56,100 nucleotides of DNA. Origin: Actinomycetes bacterium (GTDB lineage: Bacteria > Actinomycetota > Actinomycetes > Streptosporangiales > Streptosporangiaceae). The stretch lies in contig JAJYTD010000026.1 in assembly GCA_021793235.1 (NCBI GenBank), forward strand, positions 1 to 56,100. Direction: 5' to 3'. The translations under genes were made by a program, and so were the position numbers. Under the pieces are notes generated by a model. The model was not told the origin of the DNA, made no database searches, and was given only the letters and a program-made list of their open reading frames with translations. This document shows, in pieces, positions 1-56,100 of this stretch (the stretch's first letter is position 1; the number at the start of each line of letters is the position of its first letter).

Positions 1-54
1 TCCACGCGACTCGTCTTGCGAGAGATTGCCTGGACGGCCGCTCGCGGGCCCCCG

Positions 55-91
55 CTGTGCGATGCTGCGGAGCTTGCGGAGCAGCGCACAG
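55..91 (-). terminator. Imperfect hairpin downstream of the PrmC-like gene
   Basis: The arms read CTGTGCGATGCTGCG (55-69) and CGGAGCAGCGCACAG (77-91) and pair with two mismatches around a short loop. The hairpin lies about 35 bases after the stop of the leftward methyltransferase gene. There is no T-run. Terminator function is an inference from position. Confidence 0.4.
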
Positions 92-124
92 TAGGGGCGT
101 CCGAAAGCCTTCGTCAAACACTCC

Positions 125-934
125 CTAGCCGCCCCGCCTGCTCTGACGATGAGGCCGGGTGCCGATTGCGACGGTGGCGTCCAGGTCTTCGGAGGTAGCC
201 ACCCGCGGAGCCAGCCCGTTGCGTGCGAGGATGTCGACGGTGCGTGGCGCTTGGCGCCTGCCCGTCTCGATCAGCAGGTGGCCGCCCGGAGCCAGCCACA
301 GCGGTGCCGCGGCACTCACCCGCCGCTGGAGGTCGAGCCCGTCCGCGCCGCCGTCAAGCGCCGCCCGCGGCTCGTGCAGACGGGCCTCCGCAGGCAGCAG
401 CCCCACCTCCTCGGTGGGGACGTAGGGCGCGTTGACGACCAGGACGTCGACACGTCCCCGCAGCGCAGCGGGTAGCGGATCATAAAGGTCGCCCTCATAG
501 ACCCGGCCGCCGCCGGCGATGTTGCGGCGGGCGCACCGCACCGCGGCGGGGTCGATATCGGTGCAGTGCACCTCGGTCCGGTCCAGGGTCGCGGCCAGCG
601 CCGCGCCCACCGCGCCCGAGCCACAGCACAGGTCCACGGCAACGGATCCCGGCCGGGCCAGGGAGGCGGCCTGGGCGACGAGGAACTCGGTACGGCGGCG
701 GGGGATGAAGACCCCCGGGTCCACGGTTATGCGCAGGCCGCAGAACTGTGCCCAGCCCAGGAGGTGTTCGAGGGGCAGGCCGGCGGCTCGCCGCTCCACC
801 ATGGCGGCGAGGTCGTCTGGCGTCCGTGCCGCGGAGGTGAGCAGCCGCGCTTCGTCTTCGGCGAAGACGCAGCCGGCGGCTCGGAGCCTGGTGACGGTGG
901 CGGAGAGAGGGGGAAGCGATGGCGGGGTCGGCAT
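125..934 (-). CDS. PrmC/HemK-like SAM-dependent methyltransferase (putative protein N5-glutamine methyltransferase)
   Basis: A cytoplasmic class I methyltransferase. True PrmC methylates the glutamine of the GGQ motif in release factors; this paralogue group has no firm substrate. A helical N-terminal part (about 1-80) precedes the SAM site DLCCGSGAVG (101-110) and the acidic strand CTDIDP. Motif IV is NAPY (168-171), where PrmC has NPPY, so glutamine methylation should not be assumed. At 269 residues the length is normal. The ATG at 934 has an AAAGG ribosome site six bases upstream. A second, broken copy of the C-terminal half lies at about 18651-19094. Family certain, substrate not. Confidence 0.85.
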   Translation of the reverse strand: MPTPPSLPPLSATVTRLRAAGCVFAEDEARLLTSAARTPDDLAAMVERRAAGLPLEHLLGWAQFCGLRITVDPGVFIPRRRTEFLVAQAASLARPGSVAVDLCCGSGAVGAALAATLDRTEVHCTDIDPAAVRCARRNIAGGGRVYEGDLYDPLPAALRGRVDVLVVNAPYVPTEEVGLLPAEARLHEPRAALDGGADGLDLQRRVSAAAPLWLAPGGHLLIETGRRQAPRTVDILARNGLAPRVATSEDLDATVAIGTRPHRQSRRGG

Positions 935-1235
935 GGGAGCCTTTCGTGATGCGGTGGGGCTCCCGCGGTCGCCTATGCCGGATGAACCGCACGGCCGTGG
1001 GATGGGAGCGCCCGACCTGATCTGGCGTTGACGGGTCTCACCTCCTCGGCACCTCCATTGCTGGAGACGACAACACTACCTGAACCGGGCCGCTGCGCAG
1101 ATATACACCGCGGTGAGCCTGCGGGCAGGCTCGCAGACCACCGGCACGAGTACGGCGAAGGCCCGGGAAAAGGCGTACACCGCCAGAGGGCACGTTTCGG
1201 CTCCTACGACACGCGACGTGCGATAACAGCGGAAA

Positions 1236-1263
1236 TTGACTACATAGAGTCTCTGTGTATGTA
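1236..1263 (+). promoter_or_regulatory. Candidate promoter with an inverted repeat in its spacer
   Basis: TTGACT (1236-1241) and TATGTA (1258-1263) are 16 bases apart, upstream of the dehydrogenase gene. The spacer is nearly filled by TACATAGAG-T-CTCTGTGTA (1241-1259), a 19-base inverted repeat with one mismatched pair. A repeat in this place could bind a repressor or activator directly on the promoter. Read by eye; no transcript data. Confidence 0.45.
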
Positions 1264-1307
1264 CTGACTGTAAATATCCATTTCCGCTGTTCAGGGAAGT
1301 GTCTGCA

Positions 1308-2342
1308 ATGGAGAGGGACATGTTCGACACGCTCGACAGTAGACGCCCGCGCGTAGCCGTGGCCTCCGTTCGGGGCCGGGCCACCCTGCCCGAAACCGCC
1401 GCCCATGAGCTGGAGACGGTCGCCGACGTAAGCTACCTCGCCACGGAACAAGCACTGACCAGGACCGAGGCTGCGGCAGCGTTCGCAGAAGCCGAAGTGG
1501 TGGCCTTCACCCCGAAAGTGGCGCCTCCCGTGGACGAGGCGCTCCTTGAGGACCTCTCAAAGCTGCGCGGCATCGCCATCTACGCCACCGGCTACGACTT
1601 CCTCGATCTGGATCTGCTGGACAAGTACGGCGTGGCACTGAGCCACCTGCCGGAATACTCCACTACGTCGGTGGCCGAGCACGCACTGGGCATGCTGCTG
1701 AGCCTGTCGCGCCGTATCCACCTCGGCAACGACCGGTGCCGCGAACTGGTCCCGATGGAGACGTCACTGCGCGGGTTCGAGCTCGCCGGACGGACGCTGG
1801 GAATCGTAGGCTTCGGCCGGATCGGCAGTACACTCGGGCAGCTCGGCCAGGCCCTGGGGATGCAGGTAATAGCGGCCGATCCACGGCGCGACCGCGTCGA
1901 AGCGGCGGGGGTTCAACACCTGCCCTTCAATGACGTGCTGCAGCAGGCGGACGTCGTCGCCGTGCTGTGCTCTGCGGAGCACGTCTGCGAACCGATCCTC
2001 GGTACCGCCGAGATCGCGCGCATGCGTCCCGGCGCGGTGCTGGTCAACACGAGCCGTCCGCACTTGGTGGACGAGGAGGCGGTCGCGACCGCGATTCGCG
2101 CCGGTCGGCTGCGGGGCTACGCCGTCGACGACGCCGTGTTCGACCCGCAGAAGTACGGCGATCTGCTGACCGAGGGCCGGATCGTGCAGACCGGGCACAG
2201 CGCGTGGTGGTCGGATGAGGTGCTCGAGCGCGGGGGCGCCATGTGGGCGGAGCACATTCGCCGCCTTGCGCTGGGCAGCCCCATAGACGTCGTGTCCGCC
2301 GCGCCGCTGCCGGACGGTGCCGGATCCGGGAACGAGAGGTGA
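1308..2342 (+). CDS. NAD(P)-dependent D-isomer-specific 2-hydroxyacid dehydrogenase family protein
   Basis: Cytoplasmic oxidoreductase expected to interconvert 2-keto acids and D-2-hydroxy acids, or to act on a related substrate. The N-terminal catalytic half is followed by the Rossmann motif GFGRIGS (168-174), then the NTSRPHLVDEEA stretch that carries the catalytic arginine, and a histidine in TGHSAW near the end. The glutamate usual in the DVFE segment is not evident (the sequence reads DDAVFDP), so activity may be altered. I chose ATG 1308, about ten bases after CAGGGA; an in-frame GTG at 1299 is the alternative. The stop is followed seven bases later by a membrane protein gene, so the two probably form an operon. 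Confidence 0.82.
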   Translation: MERDMFDTLDSRRPRVAVASVRGRATLPETAAHELETVADVSYLATEQALTRTEAAAAFAEAEVVAFTPKVAPPVDEALLEDLSKLRGIAIYATGYDFLDLDLLDKYGVALSHLPEYSTTSVAEHALGMLLSLSRRIHLGNDRCRELVPMETSLRGFELAGRTLGIVGFGRIGSTLGQLGQALGMQVIAADPRRDRVEAAGVQHLPFNDVLQQADVVAVLCSAEHVCEPILGTAEIARMRPGAVLVNTSRPHLVDEEAVATAIRAGRLRGYAVDDAVFDPQKYGDLLTEGRIVQTGHSAWWSDEVLERGGAMWAEHIRRLALGSPIDVVSAAPLPDGAGSGNER

Positions 2343-2349
2343 CGGACGC

Positions 2350-3132
2350 ATGCTGAAACCAGCACCGCAGCGGCGGGTCGAGCGGCTCGCCCTGGTCGGC
2401 GTCCCCGTACTGGCGGGCGCCTTCGTCCTCCTGCTCGCGGGGGCGAAGTGGCCGAGGTACTGGGAGTGGATCGCCCCGGAGCAGACACCGATGACCTGGC
2501 TGGAGAGCGTGCTGATGGTGCTGTGCGCCGGGGTTGCGCTGCTGCTTGCCGCGGCGAGGTATCTACGGGCCGAGGCGGGGTCCGGGCGCTGGCTCGTGCT
2601 GGCCGCCGGGTTCGCATTCCTGGCGCTGGACGAGAGGTTCGCCCTGCACGAACGGGTACGGGACGGCTATCTCGCGCCGCGCGGAGCCACACTGCCGTTT
2701 TTGCCGTGGGTCGCGCCCGGCGACTTCATCATCCTCGCCTATGGCGTCATAGGGCTGGCGCTACTGCCGTTCGTGCTGCCCGCGTTCCGCGGTGACCGGC
2801 GCTCCCTGAGATGGCTGATCACGGGCGTGGTGTTCGCCGCCGCGGCGGTCATCGGGGACTCGTTCAACGTGCACGCCATGTCACCGATGGTCGAGGCCCG
2901 GCAGCAGACCCTTGAAGAGGTGGCGGAGCTGGCCAGTTCAGTCTGCTTCCTCCTGGCACTGTGGCTGCGGCTTGTGCCCGTCCTCACGTGGACACCCGTA
3001 CCGCAGCCGGCCGCTGCTGCGGTCAGCCATCCCGATTCCGACAGCGACACCGTCCTCGACGGTGTTGCCGGGACCGGTAACGATACCCAGCCCGGCAGCG
3101 GCACCGAGCCCGCCTCGACATCGCCCGGGTGA
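2350..3132 (+). CDS. Six-helix integral membrane protein of unknown function
   Basis: Not recognised by name. About six hydrophobic segments are visible: near residues 12-32, 48-70, 75-95, 120-140, 150-170 and 190-208. After the third comes LALDERFALHERVRD, with a D-E-x5-H-E pattern at a membrane edge that could bind a metal or be catalytic. The C-terminal 45 residues are a Ser/Thr/Pro/Asp-rich tail, probably extramembrane. ATG 2350 follows GAGAGGTGA at good spacing and seven bases after the dehydrogenase stop, so the two genes are likely cotranscribed. A strong terminator follows the stop. Confidence 0.75.
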   Translation: MLKPAPQRRVERLALVGVPVLAGAFVLLLAGAKWPRYWEWIAPEQTPMTWLESVLMVLCAGVALLLAAARYLRAEAGSGRWLVLAAGFAFLALDERFALHERVRDGYLAPRGATLPFLPWVAPGDFIILAYGVIGLALLPFVLPAFRGDRRSLRWLITGVVFAAAAVIGDSFNVHAMSPMVEARQQTLEEVAELASSVCFLLALWLRLVPVLTWTPVPQPAAAAVSHPDSDSDTVLDGVAGTGNDTQPGSGTEPASTSPG

Positions 3133-3136
3133 GGCC

Positions 3137-3176
3137 CGTGTGGTGCGCCGCCGCTCAATCGGCGGCGCACCACACG
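3137..3176. terminator. Strong bidirectional terminator hairpin
   Basis: A perfect 17-base-pair stem, CGTGTGGTGCGCCGCCG (3137-3153) against its complement (3160-3176), with loop CTCAAT. It starts five bases after the membrane protein stop and lies between convergent genes, so it could serve both. No T-run, as is common in high-GC actinobacteria. Confidence 0.85.
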
Positions 3177-3251
3177 ACACGATCACCCCTCCCCACACTG
3201 GAACCACTGAAGACGCAGGGCAGGGCAGCCCACCACGAGTGCACGTGCCGG

Positions 3252-3881
3252 CTACGTTTCCTCGGAAGTGCGTTTTCCCGGCCACGCGGCAAGAGCCAGT
3301 TCGGCGACCTTGGCCAGTTCACCTGATTGCGCCCCGTCCCGAGCCCGCTGGGACATCCCCTGGATGACAGTGGCGAAGTACCCGGCCAGTGCGTGGGTGT
3401 CGGTGTCGACGGGCAGCTCGCCGTCCTCTCGAGCCGTACGCAGTCGGGCTTCGAGGCCGGCCAGGTTGGTGTTGCGCAGATCGCGCAGGAATGCCCGCAC
3501 CTCGGCATCCTGCGGGGTGACGTTGGTGGCCGCGCTGATGACCAGGCAGCCGGCCGGATGCGCGGGATCGGGGTAGATGGCCGCGGCTTCGCGCAGGATG
3601 CGGGCCAGGGCGCGGTAGGCCGTCGGCTCCTCTTCCAGGGCGGCGGCAGCGAACATGCCGGCGGGTGAGCGCCCGTAGTTGTGCACCACCTCTTCGAACA
3701 GCGCCTTCTTATCGCCGAAGGCGGCATAGAGGCTGGGCGGCTTGACGCCCATCACCCGGGTCAGTTCTGCGATGGAGGTGGCTTCATAGCCGTGCTCCCA
3801 GAACAGCCGGGTGGCCTGGCCCAGCGCCGCATCGCGGTCGAAGCCGCGGGGGCGGCCCCGGGTCGTCTCCGTCCTTCTCAT
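3252..3881 (-). CDS. TetR/AcrR family transcriptional regulator
   Basis: DNA-binding repressor type. The N-terminal helix-turn-helix (about 12-58) includes ATSIAELTRVMGVKPPSLYAAFGDK, typical of TetR; the C-terminal ligand domain resembles regulators of oxidoreductase genes. At 209 residues the length is normal. It is divergent from the SDR gene at 3968, with 86 bases between, and most likely represses it and itself through the half-sites at 3894-3943. The ligand cannot be told from sequence. Confidence 0.88.
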   Translation of the reverse strand: MRRTETTRGRPRGFDRDAALGQATRLFWEHGYEATSIAELTRVMGVKPPSLYAAFGDKKALFEEVVHNYGRSPAGMFAAAALEEEPTAYRALARILREAAAIYPDPAHPAGCLVISAATNVTPQDAEVRAFLRDLRNTNLAGLEARLRTAREDGELPVDTDTHALAGYFATVIQGMSQRARDGAQSGELAKVAELALAAWPGKRTSEET

Positions 3882-3893
3882 ACCCCCATTCTA

Positions 3894-3943
3894 TAACGAC
3901 CACTAATGAAAGCGTGCTACCGTCCATTCTGTATCTATCGCTA
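3894..3943. promoter_or_regulatory. Candidate TetR operators between tetR and SDR gene
   Basis: Two imperfect palindromes lie in the divergent gap: TAACGACCACTA (3894-3905) and TATCTATCGCTA (3932-3943). They share the half-site TARCGA (TAACGA and, reversed, TAGCGA). Spacing and placement fit a TetR-controlled divergent promoter. The similarity is modest. Confidence 0.4.
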
Positions 3944-3967
3944 AAGAATTGAAGGCGGTCAGCAGCC

Positions 3968-4738
3968 ATGCATACACGCACGTTGGAAGGCAAGGTCGCT
4001 CTGGTCACCGGCGGTAGCCGGGGCATCGGCCGGGCCATCGCCGAACGGTTCGGCGCAGACGGCGCTACAGTCGCCCTCACCTACGCCGACAACCAGGCCG
4101 CAGCGCACGAGGTCGTCGAGAGGATTCGCAAAGACGGCGGCACGGCCTTCGCGGTGCGGGCGCAACTGGGCAGGCACGGCGACGCGGCCCACCTGTGGGC
4201 CGCCTTCGACGCCCAGGTAGGCGAGCACGCCCCCGCCGGCGTCGACATCATCGTCAACAACGCCGCGATCGGACGCAGCCCGGAGCTGACAACACTCACC
4301 GAAGAAGAGTTCGACGACCTCTTCGCCATCAATGTCCGAGCACCGTTCTTCATCGTGAAAGAAGGGCTGAAGCGGCTGCGCGACGGCGGACGGATCATCA
4401 ACATCTCCAGCGGCGCGGCCTACCTCGCGATGCCGGAGATCATGGCCTACGGCGCCACCAAGGGCGCACTCGACACCTTCACCCGCAACCTGGCCCAGGA
4501 CCTGGGCCAGCGAGGCATCACAGTGAATTCGCTGGCCCCCGGGATCACCGACACCGACACAAACGCGGGATGGCTGCGGGGGAACCCGGAAGCCGAGGCG
4601 TACGCGGCGTCGCTGGCCGCACTGGGCAGGGTCGGGCAGCCGGAGGACATCGCCGACGTCGCGGCGTTCCTCGCCTCAGATGATGCGCGCTGGGTGACCG
4701 GCAGGGTGGTCGACGCCACCGGAGGGGCCGGGCTTTGA
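3968..4738 (+). CDS. SDR family oxidoreductase (FabG-like)
   Basis: Classical short-chain dehydrogenase/reductase, cytoplasmic, NADP(H)-type by its GGSRGIGRA cofactor loop (about 15-23). The NNAAIG segment, a catalytic serine in NISSGAAY and the YGATK pair (Tyr near 160, Lys near 164) complete the active site. The C-terminal WVTGRVVDATGGAGL matches the family end. 256 residues. The divergent TetR at 3252 probably controls it in response to an unknown small molecule. The substrate cannot be assigned; related regulated SDRs reduce ketones and quinones. Confidence 0.88.
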   Translation: MHTRTLEGKVALVTGGSRGIGRAIAERFGADGATVALTYADNQAAAHEVVERIRKDGGTAFAVRAQLGRHGDAAHLWAAFDAQVGEHAPAGVDIIVNNAAIGRSPELTTLTEEEFDDLFAINVRAPFFIVKEGLKRLRDGGRIINISSGAAYLAMPEIMAYGATKGALDTFTRNLAQDLGQRGITVNSLAPGITDTDTNAGWLRGNPEAEAYAASLAALGRVGQPEDIADVAAFLASDDARWVTGRVVDATGGAGL

Positions 4739-4798
4739 CACCCCTGTGACGCCTGTCGTTTCTGACACTGGCGGCCTGACCGCACATTGGCGGCGAAC

Positions 4799-4853
4799 AG
4801 CGGGAGAGGGACGGCCTTGGTGGGACCGCACCAAGGGGCCGCCCTCTCCCGCT
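4799..4853 (+). terminator. Long terminator hairpin after the SDR gene
   Basis: The outer arm AGCGGGAGAGGG pairs with CCCTCTCCCGCT and the inner CGGCC/TTGGTG with CACCAA/GGCCG, with only small bulges and a GGACCG loop. It starts 60 bases after the SDR stop. Confidence 0.75.
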
Positions 4854-5002
4854 CGGGCCACGCCTGCGCGATGAAGGCAGATGGCAGGAACCCGGTTACT
4901 CCCCATACTTCCGCAAAGCGCGTCCGCGCCGGCCCTGGTACCGTCTGCCTCCGCACCCCGGCCCTGGAACGGCCGTCACCACCTGGTACATGGAGCACCG
5001 CG

Positions 5003-5794
5003 ATGATCACCTGGCGCCGACTCAGCCCCCGGGACTTCCCCCTGCTGATGCGGTGGCTCGCGCAGCCGCATGTGGCGCGGTGGTGGAACCACGAGACGTC
5101 GGCGGAGGCCGTGGAGCGCGACTTCGGCCCCTCAATCCGGGGCGAGGACCCCTCGGAGAACCTGCTCGCCCTCCTCGACGGTGCCCCCTTCGGCCTGGTG
5201 CAGCGATCGCGATTGGCCGATGCCCCCGACTACCTGGCCGAGCTCTCGGCGATCGTCCCGGTCGCCGAAGGCGCTGTGACCATCGACTACCTGATCGGAG
5301 ACCCGGGCCGGGTGGGACGCGGCCTGGGGACGCGGATGATCTCCTCTGTCCTCGATCGGACCTGGCACGACTATCCGGACGCCCCGGCCGTGCTGGCCGC
5401 CGTCGTCGCGGCCAACGCTGCCTCCTGGCGCGCCCTGGAGAAGGCCGGCATGCGCCGGGTGGCAAGCGGGGACGTGGAACCGGACAACCCCGTCGACGAG
5501 CCGCTGCACCACATCTACCGGATCGACCGGCCGGCATCGGCGCCCTCTCGCGGCGAACGGTGGACAGAAACACACTCCGAACGGCGCCGCGGGTCACCCG
5601 CCGGTGCGGGCGGGGCCGCCGCCGGGCGAGCTGAGCCGCTGGGCCTCTGCATGCAGGATGTCGATCGTGCTGATGACGTAGTCGGTGATCGCGGCGAGTT
5701 CGGTGTCGTCGTACTTGGCCACCACATCGCCCATCGCCCGCGACAGCCCTGCGAAGGCGTCGGCGAAGTCGGGCCGCGCTTCGGGGGCCACTGA
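5003..5794 (+). CDS. GNAT acetyltransferase, AAC(6')/RimJ-like, with read-through C-terminal extension
   Basis: Transfers an acetyl group from acetyl-CoA to an amine. The opening ITWRRLSPRDFPLLMRWL, the VARWW segment and the acetyl-CoA loop GRVGRGLGTRMI (near residues 105-116) match the AAC(6')-like GNAT group, which includes aminoglycoside acetylases and siderophore-type acetylases. ATG 5003 is chosen over the upstream TTG (4787) because GGAG lies eight bases before it and homology begins here. The domain ends near residue 178 (YRIDRP); the frame then runs about 85 residues further across DNA that on the other strand encodes a MarR fragment. The natural 3' end was probably lost by rearrangement. 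Confidence 0.75.
   Translation: MITWRRLSPRDFPLLMRWLAQPHVARWWNHETSAEAVERDFGPSIRGEDPSENLLALLDGAPFGLVQRSRLADAPDYLAELSAIVPVAEGAVTIDYLIGDPGRVGRGLGTRMISSVLDRTWHDYPDAPAVLAAVVAANAASWRALEKAGMRRVASGDVEPDNPVDEPLHHIYRIDRPASAPSRGERWTETHSERRRGSPAGAGGAAAGRAEPLGLCMQDVDRADDVVGDRGEFGVVVLGHHIAHRPRQPCEGVGEVGPRFGGH
5594..5791 (-). pseudogene. C-terminal remnant of a MarR-family regulator
   Basis: The 65-residue frame contains DFADAFAGLSRAMGDVVAKY and the following DDTELAAITDYV stretch, the usual dimerisation helices at the end of MarR regulators. The winged-helix DNA-binding part is missing upstream, where the matching frame ends in unrelated sequence. It overlaps the 3' extension of the GNAT gene on the opposite strand. 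A GTG at 5791 could start a short protein, but no DNA-binding function is possible. Confidence 0.5.
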
Positions 5795-5912
5795 GACGTG
5801 AGGAGTATAGGCCGTCCCCGTGTCCCGTAGAGCTTGGCCGGCCTGCTGTGCAGATCGCCACCGAAGATCCCGGCAGCAAGCGGCAAACCGGCCCTACGGG
5901 TAGGGTCCTTGT

Positions 5913-6875
5913 GTGCTGGCCCATGTCCACCGAATCACCAAGTACGATCCGGCCGACCGCGATGAGCACGGCCACTACATCGGCGCCGAAGACCCGGTCA
6001 GCGACCATGGCCCAGTCGAAGCAGCCTACCTGCAGGCGGTGGCCGCCTTCGCCGAAGAAACCGGAGTCGACCACCTGGCCATACGCGAGCCGCAGGTCGC
6101 CGGCTTCGCCGACTTCAGCCTGGAACCGGCCGTTGAGGGCCATGGTCTCACCGGGCTCTTCCCGCCCGACCTCACCGGCTTCCACGACGGCGCGCAGGTG
6201 CCGGTCGCCATCGGGCTGGAGCTGGTCCGGGCCATGCTTCGCGACAACGGTGCCTGGTGCCGCCTGGAAGTGGAGGATGCATTCGCCGTACACGTCGGGT
6301 GGGACCAGTACGTCTACGTCGGCAGCCGCAAAGCCTGCGAAGCCGCGTTAGCCCGCACCCGCGCACTCGGGCTGTTTCCGGAACGGCTGGCGGTCTCCCC
6401 CTACGACGCAGCCTTCGACGAACCCGACGAGCCCGGCGAACAGCACCCCGCCGACGACGCCTTCTGGGCCCGGCTGCGCCGGTGCGTCACCACAGGCGAA
6501 GCCGCGATCCTGGAGGAATGCCACGTCGGCAACGCCTCTCGCTGGCACCGCCTCACCCACGACACCCTCGATACAGTGCGCGCCCGGCTCGCTCCCCGCG
6601 CTCGACTGGCCGTCTGGCCGGATCTGTCCACCGACATCGAGGCGGTCCTCAATGCCCTTCCCGATGAGGGCCTGATCGAGCTCGTCCGGGAGGACAAGAA
6701 CGGCCAGATCACCAGTGCCACCGCAGACGAGACCCGGTTCAGCGAGCTGGCCGCGCAGATCGCCGACGCGCGCGCCGCGACCGTGCTGCCCATGGGGGTG
6801 GCGGAGCGCCGGCCCCTGTTCACCGCCGTCCTGACCGACAGCGACGGCGTTCTGCGGGCCCGGTGGAAATACTGA
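5913..6875 (+). CDS. Conserved actinobacterial hypothetical protein
   Basis: A 320-residue soluble protein. I recall similar streptomycete proteins beginning MLAHVHRITKYDPADRDEHG and sometimes labelled RNA-binding, but no established RNA-binding motif can be pointed to. The N-terminal half is acidic and compact; the C-terminal half looks helical, with arginine-rich segments (VRARLAPRARLAV). The start is GTG 5913 with no clear ribosome site; TAGGGT seven bases upstream could be the -10 box of a leaderless transcript. No operon partner is evident. Confidence 0.65.
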   Translation: MLAHVHRITKYDPADRDEHGHYIGAEDPVSDHGPVEAAYLQAVAAFAEETGVDHLAIREPQVAGFADFSLEPAVEGHGLTGLFPPDLTGFHDGAQVPVAIGLELVRAMLRDNGAWCRLEVEDAFAVHVGWDQYVYVGSRKACEAALARTRALGLFPERLAVSPYDAAFDEPDEPGEQHPADDAFWARLRRCVTTGEAAILEECHVGNASRWHRLTHDTLDTVRARLAPRARLAVWPDLSTDIEAVLNALPDEGLIELVREDKNGQITSATADETRFSELAAQIADARAATVLPMGVAERRPLFTAVLTDSDGVLRARWKY

Positions 6876-7109
6876 TCCGCCCCCTGGCGGCCGGCGCTGG
6901 ACCTTCCCCCGGATCATGCCCGGCCGCGTCGCACAGCTCGCGACGGCGATCCGTCGCCCTGGTCAACGACGAGTTTCCAAGCTTGGTGCTGAACCCGCCC
7001 ACTGATTCGCTGTGCCCGCTTCCCGCTCCCTCCAGCCGGGTGCCGACGGGCGCGGCGCTTGCTCTTCTTCGCGCGCCGACTGCCCGAACCACGGCCGCCG
7101 GCGCCATTC

Positions 7110-8048
7110 TCAAGGACCTTCGAGATCCTCGCCGGAGTCCCCCGGCCTTTCAGCAGGCCGGGCCGGCCTCTCCCCCAGGCCGGCGAGGAACGCGGTGACC
7201 TCGGACACGAAGCGGTCGTGCGCCTCCAACTGCGCCCAGTGCCCGCACTCGGCGACCATGGCCAGGCGGGCGCTGGGCATCAGCGCGGCAGCCGTACGCG
7301 AGCCCTCCACAGGCACCAAGGGGTCGAGCTCCCCGTGGAAGAACAGGGCGGGAACGGTGATCTGCTCGACCACCGGCAGCAGGTTGTTGCGCATCCCCCG
7401 GCGGCCGACGGTGGCCTGGTTGTACCGGATGTAGCCGATCGCCGCCCCCGGGCGCAGCGCCTCGCGCCGGAACTCGGCGACCACCTCCTCGGGGAGTGTC
7501 GCGATATCGTGCACCACAGCGCGCAGCGCAGTCCCGACGAACCGGTTGGCCAGGCGCGCCGCGGGCAGCAGCATCCAGTCGGGCAGCCGCGTGCCCAGCC
7601 AGGCGGCTGTGTGCACCGCTCGGTTGCCAACCAGCGGGACAAGCCCGCCAGGGGCGATGAGCACCAGGGCCCGGACCAGCCGGGGGTGGCGCAGCGCCAG
7701 GTTGAGCGCCACATCCCCGCCCATCGACACCCCGATGACCACCGCCTCGGCCAGGCCCAGCTCGCCCATGACGCGGGCCGCGAAGTCGGCAAGGGCACCG
7801 GGGCCGCCCACCGGGTCGATCCCCGATGTGGCACCGAACCCCGGCATGTCCGGGGCTATCACGTGGTGGTCGGCACCGAGCGGCGCGAAGAGCCGGTACC
7901 AGGAGATCGCCGCGTTGTCGGTTGCGCCGCCGTGCAGCAGCACGACCGGTGGCCCCGTGCCCGCGGCGCCTCCCCGCAGCACCCGGACGCGTCCACCGTC
8001 CAGGTCGATGAACTCCGCGCGAGCGCCGGATGGGATGAGTGGGTTCAT
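7110..8048 (-). CDS. Alpha/beta hydrolase
   Basis: Cytoplasmic alpha/beta-hydrolase-fold enzyme, probably an esterase or C-C hydrolase. It shows the oxyanion segment VVLLHGGAT, the nucleophile elbow GVSMGG (Ser near 105), an acid in FFHGELDPLVP (near 240) and the histidine in ECGHWAQLE (near 267). The cap region holds a long helical insert. ATG 8048 (MNPLIPSG) is chosen because the upstream 16 residues lack homology character. It is divergent from the GNAT gene at 8209. No substrate can be given. Confidence 0.85.
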   Translation of the reverse strand: MNPLIPSGARAEFIDLDGGRVRVLRGGAAGTGPPVVLLHGGATDNAAISWYRLFAPLGADHHVIAPDMPGFGATSGIDPVGGPGALADFAARVMGELGLAEAVVIGVSMGGDVALNLALRHPRLVRALVLIAPGGLVPLVGNRAVHTAAWLGTRLPDWMLLPAARLANRFVGTALRAVVHDIATLPEEVVAEFRREALRPGAAIGYIRYNQATVGRRGMRNNLLPVVEQITVPALFFHGELDPLVPVEGSRTAAALMPSARLAMVAECGHWAQLEAHDRFVSEVTAFLAGLGERPARPAERPGDSGEDLEGP

Positions 8049-8208
8049 GGCGGGCTCCAGATGCTGGCTGGTTCGTCTGCAAGGCACGCGAAGCACCGCA
8101 GCGACGCTGCTGCGCTAGGAGCGCTGGGCGCCAACCCCAGGCGCGGTGCCGATCCCCCGAGCGGAAAAGCACTCGCCCAGGCAGGCCCCCCATAGCATGA
8201 TGGGGGCC

Positions 8209-8694
8209 ATGGCGACCGTGATCAGACCCTACGACGGGAACGACCGCGATGCGGTGACCGCGCTCTCGCTGCGCGCGTGGGCTCCCGTGTTCGCCTCACT
8301 GGAGGCGATTCTCGGGCCGTCCGGCCTGTTCGCCTGGATGCACCCGGACTGGCGCGAGGACCAGCGCCGGGCGGTCCACTCCGCTCTCGCAGACGCCGAC
8401 CTCGACATCCACGTGGCCGAGGTCGACGGCGAGGTCACCGGCTTCGTCGCGGTGCGCATAGACCAGGACTCCCGGCTGGGCGAGATCCACATGATCGCCG
8501 TCGACCCCGACCACCAGCGTCAGGGCATCGGGGCGCGGCTCACCGACGCCGCCGCCACGCGCATGAAGACCCTCGGCATGGAAGCCGCCATGATCGACAC
8601 CGGCGGCGACCCGGGCCACGCACCCGCCCGCCGCACCTACGAGCGAGCAGGATTCACCCCGCTGCCGATAACCCGATACTTCAAGCGGCTCTAG
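8209..8694 (+). CDS. GNAT family N-acetyltransferase
   Basis: A single GNAT domain of about 160 residues. Core beta strand EIHMIAVDPDHQRQGIG contains the acetyl-CoA pyrophosphate loop QRQGIGARL; the final ARRTYERAGFTPLP is the usual GNAT C-terminal motif B. ATG 8209 (MATVIRPYDG) follows a G-rich ribosome site; ATGs at 8197 and 8200 are also possible. The gene stands alone and is closed by a hairpin. The substrate is unknown. Confidence 0.8.
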   Translation: MATVIRPYDGNDRDAVTALSLRAWAPVFASLEAILGPSGLFAWMHPDWREDQRRAVHSALADADLDIHVAEVDGEVTGFVAVRIDQDSRLGEIHMIAVDPDHQRQGIGARLTDAAATRMKTLGMEAAMIDTGGDPGHAPARRTYERAGFTPLPITRYFKRL

Positions 8695-8706
8695 CGAAGG
8701 CGCGGA

Positions 8707-8726
8707 TCGGCGCGCACCCGCGCCGA
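8707..8726 (+). terminator. Terminator hairpin after the GNAT gene
   Basis: TCGGCGCG (8707-8714) pairs perfectly with CGCGCCGA (8719-8726) around CACC, 12 bases after the GNAT stop. Confidence 0.6.
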
Positions 8727-8863
8727 CCCCGCGCTCCTGGGCGGCACACCAGCGCCCTTGCCGGGCGGCCTCCGCGGCGGGCACGCCCGCCGCCCGAACC
8801 GCCTACCGCCGCACCAGAGAAGGCCGGCGGCCCGGGGAGTCACCCCCAGCCGCCCCGCACCCC

Positions 8864-9241
8864 TCATCTGCGTTCTGCATCGGGGGTGATGTGCCGGAGG
8901 CTGTAGGCGCACACCGCCGCCCAGCCCGCGGCCGCTACACCGACCTTCAGCCGCTGCTCGGGCCGGGGCAGCCCGATACCGAAGACCACCAGGTCACCCA
9001 CATCGGAGGCCACGCGCGCGAGCACCGCGGCCCGCATCGCCGCAGGCGTGGGCGCACCCAGCATCAGCGCCCCGATCGCCATGTCGCGCACCCCGATGGC
9101 GGCCATGAGCTGGCGGGTGTCGCGCGGAACGCGGCCGTCGGGGCCGGTGTGGCCGCTGGGGTCGGCCATCAGACGCGGGCGGGCAATGATCGCCGCGCTG
9201 AAACCGATCGTCACCGCCCCCAGGAACCGGGCGAGTCGCAT
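8864..9241 (-). CDS. Small membrane protein, DUF4267-like
   Basis: A 125-residue protein with about four hydrophobic segments: LARFLGAVTIGFSAAIIARP near the start, MAAIGVRDMAIGALMLG, VLARVASDVGDLVVFGIGL and VGVAAAGWAAVCAYSL. The order and the IGVRD motif match the DUF4267 family of short membrane proteins. ATG 9241 is fixed by a perfect AAGGAGG six bases upstream (9248-9254). Function unknown. Confidence 0.75.
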   Translation of the reverse strand: MRLARFLGAVTIGFSAAIIARPRLMADPSGHTGPDGRVPRDTRQLMAAIGVRDMAIGALMLGAPTPAAMRAAVLARVASDVGDLVVFGIGLPRPEQRLKVGVAAAGWAAVCAYSLRHITPDAERR

Positions 9242-9320
9242 GCACAGCCTCCTTATTCTCGCGGCGCCGGTCGGCGCCCCGCCTGCCTCCTGCCCCGACC
9301 ACGGCACCGCCACACCGCCG

Positions 9321-9362
9321 TGATCGGCCCCTGCGCGCGCACAGGGCCGATGGGGCCGATCA
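9321..9362 (-). terminator. Terminator with two competing hairpins, overlapping the PIG-L stop
   Basis: TGATCGGCCCC (9321-9331) pairs perfectly with GGGGCCGATCA (9352-9362). Part of the same left arm can instead pair with the nearer CAGGGCCGAT. The distal arm includes the stop codon of the leftward PIG-L gene, so the element separates that gene from the small membrane protein gene downstream. Confidence 0.6.
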
Positions 9363-10124
9363 GCGGGCGAACAGCTCGAAGGCGACCGCGGGGCGGCCGC
9401 CGAAGCGGGGCGCGTTGGCTTCGGTGGTGCCGGCCACGAACTCGCGGCAGTAGCGCTCGGGATCGGCGTCGGTGAGCGCCTCGATGTAGGTGCGGTGCTT
9501 CAACAGGGATTGCACCGCCCGCTCCCGTCCCGGTTCGGCGTCGACGGCGTGGGTGGGTCGGGGGGAGGCGGCCACCGCCACCCAGCGCACCCCGTCCCAG
9601 GGCGCCAGTCCCTCATCGGCCAGATCGGTGAAGATCCACCGGTTCCCGGCATCGGAGGCGGCGTCCAGCGCAGCCCGGCCCACCGCCTTGTGGTCGGGGG
9701 TGTTCCAGGTGGTGCCGCCGAAGGTGTCGTGGTGGTTCAAGGTGATGATCAGCTCGGGGCGGTGGCGGCGGATGGCCGCGGCCAGATCGCGGCGCAGCGC
9801 GGGGCCGTACTCGATCACGCCGTCGCGGTGGTCGAGGAACTCCACCCCCGAGACGCCGACCACCTCGGCGCTGGCGCGCTGCTCGCGTTCGCGCACCTCG
9901 GCCGCCTGCTCGGGGGCCATGGTGGCGATCCCCGCCTCCCCCCGCGTGGCCAGCAGGTAGTCGACCCGGCGGCCGCCGTCGACCCAGCCGGCCACTGCGG
10001 CCGCAGCCCCGTACTCGAGGTCGTCGGGGTGGGCGACGATCGCCAGGGCACGCTGCCAGTCGGTGGGCATCGGGGCGAGCTGCTCGGTCACTGCGTCCTC
10101 CCGTGTCGTCTCGGTCACGCCCAC
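9360..10124 (-). CDS. PIG-L family deacetylase
   Basis: Zinc-dependent deacetylase of the LmbE/PIG-L family, which removes acetyl groups from N-acetylglucosamine-type or mycothiol-type conjugates. The metal motif is AHPDD (about 31-35), and the distal histidine lies in WNTPDHKAVGRAA, both well preserved; HHDTFGG may line the substrate pocket. 254 residues, usual length. In actinomycetes members include MshB and Mca, but this one is shorter and closer to the general LmbE group, so no pathway is claimed. Confidence 0.85.
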   Translation of the reverse strand: MGVTETTREDAVTEQLAPMPTDWQRALAIVAHPDDLEYGAAAAVAGWVDGGRRVDYLLATRGEAGIATMAPEQAAEVREREQRASAEVVGVSGVEFLDHRDGVIEYGPALRRDLAAAIRRHRPELIITLNHHDTFGGTTWNTPDHKAVGRAALDAASDAGNRWIFTDLADEGLAPWDGVRWVAVAASPRPTHAVDAEPGRERAVQSLLKHRTYIEALTDADPERYCREFVAGTTEANAPRFGGRPAVAFELFAR

Positions 10125-10267
10125 ACCAACGCCCTACCGGTTGGCGCCTCCAAAGGGAAGACAGACTACCTCCACCTGCCTCCACGGCAGGCCCCTCGGG
10201 AGGGGCGCTCTCGCACGCACCGACAAGGGGCCCCGAGACCGGCGACACCCCGGGCCGGCGAAAGGAC

Positions 10268-10618
10268 CTAACGCGGTGCGACGCGGGTGTCGCGAACAAG
10301 GACATGCTCCCGCCCCCATGCCCCGAGCGGCTCCAGAGCCTCATTGAGCGAGACGCCGAGCGCGGTCAGCGAGTACTCGACACGGGGCGGCACCTCGTCG
10401 TACACCTCGCGGTGCACGATGCCGTCATCCTCCAGTTCCCGCAGGTGGGACGCGAGCACCTTCTCGGTCACGCCCGGAATCCCCCTGCGCAGCTCGCCGA
10501 AGCGGCACGGCCGCTCGTTGAGCTCCCAGAGGATCAGCACCTTCCACTTCCCGTCGATCACGTCCATCGCCGCATCGATCCCACAGACGTAGGACCCCGG
10601 CCTGCGCACGGTCGCCAT
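10268..10618 (-). CDS. HxlR family transcriptional regulator
   Basis: Winged-helix one-component regulator. It has the family start CGIDAAMDVIDGKWKVLILW and the recognition region IPGVTEKVLASHLRELEDDGIVHREVYDEVPPRVEYSLT. The cysteine in the first motif is the redox-sensing position in HypR and YodB relatives, so thiol or quinone sensing is possible. I start at ATG 10618; GTG 10642 is an in-frame option. It is divergent from the dehydrogenase at 10715, its likely target. Confidence 0.87.
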   Translation of the reverse strand: MATVRRPGSYVCGIDAAMDVIDGKWKVLILWELNERPCRFGELRRGIPGVTEKVLASHLRELEDDGIVHREVYDEVPPRVEYSLTALGVSLNEALEPLGAWGREHVLVRDTRVAPR

Positions 10619-10668
10619 GCCCCACCCCTTCTGCCTGCTCACTCACCCCGGGGTAACCACCCACAGCA

Positions 10669-10680
10669 AAGTGCGTACTT
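10669..10680. promoter_or_regulatory. Candidate HxlR operator
   Basis: AAGTGCGTACTT has complementary arms AAGT and ACTT around GCGT, midway between the divergent hxlR and dehydrogenase genes. HxlR-type sites in other bacteria have ACTT/AAGT-like arms. Short, so suggestive only. Confidence 0.4.
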
Positions 10681-10714
10681 GATCGCCTCAGAGATCGCGA
10701 CAACTCTAGTCGTC

Positions 10715-11596
10715 ATGGCCGACAACACCATTGGAACACCTTCGCTCACGCTGCTGGGGCTCGGCTCCATGGGCACCGCGCTCGCCCGCGCCTGGCTCAC
10801 TGCCGGACACCCGCTGACCGTGTGGAACCGCACCCCCGCCCGGGCCGAACCGCTCGCCGCAGAGGGAGCGGCAATCGCCCGCACCGCCGCGGAGGCGGTG
10901 GCCGCCAACCGCCTCGTGGTGCTGTGCCTGCTCGACGACGCCTCGATCGACGAGGCCCTGGCCGACGTCGATCTGACAGGCACGGACCTGGTCAACCTCA
11001 CAACCGGTACCCCCGATCAGGCCCGTGCCCGCGCCGAGTGGGCGCGGGCACGCGGTGCCCGCTTCCTGGACGGCGGAATCATGGCGGTTCCGCCGATGAT
11101 CGGTGCCGCCGATTCCGGCGGCTACATCCTCTACAGCGGTTCCCGCGGCCTCTTCGGCGCCCACCGGGACACCCTGGCCGTGCCGACCGGCACCGCCTAC
11201 GTCGGCGCGGCCCCCGGCTTGGCCGCCCTCTACGACGTGGCGCTGCTGAGCGCGATGACCGGGATGTTCGCCGGGGTCACACACGCCTTCGCGCTGATCC
11301 GCACCGAGGACGTCCCGCCGAAGGACTTCGCTCCGCTGCTCGCCGACTGGCTCACCGCCATGGCATCCTCCGTGTACACGACCGCTGATCAGCTCCAGAG
11401 CGGCGACTACACCACGGATGTCACCTCGAACCTCGCCATGCAGGTCGCGGGTAATGCGACACTGCTGCGCACGGCCGAAGAGCAGGGGGTCAGTACCGAG
11501 CTGCTGACCCCCTACACGGATCTGATGGAGCGCCGCCTCGCCGACGGGCACGGCGACGAGGACACCACGGGGCTGGTCGATCTGCTCGCCCATTGA
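10715..11596 (+). CDS. NAD(P)-binding 6-phosphogluconate-dehydrogenase-like / imine reductase family protein
   Basis: A 293-residue oxidoreductase with N-terminal Rossmann motif LTLLGLGSMGTALARAW, then NRTPAR for NADP phosphate binding, and a helical C-terminal dimerisation domain. This is the layout of beta-hydroxyacid dehydrogenases and imine reductases; no lysine is visible at the expected helical position, which favours the imine-reductase side. ATG 10715 begins the homology. There is no clear ribosome site, so a leaderless message is possible. The divergent HxlR regulator is the probable controller. Confidence 0.83.
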   Translation: MADNTIGTPSLTLLGLGSMGTALARAWLTAGHPLTVWNRTPARAEPLAAEGAAIARTAAEAVAANRLVVLCLLDDASIDEALADVDLTGTDLVNLTTGTPDQARARAEWARARGARFLDGGIMAVPPMIGAADSGGYILYSGSRGLFGAHRDTLAVPTGTAYVGAAPGLAALYDVALLSAMTGMFAGVTHAFALIRTEDVPPKDFAPLLADWLTAMASSVYTTADQLQSGDYTTDVTSNLAMQVAGNATLLRTAEEQGVSTELLTPYTDLMERRLADGHGDEDTTGLVDLLAH

Positions 11597-11994
11597 CCGG
11601 GCCCCTGCTTGTGGCGCGGGCCCATTCGATCCCCGCCCTGCCGCGCTTCAGACGAGGTCGGCGCCGTGCGCGATAGGGCGGTCCGGGGCCGGTTGGCCAA
11701 GCCGGGTTCGCCAAGGACCGTGGAGACGCGGGTGGGGCCGTGGCCAGGCTCACGGAGGTCAGCCGGCTCTGCGCGGCGAGCACAGCGCCGAGGCCGCCTC
11801 ATTCCTCGGCCGCGGCCACTCCGCGCTCTTCGGTCCGGGGATCGCTGCCCTGAACCGGCAGCGATCCCCGGCCCGAGCTCCGCCGCCGCACCTCCCGCAG
11901 GATCCGAGCCTGTCGACCAAGCTGAGCCGCACCGGCGGATCGACCACGAGGAAGCCTTGATTCCATGAGGGCCCGACCCGTACCGGACTGGTTG
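11597..11994. other. Gene-free stretch with no recognised content
   Basis: About 400 bases. A short GGGCCC repeat (11599-11604 and 11618-11623) could form a weak terminator right after the dehydrogenase stop. The rest is GC-rich with scattered stops in all frames; I see no domain, tRNA or repeat. Confidence 0.5.
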
Positions 11995-12158
11995 GTGCCG
12001 CCCCCGGCGGGTTCACTGCCGACGACCTCGACCGGCTACCCGGCCTCACCCTGGTCCTCTCCATGCTGGAGCAGGGCCTGCGGGCCAGCGTTCCGCCCCG
12101 TCTGCAGGTGCGGACAGAGATGACGTTGACCGCCGACCGGGCTTCGGCAACCTGCTGA
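11995..12158 (+). pseudogene. Uma2-family nuclease-fold relic
   Basis: One frame reads GGFTADDLDRLPGLT, the usual opening of actinobacterial Uma2 proteins, then jumps directly to SMLEQGLRASVPPRLQVRTE and MTLTADRA before a stop at 12156. The segment between, with ELIDG and the VSP strand, is missing, and everything after the third block is gone. This is an internally deleted, truncated remnant. Confidence 0.55.
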
Positions 12159-12223
12159 GATAGGCTCTGCCGGGCCCCTTCCCGGCGACGACGCCGCCAT
12201 CCGATTCCGCGGAGAACCCCTCA

Positions 12224-12961
12224 GTGCTGCTGTCCACGACCCTGCTGGTGATCACAGTCGTCTTCCTGGCATCACTGGTGCGCGCCACGTTCGGTTTCGG
12301 TGAGGCCGTGGTGGGCATGCCGCTCCTGGCTCTGCTGCCGCTCGACCTGCACACCGCGATCTCGTTGATCGGTCTGGCGGGTCTGACGGTCGCGGTACTG
12401 GCCACGGCCACCGGATGGCGCCACGTCGACCGTCCTGCCCTGCTGCGGCTGGCCGCGGCCACGGCAGTGGGCATCCCGGTGGGTCTGGGGCTGGTGACGC
12501 TGGCCCCGGCCGCGGTGGTCACCGCCGCCCTCGGGGCTTTCCTGGTCGGCTACGGCGGATACTCTCTCATCCGGCCCGCGCTGCCCCGCATCACCGCGCC
12601 GACGTGGGCACTGCCGTTCGGCTTCGCCGCCGGAATGCTGGGCAGCGCCTACAACCTCAATGGGGTCCCCGTAGTGGTCTATGGCAGCCTGTACCGCTGG
12701 AATCCCGAGACGTTCCGCAACACCCTGCAGGCCCACTTCCTGGTCTCGGGGGTTTTCGTCGTCGCGGGCCAGGCCCTTGGAGGCCTATGGGCTCCGCCTC
12801 TGCTCAGCCTCTACGGCCTTGCGGTCCCGGCCATCGTGGCGGCCACCGTTCTGGGCACCATCGTGCACAAGCACATCCCCGCTGAGCGGTTCCAGCAGAG
12901 CGTTTATGCGGTGGTCCTGGTACTGGGTGCGCTTCTGCTACTGACCTCCTTCCGGGGCTGA
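12224..12961 (+). CDS. TSUP family (TauE/SafE) membrane permease
   Basis: Integral membrane protein of 245 residues with about eight helices. The first carries LVRATFGFGEAVVGMPLLAL and the second half repeats the pattern at LPFGFAAGMLGSAYNLNGVPVVVYG; these paired signatures define the TauE/SafE sulfite/organosulfonate exporter family. The start is GTG 12224. Substrates in the family are anions such as sulfite, sulfonates or organic acids; no neighbouring sulfur gene allows a choice. A hairpin overlaps the stop codon. Confidence 0.85.
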   Translation: MLLSTTLLVITVVFLASLVRATFGFGEAVVGMPLLALLPLDLHTAISLIGLAGLTVAVLATATGWRHVDRPALLRLAAATAVGIPVGLGLVTLAPAAVVTAALGAFLVGYGGYSLIRPALPRITAPTWALPFGFAAGMLGSAYNLNGVPVVVYGSLYRWNPETFRNTLQAHFLVSGVFVVAGQALGGLWAPPLLSLYGLAVPAIVAATVLGTIVHKHIPAERFQQSVYAVVLVLGALLLLTSFRG

Positions 12962-12968
12962 AGCCCCG
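12953..12968 (+). terminator. Terminator hairpin overlapping the TauE stop
   Basis: CGGGGC-TGAA-GCCCCG; the loop contains the TGA stop codon. A second perfect 14-base palindrome, GCCTCGATCGAGGC, follows at 13002-13015 and could serve the opposite strand. Confidence 0.5.
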
Positions 12969-13041
12969 CAACCCCGTGACCGCGGGAACCTCGAGGTCTC
13001 AGCCTCGATCGAGGCGGCGAGCCGCCCAGACCAATGGCGGA

Positions 13042-13260
13042 TCAGAACGCGCTGAGAATCAGCCCGGGCTCAATGGTCAGGTTGACGAGCATGTGGGCCA
13101 CGATCACGGGGGTGAGGCTGCGGTTGCCGACGAGGTACAGCACCGCCGAACCGGCGCCCACAACGAAAGTGGATAGCATGCTGATCAGCCCCGCGGGGTG
13201 CGCCAGCCCCATCCCGCGCCCGTGCTTCGACGCGGAGAAGCGGTACCAGGTGGATATCCG
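13042..13260 (-). pseudogene. C-terminal relic of a CPBP (CAAX-like) membrane protease
   Basis: The minus strand reads RFSASKHGRGMGLAHPAGLI followed by SMLSTFVVGAGSAVLYLVGN and then LTPVIVAHMLVNLT before the stop at 13042. The last block is the H-x3-N motif of CPBP/Abi intramembrane proteases. The upstream EExxxR catalytic region is absent, and the frame breaks near 13260. Only the last two helices remain. Confidence 0.6.
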
Positions 13261-13377
13261 AGCAGCGCCGCCTCCGCAGAGCCGCGCCGACCGACAGGTC
13301 GGGTGTCCGGCAGTCGGTCGGCGGGCTCAAGGGGCAGCCGTTCGGCGATCACGACGGAACGCCGCAGCTCACCGCAC

Positions 13378-14712
13378 TCACGTATCCGCGCTGTCAGTGG
13401 ACTCGCGCCGTCCCTGTGCCGCTTGCGGACCGGGGAGGAGCAGGTCCGCCAGGCGCTGGTAACCGAATGTGGCAACGGAGGCCACCAGCACACCGATGAC
13501 CGGGGGGACGAACCAGCCGGTGCTGTTGGATACCCAGGCGACCACGCACGCGAGAACGTAGCCGGCCAGGTTGTCCCAGCGGAATGCCGGAACACCGGAG
13601 AGGGCGGGCAGGCCGGATCGCCAACGGGCGAGGAATTCCCCGATGATCACTCCGCCGAGCGGCGGAATGAGGATTCCCAGCCACGACAGATAGCTGATGA
13701 GGTGGTCATAGATTCCGGTGACGGCGAGAGCGGTGCCGATGACGACGCCTGCCACGACCCACGGCTTCTTCGATCTGGTGTTGAAGATCTCGGCGCCGGC
13801 CACGCCCACGTTGTAGGCGGTGCTGTCGTTGGTGGTCCAGATGTTGGCCACGAGGAAGACCAGGCCCCAGACCACGAGCCCCATCTGGTAGAGGACGAGC
13901 ACGAAGTCGCCTTCGCCGAAGGCCAGTGCGCCGATGGCGCCGCAGCACAGCATGAGCAGTTGGCCTGCGAAGAAAGCGGCGACGCACGACCAGAATCCGG
14001 CCATGGGTGTGCGGGCGAACCGGGTCCAGTTGGGCGCCTGGGTGCCGCCGGAGGCGAAGGTTCCGACGATGATCGTTACCGCCGCGGTGACCGTCATGGT
14101 CGACGACGGTGCGATGGCGTTCAACCCGGCGAGGCTCCCCGAAACCGCAAGCGCCCGTATGGCGACCCACGCCGCAAGAGCGATCAGCAGCGGCACTGAA
14201 ATCAGCGACAGCAGGTACATCCCGCGGTAACCGAAGTAAGCGGTGATGCCCATGATGAGGCCGCCCGCCACCATGAGCAGACGGATGACTGTTTCGTCCT
14301 GCCAGCCGAACGCTTGTGCCGTGAGCAGCGCGAGTGTGGCGACGGAAACCCCGTACCAGCCGATCTGGGTGCCGCCGAGCAGCAGCGACGGCAGCTTGGC
14401 GCCCCGCGTACCGAAGGCGTAACGGGACATCATGACGGTGGTGAGGTTGGTCTTGGCGCCGATCCAGCCGATGACGCCGACATAGGCGCCGAGCACGGCC
14501 GAGCCGAGTAGCAGTACACCCAGCAGCGGTGTGAAGCGGAACGCCGCGCCCACCTGGGCGCCGGCCAGCATGGTGGGCGTGAACAGGGCGAAGCCGACGA
14601 GGACGACCGTCAGCGAGAACAGCGACTTCCGGGCGTGTGGCGGGACCGGTTCTACCGGGTAGTCGGGATCGACCGCGGGTGCCGCGTCCACGGCATCGGG
14701 CGCGCCCTTCAT
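13378..14712 (-). CDS. codB: Cytosine permease (NCS1 family, CodB-like)
   Basis: Inner-membrane purine/pyrimidine transporter of the NCS1 family, 444 residues, about twelve helices. LPSLLLGGTQIGWYGV, NIWTTNDSTAYN and IPPLGGVIIGEFLARW align closely with what I know of Escherichia coli CodB. Its start overlaps the stop of the cytosine deaminase gene by four bases, so the pair is translationally coupled: uptake of cytosine, then deamination to uracil and ammonia. The N-terminal 25 residues are an acidic, proline-rich cytosolic tail. Confidence 0.9.
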   Translation of the reverse strand: MKGAPDAVDAAPAVDPDYPVEPVPPHARKSLFSLTVVLVGFALFTPTMLAGAQVGAAFRFTPLLGVLLLGSAVLGAYVGVIGWIGAKTNLTTVMMSRYAFGTRGAKLPSLLLGGTQIGWYGVSVATLALLTAQAFGWQDETVIRLLMVAGGLIMGITAYFGYRGMYLLSLISVPLLIALAAWVAIRALAVSGSLAGLNAIAPSSTMTVTAAVTIIVGTFASGGTQAPNWTRFARTPMAGFWSCVAAFFAGQLLMLCCGAIGALAFGEGDFVLVLYQMGLVVWGLVFLVANIWTTNDSTAYNVGVAGAEIFNTRSKKPWVVAGVVIGTALAVTGIYDHLISYLSWLGILIPPLGGVIIGEFLARWRSGLPALSGVPAFRWDNLAGYVLACVVAWVSNSTGWFVPPVIGVLVASVATFGYQRLADLLLPGPQAAQGRRESTDSADT

Positions 14713-15182
14713 CGGGTTCCCCCTTCGCCGTCTTCACCGATGTCCTCGAACCACAGTTCCGGGTGGTCAAAGATGAAGCGCGACATCAGCTCCACACAGC
14801 GGGGGTCGTCGAGAATGACGATGTCGACCCCGTTCTCGGCCAGCCACTCGTGGCCGCCGAAGAATGTGCGGGCTTCGCCGATCACCACGCGCGAAATGCC
14901 GAACTGCCGTACCAGACCGCTGCAGTACCAGCACGGCGACAGTGTCGTGACCATGGTCGTTTCGGAGTAGGAGCGCTGGCGGCCGGCTGCTTTGAACGCC
15001 GCGGTCTCACCGTGGACCGAGGGATCGCCGTCTTGAACGCGTCGGTTGTGGCCTCGTCCCAGCAGTTCGCCGTTGCGGCCGATCAGCGCGGCGCCGATCG
15101 GAATGCCGCCGCTGCCGCGGCCTGTACGGGCCTCTTCTAGCGCGATCTCCAGCCATTCGGAGTACTGGGGGGTACGTGTCAT
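14709..15182 (-). CDS. Cytosine deaminase-like zinc nucleobase deaminase
   Basis: A 157-residue deaminase of the cytidine-deaminase fold, resembling yeast Fcy1 rather than the larger bacterial amidohydrolase CodA. The zinc site is visible as HGETAAF (His and catalytic Glu) and SPCWYC (two Cys). Expected reaction: cytosine plus water to uracil and ammonia, for pyrimidine salvage. It is the first gene of an operon with the permease. A guanine deaminase or related activity cannot be excluded, but the partner permease argues for cytosine. Confidence 0.87.
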   Translation of the reverse strand: MTRTPQYSEWLEIALEEARTGRGSGGIPIGAALIGRNGELLGRGHNRRVQDGDPSVHGETAAFKAAGRQRSYSETTMVTTLSPCWYCSGLVRQFGISRVVIGEARTFFGGHEWLAENGVDIVILDDPRCVELMSRFIFDHPELWFEDIGEDGEGGTR

Positions 15183-15850
15183 GGGGGGATGTTTCCCTTC
15201 AGCCGTACGATCGGGTGCCGCGCCCGTTCAACCGGAATCGGCGTGTTCTTTACGGTTGCTCGAACGCGGCGCGGGGCGCCCTTTGGTGGGCCATGCCCGG
15301 GGGGCGGCGACTGCCTGTCCCGTCGGGTTCTCCGTCGTATTGGTGAGGTGGGATGAGATGGGTGGCTTTGTGGACGTAGCCGCTGGGCGAGGGTCTGCCG
15401 CGTCGGCTTCGCCAGTGCCGCGCGGCGGGGCTCTGCGCCCGCACGAGATACCGCGTCTTGGGGCCGGTGCCGTATCAGCCAATGGTCCTCAACCGCTGAA
15501 CCCAAGGCGGGACGGCACCGACCTTGTGACACGTGCCTAACCAACACCACCGCCCATGCGGTCGACTATGGCGACACCTGCGGATCCGGCCGTGCGAGCC
15601 GCGTGAAATCTAGCCCTTGCCAGACCGTGCGGCATGGGCTTCCCCGGCGCAGAATGGGGGCCGCCGCCGGAGGCGGCGGCCCTGGACATCCCGGGCGATC
15701 CTAGTAGGGCACAGGTGCCCCCTGGGTCCGTGCACGGTTCCTGCTCTCGATCCGGTCGAAAACCCCCGAAGCGCTGACGCTTAATGCGGCGATGCGGGAC
15801 GGTCCAGCCCCAGGCGGCCGCGTAGCGTGTCGGCCTGGTGGTCCCGCGGC
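15183..15850. other. Gene-free stretch upstream of the plasmid-like island
   Basis: About 670 bases with no supportable gene. Frames here lack domains and ribosome sites. The only clear structure is the perfect hairpin at 15658-15682. The stretch probably contains the promoter of the deaminase/permease operon near 15200 and decayed DNA beyond it. Confidence 0.5.
15658..15682. terminator. Perfect 11-base-pair GC hairpin
   Basis: GGGCCGCCGCC-GGA-GGCGGCGGCCC. Strong enough to stop transcription from either side, yet no intact gene ends nearby. It may be the surviving terminator of a lost gene. Confidence 0.55.
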
Positions 15851-16055
15851 CTGGGAGGACGGCAGAACGATCCGGTGAACCCCGCCGGACTTCGCAGCGT
15901 CGAGGATGGCGCGCGGATTCAGGTGCGCACCCGGTCGGCCTGCTGATGCCGCGCTCCCACCGGCATGTCCGCCCCCGAGGGCTGTCGCGAGACCACCGTC
16001 ATCTGTTCACCGGAGGCTGTGAGAGCCCGCACGAGTGGCCGCCCGGCTGCCCGAG
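15851..16055 (-). pseudogene. Decayed partial copy of the NmrA-like gene found at 19144-19983
   Basis: DNA from CTGGGAGGAC (15851) follows the intact gene at about 19687-19950 closely: CAGAACGATCCGGTGAACCC is shared exactly, then GAGGATGGCGC, GGTCGGCCTGC, CGCGAGACC, and finally GCACGAG near the gene start. About 100 bases present in the intact copy, between the CAGGT and GGTCGG matches, are missing. Both copies are in the same orientation. It is a fragment by truncation plus internal deletion. Confidence 0.65.
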
Positions 16056-16207
16056 TGGATGCTGGATCCGGCCGCGCGGCGGGCGATGCAGGCCCCGCAC
16101 CAGCAGGCTTCCTGGAGTGGGGCCGGGCGCCCGGACGGCCGACCGGAGGGGCCAGTGGTGCAGCCGGAGCGTGAGGAGGGCTCCCGCGACCGGTGACACC
16201 TTGCCCG

Positions 16208-16231
16208 CAAACCTTAAGACCTTAAGGTTTG
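16208..16231 (+). promoter_or_regulatory. Operator of the Phd/YefM-zeta toxin-antitoxin operon
   Basis: CAAACCTTAA-GACC-TTAAGGTTTG: perfect 10-base arms with a 4-base spacer, ending five bases before the GTG start of the antitoxin. Inside it CCTTAAG also occurs as a direct repeat. Phd/YefM antitoxins bind palindromes at their own promoter, so autoregulation is the natural reading. The close position leaves little room for a leader. Confidence 0.7.
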
Positions 16232-16235
16232 GAGT

Positions 16236-16640
16236 GTGAACGAGAACGCCGCCGAGACCGTCGGAATCGAGCAGGCCCGCAAGGTACTGGGCGAGCTGGT
16301 CAATCAGGTCCGCTACACCGGCCGGCCGATCGTGCTCACCCGGAACGGACGCCCTGCGGCCCGCTTGGCCCCCTTGGAAGGAAGCGACATGCACCCCTTC
16401 GACGCGACCACCCCCGATGCCGTCATCGCCGACGCCGTGCAGGATTCCGCCGCTCTGCTGGCCGCCGCCTACGCCCGCCTGGCCGACCGGGCCGCCACCG
16501 CCGAGGAGGAAGAGGCCGCAATGGCCAAGGTGGAGGCCGCCGGGGCCGTGAGGATGCGCACCGACCTGGACCGTGCGGGGATGATCGCCGAGTACCAGCG
16601 TCTCCAGGCCGAGCTCGACGCCCTGGAGAGCAATGGCTGA
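16236..16640 (+). CDS. Phd/YefM-type antitoxin
   Basis: A 134-residue protein. Residues about 1-50 (VGIEQARKVLGELVNQVRYT, then RPIVLTRNGRPAARLAPLE) form the Phd/YefM DNA-binding domain. The rest is a long acidic helical tail (ATAEEEEAAMAKVEAAG) that should wrap and neutralise the toxin. The stop overlaps the zeta gene start by eight bases, so the two are translationally coupled. GTG 16236 has no properly spaced ribosome site (GGAG is only one base away), so leaderless or inefficient initiation is likely. Zeta is classically paired with epsilon antitoxins, so the Phd/YefM partner is notable. Confidence 0.82.
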   Translation: MNENAAETVGIEQARKVLGELVNQVRYTGRPIVLTRNGRPAARLAPLEGSDMHPFDATTPDAVIADAVQDSAALLAAAYARLADRAATAEEEEAAMAKVEAAGAVRMRTDLDRAGMIAEYQRLQAELDALESNG

Positions 16641-17856
16641 CGAGGTCTCCGAGGAACGCCTGCGGCAGATCTTCGAGAAACGGATCGTGAGGTTCCTCGG
16701 CTTCGCCAATGCCGACCCGGTGCACGGTCGCCCCCCGTTGGTGGTGCTGCTGGGCGGGCAGATGGCCGCCGGCAAGTCCAGCTCGCTGGCCAGGATCATC
16801 GAGCGCCATGGCGGCGCCATCATCCCTGTCTCGCCGGACGACTTCCGCGCCTTCCATCCGGCCTATGAGCACATCATGGCCGAGCGCCCCCACGACCTGG
16901 TGGCGCTGACCTCCCAGGCGATGTACGCCTGGAACGCCATGACCCAGCAGCACGCCCACGAGGCCGGCTACCCCCTGGTCATCGAAGGCACTTTCGGGTA
17001 CGCGCCCGGGGCGCTGGAGATCGTGGACCGCATGACCCGCACCCCCGATTCCGGGCTGCATCCGGGGTTCGAAGCCGAGGTGGCGGCGGTGGCAGTCTCG
17101 GAATACCGCTCCCGTCTTGACATGGTGGGCCGCTACCTGGCCCAGCCGCCGGGGCGGGGCCGCTGGGCGCCGGCCGAGGCCCATGACCGGGTCTATACCG
17201 CGATCCCCCAGACGCTAGAGGCTTTGGAGGCCAATGAGCACGTGCGGCGGGTCGTCATCACCGACCGCTCTGGAGCCGTCCACTACGACAACACCCGCGG
17301 GGACGACGGGCGGTGGGTCCGCCCTCCGGGAGCGGGTGAGGCGCTCAAGCAGGCTCGCGCCGAAGGTCAGGTGCCCTTCGATCAGCAGGAGGCGCGGGAC
17401 TGGCTGGCCGCCTACTGGAGGCAGGCCGAGCACCTCGCCCAGCGCGGGGAAGTCAACGCGATCACCGCTCCGACGATGCTGGCGCTGCACGCCGATGCCG
17501 ACCACATCGCCCCTATCGCCTATGCCGACGACACCGCGGCGTTGGAGGAGCACACGCGCTGGCAGGCGGTTCAAAAGGCGGCGTTCATCGCCGGGCAGCG
17601 CGGGGCCGACAACGCCGCACTGCCGCACACCCCCCGGATCTACTTCCAGTCCTCACGCGCCGAGCGGGATGCGTTCACCGCCGCCATCACCCGGGCCGGA
17701 GAGCACCCGGGACCGATGCAAGTCGACGCGCAGGCCGCCGAGGCCGTGCGCCGTGCCCAGCAGGGCACGGCTCCACCCGGCCAGCGCCCCGCGACCGTCC
17801 GCGACCAGGAGCGCTCCCGCAAGCGGTCGGGGCCGGAATCGGGAATCGAGCGATGA
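16633..17856 (+). CDS. Zeta toxin family protein (UDP-GlcNAc-kinase-type P-loop toxin)
   Basis: The Walker A loop is GGQMAAGKSS (41-50), and SPDDFRAFHP (67-76) holds the acidic substrate-binding residues. The following IEGTFG strand and the arginine-rich helix EYRSRLDMVGRYL match the zeta/PezT kinase fold. Zeta toxins phosphorylate UDP-N-acetylglucosamine and block peptidoglycan synthesis. At 407 residues it is longer than Streptococcus zeta: about 150 extra C-terminal residues end in a basic disordered tail. It lies directly after the antitoxin in one operon. Such pairs stabilise plasmids and integrated elements. Confidence 0.85.
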   Translation: MADEVSEERLRQIFEKRIVRFLGFANADPVHGRPPLVVLLGGQMAAGKSSSLARIIERHGGAIIPVSPDDFRAFHPAYEHIMAERPHDLVALTSQAMYAWNAMTQQHAHEAGYPLVIEGTFGYAPGALEIVDRMTRTPDSGLHPGFEAEVAAVAVSEYRSRLDMVGRYLAQPPGRGRWAPAEAHDRVYTAIPQTLEALEANEHVRRVVITDRSGAVHYDNTRGDDGRWVRPPGAGEALKQARAEGQVPFDQQEARDWLAAYWRQAEHLAQRGEVNAITAPTMLALHADADHIAPIAYADDTAALEEHTRWQAVQKAAFIAGQRGADNAALPHTPRIYFQSSRAERDAFTAAITRAGEHPGPMQVDAQAAEAVRRAQQGTAPPGQRPATVRDQERSRKRSGPESGIER

Positions 17857-17966
17857 GAGGGAAACGAGACTCGATGGTGGGTCCTTTGCTTGACTCTGCT
17901 GCATGGCCAACGAGGGGCAGCAGAGTCTGGATTTCGACGCGATCGCGGCCGAGGAGAGGGATGAGG

Positions 17967-18395
17967 ATGAACGAGCTGGGGCGGATGGCGATGGACCACT
18001 GGCGGGTGGCCCGGCCGATCAGCTATCAGCGGATTCCCGAGGAGGAGCGGGAGAAGTACTTCACGGGCCTGGGGGAGCAGGCCCAGGAGCAGATAGAGAG
18101 CCTGTGGATCCAGTTGGCTGGGGACGACCCGCCGGGCGAGACCGCCCAGCAGAAGCAGGGGCGGCTGAACATGGCGAGACTGCAAGCCAGGGAGCAGGTG
18201 ATGCGGGAGATGATCCTGCTGCCCGAGGATCCGAAGGCGTTCGAGCCGGACGAGCCGAGCTGGCAGGACGTGGAGGAGGCGAACCAGCCGACCGACTCGC
18301 TGGCCGAGTGGATCGCCCAGCAGGATCCGGACAGGCAGGGCCCGGAGGATCCGCAGGAGTGGATGGCCTGGTACAGCAGCCGCAACAACCCCTGA
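17967..18395 (+). CDS. Small mobile-element protein of unknown function (begins MNELGRMAMDHW)
   Basis: A 142-residue soluble, acidic, helical protein. From memory, related actinobacterial plasmid and ICE proteins carry the same MNELGRMAMDHW opening, a GLGEQAQEQIESL helix and an LLPEDP segment, next to DarB-like methylase/helicase genes. ATG 17967 is preceded by AGGA and GAGGAG; ATG 17961 is the alternative. In a different frame just upstream (ATG 17903) lies MANEGQQSLDFDAIAAEERD, which looks like the missing N-terminus of the same family, so the gene may be frameshifted. The function is not known to me. Confidence 0.6.
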   Translation: MNELGRMAMDHWRVARPISYQRIPEEEREKYFTGLGEQAQEQIESLWIQLAGDDPPGETAQQKQGRLNMARLQAREQVMREMILLPEDPKAFEPDEPSWQDVEEANQPTDSLAEWIAQQDPDRQGPEDPQEWMAWYSSRNNP

Positions 18396-19094
18396 CCGGC
18401 CGGTTCACCCCCTCCAGTCAAGGCGACCTGGCGCCCTCGGGGGAACGCAGCCGCATCCACGCCAACCTGCACGTGATCCGGTTGCTGCGCGAGCTGGAAG
18501 AGGCCGGGCGGCCGGCGAATGAGGACAAGCGCGCCCAGCTGGCCCGCTGGTCAGGCTGGGGCGCCGTCCCGAACGTGTTCGACGAGCGCAAGAGCGAGTA
18601 CGCCGCCGAGCGCGCCGAGCTGATGGAGCTGCTCAGCAAGGAGGAGTACGCCGCCGCCCGCCGCAACATCGCCGATGTCGCCGCCGACGGCCGGGTCTAT
18701 GCGGGCGACCTCTACGATACGCTGCACGGTCGCGTCGACGTCCTGGTCCTCAACGCGCCTTATGTCCCCACCGAGGAGATCGGATTGTTGCCCGCCGAGG
18801 CTCGTCTGCACGGACCGCGGGTGGCGCTCGACGGCGGCGCGGACGGGCTCGACGCCCAGCGGCGGGTGAGTGCTGCCGCGCCGCTGTGGCTGGCGCCGGG
18901 CGGCCACCTGACTGATCGAGACGAGCCGGCGCCAGGTGCCGCAGACCGTCGACATCCTCGCCCGTAACGGGTCGGCTCCGCGAGTGGCCGTTTCCGACGA
19001 ACTGGACGCCGCCGTCGTCATCGGTTCGTTAGGCGTGGAGACCCGGGACGGGCCGGCCGTCCCGGGAAACCCGCACACCCCGGTCGTGTGGTGA
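18359..19094 (+). pseudogene. Chimera: N-terminus of a DarB-like methylase/helicase joined to a frameshifted PrmC-like C-terminus
   Basis: The frame opens near GTG 18359, overlapping the previous gene. DLAPSGERSRIHANL, ARWSGWGAVPNVFD and LLSKEEYAAARR are the conserved start of the very large N6-methylase/helicase proteins of actinobacterial plasmids, related to phage P1 DarB. In complete proteins AAARR leads into an STLNAHYT-type motif; here it runs straight into RRNIA and then GRVYAGDLYD, VLNAPYVPTEEIGLLPAEAR and further sequence matching the PrmC-like protein of this window. An inserted A at 18911 shifts the frame; past it LIETSRRQVPQTVDILARNG continues to the stop at 19092. Neither half is functional. 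Confidence 0.8.
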
Positions 19095-19143
19095 CCGCCC
19101 CGTGCCTGCGCCGATATTCTGGTGCGGGCACGAAGCCGGCGGG

Positions 19144-19983
19144 TCATCTGAAGGCGTCGATGTTGCGCACCGCCCAGTCGGCGAAGGTGCGGGGCGCGCG
19201 GCCGAGGATCCGCTCGACGGTGGGGCTCACCCGCTGCTCGGCGGCCGACGGTTCGCCCAGGATGTCAAGGGTGCCGTCCACGACCGGCTCCGGCATGAAC
19301 CGCAGCATCTGCGCCCGCGCCTCGGCGCGGCTCTGCTCGACGAACCGTACCGGCGTTCCCAGCGCGCCGCCGATCGCCTGGGCCTGCTCCCGCGGGGAGA
19401 CCGGCTCCGGCCCGGTGAGTTCGTAGGTGCGCCCGGCATGGTCGCCGTCGCGCAGGACCGCGGCCGCGGCCTCGGCGATGTCGGTCGGGTCGATGACCGG
19501 CAATCTGATGTCGCCGAACGGTGCAGCGATCGTCCGCTGCGAGCGCACCGGATCGATCCACTGGAACGCGTTGGAGGCGAAGCCGCTCGGCCGCAGGATC
19601 GTCCAGGCCGGATCCGATTGCCGGACGGTGTCTTCGAAAGCCCGCAGGCGGGCATGGGAGGCGGCCTCCGGCCGGGACCCGGTGATCTGGGAAGACAGCA
19701 GAACGATCCGGTGAACCCCGCCGGATTTCGCGGCATCGAGGATGGCGCCCGGGTTCAGGTCCTCACCGGAACCGGCGATGAGCAGGAAAAGCGCGTCTGC
19801 TCCGTCGAACGCGGGCCGCAGGCTTTCGGGGTCGGCCAGGTCGGCCTGCCGATGCCGCACACCCTCCGGCGCGTCCACGTCCGGGGGGCGCCGCGAGACC
19901 GCTGTCACCTGCTCCCCGGCCGCTGCGAGTATCCGCACGAGCGGCTGCCCGACGTTTCCGGTCGCTCCCGTCACTACGATCAT
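19144..19983 (-). CDS. NmrA-like NAD(P)-binding protein (atypical SDR)
   Basis: A 279-residue Rossmann protein with N-terminal MIVVTGATGNVGQPLVRIL and the RRPPD arginine pair that suggests NADP(H). VLLSSQITG and LRPSGFASNAFQW follow the pattern of the NmrA/YtfG group, where redox sensing or quinone reduction is known; no classical YxxxK is evident. A broken second copy of its 5' half lies at 15851-16055. The gene stands alone, with the TIGR03086 protein gene upstream on the same strand. Confidence 0.85.
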   Translation of the reverse strand: MIVVTGATGNVGQPLVRILAAAGEQVTAVSRRPPDVDAPEGVRHRQADLADPESLRPAFDGADALFLLIAGSGEDLNPGAILDAAKSGGVHRIVLLSSQITGSRPEAASHARLRAFEDTVRQSDPAWTILRPSGFASNAFQWIDPVRSQRTIAAPFGDIRLPVIDPTDIAEAAAAVLRDGDHAGRTYELTGPEPVSPREQAQAIGGALGTPVRFVEQSRAEARAQMLRFMPEPVVDGTLDILGEPSAAEQRVSPTVERILGRAPRTFADWAVRNIDAFR

Positions 19984-20044
19984 GATCGATTCCTATTCTG
20001 GTGTTTTCCGCGGTCGTGCACGTTGACTGTTCTCATCGGCGTCT

Positions 20045-20662
20045 TCACGGCCGTCGGCCGTACCACGCCACGAGCCGGTCGATGTCCGGCGCGTTCTCGT
20101 CGACGTCCACTACTGCGGCGAACGGGACCCGGCCGCCGCGCGGTTCGGCGGGGACGGCGCGGTGCATGGCCGAGAGGGAGGTCGCCAGTACCGCGGGGTC
20201 CCACGACGGGCGCTGGCCGGTCGCGGTGGCCAGGTCCCAGGTGTGCAGGGTGAACTCGGTGGTGTAGACGATGGTGGCGGCCGCGCCCGGCCGGGTGCCG
20301 AACGGCAGGCGCAGCGGTCGGCTCAGGATCGCGGGATCGGACCACACGGCATCGACATCGCGGGCGGCGGCTTTCCACGCTGCCGCCTGATCGCCGTCGA
20401 GAACGTCGTCTGCGATGTTCTCGACGCTGAAGGGGTCGCCACCGCGTCCGATCACGGCGACCCGGCGCAGGATGGCGACCATGTGGTTGGCCAGTTGCCG
20501 GACGGTGTATTCGGTGCACGGCGTGGGATCGTCGAACTGGTCGGAACGGACGGCGGAGAGGACGCGTCCGGCCAGGGTGAGAGCCCGTGTGAAGCCCAGA
20601 CGGGGGTCGGCTTCGGTCGCGGGGACGGTCGGTTTCCCGGTGTTGTTCGCGGTTTCGGTCAT
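20045..20662 (-). CDS. TIGR03086-like / mycothiol-dependent maleylpyruvate isomerase N-terminal (DinB-fold) protein
   Basis: A helical-bundle protein of 205 residues. FDDPTPCTEYTVRQLANHMV holds the C-x4-V-x3-L-x2-H pattern of actinobacterial maleylpyruvate-isomerase-like proteins, and TEFTLHTWDLATATG gives the second metal histidine and HTWDLA motif. Members use mycothiol or bind a metal; most have no known substrate. ATG 20662 follows a GGGTGGGG ribosome site and is chosen over far-upstream starts. It is divergent from the WYL regulator at 20724 across 61 bases, a frequent pairing, and likely under its control. Confidence 0.85.
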   Translation of the reverse strand: MTETANNTGKPTVPATEADPRLGFTRALTLAGRVLSAVRSDQFDDPTPCTEYTVRQLANHMVAILRRVAVIGRGGDPFSVENIADDVLDGDQAAAWKAAARDVDAVWSDPAILSRPLRLPFGTRPGAAATIVYTTEFTLHTWDLATATGQRPSWDPAVLATSLSAMHRAVPAEPRGGRVPFAAVVDVDENAPDIDRLVAWYGRRP

Positions 20663-20723
20663 AACCCCACCCTGGAGGCCGAACAGGCCATCTCCTGGCC
20701 GGTTTTCGGAGCAGAATGGCGGT

Positions 20724-21701
20724 ATGCGAGCCGATCGTCTGGTGGCGACCCTGCTTTTCCTGCAAACACGCGGACAGGTGACCGCGGCGGAGGTGGCCGC
20801 CGAACTCGAGGTGTCCGAACGCACGGCGCGGCGTGACCTGGAGGCGCTGGCGACCGCCGGCGTTCCCGTCTACTCGCAGCGCGGACGAGGCGGGGGCTGG
20901 TCACTGGTCGGCGGGGCTCGGACCAATCTCACCGGTCTGACCGCGGACGAGGCCCGGACGCTGTTCCTCCTCGCCGGGCCGTCGTCGACCACGCCCGTAT
21001 CGCGGGCGACGCTGCGCAAACTGGTGCGGGCCCTGCCGTCGACGCTGCGGTCCGGCGCCGAGGCCGCGTCAAGAGCCGGTGTCATCGACGGCACCGACTG
21101 GTCGCGTTCACCCGTTACGGCAGCGGCGCCCCACCTTGAAGTACTTCGGCGCGCCGTGGTGGAGGGGATCCAGGTCCGGCTCGGCTACGCCGGCCCCGAA
21201 AAGCCCGTGAGCGAACGGACGGTCCATCCGCTTGGCCTGGCGACCAAGGCCGGGGTCGAGTACCTCGTCGCCGACACCGACCACGGTCTTCGGACCTTCC
21301 GGCTCAGCCGCGTCACCTCCGTCGCTGCGACCGGTGACGCCGTCGTCCGGCCGGACGGCTTCGATCTCGCTACGGCCTGGCGCTCCTTGGCTGCACGGAT
21401 GGAGGAACGCATGCTCGCGGCGACCGTGCTGGGCTGGGCCGAACGCGGAACCGAGCCGGTCCTGCGCAGGCTGTTCGGCGGGCGGCTGCGGATCAGCACG
21501 GTCGCCAAGGGGTGGATGGAGATCGAGATCGACGGCCCGTCGCCGGAGGTCGTGGCGGCGCAGTTGGCTGGATTGGGGTCGCGTGTCGAGGTCCGCGAGC
21601 CCTCGGCGGCACGGGAACGGCTCGCGCAACTGGCGGCCGAACTCGCCGCCACCTACGGGGCGCCGACCACGGTGGCGGAGCGATCCGGTGATTCTGCGTG
21701 A
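20724..21701 (+). CDS. YafY-type transcriptional regulator (HTH_11 plus WYL domain)
   Basis: A 325-residue regulator. The winged helix (about 1-60) contains GQVTAAEVAAELEVSERTAR followed by RDLEALATAGVPVYSQ. The WYL-type ligand domain runs from about 130 to 230 and ends in a WCX-like region. The signature tripeptide is EYL (in GVEYLVAD), not WYL, so one signature residue is replaced. Such proteins sense nucleotides or other ligands. It is divergent from the mycothiol-isomerase-like gene. ATG 20724 begins the HTH directly (MRADRLVATLLFLQ). Confidence 0.85.
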   Translation: MRADRLVATLLFLQTRGQVTAAEVAAELEVSERTARRDLEALATAGVPVYSQRGRGGGWSLVGGARTNLTGLTADEARTLFLLAGPSSTTPVSRATLRKLVRALPSTLRSGAEAASRAGVIDGTDWSRSPVTAAAPHLEVLRRAVVEGIQVRLGYAGPEKPVSERTVHPLGLATKAGVEYLVADTDHGLRTFRLSRVTSVAATGDAVVRPDGFDLATAWRSLAARMEERMLAATVLGWAERGTEPVLRRLFGGRLRISTVAKGWMEIEIDGPSPEVVAAQLAGLGSRVEVREPSAARERLAQLAAELAATYGAPTTVAERSGDSA

Positions 21702-21758
21702 CCTTTCGGGGCCGTGGCACCACAGCACATTGCGCCCACGCGGACCGGAGGGGAGCGG

Positions 21759-23300
21759 TCAGGCGGCCTTGCTGGTGGGCGGGAGGTGGCGCAGCAGCAG
21801 CACCGCGGCCATGGCGATCCCGGCCAGCAGGGCGGCGCTGACGGCGCCGACGGTGGTGAGACCGCTGGTAAAGGCCTCCCGTGCCGGTTCCAGCAGCGCG
21901 TCGCCGAGCGCGGGGGGTAGATGTTCCGCTGCCGCCACGGCGCTGTTGATGCCGTCGTGTCCGGCCGCGACTGCCTCAGATGGGACATCGGTTGGGATGG
22001 CGCCCGTGATTTCGGTGCGGTACACCGCCGCGGCGATGCTGCCCATGACGGCGACGCCCAACCCGACGCCGAGCTCCCCGCTGGTCTCCGACAGGGCCGC
22101 GGCGGATCCGGCTTTTTCCGGTGGTGCCGACCCCACGACCATATCGGTGGTCAGCACGGTCGTCGGGCTGATACCGAAGACGGCGACGACACACGCGCCC
22201 ACCAGGAGGACGAGCCCGGCGGCGCTCTGCACTTGGGTGATCAGCAGGAAGCCGACCATCGAGACCGCCGCACCACCCGCGATGACGGAGGCCGGGCGCA
22301 CACGGCGCGCGAGGAACGGAGCCAGCACGGATCCGATGATCGATGCCAGTGCGAGCGGGATCCCCCACAGGCCCGCCTGCAGGGGCGACAATCCATGGAC
22401 GAGCTGAAGGAACTGCGGATACAGGAAGAAGATTCCGTTGACGGCCATAATGCCGAGCAGCAGCAGGGCCAGCACGGTGCTGAACGTGCGGTCACCGAAC
22501 AGTCGCACATCGATCAGCGGGTCGGCGAGCCTGCGCTGCCGACGCATGAATACCGCACCGAGGACCGCCCCGGCCGCGATCGCCGCGATCGGAACCCAGT
22601 GCACGCCGCCTTCGGCGAGCTGCTTGAGGCCGTAGACGATCGGCAGGATCGTGGCCAGCGACAGCGCCACACTGGTCAGGTCCAGCCTGCCCGAGCCGGG
22701 GGCGCGGTACTCGGGCAGCAGCACCGGCGCCGTGATCACCAGAAGCGCCATGACCGGCACGGCCAGCAGGAACACCGAGCCCCACCAGAAGTTCGCCAGC
22801 AGGATGCCGCCGACGATGGGACCCAGCGCGATACCGGCCGAGAAGGTGGTCATCCAGATCGCGATGGCCACGCCGCGCTGGCGGGGGTCGTGGAACATGT
22901 TGCTGATCAGGGCCAACGTGGAGGGCATCAGGGTCGCCCCGGTGATGCCGAGCATCGCGCGGGCCGCGATGAGCATCGCCGGCGTCGTGGAATAGGCGGC
23001 CAGCAACGAGGCCAGCGCGAACCCGACCGCCCCGAGCACCAGCAGCCTGCGGCGGCCGATCCGGTCACCGAGCGTGCCCATCGTGACCAGGAATCCCGCA
23101 ATCAGGAACCCGTAGACGTCCATGATCCACAGCAGTTCCGTACTGCTGGGCCGCAGGTCCGCGCCCAGGTGCGGGGCCGCGAGGAATAGCACGCTGACAT
23201 CCAGCGCCAGTACGAGGAGGGGAAGGGTGAGTACGGCCAGTCCTGTCCATTCCCGTGGCCCGGCCCGCAGGTGGGGGGCGGGGGCGGTGTCCGGCGACAT
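21759..23300 (-). CDS. MFS drug exporter, DHA2 family (EmrB/QacA type)
   Basis: A 513-residue, 14-helix major facilitator. The loop motif GTLGDRIGRRRLLVLG (after helix 2), the conserved LDVSVLFLAAPHLGADL first helix and the motif C glycine helix AGIALGPIVGGILL are those of proton-coupled drug antiporters. ATG 23300 is preceded by GGAAAGG. The divergent TetR gene (23427) and a perfect palindrome between them indicate ligand-induced expression. Substrates are probably hydrophobic cations or antibiotics, as in QacA and SmvA-like pumps; not determinable here. Confidence 0.9.
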   Translation of the reverse strand: MSPDTAPAPHLRAGPREWTGLAVLTLPLLVLALDVSVLFLAAPHLGADLRPSSTELLWIMDVYGFLIAGFLVTMGTLGDRIGRRRLLVLGAVGFALASLLAAYSTTPAMLIAARAMLGITGATLMPSTLALISNMFHDPRQRGVAIAIWMTTFSAGIALGPIVGGILLANFWWGSVFLLAVPVMALLVITAPVLLPEYRAPGSGRLDLTSVALSLATILPIVYGLKQLAEGGVHWVPIAAIAAGAVLGAVFMRRQRRLADPLIDVRLFGDRTFSTVLALLLLGIMAVNGIFFLYPQFLQLVHGLSPLQAGLWGIPLALASIIGSVLAPFLARRVRPASVIAGGAAVSMVGFLLITQVQSAAGLVLLVGACVVAVFGISPTTVLTTDMVVGSAPPEKAGSAAALSETSGELGVGLGVAVMGSIAAAVYRTEITGAIPTDVPSEAVAAGHDGINSAVAAAEHLPPALGDALLEPAREAFTSGLTTVGAVSAALLAGIAMAAVLLLRHLPPTSKAA

Positions 23301-23387
23301 GAGGGGCCTTTCCGCTCGTTGTGAGCCGGTTGCCCGCGGCGGCGGGTTCTCGGTCTCGGGGCGTGGTTCTTTCCTCCGCCCATTTAT

Positions 23388-23407
23388 ATTACGATAAGTA
23401 TCGTAAT
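23388..23407. promoter_or_regulatory. TetR operator, perfect 20-base palindrome
   Basis: ATTACGATAAGTATCGTAAT has 9-base arms around AG. It lies between the MFS gene and the TetR gene and is AT-rich within GC-rich DNA. TAGGAT (23415-23420) just downstream can be the -10 box of a leaderless tetR message starting at GTG 23427. Confidence 0.8.
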
Positions 23408-23426
23408 GCATTGCTAGGATGAAACG

Positions 23427-24095
23427 GTGCAACCACCTGCCGAGCCCGCCCCCGCATCGCCGCGCAGCGGCCGCCCCCGCGATCCCCAGATCGACGCGGC
23501 CGTGCTCAAGGCGACGCTCAGCGTGCTCGACGAGTCCGGATACCGGCAGCTCACACTCGAGGCAGTAGCGCGCCGCGCCGATACCACCAAGCCGGCGATC
23601 TACCGCCGCTGGCCCAACCGCCAAAGACTGGTACTCGCCGCGCTGGCCACCCGCCTCGGCGACCTGCGCGCGCCCGATACCGGATGCACCATCTGCGACC
23701 TCAACGAGGGCATCAACGTCTTCGTCGTGGAGTTCCACCGGATCCGCCCGGACGTGCTCGCGCCGCTCCTGGCCGACTGCGCCTCGGACCCGGAACTACA
23801 CGACGCGTTCATGTCCACGCTTTTCGACCCGCCGCGAGCCGCCGTGGCGCAGATGCTCGAACGCGCCGTGGCCCGCGGGGACCTCCGCGACGACATCGAC
23901 CGCACCCTGGTCCTGGACATGCTCGGGTCGCTGGTGCACTACCGGGTCCTGTTCGGCCACGCCTCGACCAGTGAAACCGAAGTCGAAAGCGCCGTTGAAG
24001 CGCTGCTGCGCGGAATCGCCGCCGATTACCCCACGCTCCTCGAACACAGCCGTCAGGTCGCGGGCAACCCGCCCATCCACAACGCCCACACCTGA
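23427..24095 (+). CDS. TetR family repressor of the MFS exporter
   Basis: A 222-residue regulator. After a 14-residue proline-rich leader comes GRPRDPQIDAAVLKATLSVL, then the HTH with LEAVARRADTTKPAIYRRWPNR (about 45-66). The C-terminal part (FVVEFHRIRPDVLAPLLADC onward) resembles the TetR_C_11-type ligand domain. It is divergent from the DHA2 exporter with a strong palindrome between, so it should repress both genes until the pump's substrate binds. GTG 23427 is probably a leaderless start. Confidence 0.88.
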   Translation: MQPPAEPAPASPRSGRPRDPQIDAAVLKATLSVLDESGYRQLTLEAVARRADTTKPAIYRRWPNRQRLVLAALATRLGDLRAPDTGCTICDLNEGINVFVVEFHRIRPDVLAPLLADCASDPELHDAFMSTLFDPPRAAVAQMLERAVARGDLRDDIDRTLVLDMLGSLVHYRVLFGHASTSETEVESAVEALLRGIAADYPTLLEHSRQVAGNPPIHNAHT

Positions 24096-24146
24096 CCTCT
24101 GTTGCCGATCACCATGTGAGGCAAGCGCGGGCCGAGAGGGAGCACA

Positions 24147-24215
24147 CCGGAGCTGCTGCGGACTGTCGCGGCCGACGTCGCGCCCGTGGACGTCCGCATG
24201 CCCGGCATGGGCGCC
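24147..24215 (+). pseudogene. Short response-regulator receiver relic
   Basis: One frame reads PELLRTVAADVAPVDVRMPG followed by MG, resembling the phospho-acceptor strand of NarL-type receivers (ALVDVRMPGMDG, with the phosphorylated Asp). Sequence on both sides does not continue the fold. Only about 23 residues; chance is possible. Confidence 0.35.
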
Positions 24216-24362
24216 GGTTCCTCGGCCGTCGGCGGCACGGGGTCAGCGGGCTGAAGACAGCAAGCCACAAGTACACGGCCCCCCGCCGGCGACGTCCGTC
24301 GCACCGGGAACCAGACCTGCACCGCTGAACCCGGCCGGACAGCCCAGCAGCACCGGGGCAGC

Positions 24363-24480
24363 GGGCTACTCGCCTCCGTCGATGGCCTGCGCTTCGTGGT
24401 TGCGGTGTATATCATCAACGCTGCCCCCGAACCCGAAGTACTTCGGGTTCAAGCGCGGCATCACCTGGCTGAACGATGCC
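24363..24480 (+). pseudogene. Tn3-family transposase relic
   Basis: GLLASVDGLRFVVAVYIINA is followed, after a one-base shift, by PNPKYFGFKRGITWLN. The two together match a conserved part of Tn3-family transposases (typically SADGLRFVVPV, then ARPNPKYFGRRRGVTWLN). The shift is one extra C in a run of five at 24424-24428. No inverted repeat of a transposon end is recognised nearby. The relic ends exactly where the BtrH-like fragment begins. Confidence 0.72.
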
Positions 24481-24919
24481 ACAGGGCCAGATCATTCCTG
24501 CCATCACCGCCTGCGCCGACGCCTTTCTCAACCCGCCCATCGCCAACCTGGGGCACCGTGGAATCGAGAAGGCCGGCAAGCTGGTACGCACATGGCTCCA
24601 GCGCACCGACGACCCGCAGCGGGACCTGCCGCAGGCCGCCCTCTTGATGGAGGAGGCCGGCACAGGTGGCGCCCTGTTCCGCAACCTCTACCGCGACTTC
24701 CTCGCCGAATGCACCGAGCTGCTCGACAGCAGCCATCTGCGCACCGGCCACACGCTGTACACCGAGGCGGCCACCCTGTGGGCGGAGGCCGCAGCACTGA
24801 TCACAAAAGCCGGTGAATCAGGCGGTGCGCAGTACCTCGTACAGGCAGGCACCGTCCTCTGCGATCTCTCGCGCATGGAGCGCGCGGCCATGCAGGCGCT
24901 GAGCCGCCTGGATGCGTGA
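24476..24919 (+). CDS. BtrH/DUF4872-like fragment
   Basis: A 147-residue frame resembling the C-terminal domain of BtrH-type proteins (acyltransferases that move an acyl group from carrier protein in butirosin-like pathways). ANLGHRGIEKAGKLVRTWL and then MEEAGTGGALFRNLYRDFL are the recognisable blocks. The N-terminal cysteine-protease-like domain with the active-site Cys is absent. The frame starts at an ATG inside the Tn3 relic junction without a ribosome site. Probably a 5'-truncated gene, cut by transposition, rather than an active protein. Confidence 0.55.
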   Translation: MPQGQIIPAITACADAFLNPPIANLGHRGIEKAGKLVRTWLQRTDDPQRDLPQAALLMEEAGTGGALFRNLYRDFLAECTELLDSSHLRTGHTLYTEAATLWAEAAALITKAGESGGAQYLVQAGTVLCDLSRMERAAMQALSRLDA

Positions 24920-24991
24920 GGCATCAAACGTGACCCAGCCCTGACCGTCCTCAAGAAACGAGCGTTTGCTGAACAGGTTGACCGCCTTGGG

Positions 24992-26536
24992 TCAGCCGTC
25001 GGCGGGTTGCCCGAACCATCGTTCTAGGGCGGCGCGCAGGAGGGCGCGGTCGTTTCCGGACCATGCGACGTATCCGTCGGGCCGGACCAGCATTGAGGCC
25101 ATCGTGCCATCCGACTCGACCTGGAACTGTTCGACGCGCTGGCTCCACGGTGCGGCCGTGCTGGCGAGCGCGCCTCCAGTGGCATCGATGAGAGCGGGTC
25201 TGGCGGTCCGGAAGAGCTCGGGCAGCCGAATCTTCTGTCCGTCGCCGAGCATGAGGTCGGTCGTCGGAGCGAACCAGCCAGTCAGTTCGTCGGGTTCGGC
25301 CTCTCCCATGTCGTAGCGGACGTCGGAACCGGCGAGCAGGTCTGCGATGCGTTGCACGTTGGTGGTGTCGTTGAGGAGCTCACCGAAGAGCTCTCGCAGT
25401 GCAGTGACGTCGGAGCCGGGAGCCATGAGAGCGGTCTGCGCCTGGGTCTGCATGAAGACGCGGCGGCCGAGAGGGCGGCGTTCGGTCTCGTACGTGTCGA
25501 GAAGGCCGTCGGGCGCCCAGCCGTGCAGGTCGGCCGCTATCTTCCAAGCCAGGTTCGCGGCGTCCTGAAGAGCCAGGTTCAACCCTGGTCCGCCTGCAGC
25601 GGAGTGCACGTGCGCAGAGTCGCCGACGAGGAATGCACGGCGGTCGCGATACCGGTCGGCGAGGCGGGTGTTGCGGCCACTGAGCCGTCGCAGTAGCGTC
25701 GGTGCGCCCTCCCGCGGAGGCGTCAACGTTACCGGCACGCCGATGACCCTCTCGATACTGGCTTCCATCTCGGCCATCGTCATCGGAATGCCAGGTCCGG
25801 GGAAGTTGCCGTCCGGCTCGTCCTCCCATTCCGCGGTGTACACCATCGGGTGCTCCGGGTCGAACATCGCGATCGTGAACACCCCCCGCTCCGTGCGGTA
25901 GAACGATCCCGGGATCGTCCCGAGCCCCGCCACATTGACGCGTCCCGCGCCGGCCGGGATGAACTGGTCGGACGGAGCGATCAGCGCAGTGCGGTCGACG
26001 ATGTGGTGGTCGGTGTTGCCCGAGAAGCCAATGCCGGACTGCTTCCGAACGTTGCTGCGGGCTCCGTCGCTCCCGATCAGATAGCTGGAGGAAAGCGTTG
26101 CCTCGGCCCCTGTGTCTAGGTCCGCGACAGTGACCTCGACGTGGTCATCGGACTGCGTGAACGAGCACATCTCGATGCCCCGGCGGATCTCCACGCCGAG
26201 CTCTTCGGCGCGGTCGTTGAGGATGCGTTCGAGATCGCGTTGATTGATCGGCAGTAAATGCATCGGATTGCAGTCGCCGAGGACGTGCAGCGGCAGCGGC
26301 ATGGCTCCAAAGAAGAAATTCGGTGCGGCTACCGGCACCGGGGAGCCGCTCGCGCGTTCGAACAGCCCTCGGTGGTCCAGCAAGCGGACCACTTGACCAG
26401 TCAGGCCGTGTGCTTTGTCAGCCTGGTTGATACCGGGGAGCCGCTCGAGCACGACCGGGTTCACGCCCGCGAGCTTAAGTTCGCAGGCGATGAATACGCC
26501 GACGGGGCCGCCGCCGACGATGATGACATCGAGCAT
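24992..26536 (-). CDS. FAD-dependent aromatic monooxygenase (PgaE/RdmE/MhpA-like)
   Basis: A 514-residue flavoprotein hydroxylase. FAD site GGGPVGVFIACELKLAG (near 8-24), the NADPH/FAD DG motif YLIGSDGARSNVRKQSG, and GDSAHVHSAAGGPGLNLALQ mark class A flavin monooxygenases. The C-terminal thioredoxin-like domain (after about 400) ends VRPDGYVAWSGNDRALLRAAL, typical of polyketide hydroxylases and rifampicin-type monooxygenases. ATG 26536 is chosen; upstream residues are unrelated. The upstream TetR gene is 37 bases away on the same strand, so it is a self-regulated operon. Natural substrate: an aromatic compound or antibiotic. Confidence 0.88.
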   Translation of the reverse strand: MLDVIIVGGGPVGVFIACELKLAGVNPVVLERLPGINQADKAHGLTGQVVRLLDHRGLFERASGSPVPVAAPNFFFGAMPLPLHVLGDCNPMHLLPINQRDLERILNDRAEELGVEIRRGIEMCSFTQSDDHVEVTVADLDTGAEATLSSSYLIGSDGARSNVRKQSGIGFSGNTDHHIVDRTALIAPSDQFIPAGAGRVNVAGLGTIPGSFYRTERGVFTIAMFDPEHPMVYTAEWEDEPDGNFPGPGIPMTMAEMEASIERVIGVPVTLTPPREGAPTLLRRLSGRNTRLADRYRDRRAFLVGDSAHVHSAAGGPGLNLALQDAANLAWKIAADLHGWAPDGLLDTYETERRPLGRRVFMQTQAQTALMAPGSDVTALRELFGELLNDTTNVQRIADLLAGSDVRYDMGEAEPDELTGWFAPTTDLMLGDGQKIRLPELFRTARPALIDATGGALASTAAPWSQRVEQFQVESDGTMASMLVRPDGYVAWSGNDRALLRAALERWFGQPADG

Positions 26537-26573
26537 GAAGGTTTTCTTTCTGGTTGAACGAAGAAGAAGCCGA

Positions 26574-27182
26574 TCACGGGAGGCGGTCCAGGCCGTCGCC
26601 GAGCCGCTGGAAGGCTTCGCGCAGCAGTGGGAGGAGCATCGGCTCCGGCTCCCGCAGTCCGACCCAGCGCTCCAAGGTGAGCAACAGTGTCGACAACGCA
26701 GCGTTCGCGACGAAGTAGGGGCGCGGATCATCGGAGACCGACACGTCGAGCCGTTCCGCTATTGCGGAGCCGAGCGCCGCAGTAGCAGCCCGTACCCCTC
26801 GGTCGACCGCGGACTGCATTTCTGGGTCGGAGAGCACTGCGAGCAGGCCAGTCCGCTCGGAACGGGTCTGTGCTGCCGCGTCCGGCTCGTCCTCGTAGGG
26901 CATGAGAACCGCCTCGGTCACAGCTGTCCACAGCGGCTCGTCGGCCGGGCGGGTCAGCAGTGCGTCCGCCGCGATTCGGGCGCGCTGGACAAGGCGGTCG
27001 GCGATGGCGTCCTCCTTGCTGGAGAAGTAGTTGCTGAACGTTCGTCGGGACACACCAACACGCTCGACGATGTCCTCCACTCGGACGTTGCCCAGCCCCT
27101 GCTCCCGAGCGAGCAGCACCGTCGTGACGCTGAGCGCCTCACGCAGTGCAAGTTTCTTGCTCTCCCGCAATCCGGATGCCAT
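26574..27182 (-). CDS. TetR family regulator of the monooxygenase operon
   Basis: A 202-residue regulator, HTH about 15-60 (VRVEDIVERVGVSRRTFSNY FSSKEDAI in two parts), with the AcrR-like C-terminal domain ending LLREAFQRLGDGLDRLP. First gene of an operon with the FAD monooxygenase. Palindromes 22 bases upstream of its start (27204-27227) are the likely autoregulatory operator. The inducer is presumably the monooxygenase substrate, as in rifampicin and tetracycline inactivation operons; that is inference. Confidence 0.87.
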   Translation of the reverse strand: MASGLRESKKLALREALSVTTVLLAREQGLGNVRVEDIVERVGVSRRTFSNYFSSKEDAIADRLVQRARIAADALLTRPADEPLWTAVTEAVLMPYEDEPDAAAQTRSERTGLLAVLSDPEMQSAVDRGVRAATAALGSAIAERLDVSVSDDPRPYFVANAALSTLLLTLERWVGLREPEPMLLPLLREAFQRLGDGLDRLP

Positions 27183-27203
27183 GCCGCCAGACTAGAGCAA
27201 ACG

Positions 27204-27227
27204 TGCCCAATGGGCAAATTTGCGCAA
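27204..27227 (-). promoter_or_regulatory. Operator cluster upstream of the TetR/monooxygenase operon
   Basis: Three overlapping palindromes: TGCCCA-A-TGGGCA (27204-27216), GCAAATTTGC (27214-27223) and TTGCGCAA (27220-27227). A further GAGCAT-C-ATGCTC lies at 27229-27241. The first is the best TetR operator candidate. Confidence 0.6.
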
Positions 27228-27241
27228 TGAGCATCATGCTC

Positions 27242-27602
27242 CTTATTCGTGCATGATCGTTCTCCGAAGAACGCCCGACGGGGCCGCGCGGACCCCACAG
27301 AGCCTTCAAAACCCCTTCAAAAACCCGAGGCATTCAACACCTCAAGACCACCGTTTTCTGACCTGATCCCGGGCCATGGCCACCCTCGAACCGGCCGACC
27401 GCCCGCCCACGACCGGGGGGGCGGTCGCCGCTGAACCAGGAAGCCTCCGTCGCGAGGCGGAGAATCCCCATCCTTAGGAAGGGGAGCAGCCGAACTGCTG
27501 GGTGTTGCCGCACCGGGCGAGTCTGGTCTTCTGGCCGGAGTCGAAGCCACCGCGATCATCGACTGAACGCACGACGATGAGACGACCCGGGCGAAAACGC
27601 CG
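27242..27602. other. Gene-free stretch
   Basis: About 360 bases between the TetR promoter region and the UvrA-like terminators. Frames here have no ribosome sites or domains. A weak hairpin (CCCCATCC/GGAAGGGG) lies near 27465. Nothing else recognised. Confidence 0.5.
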
Positions 27603-27652
27603 GGCGGCCAGGTCGAGGGCGGGACCAAGGCAACGCCCCCGACCTGGCCGCC
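27603..27652 (-). terminator. Second, very long hairpin after the UvrA-like gene
   Basis: A 19-base arm (27603-27621, beginning GGCGGCCAGGTCG) pairs with 27634-27652 with one A-C mismatch around a 12-base loop. It lies about 70 bases after the UvrA-like stop, behind a first terminator. Confidence 0.6.
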
Positions 27653-27671
27653 TCGCGGAGATGAGCGACCC

Positions 27672-27691
27672 GGAGCGGCCTGGGCCGCTCC
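27672..27691 (-). terminator. Terminator hairpin of the UvrA-like gene
   Basis: GGAGCGGCC-TG-GGCCGCTCC, a perfect 9-base stem about 30 bases after the stop at 27723. Confidence 0.7.
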
Positions 27692-27722
27692 TCAACAAAA
27701 GGAGAGTCCGCGGGGGCCTCGG

Positions 27723-30158
<2,436 letters not shown>

Positions 30159-30306
30159 CGTGTCTCCATCTGTTAGGCGGGACCGCCTTCGCGGTCTTTG
30201 CCGGCGTCGCCTGGCTCGATCCAAGCAGCTTCGAGCAGTACGGGGGTTCTCTTTCGCTTCGGCCCGTGGCGCCTCCCCCGGTCACGCGGCGCGCCCGGCC
30301 GAGGCG

Positions 30307-30759
30307 TCAGACCAGCCAGCGGCCGTCGCGCATCAGCTCGCGGCCGGGCATCTCGTTCACCTCGCGCCACGCCTGGATACGGCGCGGGGAGATGCGGAAC
30401 CAGCGGTACGGCGTGGCCGATGCGCGCGGGTCGAAGCCGGTGCGCGCGGCGAACCGGTCACCCCGCTCCCGCGGCAGCGCGTCGATCTCGAGGACCTCGA
30501 CTTCGCCCTCGATCATGGACACGTCGCGGGTGCGGCCCAGCCCCAGCCGGACGGCCCGGGAGGCGGCCAGGTTCCTGCCGGTCGGGCTGTCCGTCGGCGT
30601 GGCCATCAGCAGCGCCTCGCCGTCCCAGTCGAAGGACAGCGGCACCAGGTACGGCGCGCCATCCGCCGAGGCGCTGGCCACCCAGGCATCGATGTCATGG
30701 GTGAGCCGGTGCTCGGTGTCGCGACGGCGCTGAACACGGGAGCGGGGGTCGGTACTCAT
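30307..30759 (-). CDS. Pyridoxamine 5'-phosphate oxidase-like split-barrel flavin/F420 protein
   Basis: A 150-residue split-barrel protein. DIDAWVASASADGAPYLVPL gives the first strands, then LLMATPTDSPTGRNLAASRA holds the usual phosphate-binding positions, and the end RISPRRIQAWREV is the closing strand of the PPOX family. In actinobacteria such proteins bind F420, FMN or haem and act as reductases. No substrate is visible. It lies downstream of the VOC protein on the same strand, about 130 bases away. Confidence 0.82.
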   Translation of the reverse strand: MSTDPRSRVQRRRDTEHRLTHDIDAWVASASADGAPYLVPLSFDWDGEALLMATPTDSPTGRNLAASRAVRLGLGRTRDVSMIEGEVEVLEIDALPRERGDRFAARTGFDPRASATPYRWFRISPRRIQAWREVNEMPGRELMRDGRWLV

Positions 30760-30888
30760 CGGTCCTTAAGCAGCTCGGGGACGTTGTCATCAGGGCCGGT
30801 GACGGCGGCCGTCCGGCGGCCGCCACCGGCGTCGTGCACGGGCTCCTTCACGGTGCCCTTGTAGGTCCTGGCGCGATCACCGGGCGGC

Positions 30889-31299
30889 TCAGCGCAGTTC
30901 CTGGATGCGGATCAGGTTGCCCGCGGGATCGCGGACGGCGCAGTCGCGTGCCCCGTACGGCTGCTCGGTCGGTTCCTGGACGACCTCGGCGCCGGCCTGC
31001 AGCCGCGCGAAGACGCCGTCGAGGTCGGCGGTGGCCAGGTTGATGCCGGCGTAGGTGCCCTTGGCCATCATCTCGGCGATGGTGCGGCGCTCGTCGTCGG
31101 TGATGCCGCAGCCGTCGGCGGCCGGCGGCTCCAGGACGATGGACGTGCCGGGCTGGCCGACGGGGCCGACCGTGATCCAGCGCATCCCGCCGTATCCGAC
31201 GTCGTTGCGGACCTCGAAGCCGAGGGTGTCGCGGTAGAAGGCCAGGGAGGCGTCCGGGTCGTTGTGCGGGAGGAAACTTTGGTGAATGGTGATGTCCAT
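30889..31299 (-). CDS. VOC family (glyoxalase/bleomycin-resistance fold) protein
   Basis: A 136-residue vicinal-oxygen-chelate protein. SLAFYRDTLGFEVRNDVGYG in the first module and PYGARDCAVRDPAGNLIRIQ in the second are the family repeats; metal-ligand candidates are the N-terminal His and the C-terminal Gln/Glu of RIQE. ATG 31299 is chosen; it starts five bases after the AraC-type regulator stop, so both are one operon. VOC/AraC pairs are common in actinobacteria; the role may be resistance or detoxification by binding or modification. Confidence 0.85.
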   Translation of the reverse strand: MDITIHQSFLPHNDPDASLAFYRDTLGFEVRNDVGYGGMRWITVGPVGQPGTSIVLEPPAADGCGITDDERRTIAEMMAKGTYAGINLATADLDGVFARLQAGAEVVQEPTEQPYGARDCAVRDPAGNLIRIQELR

Positions 31300-31304
31300 G
31301 GCGA

Positions 31305-31754
31305 TCACGCTAGTTGTGGCTCCGTGACCGGCGCTTCTCGATTCCTGATCGGTCTGGTCACCTGTTTCGCCACGCACGACGGCATCCCCGCCGTCGCGCG
31401 CGCCGCCTGGCGCCGATAGACGCTGGGCGGCACACCGACCAGCTCGGTGAAGCGGGTACTGAAAGTGCCCAGCGACGAGCAGCCGACCGCGAAGCAGACC
31501 TCGGTGACGCTGAGGTCGCCCCGGCGCAGCAGCGCCATCGCGCGCTCGATGCGCCGCGTCATCAGATAGGCGTACGGCGACTCGCCGTAGGCGCGCCGGA
31601 ACCGGCGGCTGAGGTGCCCGGCCGACATGTTCACGCCGCGGGCGAGCGCCTCGACGTCCAGCGGCTGCGCGTACTCCCGGTCGATCCGGTCGCGGACGCG
31701 GCGCAGCAGCGCGAGGTCGCGCAGATGCTGCGCTGCGGTGGGTCTAGTGGTCAC
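31305..31754 (-). CDS. AraC family transcriptional regulator (DNA-binding domain only)
   Basis: About 149 residues made almost entirely of the two-helix-turn-helix AraC domain: LDVEALARGVNMSAGHLSRR and then SVTEVCFAVGCSSLGTFSTR followed by FTELVGVPPSVYRRQ. No sensor domain is present, like MarA/SoxS-type activators. GTG 31754 is preferred over the ORF-start at 31784. The gene directly precedes the VOC gene on the same strand. The short C-terminal tail is basic. Confidence 0.85.
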   Translation of the reverse strand: MTTRPTAAQHLRDLALLRRVRDRIDREYAQPLDVEALARGVNMSAGHLSRRFRRAYGESPYAYLMTRRIERAMALLRRGDLSVTEVCFAVGCSSLGTFSTRFTELVGVPPSVYRRQAARATAGMPSCVAKQVTRPIRNREAPVTEPQLA

Positions 31755-32053
31755 CTGCGTGATGATGCCACGTCGCGCCGACAATTACCCGGCGCCGCCG
31801 GCGTCCCGCCCCACTCCGCGTCCGCTCTGCCCCGGTCTGCTCCACGTTCAAGGGGATCGAGATCATCGAGGAGGTCGACGGGCTCAAGGGCCGCGAACGG
31901 CCGACGGTTTTTGGCCGTTTCCCACAACCGGAGCCGCCTAGCGTTTGCTGTCTGCGGCATGGCGCTGCCGGCCGGTAGACGGAAGGGTGAACACTGCCAA
32001 GGGCCGCCATGTCGCGGCACGCGCATCGTTGATCTACAGAAGGGCTCGGTCGG

Positions 32054-37513
<5,460 letters not shown>

Positions 37514-37589
37514 CCCCGATCCGGCGCACTGCGGCTCCGGCTACGGATAGCCGTCCACCGGCGTGTCCTGGATCCGGCGATCGCCTGAG

Positions 37590-37633
37590 GTGCGCGTCGC
37601 GGCACTCTCCGCAAGGAGTTTCGCGACGCGCAC
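37590..37633 (+). terminator. Terminator hairpin after the carboxylase gene
   Basis: GTGCGCGTCGCG (37590-37601) pairs perfectly with CGCGACGCGCAC (37622-37633); inside, ACTC and GGAGT extend the stem. It is 77 bases after the stop. Confidence 0.7.
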
Positions 37634-37742
37634 GGCGACTCCCCCGGCGCTCGACCGGCGCGGGTTCATCGCACCGAATCCCACCGGCCGAGTATGGAAT
37701 CCGCTCCGCAAACGAAATCCGGGCCCCTCCCCCCTTATTGTA

Positions 37743-37758
37743 TTGATACGAGTATCAA
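37743..37758. promoter_or_regulatory. Perfect palindrome, probable orphan operator
   Basis: TTGATAC-GA-GTATCAA, 7-base arms. Form and length are those of a TetR-type operator, but no TetR gene is next to it. Confidence 0.45.
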
Positions 37759-37762
37759 GACT

Positions 37763-37783
37763 CCGATAAGGCCCACTTATCGG
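37763..37783. repeat. Hairpin in the AT-rich region
   Basis: CCGATAAG-GCCCA-CTTATCGG, perfect 8-base arms. Either a small terminator or a second operator. Confidence 0.45.
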
Positions 37784-38093
37784 TGGTCAGGAAAACAGGA
37801 CTTTCCACCTCTGTTTCGTTTTCGAGAAACGTTTTTAGTGGAAAAATAACGTTGCCAACGCTACTAAACTAAACAGGATCCACCGGGGTCCGTCGGGTCC
37901 ACGGTAGAGGGGAACGGCCCCGGTGTGCGGCGGCTCAGACGTGCCGTAGGGGACGAAACGCCCGATCCACCAGCGCGACGCGGTCAGCGACGCCGCCCGA
38001 GCGAAGCCATTCGCGCGAGACCGCGTCGGACGACCGTTCCACAGAGGCGCCGATGCCCCGGGCGGGCGAGGTCCCGGATGCGGCCGTTCGCCA

Positions 38094-38132
38094 ATTTCCA
38101 TAGTCGGCTATAACATATCCGACTATGGAAAT
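38094..38132. promoter_or_regulatory. 39-base mirrored promoter/operator upstream of the MarR operon
   Basis: ATTTCCATAGTCGG (38094-38107) and CCGACTATGGAAAT (38119-38132) are perfect 14-base arms around CTATAACATAT. The spacer offers TATAAC as -10 box rightwards and TATGTT leftwards, and each arm ends in ATGGAAAT, so both strands have an ATG four to ten bases past the expected start of transcription. MarR dimers bind palindromes of this kind. Confidence 0.75.
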
Positions 38133-38256
38133 GATCGATGTTCCCGCCATCCGCGGAGGCACGCGGGCCGGGCCGCTGAACCGGGCGCTGCCGCGCGCCG
38201 CACAGGAAATCGCCACTGACCCGCTGCGGGCAGCGGCGCGGGACGGCTGCCGGTGA
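38125..38256 (+). CDS. 43-codon upstream reading frame overlapping the MarR start (GTGA)
   Basis: Starts at ATG 38125 inside the right arm of the mirrored repeat, with no ribosome site and TATAAC about ten bases upstream, so it would be near-leaderless. It encodes MEMIDVPAIRGGTRAGPLNR and ends in TGA at 38254-38256, overlapping the GTG of the MarR gene (38253) in a GTGA junction. Translational coupling of this kind would tie MarR synthesis to the leader. No domain is visible; it may only serve coupling. Confidence 0.5.
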   Translation: MEMIDVPAIRGGTRAGPLNRALPRAAQEIATDPLRAAARDGCR

Positions 38257-38690
38257 CCACCGGACGCCAGGTCGCGGCCGAGCACGGACCGGTCGGCTAC
38301 GCGCTGGCCCAGGCGACCCGAGCGCACCGCGCCGACCTGCAGCACCGGATGGCGCAACTCGGCCTGCACCTGGGCCAGGAACTCCTCATTGTCGACATCC
38401 ACCACAACCCGGACACCACGCAGGCAGAGCTGGTCCAGCGGATCGGCATGGAGCAGCCCACCATCGCCAAAGCGCTCACCCGGATGGAGCGGTCCGGGTT
38501 CGTCCAGCGCACCGCCGATCCCGCCGACCGCCGCGTGGCCCGCGTGCGGCTGACCGAGCGCGGCGAGGCGGCCGTGCCCGCCATCATGGCCGCCTGGTCG
38601 AAGACGGACGAGCGCTCCACCGCAGCGCTCACCGAAGCCGAGGCCGCAGAGCTCACCCGGCTGCTGAACATCGTCCGCGACAGCTTCTGA
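38253..38690 (+). CDS. MarR family transcriptional regulator
   Basis: A 145-residue winged-helix dimer. TQAELVQRIGMEQPTIAKAL is the recognition helix region and DPADRRVARVRLTERGEAAV the wing, both classic MarR. It begins at GTG 38253, coupled to the upstream small frame, and is followed 46 bases later by an SDR gene. It probably represses the operon through the mirrored repeat at 38094-38132, with relief by a small ligand. Confidence 0.88.
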   Translation: MTTGRQVAAEHGPVGYALAQATRAHRADLQHRMAQLGLHLGQELLIVDIHHNPDTTQAELVQRIGMEQPTIAKALTRMERSGFVQRTADPADRRVARVRLTERGEAAVPAIMAAWSKTDERSTAALTEAEAAELTRLLNIVRDSF

Positions 38691-38736
38691 CAATCCCCTT
38701 CCAACGCCCCGCAACACCCGTTACCAGGAGATGCGA

Positions 38737-39501
38737 ATGGACCTCGGTCTGGCCGGAAAAACCGTGCTGGTCACCGGAGCGAGCACGGGCATCGGCAGGG
38801 CCGCCGCCCTGGCCTTCGCCGAGGAGAAGGCCCAGGTCGCCGTCGGCTACCACAGCAACGAGAAGGCCGCCGCTGCAACGGTGGCCCTCGCCGAGCAGCG
38901 CGGCGCTCGCGCGATCCGCTGGCGGCTGGACCTCGGCCGCCCCGACTCGCTCACCACGGCGGTCGACCGCGCCCGCCGGGAACTCGGGCCGATCGACGTC
39001 CTGGTCAACAACGCCATCCGCTGGCCGGACCGGCCCGAGCCCGGAGAGCTGTTCGAAACCGCGCCACCCGAACGGTTCGCCACCTCGGTGGAGGCCAACC
39101 TCGTAGGCCCCTACCTGCTGGCCCGCGCCGCCGTCGCCGACATGCGCGCCCGCGGCTGGGGCCGCATCGTCCACGTCTCCACCGGCCTGGTCGAAGACGG
39201 CTTCCCCGGCAACGCCCCCTACATCGCCGCGAAGGCGGGACTGCACGGCCTCACCCGCGCCATGTCCCGGGAACTGGCGGCCGACGGGATCCTCACCAAC
39301 GTCGTCATGCCCGGCTTCACTCCCGCGGACAAAGCCATACCGCCCGAACTCCTCGACACGGTCAGCGCGGCCGCCGCGACCCGCAGCGTCACCCATCCCG
39401 ACGACGTCGCCCGCATGATCGTCTTCCTGTGCTCGGCCGCCAACACCAACACCACCGGCGAAGCCATCAGAACCGACGGCCACTTCCTCTCCCCGGCCTG
39501 A
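38737..39501 (+). CDS. SDR family oxidoreductase
   Basis: A 254-residue short-chain dehydrogenase. Cofactor loop VLVTGASTGIGRAAALAF, then NNAIRW, the catalytic serine in HVSTGLVEDG and YIAAKAG (Tyr and Lys four apart). ATG 38737 is preferred to ATG 38731 because AGGAG (38726-38730) is then six bases away. It forms an operon with the MarR gene and is closed by a strong hairpin. It probably reduces a reactive carbonyl or quinone that is also the MarR ligand. Confidence 0.87.
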   Translation: MDLGLAGKTVLVTGASTGIGRAAALAFAEEKAQVAVGYHSNEKAAAATVALAEQRGARAIRWRLDLGRPDSLTTAVDRARRELGPIDVLVNNAIRWPDRPEPGELFETAPPERFATSVEANLVGPYLLARAAVADMRARGWGRIVHVSTGLVEDGFPGNAPYIAAKAGLHGLTRAMSRELAADGILTNVVMPGFTPADKAIPPELLDTVSAAAATRSVTHPDDVARMIVFLCSAANTNTTGEAIRTDGHFLSPA

Positions 39502-39540
39502 CCACGGGCCTTGCGCCGTTTCCGGCCATTCCCGGCCCGG

Positions 39541-39573
39541 GCCCCGCTCCCGGTCAGCCCTTGGGAGCGGGGC
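39541..39573 (+). terminator. Terminator hairpin after the MarR/SDR operon
   Basis: GCCCCGCTCCC (39541-39551) pairs perfectly with GGGAGCGGGGC (39563-39573) around an 11-base loop, 40 bases after the SDR stop. Confidence 0.8.
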
Positions 39574-39625
39574 GCGGGCGGACCTGGTGCCGTGCGGTTC
39601 TAGCGGTGCGGTCGGCCCGGAAGGA

Positions 39626-39820
39626 TTAACGGAGGTAGGCGATCAGGCGTCGGGACGCGGTCGGCGAGCCTGCCGCGCCTCTTTGGTGAGGCCGTTGTTG
39701 GCCAGCAGCAGGGTGACGTCAATGGGGGTCGAACTCCTCACGCAACCGCCCGGCGTCTTTTGCCCGCTGCACCAGTTGAGCGAGGCCCTCCTCCGCGCGG
39801 GTGAGTCCGCGGGCACACAT
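39626..39820 (-). pseudogene. C-terminal relic of a TetR-family regulator
   Basis: Leftward frames give LTRAEEGLAQLVQRAKDAGR followed by LREEFDP, then after a shift DVTLLLANNGL, and after another SRRLIAYLR before a stop at 39626. The order matches the last helices of TetR regulators (a GRLR-D-D motif, LLLMANAG and a final RLIAYLL). The HTH is gone and at least two frameshifts are present. It sits directly behind the epoxide hydrolase gene, perhaps once its regulator. Confidence 0.5.
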
Positions 39821-39821
39821 C

Positions 39822-41051
39822 TCAGCGGACCTTTTGGAAGAACGCGCGGACGTCACCGACCAGCAGGTCCGGTGCCTCCATCGCGAGGAAGTGACCACCC
39901 CGGTCGAGCTCTCGCCAATGCACGATGTTGTGGTCTCGCTCGGCCCAGCGGCGGATGGTCACATCATGGGTTGAGACCAGCACCCCGGTCGGCACCGTCC
40001 CGCGCTGGCCGGCCGCCCAGTCGCCTCCGCCGTCGTCCCAGCCGGTGCTGTCTCCACCATCACCACCGGAGTCGGCGCTCCAGTCGCCGGCCCCGCTCCA
40101 GGCGTTCGCGGAGATCTCCTCATAGTAGATCTGCGCCGCCGAACCGGCGGTGCCCGTGAACCAGTACAGCGAGACATCGGTCAGGATACGGTCGCGGCCG
40201 ATGCCGTCCTCGGGCAGGCCGTCCTCCGGATCGGTGAGTTCCTTGAACTTCTCCACGATCCAGGCGAGTTGGCCGACAGGTGAGTCGTGCAGCCCGTACG
40301 CCACCGTCTGCGGCCGCTTGGAATTGCACTGGAGATAGCCGTCGTTGAAGTCCTGCATCGCCTGCCAGCGCCGCTGCTCGGTCTCGGTGAGGCCGTCCAG
40401 CTCGCCCTCCTCCCCGATCGGGAAGGTGATCATGGCATTGAGGTGGATGCCGGAAACATGGTCCGGATCCTGCTTGCCCATCTCGGGGGCGACCCATGTT
40501 CCCGTGTCGTAGCCCTGGATGCCGTACCTCTCGTAGCCGAGCCGCGCCATCAGCTGCACGAGCAGCCCGGCCATCCGGGACGCGCCCATTCCGGGCCCGG
40601 CCAGCGGGGTGGAGAACCCGAACCCGGGCAGCGAAGGAATGACCAGGTGGAACGCGTCCGCAGGGTCGCCCCCGTGCGCACGGGGATCAGACAGCGGCCC
40701 GATCACGTCGAGGAAGTCCACCACCCCACCCGGCCAGCCGTGCAGCAGCAACAACGGGGCGGCGTCGGGCTCGGGTGAGCGCACGTGCAGGAAGTGGATG
40801 TCCTGCCCCTCGATGGAGGCGACGTACTGCGGGTGCTCGTTGAGTTCCGCCTCGTGCGTGCGCCAGTCGTAGCGGGTGCGCCAGTACTCGGCAAGCTCCC
40901 TCAGATACTCCACCGGCACGCCTCGGCTCCAGCCGACACCCGGCAGTTCATCGGGCCACCGGGTGTCGGCCAGCCGCGCATGGAGGTCGTCGAGTTGCGT
41001 CTGGGGAATGTCGATACGGAAGGTCCGCATGTCGTGCGTTGAGTTCGCCAT
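39822..41051 (-). CDS. Epoxide hydrolase family protein (EHN domain plus alpha/beta hydrolase)
   Basis: A 409-residue enzyme. The N-terminal EHN domain ([20 protein letters not shown], about 8-27) precedes the hydrolase core: oxyanion motif LLHGWPGG and nucleophile elbow GYDTGTW, where the Asp would attack the epoxide; many relatives have GGDWGA here. Two cap tyrosines that activate the epoxide are plausible in SLYWF and QIYYEE. Near residues 312-348 lies an unusual Gly/Asp/Trp-rich insert. The catalytic His is in [10 protein letters not shown]. The start is ATG 41051 (MANSTHD). Juvenile-hormone-type epoxides are the family model; no substrate is claimed. Confidence 0.87.
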
Positions 41052-41155
41052 GCAGACAAGCAATCAGTGACTTAGGCCAATTTCCGACCTGAATCTGCGG
41101 CGATCTGTCCGCGTGCTGAACCACCCCGGCTCGGTGCCACGGCCGAACGGTCCGC

Positions 41156-42133
41156 TTACCAGCGGTGGTGGACCTGGGGACGGATCAGGTCGGCATAGAC
41201 CGCGCGGACGGCGGCGTGCGTCTCCGCGGACAGTGGGGCGGCAGCGGCGGCCGCGGCATTGCCGTCGGCCTGCGCGGCGTTGCGGGCACCCGGGATGACC
41301 ACGCTCACGCCGGGCTGGTCGAGGATCCACCGCAGCGCGAACTGCGCCATGGTCATGCCCTCGGGGACCAGCTTCCGGATGCGCTCCACCGCGGCCAGGC
41401 CGGTCTCATAGTCCACCCCGGAGAAGGTCTCGCCCACGTCGAAGGACGCGCCGTGGCGGTTGAAATTGCGGTGGTCGTCGGCGGCGAACTCGGTGGCCGC
41501 CGAGAACTTGCCCGAGAGCAGTCCGCTGGCCAGGGGCACCCGCGCGATGATCCCGACCCCGGCCTTCTGGGCAGCGGGCAGCACCTCCTCCAGGGGCTTG
41601 TGGCGGAAGGCGTTGAGGATGATCTGCACGCTGGCCACGTTCGGGCGCTCGATCGCGGCGAGGGCCTCGGCGCAGGTCTCCACGCTCACCCCGTAGGCGG
41701 CGATCCGCCCCTCCTGGACCATGGCGTCCAGGTCGTCGAAGACGGCATCAAAGGAGTAGACGGCCGGGGGCGGGCAGTGCAGCTGCACCAGGTCGATCGT
41801 GTCCACCCCGAGGTTCTCCCGGGAGCGGTCGTTCCAGGCGCGGAAGTTGTCGGGGTTGTAGGCCTCGGGCACCTGCGCTACCCGTCGGCCCATCTTCGTC
41901 GCCACCGTCAGGCCGGGCCGCTCCTTGAGGAGCTGTCCCACCAGGCGTTCGCTTCGGCCGTCGCCGTAGACGTCGGCGGTGTCGATGAAAGTGACCCCGC
42001 CGTCCACCGCCGCACGCAGCGCATCCAGCGCGGCGTCCTCGCTCACCTCACCCCAGGAGGCGCCGATCTGCCAGGCGCCGAACCCCACCACGCCGACGTT
42101 CTTACCGGTTTTGCCGAGCTTGCGTGTCTCCAT
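41156..42133 (-). CDS. Aldo/keto reductase (AKR12/13-like)
   Basis: A 325-residue (alpha/beta)8 barrel NADPH oxidoreductase. The tetrad is visible: Asp51 and Tyr56 in FIDTADVYGDG, Lys in VATKMG and His in VQLHCPP. The C-terminal VSVVIPGARNAAQADGN binds NADPH phosphate. It probably reduces aldehydes or ketones. A partly palindromic site lies just upstream (42155-42168). The epoxide hydrolase gene lies downstream on the same strand, 104 bases away. Confidence 0.88.
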   Translation of the reverse strand: METRKLGKTGKNVGVVGFGAWQIGASWGEVSEDAALDALRAAVDGGVTFIDTADVYGDGRSERLVGQLLKERPGLTVATKMGRRVAQVPEAYNPDNFRAWNDRSRENLGVDTIDLVQLHCPPPAVYSFDAVFDDLDAMVQEGRIAAYGVSVETCAEALAAIERPNVASVQIILNAFRHKPLEEVLPAAQKAGVGIIARVPLASGLLSGKFSAATEFAADDHRNFNRHGASFDVGETFSGVDYETGLAAVERIRKLVPEGMTMAQFALRWILDQPGVSVVIPGARNAAQADGNAAAAAAAPLSAETHAAVRAVYADLIRPQVHHRW

Positions 42134-42154
42134 GGTGGTCGATCCTAGACCGAA

Positions 42155-42168
42155 CTTAACCGGTTTAG
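42155..42168. promoter_or_regulatory. Candidate operator upstream of the aldo/keto reductase
   Basis: CTTAACC-GGTTTAG, 7-base arms with one mismatch and core AACCGGTT, 21 bases before the start codon. The regulator is unknown. Confidence 0.35.
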
Positions 42169-42246
42169 AAAAAGCTGGTCGACCGGTCCTGGAGTACAGG
42201 GCGCGCTTCGCCGCCTACCGGCCTGCACTGATCGGTTCTCCGGCGG

Positions 42247-42297
42247 TCGTGGCTTTGCGCACCTCTCATGCGCGTTTCGGGGTGCACAAAGCCACGA
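42247..42297 (-). repeat. Intergenic hairpin of the GATC/GTGCAC family (copy A)
   Basis: TCGTGGCTTTGCGCACC (42247-42263) pairs with GGTGCACAAAGCCACGA (42281-42297) with one mismatch around a 17-base loop. It lies 25 bases after the GyrI-like stop. Read leftwards it begins TGATCGTGGCTTTGTGCACC and continues CCGAAAC, resembling the element at 46284. Likely terminator role. Confidence 0.65.
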
Positions 42298-42321
42298 TCA
42301 GCGACAAGAACACGACCCGCA

Positions 42322-42831
42322 CTAGCCGGCGGAGCCCTCCTCAACCAGCCAGGCGATCTCGGCGGACCACTGCTCGGGGTCGGGCTGGTCAGCCGGGTTG
42401 GTCAGGAAGAACTCGAATCGTCCGCCCCAGACTTCGACTCCATCCTCGACGCGGTTGGCCCACCGCACGTTCTGCCGCTTCGCCCACTCCTCCAGCACCG
42501 CAAACGACTCCTGGAACCGGTCGGGATGCCCGTTGTGCGTCAGGACGGCGTAGGGGCCACCCGGAATGGAATCCGCCTTCACCCGACCGTCTCCGGTGAT
42601 CGGGGCGGCGACCGGCACGCCCACCTCGATGTCGAACTTCTCGTCCATTCCCCCGATCACCCGGTACCGGTAGAACAGCGGTCCGGCCGGGGTGATCCTG
42701 TTGCGCTCCAACCATCCGAAGACCTCCGCTACGAGCGCGTTGGCCTGCCCCCATTCCCTGAACGTGACCTTGATCGGGATGGCGGCGTACGGCTGCTCGG
42801 CGCGTACTGTGATCTGCGGTTCAATGGACAT
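42322..42831 (-). CDS. GyrI-like small-molecule-binding protein
   Basis: A 169-residue protein of the GyrI/Rob-effector fold. It opens EPQITVRAEQPYAAIPIKVT, continues TPAGPLFYRYRVI and FDIEVGVPV, and later has GGPYAVLTHNGHPDR; these blocks and the paired alpha/beta repeats are typical. Such stand-alone domains bind cationic drugs or cyclise/hydrolyse small molecules. It stands directly downstream of the ECF sigma factor gene on the same strand, 98 bases away, and could be in its regulon. Confidence 0.83.
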   Translation of the reverse strand: MSIEPQITVRAEQPYAAIPIKVTFREWGQANALVAEVFGWLERNRITPAGPLFYRYRVIGGMDEKFDIEVGVPVAAPITGDGRVKADSIPGGPYAVLTHNGHPDRFQESFAVLEEWAKRQNVRWANRVEDGVEVWGGRFEFFLTNPADQPDPEQWSAEIAWLVEEGSAG

Positions 42832-42929
42832 CTGTGATTCTCCTGGTAACTCGGTTCGGTCGCTTCCTCCCTGTAGTACGACTCGGCGGACCAGGACTCA
42901 TCGGTCCTTTGCGGATCTATCCGCCCGGT

Positions 42930-43967
42930 TCAGCCGGGGCCGTAGTGCGCAGGTACCCCGAACAGCGGGAATAGGCGCGCGGCGTCAAGGAACGAGACCA
43001 TCGCGGTGATCCGGCCGCTCCGCACCTCGATGACCTGAAGCGCCCACGGCTGGTAGGCACCGCCCGGACCGGCGGGGATGTACTGGGCGAACGCCGGTGA
43101 GCCGTTCGCCGCGGTCGGGACCAGACGCGAGTCGCGGCACGTCCCGTCCGATCCGAGCAGCGCCCGGCGGATCTCGGCGCGGCCCCGTAGCCACCACGCG
43201 AATGGCGGCATCGACATGGTGGCGTCCTCGTGCAGCAGCGAGACAAGCCTCTCGACGTCGTAGCGTTCGAAAGCCGCGCAGTAGCGGGCCAGCAGGTCCT
43301 GCTGGGCCTTGTCCAGCGGTTGGAAGGGGTCGGCGGGGTCGATCTCGTGGGCCCTGATCGTGGACCGGGCGCGTTGCAGCGCGCTGTTGACCGACGCGAC
43401 GGTGGCGCCGAGGAGTTCAGCTACCTCGGCCGCCGTCCAGCACAGCACATCGCGCAGGATCAACACCGCCCGTTGGCGGGGCGGCAGGTGCTGCAGCACG
43501 GCCACGAACGCCAGGCGAGTCGTCTCGCGTACGACAGCGAGTTCGGCGGGGTCACCGCCCTCGGGCAGGACGCGGCCGTCGGGAAGGGGCTGCACCCACG
43601 CATCCTCGGGCAGCGGCGCGCCCAAGGGGGCACCCACCTGCGCGGCGGGCCCCATATCCGTGGCGCGGGCGCGGCGACGCGCTCCCCGTAGCATGTCGAA
43701 GCAGATATTGGTCGCGATCGTGTACAGCCACGACCGCAGCGTCGCGCGTCCCGCGTCGAACCGTTCGAAGGCCCGCCATGCCCGCAAAATCGTCTCCTGC
43801 ACGGCGTCCTCGGCATCGAACCCCGATGCCAGCATCCGGTAGCAGTACCCGGTCAACTCTTCCCGGTGTCGCGCCAGCCAGCGCTCCAGTTCAGCGGGCA
43901 TGTTCTGGGCCGCATCGCCCGCCGTCGTGAAATCAGCTCGCAAGCTCACAGGTACCACGCTTTGCAC
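42930..43967 (-). CDS. ECF sigma factor with C-terminal SnoaL-like domain (SigX5/TIGR02960-like)
   Basis: A 345-residue sigma factor. Region 2 lies about 35-105 (LTGYCYRMLASGFDAEDAVQ, then FERFDAGRATLRSWLYTIA), region 4 about 155-205 (LPPRQRAVLILRDVLCWTAA and VASVNSALQRARSTI), and a SnoaL/NTF2-like domain follows to the end. In ECF families with this extension the SnoaL domain itself controls activity and there is often no anti-sigma gene; none is seen here. The GTG or TTG near 43967 or ATG 43901 (MPAELERW) may be the start. Target promoters are not identifiable. Confidence 0.85.
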   Translation of the reverse strand: MQSVVPVSLRADFTTAGDAAQNMPAELERWLARHREELTGYCYRMLASGFDAEDAVQETILRAWRAFERFDAGRATLRSWLYTIATNICFDMLRGARRRARATDMGPAAQVGAPLGAPLPEDAWVQPLPDGRVLPEGGDPAELAVVRETTRLAFVAVLQHLPPRQRAVLILRDVLCWTAAEVAELLGATVASVNSALQRARSTIRAHEIDPADPFQPLDKAQQDLLARYCAAFERYDVERLVSLLHEDATMSMPPFAWWLRGRAEIRRALLGSDGTCRDSRLVPTAANGSPAFAQYIPAGPGGAYQPWALQVIEVRSGRITAMVSFLDAARLFPLFGVPAHYGPG

Positions 43968-44128
43968 CGGGTCTCAGCTGCAGCCCATGCTACAAAGAGG
44001 CGCCGACATTGTTGCCTCGCGCCGGCGAGATCGGTCGGGAACAAGGATCGCCAACGGCTGCCGGCTTTCCTGGATCGGCACACCCGCCCCAGCACGGTCG
44101 ACGAGCAGGCACGGGCTTGTGCCGTCTC

Positions 44129-45184
44129 TCATCGGAACTGAGCGACGAGCTGCAGCAGGAGGAAGTGGGCAAGGCTGCGGGGGCGCATCTGGTTGACGGT
44201 GCCGGACACGTAGAGGTCGTGTTCCCGGATATGGAAGAGCACGTTCCCGAAGGCGCCGGAGTGGCCGATCATCTCCGGGGCCGGGGTGAGCGGCGATTGC
44301 CAGCGAGGAAGCTTGAACCGCATGATCCCGACTCCGTAGTCGATGGGGTCGAGGCGTGAGAACACCGGTTTCCAGTGCGCGGTCATCTCGGTCAGGTACC
44401 GCGCAGGAAACAGCTCGCCTTCGATGAAGGCACGGAGGAGCCGCAGCTGGTCAGCCGCTGTTGACACCACCGCGCCATCGGGAGGCAATGAGGCGATCGT
44501 CTTCGGGATGCGCAGCGGGGTGCGGCCATCCAGGACCGTCGCGGCCTCGCCGTAGCGATCCAGCGTGTGCGGGGTGAACAGCCAGGTGTCGGGCAAGCCG
44601 AGCGGCTCGATGATCCGGCTGCGGATGGCGCGGTCGTAGCTGCCGGATGTCGCTACCTCGATGATGCGTCCGAGCAGCTGGTAGTTGGTGTCGCAGTACT
44701 GCGCTTTACCCGGTGCCGAAGGGGGGAATCGGCTCGGCATGGCCCGTGCCATCTCGATGAGGTCCTCGAAGGTCCAGGCGGCGTCGGCGCGGAGCATGTC
44801 CTCCAGGAAAGTGGTGCCGTCGGGACGCTTCTGCTCGAAATAGTCCGGTATCCCGGATGTCTGCGTCAGCAGTTCACGCACTGTGATCGCCGGACCGTAG
44901 TCGTGGCCGTCGTGCACGTTCAGTCCGCGCATCGTGTCCTCACCGAGCAGTTCTGCGGCGCGTGTGTCGAGCGTCAGGGTTCCCTCGTTGCGCAGCTGCA
45001 TGATCATCGCAACGGTGTACAGCTTGGTGATGCTGGCGATGAAGTACGGCCGGCCGGTGTCCCCATAGCTCCAGGCGAATCCGGTGGACGGCTGCTCGAT
45101 CGCAAGGCTCATCGCCGACACCCTCGGCTTGGCGGCGTAGCGCGCCGCGACCCTGTCGAGCTTGGCTGAGACAGGCAGACTCAT
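44129..45184 (-). CDS. Serine hydrolase, class C beta-lactamase/esterase family
   Basis: A 351-residue penicillin-binding-protein-like hydrolase. Nucleophile SITK (51-54), then QYCDTNYQLLG where the family has YSN (the Asn is Asp here), and a distal GHSGAFG in place of KTG. The pattern fits EstB-type esterases and D-amino peptidases more than a true beta-lactamase. No signal peptide is visible, so it is cytoplasmic. It overlaps the end of the PadR gene by four bases (ATGA type), so the pair is one coupled operon. Confidence 0.85.
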   Translation of the reverse strand: MSLPVSAKLDRVAARYAAKPRVSAMSLAIEQPSTGFAWSYGDTGRPYFIASITKLYTVAMIMQLRNEGTLTLDTRAAELLGEDTMRGLNVHDGHDYGPAITVRELLTQTSGIPDYFEQKRPDGTTFLEDMLRADAAWTFEDLIEMARAMPSRFPPSAPGKAQYCDTNYQLLGRIIEVATSGSYDRAIRSRIIEPLGLPDTWLFTPHTLDRYGEAATVLDGRTPLRIPKTIASLPPDGAVVSTAADQLRLLRAFIEGELFPARYLTEMTAHWKPVFSRLDPIDYGVGIMRFKLPRWQSPLTPAPEMIGHSGAFGNVLFHIREHDLYVSGTVNQMRPRSLAHFLLLQLVAQFR

Positions 45185-45711
45185 GGCGTGATCCGTTCCA
45201 GTTGTCGTTCGGTGGTGTCGAGCCAGTCGAGTTCGGCCCTGGCATGAGCGATGCCGTTGGCGAGCGTGGCCAAGCGGAGCACCTGCCCGGTCTCAGTGGC
45301 CTCTGCCGGAACGGCGATCGCCTCCAACGCCGCCAGCTGCTCGCTCACTTCGCGCCGACGGGTGTCCAACAGTTCCCGTATACCGTCCACCGACATCCTG
45401 TCTGCGAAGAACAGCCGTGCCAGGAAAGGTTCGCGCGACGGCTGCCTCTGCAAAGGCGACGCGAGCCACCTGTCCAGTTCGGCCAACCCGCGCTCGGTCG
45501 CGCTGTGCAGGTGCAGGTTGGGTCGCTCCTCCTGCACCACGGTGCGGCGGGACGCCAGGCCGTCCTCCACCAGAGCGGTAAGCGTGCGGTACACCTGCGA
45601 CTGATCCGCCGTCCAAAAGTGCCCGACACTTTCGTCGATGACCTTCTTCAGCTCATAGCCGCTCATCGGCTGAATGGACAGGAGCCCGAGGATGGCGTGC
45701 CGTAGGGACAT
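45181..45711 (-). CDS. PadR family transcriptional regulator
   Basis: A 176-residue regulator. SLRHAILGLLSIQPMSGYEL and DQSQVYRTLTALVEDGLASR are the PadR winged helix; the C-terminal helices (REVSEQLAALEAIAVPAEAT) form the VirR-type dimer arm. ATG 45711 lies four bases from a 34-base nested palindrome that includes the presumed -10 box, so the transcript is probably leaderless and autorepressed. It controls the coupled serine hydrolase downstream. Confidence 0.88.
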   Translation of the reverse strand: MSLRHAILGLLSIQPMSGYELKKVIDESVGHFWTADQSQVYRTLTALVEDGLASRRTVVQEERPNLHLHSATERGLAELDRWLASPLQRQPSREPFLARLFFADRMSVDGIRELLDTRRREVSEQLAALEAIAVPAEATETGQVLRLATLANGIAHARAELDWLDTTERQLERITP

Positions 45712-45714
45712 GGA

Positions 45715-45748
45715 TATATGATAACGCACATATGTGCACTGTCATATA
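45715..45748 (-). promoter_or_regulatory. Nested palindromic operator of the PadR/hydrolase operon
   Basis: Outer arms TATATGA (45715-45721) and TCATATA (45742-45748) flank a perfect inner palindrome GCACATATGTGC (45726-45737), with four-base spacers on each side. PadR proteins bind ATGT/ACAT half-sites, which the inner part provides. On the coding strand TATCAT sits about seven bases before the start codon. Confidence 0.75.
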
Positions 45749-46234
45749 TCGGCAAGAGCATGTGGGTCGACCGTCGGTGCGGACCTCGGTGCGCACAGCC
45801 GTGTCGGCAGGCAATGCCGAGAACCCACACGTTTCAAGGGGAACGGCCACCGCTTTCGCTGCCTGCCCGGCCGATCCGAGTACAGCCGCCACCTGCGGCC
45901 TGGCCCCGGCCCTGCTGGCCGCGGCCCAGTGGCCGACCTGGCGGGGCGGCGCGTCCCGGCTCCGGGACGGCCACCGGATCCGGCCGCACTGGCAACCGGC
46001 CTTGGCGCCGGATTCCGCTTCGATGTTCCTCTACCCCCGGGGGCGGAATAACCGGACGTACCAGGTGGTTGTGCAGGGTGCAGGTCGATGCGGTAGCAAG
46101 TGTCCCCCGGGCCTCACCCATCGCCTTCGCGGAATACCGCGCCCGCACCCCCCGCACGGGGCGGCCGGGCGGCGCTGGAGCCGCGTTGTGCCACGCGCCG
46201 AGAGGCGACCGCCGCATCGCACCTGTCATACGTC
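45749..46234. other. Gene-free stretch
   Basis: About 490 bases after the PadR operator. A rightward frame is open throughout but has no ribosome site, domain or convincing codon pattern. Nothing recognised until the hairpin at 46235. Confidence 0.5.
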
Positions 46235-46268
46235 ACGGCTCCGGCGAGCATCAGCTCGCCGGAGCCGT
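46235..46268. terminator. Perfect 15-base-pair hairpin
   Basis: ACGGCTCCGGCGAGC-ATCA-GCTCGCCGGAGCCGT. No intact gene ends here, so it may mark the end of a lost gene. Confidence 0.6.
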
Positions 46269-46283
46269 TCGTGGACCACCAAT

Positions 46284-46339
46284 GATCTTGACGTTGTGCA
46301 CGCCGAGTCGGCAGTTTCAACGTGCACAGCGTCAAGATC
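46284..46339. repeat. Intergenic inverted repeat of the GATC/GTGCAC family (copy B)
   Basis: GATCTTGACGTTGTGCACG (46284-46302) and CGTGCACAGCGTCAAGATC (46321-46339) pair 18 of 19 around an 18-base loop. Both arms start with GATC. On the minus strand GATCTTGACGCTGTGCACG continues TTGAAAC, similar to copy A at 42247. Confidence 0.75.
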
Positions 46340-46370
46340 GCCGGAGGAGTGTGCTGACCACCTGCGCCCC

Positions 46371-46560
46371 GGAATGGTGGGCATGGCGGCCGAGGACCAC
46401 GGCCCTCTCGATGGCCGATGCCTGGAACCCGCCAAGGCCGACCCGGGCGCCGAGTCCGGGCGCGGGCTGGCGCTGGTCGAGGCGTTCGCCGACGTGTGGG
46501 GACCGCTCACCAAAGGGCACGGTGTGTTCTTCCGGCTGAGCTGGACCCCAAAGAAACCGC
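46371..46560 (+). pseudogene. C-terminal remnant of a HATPase_c (RsbW-like) ATP-binding protein
   Basis: The frame reads AAEDHGPLDGR, then ESGRGLALVEAFADVWGPLT and KGHGVFFRLSW. This is the G2-type ATP lid and last strand of actinobacterial anti-sigma-like ATP-binding proteins (typically GGRGLLLVDALADRWG followed by VWFELD). The N-box half with the catalytic Asn is absent, replaced by the inverted repeat at 46284. The frame continues open to 46721 as basic, proline-rich sequence. Confidence 0.5.
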
Positions 46561-46714
46561 TCCCGCTGCCGCGCCGCTCCCCAGGCGCACCTTCGCCGAG
46601 GGCGCCCCGTTCACCTGGACGCACAGCCCAGGCGGAAGGGCCGTGCCGTGACGGCACGGTAGGCGCGCTGGCCAGGCACGGACGGCGCCGCCCCGGCCAC
46701 CGCGCCGAGAGGAA

Positions 46715-46753
46715 CGGTTGAGGCATCGGGGCCGGCTCCCGGTGCCTCAACCG
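46715..46753 (-). terminator. Terminator of the FAD-linked oxidase gene
   Basis: CGGTTGAGGCATCGGG (46715-46730) pairs with CCCGGTGCCTCAACCG (46738-46753) with one T-G pair and a 7-base loop, starting two bases after the stop. Confidence 0.8.
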
Positions 46754-46755
46754 CC

Positions 46756-48150
46756 TCAGTCCTCCTCTGCCAGCGGCGGGATGGGATGGCCGCAGTGGAA
46801 CAGGCCGCCGGGGTCGCAGCGGGCCTTGAGCGCGGCCAGCCGCCGGTGGCCTGCGGGCGTGAACGCCGACCGCACCTGGTCGTGGTCGAGAGGGCCGAAG
46901 CTGAAGTTGAGCGAGCGGCCGAGCGCCTGGTCCTCGAAGGGAGCGAGGACATCGCGGTGCACCGCGCGCACCGTCTCCTCCTCGCCGGGCTCCACCGGGG
47001 ACAGGACGACCAACGCGTAGGCGGCCTCCCTGTGGCCGACGGCGTTGGCAGGCTGCGGCGGCCGGGCGAGCGCGCCGCCGAGGTGGCGCAGCCCTACCAC
47101 GCACATCACCGGCACCAATGGGCCCGCCGACCTCGTCAGCGTGGCCAGCGCGCCCGGGTCGAGGTCGGCCAGCAGCCGGTTCTGCGACCGGTAGGCGTGG
47201 GGGCGGTCGGGTTCGTCGAACACGGTGCCGGACTCGGTATAAGGCAGCTCGCGCAGTGTGTCGCGCAGCAGGGGACCGAGCGCGCGCAGCGGCTCCACCA
47301 GGCGCTCCCCCTCCTCGGCCGGGCCGAGGTGGCAGATCTGGATCTGGGCCGCGTGGCGGCCCCGCAGCGGCTCCGGCACCTGCGGCACGTCGGGGAACGG
47401 CAGCATCGCCACCGCCGAGGTCGTCTCCTCCGGCACCGTCTGCGTCCACCGCCGCCAGGCCTCCAGCACATCGGGGACCTGCGCGGTGTCGAAGTACAGG
47501 CCGCCGCCGTAGATCCGGGCGACCGGCACCAGGCCGACCTCCATGCCGGTGACCGCGCCGAAGTTGCCGCCGCCCCCGCGCAGCGCCCAGAACAGCTCTG
47601 GGTCGGACTGCGCTGTCACCCGGCGCAGGCGTCCGTCGGCGGTGACCAGGTCGATGCGGCGCACGTGGTCGGCGGCGAATCCGTGGCGCCGGGCCAGCAG
47701 CCCCACGCCGCCGCCCAAGGTGTAGGGTACCGCGCCCACCCCGGGCGCGCTCCCGGACAGCGGCGCCAACCCGTGCGGGGCCGCGGCCTCGATCACCTGC
47801 TGCCAGCTCGCCCCGGCCTCGACCCAGGCGGTGCGCTCGTGCGGGGCCACCCGGACCCCCGTCATGCGGCCGGTGCTGATCAGTACGCCGCCCTCCAGGG
47901 GCGCACCCAGCCCGTGCCCGCGTGCCTGCACCGCCACCCGCGTTCCGTGCGCGGCGGCGAACTCCACGGCGGCGCGCACATCCTGCTCCCCGCGCGCCCC
48001 CACGACCACCTCGGGCCGGTGCGGCGCCAGGCGCTGGAACCCGATCCGCTCCTTGTCGTATCCGTCGGCGCCGGGCGTGTATACCGGTCCGTCCACGCGG
48101 CCGATCAGCTCACCTGCCGCGGCGCTCAACTCCCTCGTCGTTTCCGTCAT
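46756..48150 (-). CDS. FAD-linked oxidase, berberine-bridge-enzyme-like
   Basis: A 464-residue flavoprotein of the VAO/BBE family. The FAD_binding_4 domain spans about 40-210: VAVQARGHGLGAP supplies the histidine for covalent FAD, and TLGGGVGLLARRHGFAADHV is the second FAD segment without the cysteine that would make a double link. LFWALRGGGGNFGAVTGMEV follows, and the BBE tail ends RCDPGGLFHCGHPIPPL (F-x-C-H where FRxNQ is usual). Such oxidases act on sugars, alkaloids or polyketides. It is divergent from the WYL regulator at 48212, the likely controller. Confidence 0.88.
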   Translation of the reverse strand: MTETTRELSAAAGELIGRVDGPVYTPGADGYDKERIGFQRLAPHRPEVVVGARGEQDVRAAVEFAAAHGTRVAVQARGHGLGAPLEGGVLISTGRMTGVRVAPHERTAWVEAGASWQQVIEAAAPHGLAPLSGSAPGVGAVPYTLGGGVGLLARRHGFAADHVRRIDLVTADGRLRRVTAQSDPELFWALRGGGGNFGAVTGMEVGLVPVARIYGGGLYFDTAQVPDVLEAWRRWTQTVPEETTSAVAMLPFPDVPQVPEPLRGRHAAQIQICHLGPAEEGERLVEPLRALGPLLRDTLRELPYTESGTVFDEPDRPHAYRSQNRLLADLDPGALATLTRSAGPLVPVMCVVGLRHLGGALARPPQPANAVGHREAAYALVVLSPVEPGEEETVRAVHRDVLAPFEDQALGRSLNFSFGPLDHDQVRSAFTPAGHRRLAALKARCDPGGLFHCGHPIPPLAEED

Positions 48151-48211
48151 GGCGGCACCTTAGAAAGCGTTGCGGACGTATCTCGTCCTTAAGGAGCGGC
48201 ATTCTGGTTCC

Positions 48212-49183
48212 GTGGAAGAGGAATCGACACGCAAGGGCATGCCGGGGCGGCTGCTGCGCCTGCTGTCGCTGCTGCAGAGCAGGCGCGAATGGTCCGGCGC
48301 CGAACTGGCGGAGCGGCTCGGCGTCACCGACCGGACGGTGCGCCGCGACATCGACCGGCTGCGCGCGCTCGACTACCCCGTGGAGGGCACCACCGGCACC
48401 GCGGGCGGCTATCGACTGGCCTCGGGCAGGAACCTGCCGCCGCTGCTGCTCGACGACGAGGAGGCGGTCGCCGTGGCCATCGGCCTGGTCACGGCGGCGG
48501 GCACGGCCGGTACCGAGGAGAGCGCGGTGCGGGCGCTGGTGAAGCTGGAGCGGATGCTGCCCTCCCGGCTGCGCCCCCGGCTGGCGGCCATCGGCGGCAC
48601 GGCTGCGGCCGTGCCGCACCGCGGCGTGCCGCGCGTGGACCCGGCCGCCCTGGCCATGCTCGCCTCGTGCTGCCGCGACCGGGAGGTCCTCTCCTTCGAC
48701 TACCGCGACCGGGCCGGCGGCGTCAGCGCGCGCCGGGTCGAACCGCACAACCTGGTCGCCGTCCGGGGGTGGTGGTACCTGCTGGCCTACGATCCCGACC
48801 GCGCGGACTGGCGGGTGTTCCGCGTGGACCGGATCACGCGCCCCGTTCCCACGCGCCGCCGCTTCACCCCGCGCAAACTGCCCGCCCCGGACGCGGCCCA
48901 GTACCTCGTGCGCTCCTTCGCCCGCGCCTCCTACCGCTACACGGCGCGGATGACCGTGGAGCTGCCCGCCCCGGACGTGCGGGCCCGGCTGTTCGCCGCG
49001 GTCCCCGGCGAGATCGAGGCCCGCGGGCCCACCACGTGCGCCGTCCGGTTGAGTGCGGACTCCGCCGAACTGGTGATTCAGTACGTCGCCGCGATCGCCG
49101 CTCTGGGCGCCGAGTTCACCCTGGAGGCTCCCGGGGAGATCACCGAGCGGGTCAGCGACCTCGGGCACCGGCTCGCGCGCTGA
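48212..49183 (+). CDS. YafY-type transcriptional regulator (HTH plus WYL domain)
   Basis: A 323-residue regulator. Winged helix MPGRLLRLLSLLQSRREWSG with LAERLGVTDRTVRRDIDRLR, then the WYL domain with the intact tripeptide in VRGWWYLLAYD and a WCX-like C-terminus. GTG 48212 or ATG 48239 may be the start; the gap carries the palindrome TCCTTAAGGA (48186-48195), a possible operator between it and the divergent FAD-linked oxidase. The ligand is unknown. Confidence 0.87.
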   Translation: MEEESTRKGMPGRLLRLLSLLQSRREWSGAELAERLGVTDRTVRRDIDRLRALDYPVEGTTGTAGGYRLASGRNLPPLLLDDEEAVAVAIGLVTAAGTAGTEESAVRALVKLERMLPSRLRPRLAAIGGTAAAVPHRGVPRVDPAALAMLASCCRDREVLSFDYRDRAGGVSARRVEPHNLVAVRGWWYLLAYDPDRADWRVFRVDRITRPVPTRRRFTPRKLPAPDAAQYLVRSFARASYRYTARMTVELPAPDVRARLFAAVPGEIEARGPTTCAVRLSADSAELVIQYVAAIAALGAEFTLEAPGEITERVSDLGHRLAR

Positions 49184-49228
49184 GCGCGGCCCGGCCGACC
49201 GGGCGGCTCCGGGACGCCGGCCCGCGTT

Positions 49229-49283
49229 GATCGTGCTCTTGTAGCCGTCCTCGGGCGCCCGCCATGACCGTAGGAGCATGATC
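49229..49283. repeat. Intergenic hairpin bounded by GATC (copy C), between convergent genes
   Basis: GATCGTGCTC (49229-49238) pairs with GAGCATGATC (49274-49283), 9 of 10. It lies between the WYL gene end and the TetR gene end, which suggests a bidirectional terminator. The outer layout resembles copies A and B; the inner sequence differs. Confidence 0.55.
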
Positions 49284-49336
49284 GGCAGTGGTGGAGGCGG
49301 GCGGAGAGGAGCCGGGGAGCAAACAGCGGCGCGCCC

Positions 49337-49912
49337 TCAGTCCCGGGCCAGGAGGCGGGCGACCCTGCTGCGCGCCTGGTCCATTGGTGCGCGGCTGCGG
49401 GTCGATCGCGCGAGCAGCAGCGCCCCCTCGATGAGGGAGAGCGCCGACCACGCGTCCGCCTCCGCGTCGGCGGGGTCGCGCCCCTCGGCCGTCAGGCGTT
49501 CGGCCAGCGCCGCCTGCCAGGAGGAGTAGACCGTGCGGCACACGGTGTACACGGCGTCGTTGGTGGCCGCGGCCTCCAGCCCCGTGATGGCCAGCGGGCA
49601 GCCCTTGGTGAAGGCCGACTCCTCCATCCTGGCCGCGAACACGTCGATCAGCCCCTGGACGAGCTCCACCGCGTCGGAGGCGTCTGCAGAGACCGCCTCC
49701 ACCAGCGCGCCGATCTCGGCGCCCGCCGCCTCCAGCGCGGCCGCCACGAGTTCGTCCTTGCCGCCGGGGAAGTGGAAGTAGAGCGACCCCCGCGGGGCTT
49801 TGCTGAGGGCCAGCACCTGGTTGAGGCCCGTACCGGAGTATCCGTGCGTCTCGACCAGCTCCCGTGCGCCGTCGATGAGGCGCGCCCGCGTCGCCGCTCC
49901 CTTGGTTCCCAC
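49337..49912 (-). CDS. TetR family regulator, LmrA/YxaF-like
   Basis: A 191-residue regulator. HTH: ARLIDGARELVETHGYSGTG, then LNQVLALSKAPRGSLYFHFP (recognition helix with the APRGSLYFHFPGGK signature of the LmrA/YxaF group). The C-terminal GCPLAITGLEAAATNDAVYT also fits that group, whose members sense flavonoids or drugs. GTG 49912 is chosen. The box GTAGACCAATCTAC lies 11 bases upstream. No exporter is adjacent; the nearest candidate target on the same side is the aldo/keto reductase at 50280. Confidence 0.86.
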   Translation of the reverse strand: MGTKGAATRARLIDGARELVETHGYSGTGLNQVLALSKAPRGSLYFHFPGGKDELVAAALEAAGAEIGALVEAVSADASDAVELVQGLIDVFAARMEESAFTKGCPLAITGLEAAATNDAVYTVCRTVYSSWQAALAERLTAEGRDPADAEADAWSALSLIEGALLLARSTRSRAPMDQARSRVARLLARD

Positions 49913-49922
49913 ACCCAAAACG

Positions 49923-49936
49923 GTAGACCAATCTAC
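49923..49936. promoter_or_regulatory. LmrA/YxaF-type operator box
   Basis: GTAGA-CCAA-TCTAC has perfect 5-base arms. Its TAGACC half-site resembles, from memory, the box of Bacillus LmrA and YxaF (QdoR), which bind TAGACC/GGTCTA-like repeats. It lies 11 bases before the start of the matching TetR regulator. Confidence 0.65.
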
Positions 49937-49997
49937 ATATCTCTGGCAATGGCGGGCCCTACCGGGGGCGCCGCGCCGGGGGCATGCCCAGGATGGT

Positions 49998-50240
49998 TCA
50001 GTCCCGGGGGCGGGCGTCCTCAACGTGGACGGCACAAAGCTCCTCGGCGTCGAGGGCCCGCTTTCCGCGCCCGGCCACCCCGATGCGCAGATCGCTGTGC
50101 TGCCCGTCCACCTCGTCGGGGCCGACGTAGGTGAGGATGTCGTCGTGGTGACCGTAGACGACCCACCCCTGGACAGCATCGGGGGTGTCGAGCAGCCGCT
50201 GCCAGACGGCGGCAAGGCCCTTAGGAGCGGGGGGATTATC
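49998..50240 (-). pseudogene. Unrecognised protein remnant without a start
   Basis: A leftward frame reads GLAAVWQRLLDTPDAVQGWV, then YGHHDDILTYVGPDEVDG, LRIGVAGRGKRALDAEELCA and a stop at 49998. It has the look of a real folded domain and good codon pattern, but no start codon precedes it and upstream sequence is low-complexity proline. I do not recognise the family. It follows the aldo/keto reductase gene on the same strand. Confidence 0.45.
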
Positions 50241-50279
50241 GGTATCGGGGGGTTTCGGAGGGGCCGTCCATGGCGGCGA

Positions 50280-51068
50280 TCATGCCGTATCCGCCCCGGC
50301 GTCCACGGCGTCGATCGCCTCCATGTCCTGCTCGGTGAGTTCGAAGTCCCAGATGGCGAGGTTGGACTCGATGCGTTCGGGTGTGGCCGAACGCGGGATG
50401 GCGATGGTGCCGTGCTGGATGTGCCAGCGCAGGATGGCCTGCGCCGGGGTCCGCCCGTGCTTTTCGGCGACGGCGGTGACCGCGCTGGCGTTGAGCAGCC
50501 TGCCCTTGGCGATGGGCGCCCACGCCTCGGTGGCGATGCCGTGCTGGGCGTGGAAGGCGCGTTCGCGCGGCCGGGACAGGCCGGGGTGGAGTTCGATCTG
50601 GTTGACCGCCGGAACGGTCTCGCAGGCCGACATCAGCTTTTCGAGCTGCTTTGGGGCGAAGTTCGACACGCCGATCGCCCGCACCGCGCCCTCGGCGTAG
50701 AGCTTCTCCAGCGCCCGCCACGTCTCGACGTACAGGTCGCGTTCGGGCTGCGGCCAGTGGATGAGGTAGAGGTCGATGACCTCCGTTCCCAGTCGGCGGC
50801 GGCTGGCGTCGAAGGCCTCGAGGGCCTCCCGGTAGCCGTGGTGGTCGTTCCACACCTTGGTGGTGATGAACAGGTCCTCGCGGGCGACCCCTGAGGCCGC
50901 GATCGCCGCGGCGACATCGGGCTCGTTGCCGTACATCTCGGCGGTGTCCAGGGAGCGGTAGCCCGCCGCCAGGGCGGTCTCGACCGTGCTCTGCCCCACC
51001 TGCCAGGTCCCGAATCCCAGCTGGGGCATGGCGACGCCGTTGTTGAGCGCAACCGACGGAATGTCCAT
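50280..51068 (-). CDS. Aldo/keto reductase (AKR5-like, 2,5-diketo-gluconate reductase group)
   Basis: A 262-residue barrel oxidoreductase. VALNNGVAMPQLGFGTWQVG opens the family; Asp41 and Tyr46 in SLDTAEMYGNE, Lys in FITTKVW and His in YLIHWPQPE are the tetrad, and IAIPRSATPERIESNLAIWD binds NADPH. The substrates are sugars, diketogluconate, methylglyoxal or steroids in the group. It is divided from the TioE-like regulator by 114 bases on the same strand. A second, unrelated AKR lies at 41156. Confidence 0.9.
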   Translation of the reverse strand: MDIPSVALNNGVAMPQLGFGTWQVGQSTVETALAAGYRSLDTAEMYGNEPDVAAAIAASGVAREDLFITTKVWNDHHGYREALEAFDASRRRLGTEVIDLYLIHWPQPERDLYVETWRALEKLYAEGAVRAIGVSNFAPKQLEKLMSACETVPAVNQIELHPGLSRPRERAFHAQHGIATEAWAPIAKGRLLNASAVTAVAEKHGRTPAQAILRWHIQHGTIAIPRSATPERIESNLAIWDFELTEQDMEAIDAVDAGADTA

Positions 51069-51182
51069 GACAGCACCTCATCTTCGCCAACGGGGTCTCG
51101 GTTCCATGATGCCCGCAAAGCGGCGATTCCCTGAAGGGGTCGGCGGACCGGGCGCCCCGGCCATTGCGGACAGGAATTGGCC

Positions 51183-52001
51183 TCAATCGTCTCTAGTGTC
51201 GGTCGCGCGTTCCCGTTCCCCGCAGGAGGCGGTCCCGTGTTCGTGCGATCGGTCCGGCGCCACCAGGCCGCGGTGGTGAAGATAGGTGTACAGGGCCGCG
51301 GAGGCGCCGAGCCGCCGCAGGCTTCGGCTGTGCAGTTCCTGCTCGCGTTTGGCGAGCTCGGCGCGGACGCGTTCGGGGCTGCCGGTCGTGCGCATCTCGT
51401 CGATGACCGCGCGCACGATGGGCAGCGGGTAGTGGCCGCGGCGCAGCAGCGCGACGACCCGGGCGTTGCGCACCTCCGACTCGTCGTACAGGCGGTAGCC
51501 CGTGGCTTTCTCCCGGCTGGGACGCAGCAGGCCGTTGTGCTCCCACAGCCGCAGCGCCGACGTGCGCACCCCCGTGATCGCGGCGACCTCGCCGATCCTG
51601 ACGCCGCGGCGGGGAAGCCGGCCGTGCGCGGACGGGCTGGCCACCACGGTTTCGAAGGCGCTGAGCACCGCGGCGATGTCGGCCCGCTCGCGGTCCAGCT
51701 CGCCGTGGCTCTGGTCGAGGGCCGCCAGCGCGGTCTCGATGTCGCCGTCATGGACGGCGCGCATGACCGTGCGGGTGCGCGCCCAGCCGTGGCACTCGGC
51801 CATCCGCCGGGCGAGGAGGAGGGCCTCGGCGTGGTCAACGGTGAAAATGCGGTACCCGCTGGCCGTGCGCTCGACCGGAGGCAGCACCCTCATTTCGGCG
51901 TAGTTGCGGACCTGCTGGACCGAGACTCCGGCCGTCTGCGCGAGGTCGATGGCGCGCAGCCGGCCGCCGGGGGCGGCCCCTGGTCGCTGTCCCGTGGGCA
52001 T
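51183..52001 (-). CDS. MerR family regulator with two tandem HTH domains (TioE type)
   Basis: A 272-residue protein with two MerR-like helix-turn-helix units: LRAIDLAQTAGVSVQQVRNY, ending ERTASGYRIFTVD (about 15-60), and VRIGEVAAITGVRTSALRLW, ending EKATGYRLYDESEV (about 132-175). Tandem-repeat MerR proteins are named after TioE of the thiocoraline gene cluster. No metal-binding cysteine cluster is visible. It is divergent from the UvrA-like gene at 52168, and a TioU-type UvrA-like protein is also found in the thiocoraline cluster, so joint control of drug resistance is a reasonable guess. 166 bases separate the starts. Confidence 0.85.
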   Translation of the reverse strand: MPTGQRPGAAPGGRLRAIDLAQTAGVSVQQVRNYAEMRVLPPVERTASGYRIFTVDHAEALLLARRMAECHGWARTRTVMRAVHDGDIETALAALDQSHGELDRERADIAAVLSAFETVVASPSAHGRLPRRGVRIGEVAAITGVRTSALRLWEHNGLLRPSREKATGYRLYDESEVRNARVVALLRRGHYPLPIVRAVIDEMRTTGSPERVRAELAKREQELHSRSLRRLGASAALYTYLHHRGLVAPDRSHEHGTASCGERERATDTRDD

Positions 52002-52021
52002 GCCGCAAGCCTAACGCCTAC

Positions 52022-52036
52022 GTCGCTATTTGCGAC
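52022..52036. promoter_or_regulatory. Candidate operator between the TioE-like and UvrA-like genes
   Basis: GTCGC-TATTT-GCGAC, perfect 5-base arms, 20 bases before the MerR start. A second inverted repeat TTCAAT/ATTGAA lies near 52095-52112. A small frame (ATG 52099 to TGA 52158, MEQLNPGSPDSSFPIPPIQ) ends nine bases before the UvrA-like start; it lacks a well-spaced ribosome site. Confidence 0.4.
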
Positions 52037-52167
52037 TTTTCAGACTTCAGACCACATAAATCCGGGGAACAAGGAGAAAACCCTCAACCTGCAGTTCAAT
52101 GGAACAATTGAATCCAGGATCCCCGGACAGCAGTTTCCCGATTCCGCCTATCCAGTGAAGGTTTGCT

Positions 52168-54504
<2,337 letters not shown>

Positions 54505-54682
54505 GGCTTTACTCTGCTTTTGCCTTGTGTCCGGGGTTTCCCGCGGCAGCGGCGCCGGGAGCGCACGCGGCGGCTTGGGGAGGCCGTGCGGCGGTTCTTT
54601 CCCAGCCCGCCGTCGTGGGTGCCCGGCCCCGGCGCAGAAAAGCGGCGAGACCACGCGACTCTTCCCATCGGCTCGAACCGGT

Positions 54683-55135
54683 TCAGCTCGCCCCGTCAAG
54701 GAGGCGTTTGAGCAGCCGGATCAGTTCGTCGCGTTCGGTCGGGGACAACGGTGCGAGCAGGTCGTCCTGGACGGCGGCGAGCAGGTCGTCGAGCCGGCGG
54801 AGGTGGTGGCGGCCTCGGGAGGTCATGGTGATGACGTTGCGGCGGCGGTCGGCGGGGTCGGGCGCGCGTTCGATGAGGCCGCGGTCGGCGAGCTCGTTGA
54901 TGACGGCGACCAGGTCGCTGCGGTAGATACCGGTGCGCCGACTCAGCGCCGCCTGGCTGGCCGGGCCGAACTCCTGCAGAGTGATGAGTACGGCGTAGTG
55001 CCATTTGCGGGCGTCGGCACCGGCCAGCCCTTCGCTGACCAGGCGGTCGGCGTGCATCGCGGCTTGTGTCAGCAGTCGGCTCGGGAGATTTCGCAGTCGG
55101 TCGGGGGCCGCCTGGCCGCCTTCGATATCCGTCAT
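54683..55135 (-). CDS. MarR family transcriptional regulator
   Basis: A 150-residue winged-helix regulator. GPASQAALSRRTGIYRSDLV is the recognition region and DPADRRRNVITMTSRGRHHL the wing; N- and C-terminal helices form the dimer. It is divergent from the SnoaL-like gene at 55263. CACTAA/TTAGTG half-sites between the two genes (55197-55244) are the probable operator. Confidence 0.88.
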   Translation of the reverse strand: MTDIEGGQAAPDRLRNLPSRLLTQAAMHADRLVSEGLAGADARKWHYAVLITLQEFGPASQAALSRRTGIYRSDLVAVINELADRGLIERAPDPADRRRNVITMTSRGRHHLRRLDDLLAAVQDDLLAPLSPTERDELIRLLKRLLDGAS

Positions 55136-55196
55136 GTCGGCGGCGCCGTTGTCACCCTGCTGCTCATGCCGGTGACCCTACCCGATTGCGTTATTC

Positions 55197-55244
55197 GCAC
55201 TAACCATATACGTTCATTAGTGCAACAAACGTTAGTGATACTAA
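55197..55244. promoter_or_regulatory. MarR operator cluster between marR and SnoaL gene
   Basis: The half-site CACTAA/TTAGTG occurs as GCACTAA (55197-55203) paired with TTAGTGC (55217-55223), and again as TTAGT-GAT-ACTAA (55232-55244). Perfect arms in both, in an AT-rich gap. Two MarR dimers could bind. Confidence 0.7.
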
Positions 55245-55262
55245 TAGATATGGGTGGCCACT

Positions 55263-55709
55263 ATGACCGCAACCAAAGCAGGCCTTAACCGGCTCCAGGA
55301 GTTGGCGGACCGCGCCGACCTCACCGACCTGCTCGCCAGACAAGGCCGCTGGCTGAACGAACGCCGCTTCGACGACACCGCCTCGGTCTTCACCGACGAC
55401 GCGACGGTGACAACCCCGGGCGGACAGGCCCAGGGCATTGAGGCCCTCACCGCCCATGCGCGCCGCAGCCACGCCCGTTTCGACCGGACCCAGCACGTCA
55501 CCTCCAACGTCCTCATCGACCTGGACGGCGACCGGGCCACCGTGCACGCCAACCTGATCGCCACATTCGTCAGCGATGCGACCGCGCCCGAGCCCACGTT
55601 CACCTTGGGAGAGCGCTACCACTTCGAAGCGGTACGCACTCCCCAAGGCTGGCGGTTCTCCGCTGTTGACGCGACCCCCGTGTGGCAGTCCGGCGAACTC
55701 CCCCAATAG
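55263..55709 (+). CDS. SnoaL-like / NTF2-fold protein (nuclear transport factor 2 family)
   Basis: A 148-residue small enzyme-like domain. NRLQELADRADLTDLLARQG and the YHFEAVRTPQGWRFSAVDAT end are typical of SnoaL_4-type (scytalone-dehydratase-like) domains; Asp/His residues in FTDDATVT and FDRTQHVTSN may be catalytic, as in SnoaL cyclases or hydroxylase-ring enzymes. ATG 55263 is chosen over GTG 55254 because GGGTGG then spaces well. Controlled by the divergent MarR gene. Confidence 0.82.
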   Translation: MTATKAGLNRLQELADRADLTDLLARQGRWLNERRFDDTASVFTDDATVTTPGGQAQGIEALTAHARRSHARFDRTQHVTSNVLIDLDGDRATVHANLIATFVSDATAPEPTFTLGERYHFEAVRTPQGWRFSAVDATPVWQSGELPQ

Positions 55710-55840
55710 GGCCGAACAGCCACGCCCCCGCGAGAACAGGGCCGGTAGGCGCCGGCGGCCCGCTGCAGCGGCACGGCCCGCACGCAGCCGCCACGTCCCG
55801 GCCCGGGGCGTGGCCACGGGGCCGGGCGGCGGCCCGGCCG

Positions 55841-56100
55841 TCAAGCGTTCTGCTCATCCACGACTCCGGGGATGGGGCGGGTACCGGCGAAGTCGCCGGC
55901 CATCGCGTCCACCCCGCGCTGCGGACGGGCCAGCGGCACGAAGTCCTGCCGGTCGGCCTGCTTGGCCGCGGTATCGATGCCCATCACCCGGTTGCGGTCC
56001 TGGGCCAGGGCCGGATCGGACTCGCCCTCGCGGTTGAACGACCACATCAGCTTGGGGTCCCCCATGGGCAGCCCCATGCCCGGCCCCTGGTCGTGGCGGC
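55841..56100 (-). CDS. 3' part of a small acidic protein, running off the right edge
   Basis: The frame stays open to the end of the window; the visible C-terminal part reads MGLPMGDPKLMWSFNREGES, then DPALAQDRNRVMGIDTAAKQ, and ends IPGVVDEQNA at 55841. The true start may lie outside; ATG 56077 is a possible internal start. I do not recognise the family. Rich in Asp, Arg and Gln, soluble, no domain visible. Confidence 0.55.
   Translation of the reverse strand, partial: RHDQGPGMGLPMGDPKLMWSFNREGESDPALAQDRNRVMGIDTAAKQADRQDFVPLARPQRGVDAMAGDFAGTRPIPGVVDEQNA

What the first reader, a model, noticed from the sequence alone, without database searches (positions are those of the whole stretch)
16208..17856. 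Zeta toxin paired with a Phd/YefM-type antitoxin, operator flush against the start codon
Zeta toxins are classically neutralised by epsilon. Here the coupled upstream gene encodes a Phd/YefM domain plus an acidic helical tail. A perfect 10-base-arm palindrome ends five bases before the antitoxin GTG and leaves no proper ribosome site, so repression and possibly translation control meet at the start. The zeta protein also carries about 150 extra C-terminal residues. The combination is recorded in annotation of actinobacteria as far as I know, but its neutralisation mechanism is not described to my knowledge.
Basis: partly seen in the sequence, partly recalled or inferred. Interest (0 to 1): 0.62.

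Follow-up and report, generated by a model that had tools for sequence, protein, structure and literature searches.

The report
Zeta toxin with Phd-headed epsilon-like antitoxin
A bacterial poison gene and its antidote: the antidote looks like a patchwork in which a known DNA-binding domain, together with its own DNA switch, has been joined to a small helical protein that in related bacteria sits alone beside the same poison, which suggests that the small helical part, not the known domain, holds the poison in check.

Summary
In detail: a Phd/YefM-headed gene (16236-16640) overlaps a zeta gene (16633-17856), and a perfect palindrome (11-base arms, 16208-16231) abuts the start codon. The interpretation needs revising. 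The antitoxin's C-terminal 83 residues are homologous to stand-alone proteins of 81-94 residues encoded directly before zeta genes elsewhere; 23 of 31 distinct good tail matches from a family-wide search are followed by zeta. The tail is predicted as three helices; its best natural structural match is the C-terminal part of PezA (Z 8.1, weak for a helical bundle). So the neutraliser is most likely an epsilon-like tail, with Phd as a DNA-binding head, apparently gained once. The palindrome recurs before other genes with this head: 4 of 5 occurrences in 338 genomes, and cases on a plasmid, in viral contigs and in an independent homologue. In these nine loci TAAGGT lies 6-7 bases before the start codon, with a -35-like hexamer 16-18 bases further up (0 of 5000 shuffles): a leaderless promoter, which explains the missing ribosome site. 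A bolder reading is an internal start making the tail alone. Toxicity and neutralisation are untested. New variant of epsilon/zeta-PezAT systems.

The parts
16201..16206 (+). -35-like hexamer TTGCCC, 16 bases before TAAGGT
   Evidence: 4 of 6 to TTGACA; same layout in 9 Phd-linked loci, summed matches 40 vs shuffle mean 21.4, 0 of 5000 shuffles; the general promoter scan found none here
16208..16231 (.). operator: perfect inverted repeat, 11-base arms, 2-base spacer
   Evidence: core recurs before Phd-headed genes
16223..16228 (+). inferred -10 element TAAGGT (TANNNT), 7 bases before the GTG; leaderless start
   Evidence: Spacing 6-7 in the 9 Phd-linked loci; TANNNT and leaderless TA mRNAs in M. 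tuberculosis, PMC3898074 passages
16236..16640 (+). antitoxin gene, 134 aa, GTG start: Phd head plus three-helix tail
16254..16379 (+). Phd/YefM DNA-binding head (residues 7-48)
   Evidence: PF02604; alignment A7
16376..16382 (+). candidate internal Shine-Dalgarno GGAAGGA
   Evidence: dG -6.3; 9.5% of 389 in-frame internal ATG/GTG of the window are as good
16389..16637 (+). tail domain (residues 52-134), homologous to stand-alone small antitoxins; also the product expected from internal ATG 16389
   Evidence: Alignment A4, synteny, structure
16633..17856 (+). zeta toxin gene, 407 aa, overlapping the antitoxin by 8 bases
   Evidence: PF06414 E 1.5e-32; 1gvn_D Z 18.5
16753..16779 (+). Walker A GGQMAAGKS (residues 41-49)
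   Evidence: Aligned with zeta 1gvn; G41, K48 invariant in A1
17509..17853 (+). C-terminal extension beyond classical zeta (residues 293-407): helices to about 376, then a low-confidence tail with conserved end

Best explanation
A type II toxin-antitoxin module of the epsilon/zeta-PezAT kind on a chromosomal remnant of a mobile element. Zeta is a P-loop kinase, presumably of a nucleotide-sugar cell-wall precursor (inferred from family). It is neutralised by the C-terminal three-helix domain of the antitoxin, which acts like epsilon by covering the ATP site (inferred). The N-terminal Phd domain is a DNA-binding head that dimerises on the palindrome lying between -35 and -10 and so represses the operon (inferred). 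The head arrived together with its operator. The mRNA is leaderless, starting at or next to the GTG (inferred from conserved spacing). Shown by computation: domain make-up, homology of the tail to stand-alone proteins before zeta, its coupling to zeta, the head-operator association, and the -35/-10/start spacing.
For: Tail of the window matches stand-alone proteins before zeta (phmmer E 1.2e-8 for L009 within a small set of candidate ORFs; alignment A4). Of 31 distinct good tail matches from the family-wide search, 23 lie directly before zeta. Three confident helices (block pLDDT 84-95); best natural structural match PezA residues 70-153, Z 8.1 over 78 residues. Zeta fold Z 18.5 to 1gvn and 16.4 to PezT; K48, D69, E118, R167, R177 invariant in 7 zetas. 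Phd-headed zetas form one clade, support 95/96. Operator: 4 of 5 occurrences in 338 genomes precede a Phd head at 7 bases; further cases L043, L144, L148/L155, L152 and L168, which was not in the head model. -35-like boxes 0 of 5000 shuffles.
Against: No toxicity, binding or transcription data. The tail shows no sequence similarity to one epsilon (hhalign probability 0.1) and Foldseek alone gave nothing below E 1.6; Z 8.1 is within the range seen for unrelated helical bundles. Not every zeta antitoxin is a three-helix bundle over the ATP site: gonococcal epsilon1 binds in an extended form (PMC5923241, passages). 8 of 31 tails have no zeta. The nearest Phd-fused relative, L044, has a head below the Pfam cut-off (19.4 against 29.8 bits), and L014 has a degenerate head without Pfam match and no operator. 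One of 5 palindromes (L104) is not before a Phd gene, and the reversed control pattern occurs in 3 genomes. The window's own -35 matches TTGACA at only 4 of 6 and L044's at 3 of 6; M. tuberculosis start sites showed no conserved -35.
Confidence: 0.75

Rival explanations
1. One reading: the Phd/YefM domain itself, with an accessory acidic tail, neutralises zeta by a mechanism unlike epsilon.
For: The Phd head is present and above cut-off; Phd antitoxins pair with unrelated toxins (PMC6504116, passages).
Against: In many relatives the zeta partner is the tail alone; the same head-operator unit occurs with unrelated C-terminal parts (L106, L107, L043).
Confidence: 0.07
2. The gene makes two proteins: a long repressor-antitoxin from the leaderless mRNA and a short tail-only antitoxin from the internal SD/ATG at 16389.
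For: In 7 of 8 head-tail fusions examined the tail begins with ATG/GTG behind an SD-like sequence, about where stand-alone antitoxins start; 6 of 8 fall in the best 13% of background, and L014, L045, L058, L059 in the best 1-2%.
Against: The window's own site is only in the best 9.5%, L069 12%, L094 22%, and L044 has none; the fusions are related, so they are not independent, and the background is the window alone. The SD may be a relic of the former gene start.
Confidence: 0.3
3. Zeta is not a growth toxin here but a metabolic kinase or a decayed relic kept by chance.
For: Element remnant beside it; the residue equivalent to R120 of zeta (importance recalled, not found in a paper here) is glycine.
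Against: Intact frames, invariant core residues in 7 zetas, preserved overlap and operator.
Confidence: 0.12
4. The palindrome is bound by another regulator, or acts in the mRNA as a hairpin over the start.
For: AAGG at SD distance lies inside the right arm in both window and L044.
Against: It follows the Phd head across hosts and tails, and -35 boxes place it within the promoter.
Confidence: 0.1

Closest known systems
PezAT (Streptococcus pneumoniae)
   Same: Zeta kinase; antitoxin = N-terminal DNA-binding domain fused to a three-helix toxin-binding domain (PMC4803016, passages); tail matches PezA 70-153
   Different: Head is HTH in PezA, Phd/YefM here; no sequence similarity of the tail seen in PDB or Pfam searches
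omega-epsilon-zeta (pSM19035)
   Same: Zeta and a small antitoxin directly upstream; in headless relatives the antitoxin is a small stand-alone protein
   Different: Regulation lies in a separate omega protein there (PMC4803016, passages); here it is fused to the antitoxin
Rv0367c-Rv0366c non-canonical PezAT-like pair
   Same: Actinobacterial zeta-type toxin with a DNA-binding head fused to a proposed epsilon-like C-terminal part (PMC6362051, passages)
   Different: RHH head there, Phd here; toxin there is 197 aa (PMC6504116, passages)
Phd/YefM antitoxins (phd-doc, yefM-yoeB)
   Same: Head domain; Phd represses from an operator (PMC4803016, passages)
   Different: Their C-termini bind Doc or YoeB; this C-terminus is a different family tied to zeta
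Rpn genes-within-genes (PMC10327210, abstract and introduction)
   Same: Small C-terminal protein from an internal start in a TA system, if the internal start here is used
   Different: There the long form is the toxin; here both forms would be antitoxin

Membership tests
epsilon/zeta-PezAT type II TA | Toxin with zeta/PezT fold | tested here: met
   PF06414 E 1.5e-32; 1gvn_D Z 18.5, 2p5t_D Z 16.4. NCBIfam's PezT equivalog model matches far below its cut-off, 48 against 470 bits
epsilon/zeta-PezAT type II TA | Kinase core residues (Walker A Lys, catalytic Asp, Glu, two Arg; roles recalled) | tested here: met
   K48, D69, E118, R167, R177 pair with identical residues of zeta in the alignment (read by eye) and are invariant in 7 sequences
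epsilon/zeta-PezAT type II TA | Antitoxin gene directly upstream, co-transcribed | tested here: met
   8-base overlap; co-transcription itself not tested
epsilon/zeta-PezAT type II TA | Antitoxin recognisable as epsilon/PezA by sequence | tested here: not met
   No such Pfam match in 13 tails; hhalign against one epsilon probability 0.1
epsilon/zeta-PezAT type II TA | Antitoxin three-helix bundle fold | tested here: inconclusive
   Three helices predicted; PezA Z 8.1, but helical bundles reach this by chance
epsilon/zeta-PezAT type II TA | Toxicity and neutralisation by complex formation | not testable with these tools
   Needs bench work
Phd/YefM antitoxin family | N-terminal Phd/YefM domain | tested here: met
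   40 bits vs 29.8; TIGR01552 36.3 vs 20.8
Phd/YefM antitoxin family | Partner toxin of Doc, YoeB/RelE or PIN type bound by the Phd C-terminus | tested here: not met
   Partner is zeta and the C-terminus is a separate family
leaderless actinobacterial TA promoter | TANNNT centred about 7-12 bases upstream of the start codon | tested here: met
   TAAGGT ends 7 bases before the GTG, conserved
leaderless actinobacterial TA promoter | Transcription start at the start codon | not testable with these tools
   Needs start-site mapping

The most novel reading that the evidence does not exclude
One gene encodes two antitoxins: a leaderless, autorepressed mRNA gives the Phd-headed repressor-antitoxin, and an internal Shine-Dalgarno start gives a tail-only antitoxin that cannot repress. 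The ratio of the two would then couple repression to toxin level in a way I know of for no epsilon/zeta system, and the operator-plus-Phd head would be a mobile regulatory cassette that different antitoxins acquire.
Probability: 0.3. Interest if true: 0.68.

Novelty: new variant of a known kind. Interest (0 to 1): 0.5.

Why it matters
It says which part of the antitoxin most likely does what and turns an odd pairing into a rule: zeta partners keep a small helical neutraliser and swap DNA-binding heads (none, HTH, RHH, now Phd). The tail family had no convincing match in Pfam, PHROGs or, by sequence, the PDB, so a number of actinobacterial 'hypothetical proteins' before zeta genes can now be read as likely antitoxins. 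The head travels with its operator, which gives a short DNA tag for predicting operators of other Phd-headed genes.

Tried and rejected
Phd as neutraliser: rejected as best reading because in many relatives the zeta partner lacks it. Operator as translation control: not needed once the leaderless layout was seen. Epsilon homology by sequence: hmmscan, hmmsearch on PDB and hhalign against one epsilon gave no support. Foldseek of the antitoxin: nothing below E 1.6. Phage collection: no match to the antitoxin at E 0.01; plasmids: one, the Phd part only. Zeta profile in viral contigs: 70 stretches matched a pattern, none a relative; in genome contigs 5 of 87. PADLOC: none (one of its three proteins was in a wrong frame). 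A complex of antitoxin and toxin could not be predicted with the single-chain tool. The general sigma-70 scan found no promoter. Searches for prior description of Phd with zeta: (no paper of the library holds both 'zeta toxin' and 'prevent-host-death'; in the other listings I saw none on this pair, but I read only listings and passages, and subscription papers are not held). A search for named zeta residues in PMC3062530 returned nothing. PMC5728571 (passages) describes a mycobacterial zeta-like pair with a ParD-like partner. An earlier script assumed all loci were forward; corrected. The downstream gene was scanned in a wrong frame; corrected.

Full report
WHAT IS THERE. At 16236 a GTG starts a 134-aa protein with a Phd/YefM domain at residues 7-48. 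Its last 8 bases overlap a 407-aa zeta protein (16633-17856; PF06414, E 1.5e-32). A perfect palindrome with 11-base arms and a 2-base spacer fills 16208-16231 and ends 4 bases before the GTG. Its core occurs once in the genome and not in 100 shuffles of the window.

THE TAIL IS A SEPARATE ANTITOXIN. Upstream of the zeta genes of six plasmids (L008-L013) and of L016, L017, L038 and L048 stand small proteins (81-94 residues where annotated or clearly delimited) without a Phd domain. They are homologous to residues 52-134 of the window protein: phmmer E 1.2e-8 for L009 and 1.3e-7 for L016 within a small set of candidate ORFs, alignment A4, with identities to the window of 17-47%. A profile of these 13 tails found matches in 29 of 341 family genomes and in 16 of 394 class genomes, 9 of those 16 being the window's own or family genomes. 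In the loci of the family search, 31 distinct tails of at least 70 aa and E up to 1e-15 remain after removing repeats; 23 are followed directly by zeta, 8 are not (listed), of which one (L092) shows what looks by eye like a decayed zeta. Weaker or shorter matches fare worse: 4 of 15 have zeta in the wider set. Among the 13 tails each of 19 weak Pfam hits touched one or two members (best E 0.0097), each of 5 PHROGs touched one member (best E 0.001), and the PDB profile search gave only coiled-coil chains at E 0.01 and above.

FOLD. AlphaFold2 with six sequences gives three helices, 61-84, 89-106 and 113-133, with block pLDDT mostly 84-95, and a less certain Phd head. Foldseek alone found nothing below E 1.6. 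In the structural realignment of 482 chains the third-ranked chain, after two designed binders, is PezA of PezAT: Z 8.1, 78 residues, model 56-134 on PezA 70-153. PezA's three-helix domain is the part that binds PezT (PMC4803016, passage); that 70-153 is that domain is inferred. The tool warns that helical bundles reach such Z by chance, so this supports but does not prove an epsilon-like fold. hhalign against one epsilon found no similarity. The zeta model matches zeta 1gvn at Z 18.5 over residues 1-292 and PezT at 16.4. K48, D69, E118, R167 and R177 are invariant in 7 zetas and pair with the kinase residues of zeta (the roles are recalled). Beyond 292 come further helices to about 376; the last 31 residues are of very low confidence.

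THE HEAD AND ITS OPERATOR. In 338 family genomes the pattern ACCTTAAG-N1-4-CTTAAGGT occurs at 5 places: the window, Marinactinospora (L105 = L044), L106, L107 and L104; the reversed control pattern occurs in 3 genomes. Four of the 5 end exactly 7 bases before the start codon of a gene with this kind of Phd head; L104 does not. L106 and L107 have different C-terminal parts. Demanding a start codon at 7 bases, 374 class genomes gave only the window and Marinactinospora, and the control pattern 1 genome. Of 52 viral contigs with the pattern, 4 (3 distinct: L144, L148/L155, L152) have such a Phd gene 6-7 bases on; 15 share one other conserved stretch, 2 have other reading frames, and the rest have no frame of 45 aa starting 4-11 bases on. 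A Streptomyces plasmid gene found by protein similarity (L043) has it too. A head profile of 8 rows (A7) was then run on 338 genomes and matched in 229. Of its 30 best loci the top five carry the CTTAAG palindrome; four of these were rows of the model, the fifth, L168, was not. The other 25 do not show it in the bases printed, though for 4 of them the script found no start codon. So the motif follows this branch of heads, not the tail. Two cautions: the Marinactinospora head scores below Pfam's cut-off (19.4 against 29.8 bits), and some of the nine loci are related (L107 and L152 share the C-terminal part).

LEADERLESS PROMOTER. In the nine Phd-linked loci TAAGGT, the right arm of the palindrome, ends 6-7 bases before the start codon. 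A -35-like hexamer stands 16-18 bases upstream of it (TTGACA in two, TTGCCC in the window, only 3 of 6 in L044 and L148). The summed match is 40, against a shuffle mean of 21.4, with 0 of 5000 shuffles as high. In Mycobacterium tuberculosis TANNNT is centred 7-12 bases before 73% of primary start sites, without a conserved -35, and 32 of 37 toxin-antitoxin pairs with a primary start site are leaderless (PMC3898074, passages). The window therefore needs no ribosome site before the GTG, and the operator sits where a repressor would block polymerase. The standard promoter scan missed it, as TAAGGT is far from TATAAT.

HISTORY. A maximum-likelihood tree of 26 zetas groups the three with Phd-headed antitoxins (window, L014, L015=L044) in one clade, 95/96, nested among lineages without a Phd head; one gain is consistent with this, not proven. 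L014's head is degenerate (no Pfam match) and has no such palindrome. A second head type of about 170 aa is fused to the tail in L045, L058, L059, L069 and L094; the two of these five that I scanned had no credible Pfam match. PezA was postulated to have arisen by fusing a repressor to epsilon (PMC4803016, passage); the mycobacterial relative has an RHH head (PMC6362051, passages). Gonococcal epsilon1 shows that zeta antitoxins may also bind in an extended form (PMC5923241, passages).

INTERNAL START. In 7 of the 8 head-tail fusions examined the tail starts with ATG or GTG behind an SD-like sequence. Energies are -9.0 to -9.5 for L014, L045, L058 and L059 (best 1-2% of 389 in-frame internal starts of the window), -6.3 for the window (9.5%), -5.9 for L069 (12%), -4.7 for L094 (22%); L044 has none. 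L106 (-6.4) and L043 (-9.3), which carry the head with other C-terminal parts, also have one. This is suggestive, from related sequences and against one background, and could be a relic of the former gene start.

CONTEXT. After zeta come a TnpV-like gene (below cut-off; 69% similar DNA lies on a Thermobifida halotolerans plasmid) and the start of a helicase-like gene (name recalled; a homologue lies just after zeta in L045) that runs into sequence similar to a glutamine methyltransferase gene: the module sits on an element remnant.

VERDICT. Ordinary in kind, new in make-up: an epsilon-like antitoxin with a Phd head and a head-specific operator in a leaderless promoter. Function is inferred throughout.

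Noticed in passing
window 17961-18720: TnpV-like gene followed by a helicase-like N-terminal fragment that continues in frame into glutamine methyltransferase-like sequence: a rearrangement junction at about 18660-18720 and an element remnant.
   Followed up: partly
window 17764-17853 and A6 rows: The zeta proteins end in a low-confidence Pro/Arg-rich stretch whose very last residues (about G-x-E-R) are kept in most close relatives; possibly a degron, partner site or export signal.
   Followed up: no
L045, L058, L059, L069, L094: A second, about 170-residue head is fused to the same antitoxin tail; its first 50 residues look Phd-like by eye.
   Followed up: partly
L058, L062, L065, L067, L069, L092, L093, L096: Antitoxin tails with no zeta directly downstream; L092 seems to have a decayed zeta.
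   Followed up: partly
L106, L107, L043, L152: The same operator and Phd head precede unrelated C-terminal domains; I noticed no toxin gene beside them but did not search for one. Possibly stand-alone regulators or unknown antitoxins.
   Followed up: partly
Viral contigs, e.g. L110, L113: Fifteen viral contigs share one conserved stretch that contains the palindrome core, by coincidence or for another reason.
   Followed up: no
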